DNA from: Candidatus Zixiibacteriota bacterium
GTDB lineage: Bacteria; RBG-13-66-14; B26-G2; WVWN01
Assembly: GCA_030613505.1 (NCBI GenBank)
Contig: JAUWLW010000067.1
Coordinates: 1 to 11,034, forward strand
DNA length: 11,034 bases
Direction: 5' to 3'
The number at the start of each line of letters is the position of its first letter. Positions within the stretch are counted from its first letter, which is position 1. A program made the translations under genes and the position numbers. Shown piece after piece: positions 1 to 11,034 of the stretch. The notes under the pieces were generated by a model. It made no database searches and was not told the DNA's origin. It saw only the letters and a program-made list of their open reading frames with translations.

Positions 1-2480
1 CCGCGGCCGTAACGCACGCCGCCCCAAACGGCGTCGGTGACGTCCACGTTGCCTTCGAGAGCCGGCGAGGACCCGGTCCCGGCCAACGTTATGGCGCCGT
101 CGACGTATCCGCCTTCGCTGAGGCCGGCCTCTTTCAAGGTAACGACCGAGCTGAGCGGGAAGCGCGTGAAGCGGACCTCGCCCTGGAGGGGGGTTTCGCC
201 CTCTCCCTGCAGCGCGGCGAGCGAGACGTCGGCCGTAGCCGTAACGGTCCCGCCCGCCAACTCGAGCGCCAGCTCGGGTACGGAAAGGCGTTTGCCCTGA
301 AGCGAAACCTCTCCGCGCACGAGGTCCACCGGTTGGTCGCCGACGGAAAACGCGTGGGCTTCCAAAGCTACGCAAATGGAGGGGGCGCTCGCCGTTCCGC
401 CAACGCCGACCCGGATCGAATCCAGACTCCCGCTCAACTCGGGGGCCGTAGGCCATAATTGTAAACCGTCCAGGCGGAAGTTTTCGCCTTCGGCGACGAC
501 GTCCACCGGCCCGCCGCTCGGGTCGAAAGAGCCCCGGAAAGCAACCTCTCCCCGCAGGAGTGCCAAAACGCCTCCCGTTATAACGTATCGATTGCCCTCG
601 CGAGCCAACGTCAGCGGCTCGGCGAGCGTAACCTCGCCCTCGCCCAGTTTGGCGTCGAGGCGGTTCACAGCCCAGTCGCCCGAGGAGCTATCGTGCCACA
701 CGTTGAAATGCAGCCTGTCGCCGTCGGCCGCGTCGTTCTCGAATACGCCGCTCAGCGTTAGCACGCCGTCCTCAAACGTCACGTCGGCCTGCGACCGTTC
801 GAACGAGAACGGCCCGGCCACGATGTCGCCGGCGGTGAAGCGGATGTCGGCTTCGCCGTAGCCTCCCAGCTTTTCCCCGTAACCCTCCAGCCGCGCCCAG
901 GCTACCGTGACGCCTTCGACCGCCAGCCCCTCCACTTCGACCTCTCCCTCCGCCGACGGCATCCGGGGCGCGCCGTGGACGCGCACATCGGCCGTAATGA
1001 CCCCCGCAACGTCGGCGGGTACTTTTTCGGTCGGGAGGTCCGCGAGGGATATGTCCCGCGCCGTAATCGCCAGCTCGACGTTGTCCCGGGCCGCGGTCCC
1101 GGTTATCGAGACGGTGCCCCGGCCGAAGCGGACGGTAGCGTCGTCAATGAGGAGCTGCGATTGGTAGTATTGGATGTCCGCGGCCGCGCCGTCGAAGCGG
1201 ACCGGCCCCGCGAAACCGGCGCCGACGTTGACGCTCGCCGTTAAGTCGAGGTCCTCGGGCGCCGAGCCGCGGCCGGCGAACAGTACCGTTACGTCCGCGC
1301 GGGTCTCGAGGCCGCTCTCCGGGAGGATTCGGGCGAGGTTGAAGCGCTCGAGGCGGGCCTCGCCCCGGAACGCCGGCGTTTCGCTCGCGAGGTCGACGAC
1401 TCCCTCCAGGCGGGCCGGGAGGCCGTTTACCGCGCCCGAGAGCTGGTCGAGGCGGACCTCTTTTCGCTCCACGTCGACGGCGTACCTGACGGCCAGGTCC
1501 GCGAGCTCGTAGTTGGCCAGCGACCCCGACGGGCAGTAGAAAGAGCCCGTATGTACGAGGCCGTCGCCCGCGCCGCGGAGGGTCCCCTCGTAGCGGCCGC
1601 TGATCTCGAGCGGCGGCGCGTCCGGAAAGACGAGCGGTACGACTTCCGCCAGGTTTAACGGCTCGGCCTCCACGCGGAGGTCGAAGCGAGTGGAGGGCGA
1701 TGTTTCGATTTCGCCGTTGACGGTCAACGACGTGTCGTCGAGGGCGAGGTCGAGGCCGTCGACGCGAAGGGCAGACGGGGTTACGAGGAGTCCCCCGGTA
1801 CCGAAGTTCGTCACGGCGAGGTCTTGCTCGGGGAGGTAACAGCTGCAGTTCCCAAGCTCCAGCTTAAGGTCCAGGCCAACTAGCTCAAACGAGCTCCGGA
1901 CGTTTAGGCGTGAGACGCGGGTAATAGGCCCCGCGGCGTCGGTCTCGAGCGTACCGTTTTCCAATACGACGTCGCTCAAGCGGACGTCGAGGTCTCCTTC
2001 TCGGCGCTCCGGTAAGGAACTGAATACGCGCTCGAGGTTGGTCCGGCCGTCCGGCTCGATTTTCAAAGTTGCGTAGGGTCGTATGAAGCGTGCGTTTTTG
2101 ACCAGCAAGACGCCGCGCAGCAGGCTCGCTAAGTCGTAGCGGAGGTGAATCTCTTCGGCGGCGAGGGCGGCGCCGTCGTCTTGGAGGCTCGGGCCGTTCG
2201 CGATATAAAAATCGTATAAGCTGAGGTTGGTGAAGAGGTCACCGCTGAGCCGGCCTATACCGCACTCGGTACCGGTCAGGTGACTTAAGTATTTCTCGGC
2301 GCCACGGCGAACGCCGGCGTGTACCAGGCCGGAGAAGTAGGCCGCGGCGGCCAGGGCGAGCGCGGCCGCCGCCGTTATCGCGGCGCCGTATAAGAGGCGG
2401 CGCCCGAGGCGCCGTCGGCGTCGGCCGTTCGCGGCGTCGTCTTTACCTAGCGCGTGCGAGTTATCGTTGGCGTTAGGCAA
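1..2480 (-). CDS. tamB: TamB-like (AsmA/DUF490-type) inner-membrane-anchored translocation protein, 3' end outside window
   Basis: The reading frame is open from a TTG codon at 2480 to the window edge, giving about 826 residues with no stop; the C-terminal TamB domain must lie beyond position 1. Residues 1-28 are polar and end in an Arg-rich stretch (20-28). An Ala-rich membrane anchor follows at about 29-53, so the rest should be periplasmic. The remainder consists of repeated beta-strand units of the AsmA/TamB kind, with phrases such as LSGDLFTNLSL near the start and recurrent G-x-A/V-x-L-x-G-x-G-x-x-P-x-L-x-G patterns. In known systems TamB is a long beta-taco that bridges the membranes with TamA and is implicated in outer-membrane protein assembly or phospholipid transport. 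The gene lies 16 nt after the TamA-like gene, so the two are surely co-transcribed. The TTG start is uncertain: no ATG or GTG is nearby in frame and the ribosome site is weak. AsmA-like is the alternative name, but the neighbour favours TamB. Confidence 0.85.
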   Translation of the reverse strand, partial: MPNANDNSHALGKDDAANGRRRRRLGRRLLYGAAITAAAALALAAAAYFSGLVHAGVRRGAEKYLSHLTGTECGIGRLSGDLFTNLSLYDFYIANGPSLQDDGAALAAEEIHLRYDLASLLRGVLLVKNARFIRPYATLKIEPDGRTNLERVFSSLPERREGDLDVRLSDVVLENGTLETDAAGPITRVSRLNVRSSFELVGLDLKLELGNCSCYLPEQDLAVTNFGTGGLLVTPSALRVDGLDLALDDTSLTVNGEIETSPSTRFDLRVEAEPLNLAEVVPLVFPDAPPLEISGRYEGTLRGAGDGLVHTGSFYCPSGSLANYELADLAVRYAVDVERKEVRLDQLSGAVNGLPARLEGVVDLASETPAFRGEARLERFNLARILPESGLETRADVTVLFAGRGSAPEDLDLTASVNVGAGFAGPVRFDGAAADIQYYQSQLLIDDATVRFGRGTVSITGTAARDNVELAITARDISLADLPTEKVPADVAGVITADVRVHGAPRMPSAEGEVEVEGLAVEGVTVAWARLEGYGEKLGGYGEADIRFTAGDIVAGPFSFERSQADVTFEDGVLTLSGVFENDAADGDRLHFNVWHDSSSGDWAVNRLDAKLGEGEVTLAEPLTLAREGNRYVITGGVLALLRGEVAFRGSFDPSGGPVDVVAEGENFRLDGLQLWPTAPELSGSLDSIRVGVGGTASAPSICVALEAHAFSVGDQPVDLVRGEVSLQGKRLSVPELALELAGGTVTATADVSLAALQGEGETPLQGEVRFTRFPLSSVVTLKEAGLSEGGYVDGAITLAGTGSSPALEGNVDVTDAVWGGVRYGR

Positions 2481-2496
2481 GATAATTCTCGCGTCG

Positions 2497-4359
2497 TTAA
2501 AACGGGTGGCCGAAGGCGAGGTATATGTATCCCCGCCGTTTTTGGACCCGGCCGAACACCGGCCAACCGACGTCGAATCTGACGGGTCCCACGATCGTGT
2601 TGTAACGGATGCCGAACCCCGCGCCGTAGCGGAGGAACTCTTTTTTCATTTCGTCCCACTCGGGCCATACGTTGCCGGCGTCGACGAAGAGCGCTCCCCA
2701 TAAGTGCTCCCAACCTGTTTTTCCGGCGACGAAGGGAAACTGGGAGCGGAGCTCGACGTTGGCTTCCAGAAGGATGTCGCCTCCCAGGGCGTAGCCTTCC
2801 TTGGTCTGGGGGCCGAGGCCCTGTTCGGGATAACCCCTGACAGAATACGCGCCGCCGGAGACGAACCGACGCACGTGCGGAACGGCCTCGGTATCGCCGT
2901 AGGGTTCAATGTATCCGGCGTGGAGGCGCGTCGCGACCGACGCGGCCTCGGCCAACCGTATGTACCGGCGGACGTCGCCGATGGCGCGCCACAGGTCCAC
3001 TCCCAACATAAACCCGCCCGCTCTTTCGTACGAGCTATAGGCGTACGTACCCGTCAGGGGGTTGAAGATGTCGTCGGAGCCGTCATACGTGACCGAGAAT
3101 ATGTAGCTCGAGAGGTTCTGGGGTTCCTCTATTTCGGCGTACCGTTGGGGAAGGCCTACTTCGCGGGGCCGGGAAGAGCCGGCGCCCTCTTCCGGCGGTT
3201 CGTCGAATTCCGTGCGGAACCTCTCGAAATTGAATCCGCCCGAGAGCTCGAGGTCGTCGGTTATCTCGCGGGAAACGCGCGGCTTGAGGCCCGCTTCCCA
3301 CTCGTGCAAACCCTCGTATATCTCGCGCTCATAATAAAGGGACACGGTGCCTTTGTACCGGTACCCGAATAACCACGGTACCACGTACGTGATGTCTCCC
3401 TCCGCCTCGCGACTTTTTTCCTCGTAGCCGTAAGCGATCGAGGTTTCGATCGACAAACGTTCGTTATCGCCGAAGACGTTGTTGTGGCCCCACCCGAAGC
3501 CTAGTGCGACACGGTCCGGCGAGGAATACCCTGGTTCGATTTTGAACCAGCGGAACTTGTCCTCGTTGACGATGACGACGACGTCGGCCCGGTCCGGCGC
3601 GCGCTCCGAGTCGACGACGTCTACGACGAGGTCGCGGTAAAGGCCGGTCTTGTAGACGTTGGCGCGTCCCTCGTCGAGCTTGGAGGCTCGCCACAGGCGG
3701 GAGGGGTTGAGTTTGTAGTCGATTTCCCGGGCCGCGATCTTGGCGCGCGTCTTTTCGTTGCCGCTTACGACGACTTTGTCGATGTGGTATTTTTCCCCTT
3801 CCTCGACGGTATAAAGTACTACCGCCGAATCGCGGTCTATCTCCGCCGTAATTTTCGCGCGGCCGTAACCGCGCTCGTTGTAGTAGTCGCCCACCCGCAC
3901 CGCGGCTTCGTTCAGGGCCGGCGCGGAGAGGGGCGCCCCCGGCTCGACGCCGAGCGCGTCGCGAACGGCCGCGAGCCGCTCGGGGGCTACGCCTTGCGCG
4001 ACGACCTCTTTCACTACCGCCCGGGGCCCCTCCTCGACGAGGACCTTCAACTCGCGTTTGCCTTTTTTACTCTCGGCGAGTTCGAAACCGACTTGTACGT
4101 TCTCGAAACCCTCGGCGTAATATGCTCCCTCGACGGCGGCCAGGCCGGCCTCGAGCAAATAATCGAAGTTGTACTCCTCGTAACGTTCGCCTTTTTCCAG
4201 TCCGACGAGGTTCTTTACGGCGGCGTCTTTAAATGTTTTATTCCCTTCAACGCGAATTCGGCCGAGAACGAAGTCGGCGTCGCCGGTCTCTTCCAACGCG
4301 AACGCCCGGCAGGAGGCGACGCAAGAAAAGGCGACGACGTACGCGGCGAGTGACCTCAT
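2497..4359 (-). CDS. tamA: TamA/BamA-like outer-membrane protein (Omp85 superfamily, POTRA domains plus beta-barrel)
   Basis: This encodes 620 residues from the ATG at 4359, close to the family's usual 570-650. A signal peptide covers about residues 1-20 (MRSLAAYVVAF..., cleavable after AFA). Three POTRA-like domains follow at about 32-107, 108-190 and 191-270; the first opens with IRVEGNKTF and the third with VVVSGNEKTR, typical POTRA first strands. The 16-strand barrel domain (bacterial surface antigen family) spans about 275-620. It includes the diagnostic L6-loop VRGY motif (507-510, in SVRGYPEQGLGP), a GALFVDAGNVW strand, GPVRFDVGWPV, and a final strand ending in Phe. Omp85 proteins insert or translocate proteins at the outer membrane; three POTRAs and the TamB-like gene directly downstream point to TamA rather than BamA. 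An in-frame GTG at 4383 would add eight residues, but it coincides with the predicted transcription start and neither codon has a clear Shine-Dalgarno sequence, so ATG is preferred. Confidence 0.92.
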   Translation of the reverse strand: MRSLAAYVVAFSCVASCRAFALEETGDADFVLGRIRVEGNKTFKDAAVKNLVGLEKGERYEEYNFDYLLEAGLAAVEGAYYAEGFENVQVGFELAESKKGKRELKVLVEEGPRAVVKEVVAQGVAPERLAAVRDALGVEPGAPLSAPALNEAAVRVGDYYNERGYGRAKITAEIDRDSAVVLYTVEEGEKYHIDKVVVSGNEKTRAKIAAREIDYKLNPSRLWRASKLDEGRANVYKTGLYRDLVVDVVDSERAPDRADVVVIVNEDKFRWFKIEPGYSSPDRVALGFGWGHNNVFGDNERLSIETSIAYGYEEKSREAEGDITYVVPWLFGYRYKGTVSLYYEREIYEGLHEWEAGLKPRVSREITDDLELSGGFNFERFRTEFDEPPEEGAGSSRPREVGLPQRYAEIEEPQNLSSYIFSVTYDGSDDIFNPLTGTYAYSSYERAGGFMLGVDLWRAIGDVRRYIRLAEAASVATRLHAGYIEPYGDTEAVPHVRRFVSGGAYSVRGYPEQGLGPQTKEGYALGGDILLEANVELRSQFPFVAGKTGWEHLWGALFVDAGNVWPEWDEMKKEFLRYGAGFGIRYNTIVGPVRFDVGWPVFGRVQKRRGYIYLAFGHPF

Positions 4360-4389
4360 GGCGGCGACGCGTTGAGCGCACACCGGCTA

Positions 4390-4418
4390 ATGATACTAAA
4401 GTTGACGGCGATAATCAA
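4390..4418 (-). promoter_or_regulatory. Predicted sigma70-type promoter of the tamA-tamB operon
   Basis: Read on the minus strand, TTGATT (4418-4413) and TATCAT (4395-4390) are separated by exactly 17 bp. They match the sigma70 consensus at 4 of 6 and 5 of 6 positions. Transcription would begin near 4383, leaving about 24 nt before the ATG at 4359. The alternative GTG at 4383 would then be essentially leaderless. No experimental support is available. Confidence 0.5.
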
Positions 4419-4421
4419 CTT
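4399..4421. promoter_or_regulatory. Inverted repeat overlapping the tamA promoter, candidate operator
   Basis: AAGTTGA (4399-4405) and TCAACTT (4415-4421) are perfect 7-bp inverted arms separated by 9 bp. The repeat covers the predicted -35 element and much of the spacer of the left-facing promoter, and lies about 40 bp upstream of the right-facing -35. That position fits a dimeric repressor or activator site. The arms are short and no regulator gene is in view, so the role is inferred. Confidence 0.35.
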
Positions 4422-4458
4422 GGCGTTCGCGGGCGGTAGCGAGGCGGCGACGGCGCCC

Positions 4459-4487
4459 TTGACTTGCGGACGAGGACCGTTTATTAT
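4459..4487 (+). promoter_or_regulatory. Predicted strong sigma70-type promoter facing right
   Basis: TTGACT (4459-4464) and TATTAT (4482-4487) are separated by exactly 17 bp, and each hexamer matches the consensus at 5 of 6 positions. This is the best promoter-like sequence seen in the window. Transcription would start at about 4491-4495. No open frame with a credible start follows directly; instead an intrinsic terminator lies about 70 nt downstream. The transcript is therefore either a small RNA or an attenuated leader for the secreted-protein gene at 4776. Confidence 0.6.
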
Positions 4488-4490
4488 GTA

Positions 4491-4567
4491 AGCGCGGTGA
4501 ACGGGAGGAAAGAGAGAGCGCGGCGGCGGGTACCCGTTTGCGGCCTCGGGCCGCGGGCGGGTTTTTT
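4491..4567 (+). ncRNA. Candidate small RNA or attenuated leader bounded by promoter and terminator
   Basis: The transcript is predicted, not recognised as any known RNA family. It would begin at about 4491-4495 after the promoter and end in the terminator U-tract at 4567, roughly 75 nt. Its 5' part is an unstructured purine stretch (GGGAGGAAAGAGAGAG, from about 4503). Next comes a short palindrome, CGGGTACCCG (4527-4536), which shares bases with the left arm of the terminator stem and could compete with it. No good small ORF is present: a GTG at 4497 lacks a ribosome binding site and reads through the terminator. If the terminator is leaky or regulated, this is instead the 5' leader of the propeller gene. 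Confidence 0.4.
4533..4567 (+). terminator. Strong intrinsic terminator
   Basis: A 13-bp stem pairs 4533-4545 (CCCGTTTGCGGCC) with 4549-4561 (GGCCGCGGGCGGG). Ten pairs are Watson-Crick and three central ones are G-U, with a TCG loop and six T residues immediately after (4562-4567). It works only in the plus direction, since the minus strand has no T-run after the stem. No plus-strand gene lies upstream, so it can only act on transcripts from the promoter at 4459-4487. Confidence 0.8.
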
Positions 4568-4572
4568 GCTAA

Positions 4573-4757
4573 CGCGACTACGCGCCGTTCGGCGATACGC
4601 TGGAGGAGCAGCCGGTAGCGTGGGGGAGCCAATATCGGTATATGGGGAACGAGGACGACGGCTCGAGCTGATGGGCTTCGGCGCCCGGTTCTACGAACCG
4701 CGGGTAGGCCGGTTCGTTAGCTCGTATAGAATCGACAAAACAGCTTACCGTTTTTAA
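4573..4757 (+). pseudogene. Rhs/YD-repeat core remnant, frameshifted and truncated
   Basis: Two adjoining frames together spell the conserved end of an RHS-repeat-associated core. The first (4576-4668) reads DYAPFGDTLEEQ...WGSQYRYMGNEDDG, equivalent to the family's YDPFG...YRFTGKE..D. It then hits TGA at 4669. The second frame continues from about 4668 with LMGFGARFYEPRVGRFVS, equivalent to the family's FGARYYDPxLGRFxS. A single missing base near 4663-4668 explains the shift. The frame upstream has a stop (TAA at 4570-4572), and after RFVS the sequence loses family resemblance and stops at 4755-4757. Intact Rhs proteins are far longer (over 1000 residues), so this is a short relic of a polymorphic toxin or wall-associated gene, inactive as it stands. 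Confidence 0.75.
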
Positions 4758-4762
4758 TAGTT

Positions 4763-4768
4763 GGAGGT
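4763..4768 (+). promoter_or_regulatory. Ribosome binding site fixing the propeller-gene start
   Basis: GGAGGT at 4763-4768 sits 7 nt before the ATG at 4776. An in-frame TTG at 4761 overlaps this site and cannot be the start; using 4776 also gives a clean signal peptide. Confidence 0.8.
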
Positions 4769-4775
4769 GCCGTTT

Positions 4776-5585
4776 ATGAGAAAGGTTATTTTCGTAGCTG
4801 CGGTTTCGGCCTTGGCTATCACCCCCGCCCTCGCGGACTTCGGCGACGTAATATGCTCGTGGAAGGCGCCGACTAAGCCGGGATATTGGTCTACTTGTCG
4901 GGGCCTCGCTTGGGACGGCAAATACATATGGTGTAATTGCCGTTACGGGACCGGTATGAGCTCGGATATCTATCGGTGCGTACCGTCGACAGGGAGCACC
5001 GTCTCTTCGTTTCATACTTACTACCCCTACGGTAAAACCAGCGGCGCCGCTAACTATCGGAAGTACCGCGGCGTCGATATCATAGAATTACTCGTTTACT
5101 ACGAAATTGAAAGGGAACGGTATATCTATCGGCTTAACTTCAAGGGGAAAATACTCGGAAGCGTTAGGGTCACGAATCCCCCGTACCTCATAGGTATAGC
5201 GGACGACGGCACGGACAACTGGGTGGTAGGTTTGACTTCCGCCTACCTGCCCGGCGTATTCAAATTGAACTCCGCCGGGTCGGTAGTCAGCTCTTTCAAC
5301 CTGCGGGACGCCACATACCGCGGCATCGCGATACAGGGCGATTTCTTTTGGCTTTCCGTGGAAGATATGGGTCCGTATGAGACTTTCGGCGCGCAAAAGA
5401 TCCGCCCGGGCGGTTCGATCGCGGCGTCTTTCGGTCGCTTCGGCCAGTCGATTTTCGATTGTACGTACGAGAACAAACACCTGTGGATTGTGACCGATAA
5501 CAACATCGTCCGTTGCGTCGACGTTTCCAACGCACCCGCCGTCGCGCCGGCATCGGTGGGGCGTATCAAGGCGTTGTTTAGGTAA
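4776..5585 (+). CDS. Secreted beta-propeller-like repeat protein of unknown function
   Basis: The protein has 269 residues. A typical Sec signal peptide occupies 1-20 (MRKVIFVAAVSALAITPALA, cleaved before DFGDV). The mature part shows about five degenerate repeats of the form GIA-x-DG-x-x-x-W-x-x-x...-V-x-x-L/C-x-x-x-G-S-x-V-x-S-F, at roughly 42-80, 98-131, 138-175, 182-220 and 227-251. This suits a small beta-propeller resembling NHL, YncE or SMP-30 folds. Five of the seven mature cysteines (27, 41, 53, 55, 68) cluster in or beside the first repeat, suggesting disulfides in an extracytoplasmic protein. The last residues (PASVGRIKALFR) form a short basic tail after the fold. No catalytic motif is recognisable and no function is assigned. 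It is a single-gene unit, bounded downstream by its own terminator; its promoter is unclear and may be the one at 4459-4487. Confidence 0.8.
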   Translation: MRKVIFVAAVSALAITPALADFGDVICSWKAPTKPGYWSTCRGLAWDGKYIWCNCRYGTGMSSDIYRCVPSTGSTVSSFHTYYPYGKTSGAANYRKYRGVDIIELLVYYEIERERYIYRLNFKGKILGSVRVTNPPYLIGIADDGTDNWVVGLTSAYLPGVFKLNSAGSVVSSFNLRDATYRGIAIQGDFFWLSVEDMGPYETFGAQKIRPGGSIAASFGRFGQSIFDCTYENKHLWIVTDNNIVRCVDVSNAPAVAPASVGRIKALFR

Positions 5586-5663
5586 CCGCGTCACTAACCC
5601 GGCGAGGGTCCGCGAGGGCCTTTAATAATATGAGGTAGACCGTAAACGGTGTGCCGGTTTTGG

Positions 5664-5694
5664 TTGCGGCCTTTGAAATAGGCCGCAAGTTTTT
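5664..5694 (+). terminator. Intrinsic terminator of the propeller gene
   Basis: TTGCGGCCT (5664-5672) and AGGCCGCAA (5680-5688) form a perfect 9-bp stem with a 7-nt loop. G and five T residues follow (5690-5694). It lies about 80 nt after the propeller stop codon and separates that gene from the efflux operon. Its tail overlaps the upstream half of the shared bipartite motif at 5686-5713. Confidence 0.85.
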
Positions 5695-5713
5695 ACGCGT
5701 GCCGCGGTCTAAA
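5686..5713 (+). promoter_or_regulatory. Candidate ECF-type promoter motif of the efflux operon (copy 1)
   Basis: CAAGTTTT (5686-5693) and GTCTAAA (5707-5713) recur upstream of the anti-sigma gene at 10090-10117 with the same spacing. Twenty of 28 positions are identical between the two copies, without gaps. The layout resembles ECF-sigma promoters (an AAC/AAG-T-rich -35 and a GTC/TCTAA -10). Transcription would start near 5720, about 30 nt before the TolC-like start and upstream of its ribosome site. The left half overlaps a terminator tail, so part of the match could be coincidental. Confidence 0.4.
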
Positions 5714-5736
5714 CGGGTAGGATCAACTATACGCTA

Positions 5737-5742
5737 AAGGAG
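5737..5742 (+). promoter_or_regulatory. Ribosome binding site of the TolC-like gene
   Basis: AAGGAG at 5737-5742 ends 7 nt before ATA at 5750. It is more than 45 nt from the first conventional in-frame start (GTG at 5789), which has no ribosome site of its own. This site decides the start call. Confidence 0.75.
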
Positions 5743-5749
5743 ATACGTT

Positions 5750-7000
5750 ATAAAAAAGCTGGCGATTTTCGCTATCGCGCTGGCGCCAGTGCAGGCCGCG
5801 TCGTCCACGCTTTCGCTTGCGGACGCGCTCGCGACGGCGCTTCAGCATAGTTTGAAAGTGGAGCTGGCCGGCGTCGAGCGGTCGCAGGGCAAGCAGGCCC
5901 TGGCCGAGGGCGTCGCGTCGGCCTTACCCGACCTGAGCGCGGCGTACTCGACGAGCGGGACCTCCTTCGCCGAGTTGGGAGATACGTGGCGCTTCGGGTT
6001 CTCGCTGACGCAGCCGGTCGTCGACGCGACCGTCGTCTTCGACGTTATGCGCGGCTTCCGGGAGAGCGACTACTACCGCGCGAAGTCGGCGCGAACGGTC
6101 GCCGACCTGATCCTGGCGGTCCAGAGCGGCTACTACGATTTGGCTCAAGGCCAGGGGTTGGTCGCGAGCGCCGAAGGGCAGCACCGACGCGCCGTCGGGA
6201 ATCTGAAGATCGTGGCGAGGCGCTACGAGTTGGGAGAGGCCAACCTGGCCGATAAGTTGCGGGCCGAGGCCGACCTCCTCACGAAGGAGACGGAGCTGCT
6301 CTCCGCGCGCAACGGCGTCGAGGAGAACCAGCGGTCGTTTTCCGACCTCATCGGCCTCGACCGCTGGGAGGCCGTCGAGGTGGAGGAGCTGCCGCCCCCC
6401 GAGGAGCCGTACGAGCTTCCCACTACGGTTATCTCCGCGGCCGTGCTCGAAAAAAACCCCGACCTGACGGTCCTCAGGATGCAGGTGGAGGCGTCGGACG
6501 TGGCGTATTGGAGCGCGTGGGGAAACTTGCTCCCGGCGCTGTCGTTCTCTTATAGTCGGGGTTCGACCTTCGGGGGGTCCATATTCCCCGGCGAGGAGAG
6601 CGACGACACGCGCTACGGCGTGGTCGTGAGTCTTCCCGTCGTCGACGTCGTGGACCGCGTACTCGGCGTCACCGGCGCCCGGCTGGACCGGAAGCAGTCC
6701 CGCCTCGAGTTGGCCCAGGCCCGGCTCGATGCCCGCGAGCGGCTGGCGAGCTTATTGGCCACGCAGGAGTTGTCCCACAAGGAATGGGAGTCCGCATCCA
6801 AGACGGTGGAGCTCTCGGAAGAGGTCTACCGCCTTAACGCCCGGAGCTACGAATTGGGCGCCGTCTCCTTCGATGACTTGTTGCAAGTGGAGGCGGAGCT
6901 CGGCCAGGCCGAGCGCGCGCTAATAGAAGCCAAGGCCGGCTACTGGTTAAGCCGCGCCGAACTTAATTACGAACTCGGGACCTCGGTGGAGGAAAGATGA
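5750..7000 (+). CDS. TolC-family outer-membrane efflux channel, apparent ATA start
   Basis: This encodes 416 residues if read from ATA at 5750. TolC-family trimers form the outer-membrane exit duct of tripartite pumps. The first 16 residues (initiator, KKLAIFAIALAPVQA) form a signal peptide that a GTG start at 5789 would remove. The protein shows the internal duplication of the outer-membrane efflux family: repeat 1 at about 20-205 and repeat 2 at about 230-410, joined by an acidic, proline-rich linker (PPPEEP near 215). The same motif appears in each half, YELGEANLADKLRAE and YELGAVSFDDLLQVE, typical of the long helical hairpins of the periplasmic tunnel. Length is slightly below the common 420-490. 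The stop overlaps the next start (ATGA at 6997-7000), so expression is coupled to the MacA-like adaptor. No ATG, GTG or TTG lies between the upstream in-frame stop (5735) and 5789; ATA may be genuine or a sequence error. Confidence 0.9.
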   Translation: MKKLAIFAIALAPVQAASSTLSLADALATALQHSLKVELAGVERSQGKQALAEGVASALPDLSAAYSTSGTSFAELGDTWRFGFSLTQPVVDATVVFDVMRGFRESDYYRAKSARTVADLILAVQSGYYDLAQGQGLVASAEGQHRRAVGNLKIVARRYELGEANLADKLRAEADLLTKETELLSARNGVEENQRSFSDLIGLDRWEAVEVEELPPPEEPYELPTTVISAAVLEKNPDLTVLRMQVEASDVAYWSAWGNLLPALSFSYSRGSTFGGSIFPGEESDDTRYGVVVSLPVVDVVDRVLGVTGARLDRKQSRLELAQARLDARERLASLLATQELSHKEWESASKTVELSEEVYRLNARSYELGAVSFDDLLQVEAELGQAERALIEAKAGYWLSRAELNYELGTSVEER

Positions 7001-8148
7001 GCAAGAAAAGGCGCCAAAAGTTGATACGCGCTCTCGTAATCGGCGTCGGCGTTTTGTTGGCCGTAATCGTAATTTTAAAAATTTCCTGCCGACGTCCCGG
7101 ATTGCCCGAGGTCGAGGTGATGAGCCTGGCGCCGGGCGACATCGTGTCCACCGTTTCCGCGGACGGCGAACTCGAGGCTCTCAACCAGGTCGACATTTCG
7201 GCCGAGATCGTGGCCCGGATTGAGAGAGTGTACGTGAAAGAGGGCGACGAGGTCGAAAAAGGCCGGCTCCTGTGCGTTCTCGACGACGACGAGCTGAGTT
7301 CGCAGCGCGACTTGAATCGCTCCCGGTTGGTCGAGGCGGAGGCTTCGTACAAACGCGGCAAAGCGCTCTTCGATGAGAAACTCATTTCGGAGGCTGACTT
7401 CGACGCGCGGCGCACGGCGTACGAAGTCGCGAGGTCCCAGCTCGAGCAGAGCGAAGACAACCTCGGCAAGACGCGTATCTACGCGCCCATATCGGGGCGG
7501 GTGGTCCGCGTGGAAGTGGAGGAAGGCGAGACCGTCGTATTGGGGACGATGAACAACCCGGGGACGGTAATGTTTACGCTGGGCGACCTCTCCGCCATGC
7601 AGGCCAAGATATACGTGGACGAGGCGGACATCGTCTACGTCTCGGCCGGCCAACCGGCGAAGGTGACGCCGGACGCCCTACCGGACGCCGCGTTCGACGC
7701 CCGGGTTAGGTCCATCGGTTACATGCCGGCCACCGATACCGGCGCCGCCGGGACCGACGTAACCGAGTTCGAAGTCGCCCTGGACCTCGCCGACGTCGAT
7801 CCTCGTTTGCGGCCGGGGATGTCGGTTACGGGGGCGATCACTACGGCCGAGCGGGGAAACGTCCTCACGTGTCCGCTGCAAGCCATAGGAAGGCGCGAGA
7901 TAGGGGGGCGGGCACGCGATACGGTTTTCGTTTTAGAAGGAGGTCGGGCCAAGCTTGTTCCCGTGAAAACGGGCATCTCCGACGGGACGCGAGTGGAGAT
8001 CGTGGAGGGTTTAAAAGCCGGGCGAAAAGTCATCGTTGGCCCCTACAAAGTGCTCCGGGCCATCGACGACGGCGACGAGGTTAAAGTGCTCGAAGGAGAA
8101 GGTAAATGGCCGAAAGGCGAGAGGCCGGGGTCGCACGGGCCCCAGTAG
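6997..8148 (+). CDS. MacA-like periplasmic adaptor (membrane fusion protein) of ABC efflux pump
   Basis: The 383-residue length compares with about 370 for MacA. The protein links the inner-membrane ABC transporter to the TolC-like duct. A basic N-terminus and one membrane helix (about 10-29) anchor it, with the rest periplasmic. The biotinyl-lipoyl-like domain is split into halves at about 66-95 (VARIERVYVKEGDEVEKG) and 160-185 (RIYAPISGRVVRVEVEEGE), flanking a short helical hairpin (about 100-158). A beta-barrel domain (about 200-285, ending in RPGMSVTG) and a membrane-proximal domain (about 290-355) follow. The signature phrases YAPISGRV and RPGMSV are typical of RND/MacA-type adaptors. 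GGAGG at 6988-6992 precedes the ATG, which overlaps the TolC-like stop. The hydrophilic C-terminal tail (after about 365) is encoded within the 43-bp overlap with the ATPase gene. HlyD-like adaptors for other ABC pumps are the alternative. Confidence 0.92.
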   Translation: MSKKRRQKLIRALVIGVGVLLAVIVILKISCRRPGLPEVEVMSLAPGDIVSTVSADGELEALNQVDISAEIVARIERVYVKEGDEVEKGRLLCVLDDDELSSQRDLNRSRLVEAEASYKRGKALFDEKLISEADFDARRTAYEVARSQLEQSEDNLGKTRIYAPISGRVVRVEVEEGETVVLGTMNNPGTVMFTLGDLSAMQAKIYVDEADIVYVSAGQPAKVTPDALPDAAFDARVRSIGYMPATDTGAAGTDVTEFEVALDLADVDPRLRPGMSVTGAITTAERGNVLTCPLQAIGRREIGGRARDTVFVLEGGRAKLVPVKTGISDGTRVEIVEGLKAGRKVIVGPYKVLRAIDDGDEVKVLEGEGKWPKGERPGSHGPQ

Positions 8149-8813
8149 AGCGCGTTATCGAGCTGGCCGGCGTGTCGAAAGTTTACGACACGGGACGCGT
8201 CGCCGTGAGGGCGCTCGACGACGTCGACTTGCGGCTCGAAGCCGGCGGATATATGGCTATCATGGGCCCTTCCGGCTCGGGCAAGTCCACGCTCATGCAT
8301 ATCCTGGGATGCCTCGATACGCCGACGTCGGGTTCCTATTTCCTTCGCGGCCACGAGGTATCCCAATACGCCCGCAAGAAGCTGGCCCAGGTGCGCAACC
8401 GGGAAGTCGGTTTCGTATTCCAGCGCTTCAACCTTCTCCCCCGGCTCACCGCGGCCGAGAACGTGGAGCTGCCGCTTTTATACGCCGGCGCTTCGGCGGA
8501 GCGACGGCGGGAAGTGGTGGCCGACCTGCTGGCCAAGGTGGGGTTGTCGGACCGGGGCCACCACAGACCCAACGAACTCTCGGGGGGCGAAGTGCAGCGG
8601 GTGGCCATCGCCCGGGCGCTGGCCAACGACCCGGCGATCATCCTGGCCGACGAACCTACCGGGAACCTCGACTCCAAGAGCGAAGAGGATTTAATGCAGC
8701 TCCTGGACTCGCTTAACGAAAAAGGGAAAACCCTGGTTGTAGTAACGCACGAAGACAGCGTCGCCCGGCACGCCAAGCGCGTAATCACGCTGCACGACGG
8801 GAGGGTGGTATGA
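8106..8813 (+). CDS. ABC transporter ATPase of MacB/LolD type
   Basis: A single 235-residue nucleotide-binding domain that powers the pump in the cytoplasm. The motifs appear in order: A-loop Tyr27, Walker A GPSGSGKST (54-62), Q-loop Gln106 in FVFQRFNLLP, signature LSGGE (158-162), Walker B IILADE (178-183, catalytic Glu183), D-loop (NLDS) and H-loop His215 (VTHED). The LSGGE variant and FNLLP sequence place it in the MacB/LolD/YknY group. It overlaps the adaptor gene by 43 bp. The start is nevertheless well supported by AAGGAG at 8093-8098, 7 nt before the ATG, and the resulting N-terminus is normal for the family. Its stop overlaps the permease start (ATGA at 8810-8813). In E. coli MacB this domain is fused to the permease; here the two are separate, as in Gram-positive YknYZ and LolCDE systems. 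Confidence 0.95.
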   Translation: MAERREAGVARAPVERVIELAGVSKVYDTGRVAVRALDDVDLRLEAGGYMAIMGPSGSGKSTLMHILGCLDTPTSGSYFLRGHEVSQYARKKLAQVRNREVGFVFQRFNLLPRLTAAENVELPLLYAGASAERRREVVADLLAKVGLSDRGHHRPNELSGGEVQRVAIARALANDPAIILADEPTGNLDSKSEEDLMQLLDSLNEKGKTLVVVTHEDSVARHAKRVITLHDGRVV

Positions 8814-10060
8814 ACTTCCTGACGGTGTTCGCGCGGGCGGTTGCGTCTATGCGCTACAACAAGACGCGTTCCTTCCTGACGGCGTTGGGGATAATTATCG
8901 GCGTGACCACCATAATCGCCATCGTGGCGTTGCTGAAAGGGCTCGACCGCACCATCGACCAGGAGTTCTCGTCGCTAGGAACCAAGACCATCTACGTCCA
9001 GAAAATGGAGCTGGAAATAGGCTTGCGCCGACATAGGAATTTTGAAGAGATAAGTAAAAGGCCGGACCTTACGGTAGAGGACGCGGCCGCCATTTCCGAA
9101 CTCGCTACGGTCCGGGCCGCGGTTCCCTACATCCCCCGGAATTTGGGTACCCTCACGCGAGGGATTTACGAGGCGGACGAATGCATCCTCGCCGGCATCG
9201 GGGAGGGCGGCGACCTCACGGGTAATTGGATTATTTCCCGGGGGCGCTTTATTACACGCTACGACCAGCAGCATCGCAATATGGTGTGCGTGATCGGCTC
9301 GTACGTAGCCGATAACCTTTTTGGCCGGGGCGAGGAACCGCTAAACCAGACGCTTGAGGTGGACGGCCGCCGGTACGTCGTCGTCGGCGTATTGGAGGAA
9401 AAAGGCGGCTCGTTCGGCCATCCCCAGGACAACCAAATTTTCATCCCCGTCGAAACCCACCTTAAATATTATTCCCTTCCCGAAGGCCGCGCCTCCGTAT
9501 TCCGCGGCATGAGAATCGAGGTTTTACCCGAAGAGGAAGTCCCCGTCGAAACCGCGGTGGCGGACGTCGAGGAGCTTCTGCGCCTCCGGCACGGCCTTCG
9601 GTATTACGAAGATAACGACTTCGGCCTTAATACCCAGGAGTCGATGCTCTCGTCCTTGAACACTATCAGGTCCGTGCTGTGGCTGGTGATGGTGGGCGTA
9701 GCGGGCATCTCCCTTCTCGTAGGAGGTATCGGCATCATGAACATCATGCTGGTGTCGGTGGCCGAGCGCACGCGGGAGATAGGCATCCGCAAGGCCGTGG
9801 GCGCGAGCGACGTCGACATTACGGTGCAGTTCCTCTCGGAGGCGGTGGCGCTTGCGTCCGTAGGCGGCGTCGTAGGCATCGTCCTGGGGCTGGCGGCGGG
9901 CGCGTTCGTATCCGCGATTACGCCGCTGCAAGCCGCGGCGCCGTGGTGGACCGTCGTTTTGGGCGTCGGTTTCTCCGCGGCGGTTGGGATAATATTCGGC
10001 ATTTACCCGGCCCGGAAGGCTTCGGGCCTCAACCCCATAGACGCGATAAGGTACGAGTGA
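8810..10060 (+). CDS. ABC transporter permease of MacB/FtsX type
   Basis: The 416-residue permease has the four-helix MacB layout. TM1 is at about 23-44, a large periplasmic MacB-PCD domain at 45-285, and TM2 (286-312), TM3 (341-369) and TM4 (377-400) form the FtsX domain. The cytoplasmic coupling segment ERTREIGIRKAVGA (319-332) and the C-terminal PARKASGLNPIDAIRYE tail are diagnostic. MacB-type transporters are mechanotransmitters that expel substrates from the periplasm through the adaptor and TolC; they do not move them across the inner membrane. Known substrates include macrolides, peptides, heme precursors and siderophores; the substrate here cannot be read from sequence. GGAGG at 8800-8804 serves the ATG at 8810, which overlaps the ATPase stop. 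LolC/E-like lipoprotein release is less likely because an adaptor and a TolC are encoded alongside. Confidence 0.94.
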   Translation: MNFLTVFARAVASMRYNKTRSFLTALGIIIGVTTIIAIVALLKGLDRTIDQEFSSLGTKTIYVQKMELEIGLRRHRNFEEISKRPDLTVEDAAAISELATVRAAVPYIPRNLGTLTRGIYEADECILAGIGEGGDLTGNWIISRGRFITRYDQQHRNMVCVIGSYVADNLFGRGEEPLNQTLEVDGRRYVVVGVLEEKGGSFGHPQDNQIFIPVETHLKYYSLPEGRASVFRGMRIEVLPEEEVPVETAVADVEELLRLRHGLRYYEDNDFGLNTQESMLSSLNTIRSVLWLVMVGVAGISLLVGGIGIMNIMLVSVAERTREIGIRKAVGASDVDITVQFLSEAVALASVGGVVGIVLGLAAGAFVSAITPLQAAAPWWTVVLGVGFSAAVGIIFGIYPARKASGLNPIDAIRYE

Positions 10061-10089
10061 GCTACGTCGCCGGCGGGCCGGGACACGCG

Positions 10090-10117
10090 CAAGTTTTACG
10101 CCGTACGGTTGTCTAAA
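10090..10117 (+). promoter_or_regulatory. Candidate ECF-type promoter motif before the anti-sigma gene (copy 2)
   Basis: CAAGTTTT (10090-10097) and GTCTAAA (10111-10117) repeat the bipartite motif found at 5686-5713, with identical spacing and further matches in the spacer. It occupies the 74-nt gap between the permease stop and the anti-sigma start. Transcription would begin around 10123, leaving a leader of only about 12 nt, which is short because the ribosome site starts at about 10124. Co-transcription with the pump is also possible, as no terminator is visible in this gap. Confidence 0.4.
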
Positions 10118-10134
10118 TTGGTGAGAGGAACGAA

Positions 10135-10587
10135 ATGGCTTGCATAGACGGAAAAAAACTTTCGGCGTACGTAGATGGCGAGCTGTCCGAAGAGGACGCG
10201 GCGGCGATAGGGGAACATCTTACCCATTGTGGGGCCTGCCGGGAAGAGCTGTCCCGCCTCGAGTTCGTATCGGAAGCCCTCGAGTCGCTGGAAGGGGCGG
10301 AGCCGGACCCGTACTTCGCGCGCCGGCTTAAGCGTTTGGCCGCCGAGGGACGGCGTAGGAATTGGCCCGGGCGGGTACTCGTACCGGCGGCGGCGGCCGC
10401 GGCGGCCGCGCTGTCGTTGGTGGCGGGGAGCTTTCTGGGCCGTGCGCTATACGCCGAGCCGAACGGTGCCTCGTCGCCGGCCAACGGCGACCTGGTGGAG
10501 TACCTCGGCGTCGCGCCGGTGGAGGATTTCCCCGACGGCTCGTTGGGCGAGGCTTGGGGGGACGTCTGGACGGAAGGAGACAGCTAA
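10135..10587 (+). CDS. Putative anti-sigma factor with zf-HC2 zinc finger and one membrane helix
   Basis: The 150-residue protein resembles ZAS-type anti-sigma factors, which hold an ECF sigma factor inactive at the membrane. The N-terminal zf-HC2 domain (about 3-45) carries the H-x3-C-x2-C zinc motif (His28, Cys32, Cys35), with Cys3 as the likely fourth ligand, and the usual LSAYVDGELSEE phrase. A basic linker (62-80) leads to an Ala-rich transmembrane helix (about 82-104). A short acidic periplasmic tail (105-150) follows and contains no enzymatic domain. AGAGGA at 10124-10129 precedes the ATG. The stop overlaps the next start (TAATG), so it is coupled to the LTxxQ sensor gene. A partner ECF sigma gene normally sits just upstream but is absent here; the pump permease occupies that place. 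It could instead be a zf-HC2 protein without a sigma partner. Confidence 0.82.
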   Translation: MACIDGKKLSAYVDGELSEEDAAAIGEHLTHCGACREELSRLEFVSEALESLEGAEPDPYFARRLKRLAAEGRRRNWPGRVLVPAAAAAAAALSLVAGSFLGRALYAEPNGASSPANGDLVEYLGVAPVEDFPDGSLGEAWGDVWTEGDS

Positions 10588-11034
10588 TGAAACAAAAAAT
10601 ACTGATAATCGCACTCGTCGTGTCCGTTGCCCTGAACGTCGGCGCGTTGGTAACGTTCGCCTACCGGTGCGTTACGAGGCCGGAGCCACCCCGGCCGCCG
10701 TGCCCGCTGGCCCAAGAGTTGGATTTGACCGACGAGCAACGCGATAAGATGCGGGCGAGGCGCGAGAAGGCGTTTGAGGAGATGGAGCCGCTCCGGCGAG
10801 AGCTGCATGCCAAACGCGGCGAAGTACTGGCCTTATTGAAGGAGCCGGAGGTCGACGTCGCGCGGCGCGACCGGCTCTTTGCCGAGATCGCGGACCTCCA
10901 GATGCGGATGGAGCTTTCGACTTTCGAAAATATGCGTGAGACGAGGGACATGCTCGGTCCCGACCAACAGGAGCGCTTCGTGGGCCTCGTCGAAGAGCGC
11001 TTCCGTAAGCACGAGCATTTCGCGCGGGGCCCGG
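10587..11034 (+). CDS. CpxP/CnrX-like LTxxQ periplasmic sensor, 3' end outside window
   Basis: The frame is open to the window edge (149 residues seen). The N-terminus is a signal anchor or signal peptide (about 4-25, KILIIALVVSVALNVGALVTFAYR). A Pro-rich linker (31-40) follows, then a charged all-helical domain with two LTxxQ-like motifs, LDLTDEQ (45-51) and LGPDQQ (123-128). This is the pattern of the CpxP/Spy/ZraP and CnrX (heavy-metal sensor) families, which are periplasmic helical-hairpin dimers. The last visible stretch contains His142 and His144 and may begin a metal-binding tail. AAGGAG at 10574-10579 lies 7 nt before the ATG, which overlaps the anti-sigma stop. Pairing with a zf-HC2 anti-sigma recalls CnrYX, where CnrX senses metal and restrains or releases the anti-sigma. 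Whether it senses metal or misfolded protein cannot be told here. Confidence 0.82.
   Translation, partial: MKQKILIIALVVSVALNVGALVTFAYRCVTRPEPPRPPCPLAQELDLTDEQRDKMRARREKAFEEMEPLRRELHAKRGEVLALLKEPEVDVARRDRLFAEIADLQMRMELSTFENMRETRDMLGPDQQERFVGLVEERFRKHEHFARGP

Follow-up and report, generated by a model that had tools for sequence, protein, structure and literature searches.

Are the efflux pump operon and the anti-sigma operon encoded side by side in this DNA controlled by one ECF sigma factor, and if so, where is the gene for that factor? The window, i.e., the whole stretch analyzed (11,034 bases), is the entire contig C14 and ends within the gene for a Metal_resist/LTXXQ protein. The question arises from a bipartite motif, CAAGTTTT-N13-GTCTAAA, that the initial annotation had noticed on the forward strand before both operons, and our analysis reproduced it: the copies lie at 5686-5713 and 10090-10117, agree at 20 of 28 positions, and have the same 17-nt gap between CAAG and GTC. 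Each can be parsed as a predicted ECF promoter that matches the pattern exactly, with a 13-nt spacer between -35 and -10 elements located at 5686-5693 and 5707-5713 before the pump genes and at 10090-10097 and 10111-10117 before the anti-sigma gene. Classical ECF promoters carry AAC in the -35 element (PMC8103513), whereas both predicted promoters have AAG there; the ECF-type -35/-10 geometry is otherwise conserved before the two operons. A search for housekeeping promoters on the forward strand at both sites found none. We found no description of the motif in the literature searched, which did not extend to the main ECF classification paper, so that it may have been described earlier. One literature match to CAAGTTTT, in an ECF paper, was discarded because it was a PCR primer and not a promoter.

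The two sites stood out from the background. With up to three mismatches allowed, the 15-base pattern matched the window twice, both times exactly, against 0.11 matches expected, and none of 200 shuffles reached two. Across the 2.86-Mb genome (93% complete, so about seven per cent may be missing from these counts, all of which are pattern searches), the same two sites were the only matches at zero or one mismatch. Two mismatches added a single site, antisense within an ORF, which is background level (three forward matches versus two for the reversed control pattern), and spacers of 11 to 15 gave no further sites. The exact long form, CAAGTTTTT-N12-RTCTAAA, was confined to the window's genus among 193 genomes across bacteria (0 of the 190 other genomes). 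The caveat that the first copy doubles as a terminator tail in its left half was justified: a terminator-like hairpin of the upstream gene with its T tail (5664-5694, forward strand; hairpin z-score -3.5) forms at 5664-5688, is followed by GTTTTT, and overlaps the -35 half of the pump-side copy.

The genes behind the first copy, all on the forward strand, form a complete MacAB-TolC set in which ATPase and permease are separate genes. They encode a TolC-like outer membrane efflux protein (5750-7000; Pfam OEP, 4.9e-42), a MacA-like periplasmic adaptor (6997-8148; Pfam HlyD_D23, with NCBIfam RND_mfp above cut-off), the ABC ATPase of the pump (8106-8813; Pfam ABC_tran, 3.7e-33), and a MacB-like permease with the MacB periplasmic core and an FtsX-like domain (8810-10060; Pfam MacB_PCD and FtsX). 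The MacA and MacB scores fell below the NCBIfam equivalog cut-offs, so the similarity does not imply a pump substrate. The TolC-like gene has an apparent ATA start codon (5750-5752), with a strong AAAGGAG site 7 nt before it; a stop closes the frame five codons upstream, and initiation at the next GTG (5789) would truncate the signal peptide. Orthologs (L071, L073, and L109) have ATA, ATC, and ATT at the equivalent position, which suggests that a near-cognate start (AUA, AUC, or AUU) is conserved in four species. Beside the pump region, on the reverse strand, an Omp85/POTRA protein (2497-4383) adjoins a protein that matches DUF748 and TamB (3-2480), and the two resemble a TamA-TamB pair.

The second copy precedes a gene for a membrane-bound anti-sigma factor of the zinc-finger, class I type (10135-10587, forward strand; zf-HC2), with one hydrophobic segment and an HxxxCxxC motif that, together with an upstream Cys, was invariant in six relatives. 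Its profile is RsiW-like, RsiW being the best match among solved structures. Next comes LTXXQ1 (10587-11034, forward strand), a Metal_resist/LTXXQ protein with an N-terminal membrane anchor, which is cut by the contig end and for which a PDB sequence search returned nothing significant. The genes downstream were assigned by synteny with two congeners (G001 and G003) and a member of the same order but another family (G004), in all of which the operon runs anti-sigma, LTXXQ1, LTXXQ2, ECF sigma. LTXXQ2 is presumably exported and has a weak Spy-like match. In the window's own genome (G000), a sigma gene roughly 82% identical to its G001 ortholog lies at C21:546-1118, on a contig that starts within LTXXQ2, and alignment to G001 leaves a gap of about 110 bases between C14 and C21. 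We infer that C14 continues into C21 and that the sigma gene ends the anti-sigma operon here as well. The protein has about 190 aa and belongs to the sigma2-sigma4 type, with Pfam Sigma70_r2, NCBIfam sigma70-ECF above cut-off, and matches to RpoE and SigW structures. The initial annotation had supposed that the sigma gene lies elsewhere; its place as last gene of the anti-sigma operon in the three relatives, and at the head of C21 in the own genome, rules this out. The class I arrangement, an anti-sigma factor with HxxxCxxC sharing an operon with its sigma factor, is likewise seen in the three relatives and, by synteny, in the own genome.

Comparison of the upstream regions in related genomes, which had been proposed as a check, favored a functional motif. 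G001 has exact copies at both positions, G003 has copies with one mismatch each, and in G004 the anti-sigma gene is preceded by an exact copy; a less exact form precedes the anti-sigma operon of G014, from another phylum. No clear motif was seen in G040, even though all three kinds of gene (sigma, anti-sigma, and LTXXQ) are present there. In anchored alignments, 14 of the 15 motif columns were invariant versus 0 to 5 of the 13 spacer columns, and the flanks were also far less conserved. The hairpin before the pump is common to the window and G001 and missing from G003, where the pump-side motif persists with no hairpin adjacent, so the terminator does not account for the motif.

A further congener, G002 (a single contig), provides a natural comparison in which the sigma factor and the motif are both absent and the pump is kept. 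Its MacB is 91% identical, but the anti-sigma operon that should follow it is gone, as is the pump-side motif, in place of which a TGTTATAAT box lies upstream of the pump. Neither the LTXXQ genes nor a sigma ortholog were found; the best matches to the sigma factor were other ECFs, at 32 to 43% identity, in a genome rated 78% complete, in which the pump locus itself is intact and absence elsewhere is less certain.

The association between motif and sigma factor was examined more widely in 80 ECF loci gathered by sigma sequence alone, with neighbors and motif scored afterwards and a locus called LTXXQ-linked if an LTXXQ gene lay within 2.5 kb. The 32 LTXXQ-linked loci held 27 matches to CAAGTTTT-N13-RTCTAA at no more than one mismatch, all on the sigma strand, where shuffles predicted 1.2 and the reversed pattern gave none, versus 2 matches in the 48 loci without LTXXQ, although kinship among the sequences inflates these counts. 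Many of the 27 matches lie directly before the sigma or anti-sigma gene; several LTXXQ-linked loci had no clear motif. A maximum-likelihood tree placed the own sigma factor in a clade (support 98/96) in which 38 of 43 rows are LTXXQ-linked and 27 of 43 have the motif (up to two mismatches). On the other side of that branch, 0/46 are LTXXQ-linked and 1/46 has the motif. The label clusters strongly on the tree (5 changes versus a shuffled mean of 28.8), and several phyla are spanned. Outside the clade, ECF genes of Pseudomonas and related ECF genes have GAACTTTT-N13-GTCTA upstream, which keeps this geometry and carries the classical AAC. Separately, close to the LTXXQ-linked sigma operon at L165, L208, and other flavobacterial loci, CAAGTTTTT-N12-ATCTAA precedes genes for putative lipoproteins and for small EF-hand-like proteins, and these genes are likely regulon members in Flavobacteriaceae.

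We consider it highly probable, from these comparisons, that both sites serve as promoters for a single ECF sigma factor, whose gene closes the operon headed by the anti-sigma gene, and that this factor controls the pump along with its own regulators. Another reader of the same sites is conceivable, since the own genome has five ECF-like genes and cross-recognition among ECFs is known in general. That the factor responsible is one of the genome's four further ECFs is nevertheless improbable: G002 keeps other ECFs and has lost the operon's sigma factor together with the motif, which ties the motif to that factor, and the motif follows the LTXXQ-linked clade, outside which three of the other own ECFs fall (the tree included the own sigma factor and three of the four others). 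Slightly less probable still is a two-part binding site for an ordinary transcription factor. Two blocks at a fixed distance would suit a DNA-binding protein, but the blocks are not palindromic, their strand is fixed and their position is just before genes, the GTCTAA of the -10 element and the spacing are ECF-like, the motif is associated with a sigma clade, and no forward-strand housekeeping promoter was found at either site. Chance resemblance, with the first copy merely a terminator tail, could appeal to the overlapping hairpin and to there being only two copies in the window, but it is hardly credible given the shuffles, the whole-genome counts, the absence of the exact long form from 190 other genomes, and the retention of both sites in congeners, one of them lacking the hairpin.

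The promoter reading thus leaves the pump and the anti-sigma/LTXXQ genes very probably in one regulon, as the initial annotation had proposed, on the strength of the paired motif, its conservation, its co-absence with the sigma factor in G002, and its occurrence across the clade. The wider envelope-stress regulon that had been imagined around them was not visible: the genome-wide pattern search marked the pump and the sensor operon only, and neither a looser pattern nor variable spacers added any convincing site to these two in the own genome. Additional loose matches were antisense within ORFs in G001 and G004 and, in one case in the own genome, between genes on the opposite strand. Two relatives have one extra motif-bearing gene each, encoding in G003 a 392-aa protein (L074:1094-2269) found in none of the other four genomes and in G004 an apparently secreted protein. 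The circuit therefore looks local, with lineage-specific additions. In G014, the motif also lies directly upstream of a gene for a 433-aa protein (L112:1588-2889) that by eye resembles a membrane iron-sulfur protein.

ECF systems respond when a signal releases the sigma factor, target genes are transcribed, and newly made anti-sigma factor returns the system to rest. By analogy, the membrane-bound zinc-finger anti-sigma factor would hold the sigma factor at rest, and the two periplasm-facing LTXXQ/Metal_resist proteins may tune the anti-sigma factor as sensors or chaperones. A signal, probably from the envelope or from metal, would free the sigma factor, which would then transcribe the TolC-MacA-ATPase-MacB pump from 5686-5713 and the anti-sigma and sensor genes from 10090-10117. 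The expected result is more efflux and more inhibitor, i.e., negative feedback. What the DNA shows directly is that the motif occurs as a conserved pair, that it goes with the sigma clade, and how the operon is built; that transcription starts at both sites and depends on the operon's own sigma factor is what we infer from this.

The position of the sigma gene at the end of the operon is unusual. It comes first in all 32 LTXXQ-linked loci elsewhere, and also in G014 and G040, and last in the window's lineage. The predicted sigma-dependent promoter before the anti-sigma gene lies four genes up, and directly before the sigma gene are a hairpin and a TGTTATAAT box. The hairpin, between LTXXQ2 and sigma (L005:440-510 on C21 of the own genome; -26.1 kcal/mol, z-score -4.7), has counterparts in relatives (L071, L073, and L075). 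In three congeners, all of the window's genus, TGTTATAAT comes after it as an extended -10 of the housekeeping type; G004 has no clear -10. In the relatives the hairpin lacks a T tract and may therefore not terminate transcription. Hairpin and box together suggest that the sigma factor is mainly supplied constitutively. It is possible, at somewhat less than even chances in our judgment, that the circuit has been rewired, such that sigma-dependent promoters drive pump, inhibitor, and sensors, the sigma gene has moved to the operon's end, the sigma factor is made mainly constitutively from behind the hairpin and extended -10, and induction raises the levels of inhibitor and pump but hardly that of the sigma factor. 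If true, this would be a homeostatic negative-feedback ECF switch in place of the usual self-amplifying kind.

Overall, judged by its sequence, the locus is a well-supported, solid instance of a familiar type of bacterial stress circuit, unusual in its gene order. It supplies an LTXXQ/Metal_resist-linked ECF sigma clade that spans several phyla with a promoter motif and with a regulon small enough to check. It also predicts how an uncultured lineage controls a MacAB-type pump, and it allows targets of the clade to be predicted in culturable Bacteroidota.

Among characterized systems, cnrYXH-cnrCBAT of Cupriavidus metallidurans (CnrH sigma, CnrY anti-sigma, CnrX sensor) is similar in its order of anti-sigma factor, membrane-anchored periplasmic Metal_resist-type sensor, and sigma factor, and in its local regulon. 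There, the regulators and the trans-envelope pump each have a CnrH-dependent promoter of their own, cnrYp and cnrCp (PMC9045368), the same layout as the two sigma-dependent promoters predicted here. CnrY belongs to class II of the anti-sigma factors (PMC7406223) and has no zinc finger, unlike the zf-HC2 class I type in the window, and the cnr pump is an RND-type heavy-metal exporter and not a MacAB-type ABC pump. Because anti-sigma class and pump type differ, the system described here is, by these sequence features, outside CnrYXH proper; its sigma gene is also preceded by a second LTXXQ gene and by a hairpin that a housekeeping-type promoter accompanies. In Bacillus subtilis, the MacAB-like pump yknWXYZ belongs to the core SigW regulon (PMC3498285). 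The SigW-RsiW system thus shares with the one described here an ECF sigma factor, a class I anti-sigma factor (RsiW, the best structural profile match), and a MacAB-like target, but its regulon is large where the present one looks local. We know of no LTXXQ sensors in the SigW system. In Bacteroidota, Ignavibacteriota, and others, the LTXXQ-linked ECF operons have the sigma clade, neighbors, and promoter motif in common with this system; they differ in that their sigma gene comes first and not last, and in that their predicted outputs are EF-hand and other secreted proteins or lipoproteins, whereas here the predicted output is a pump.
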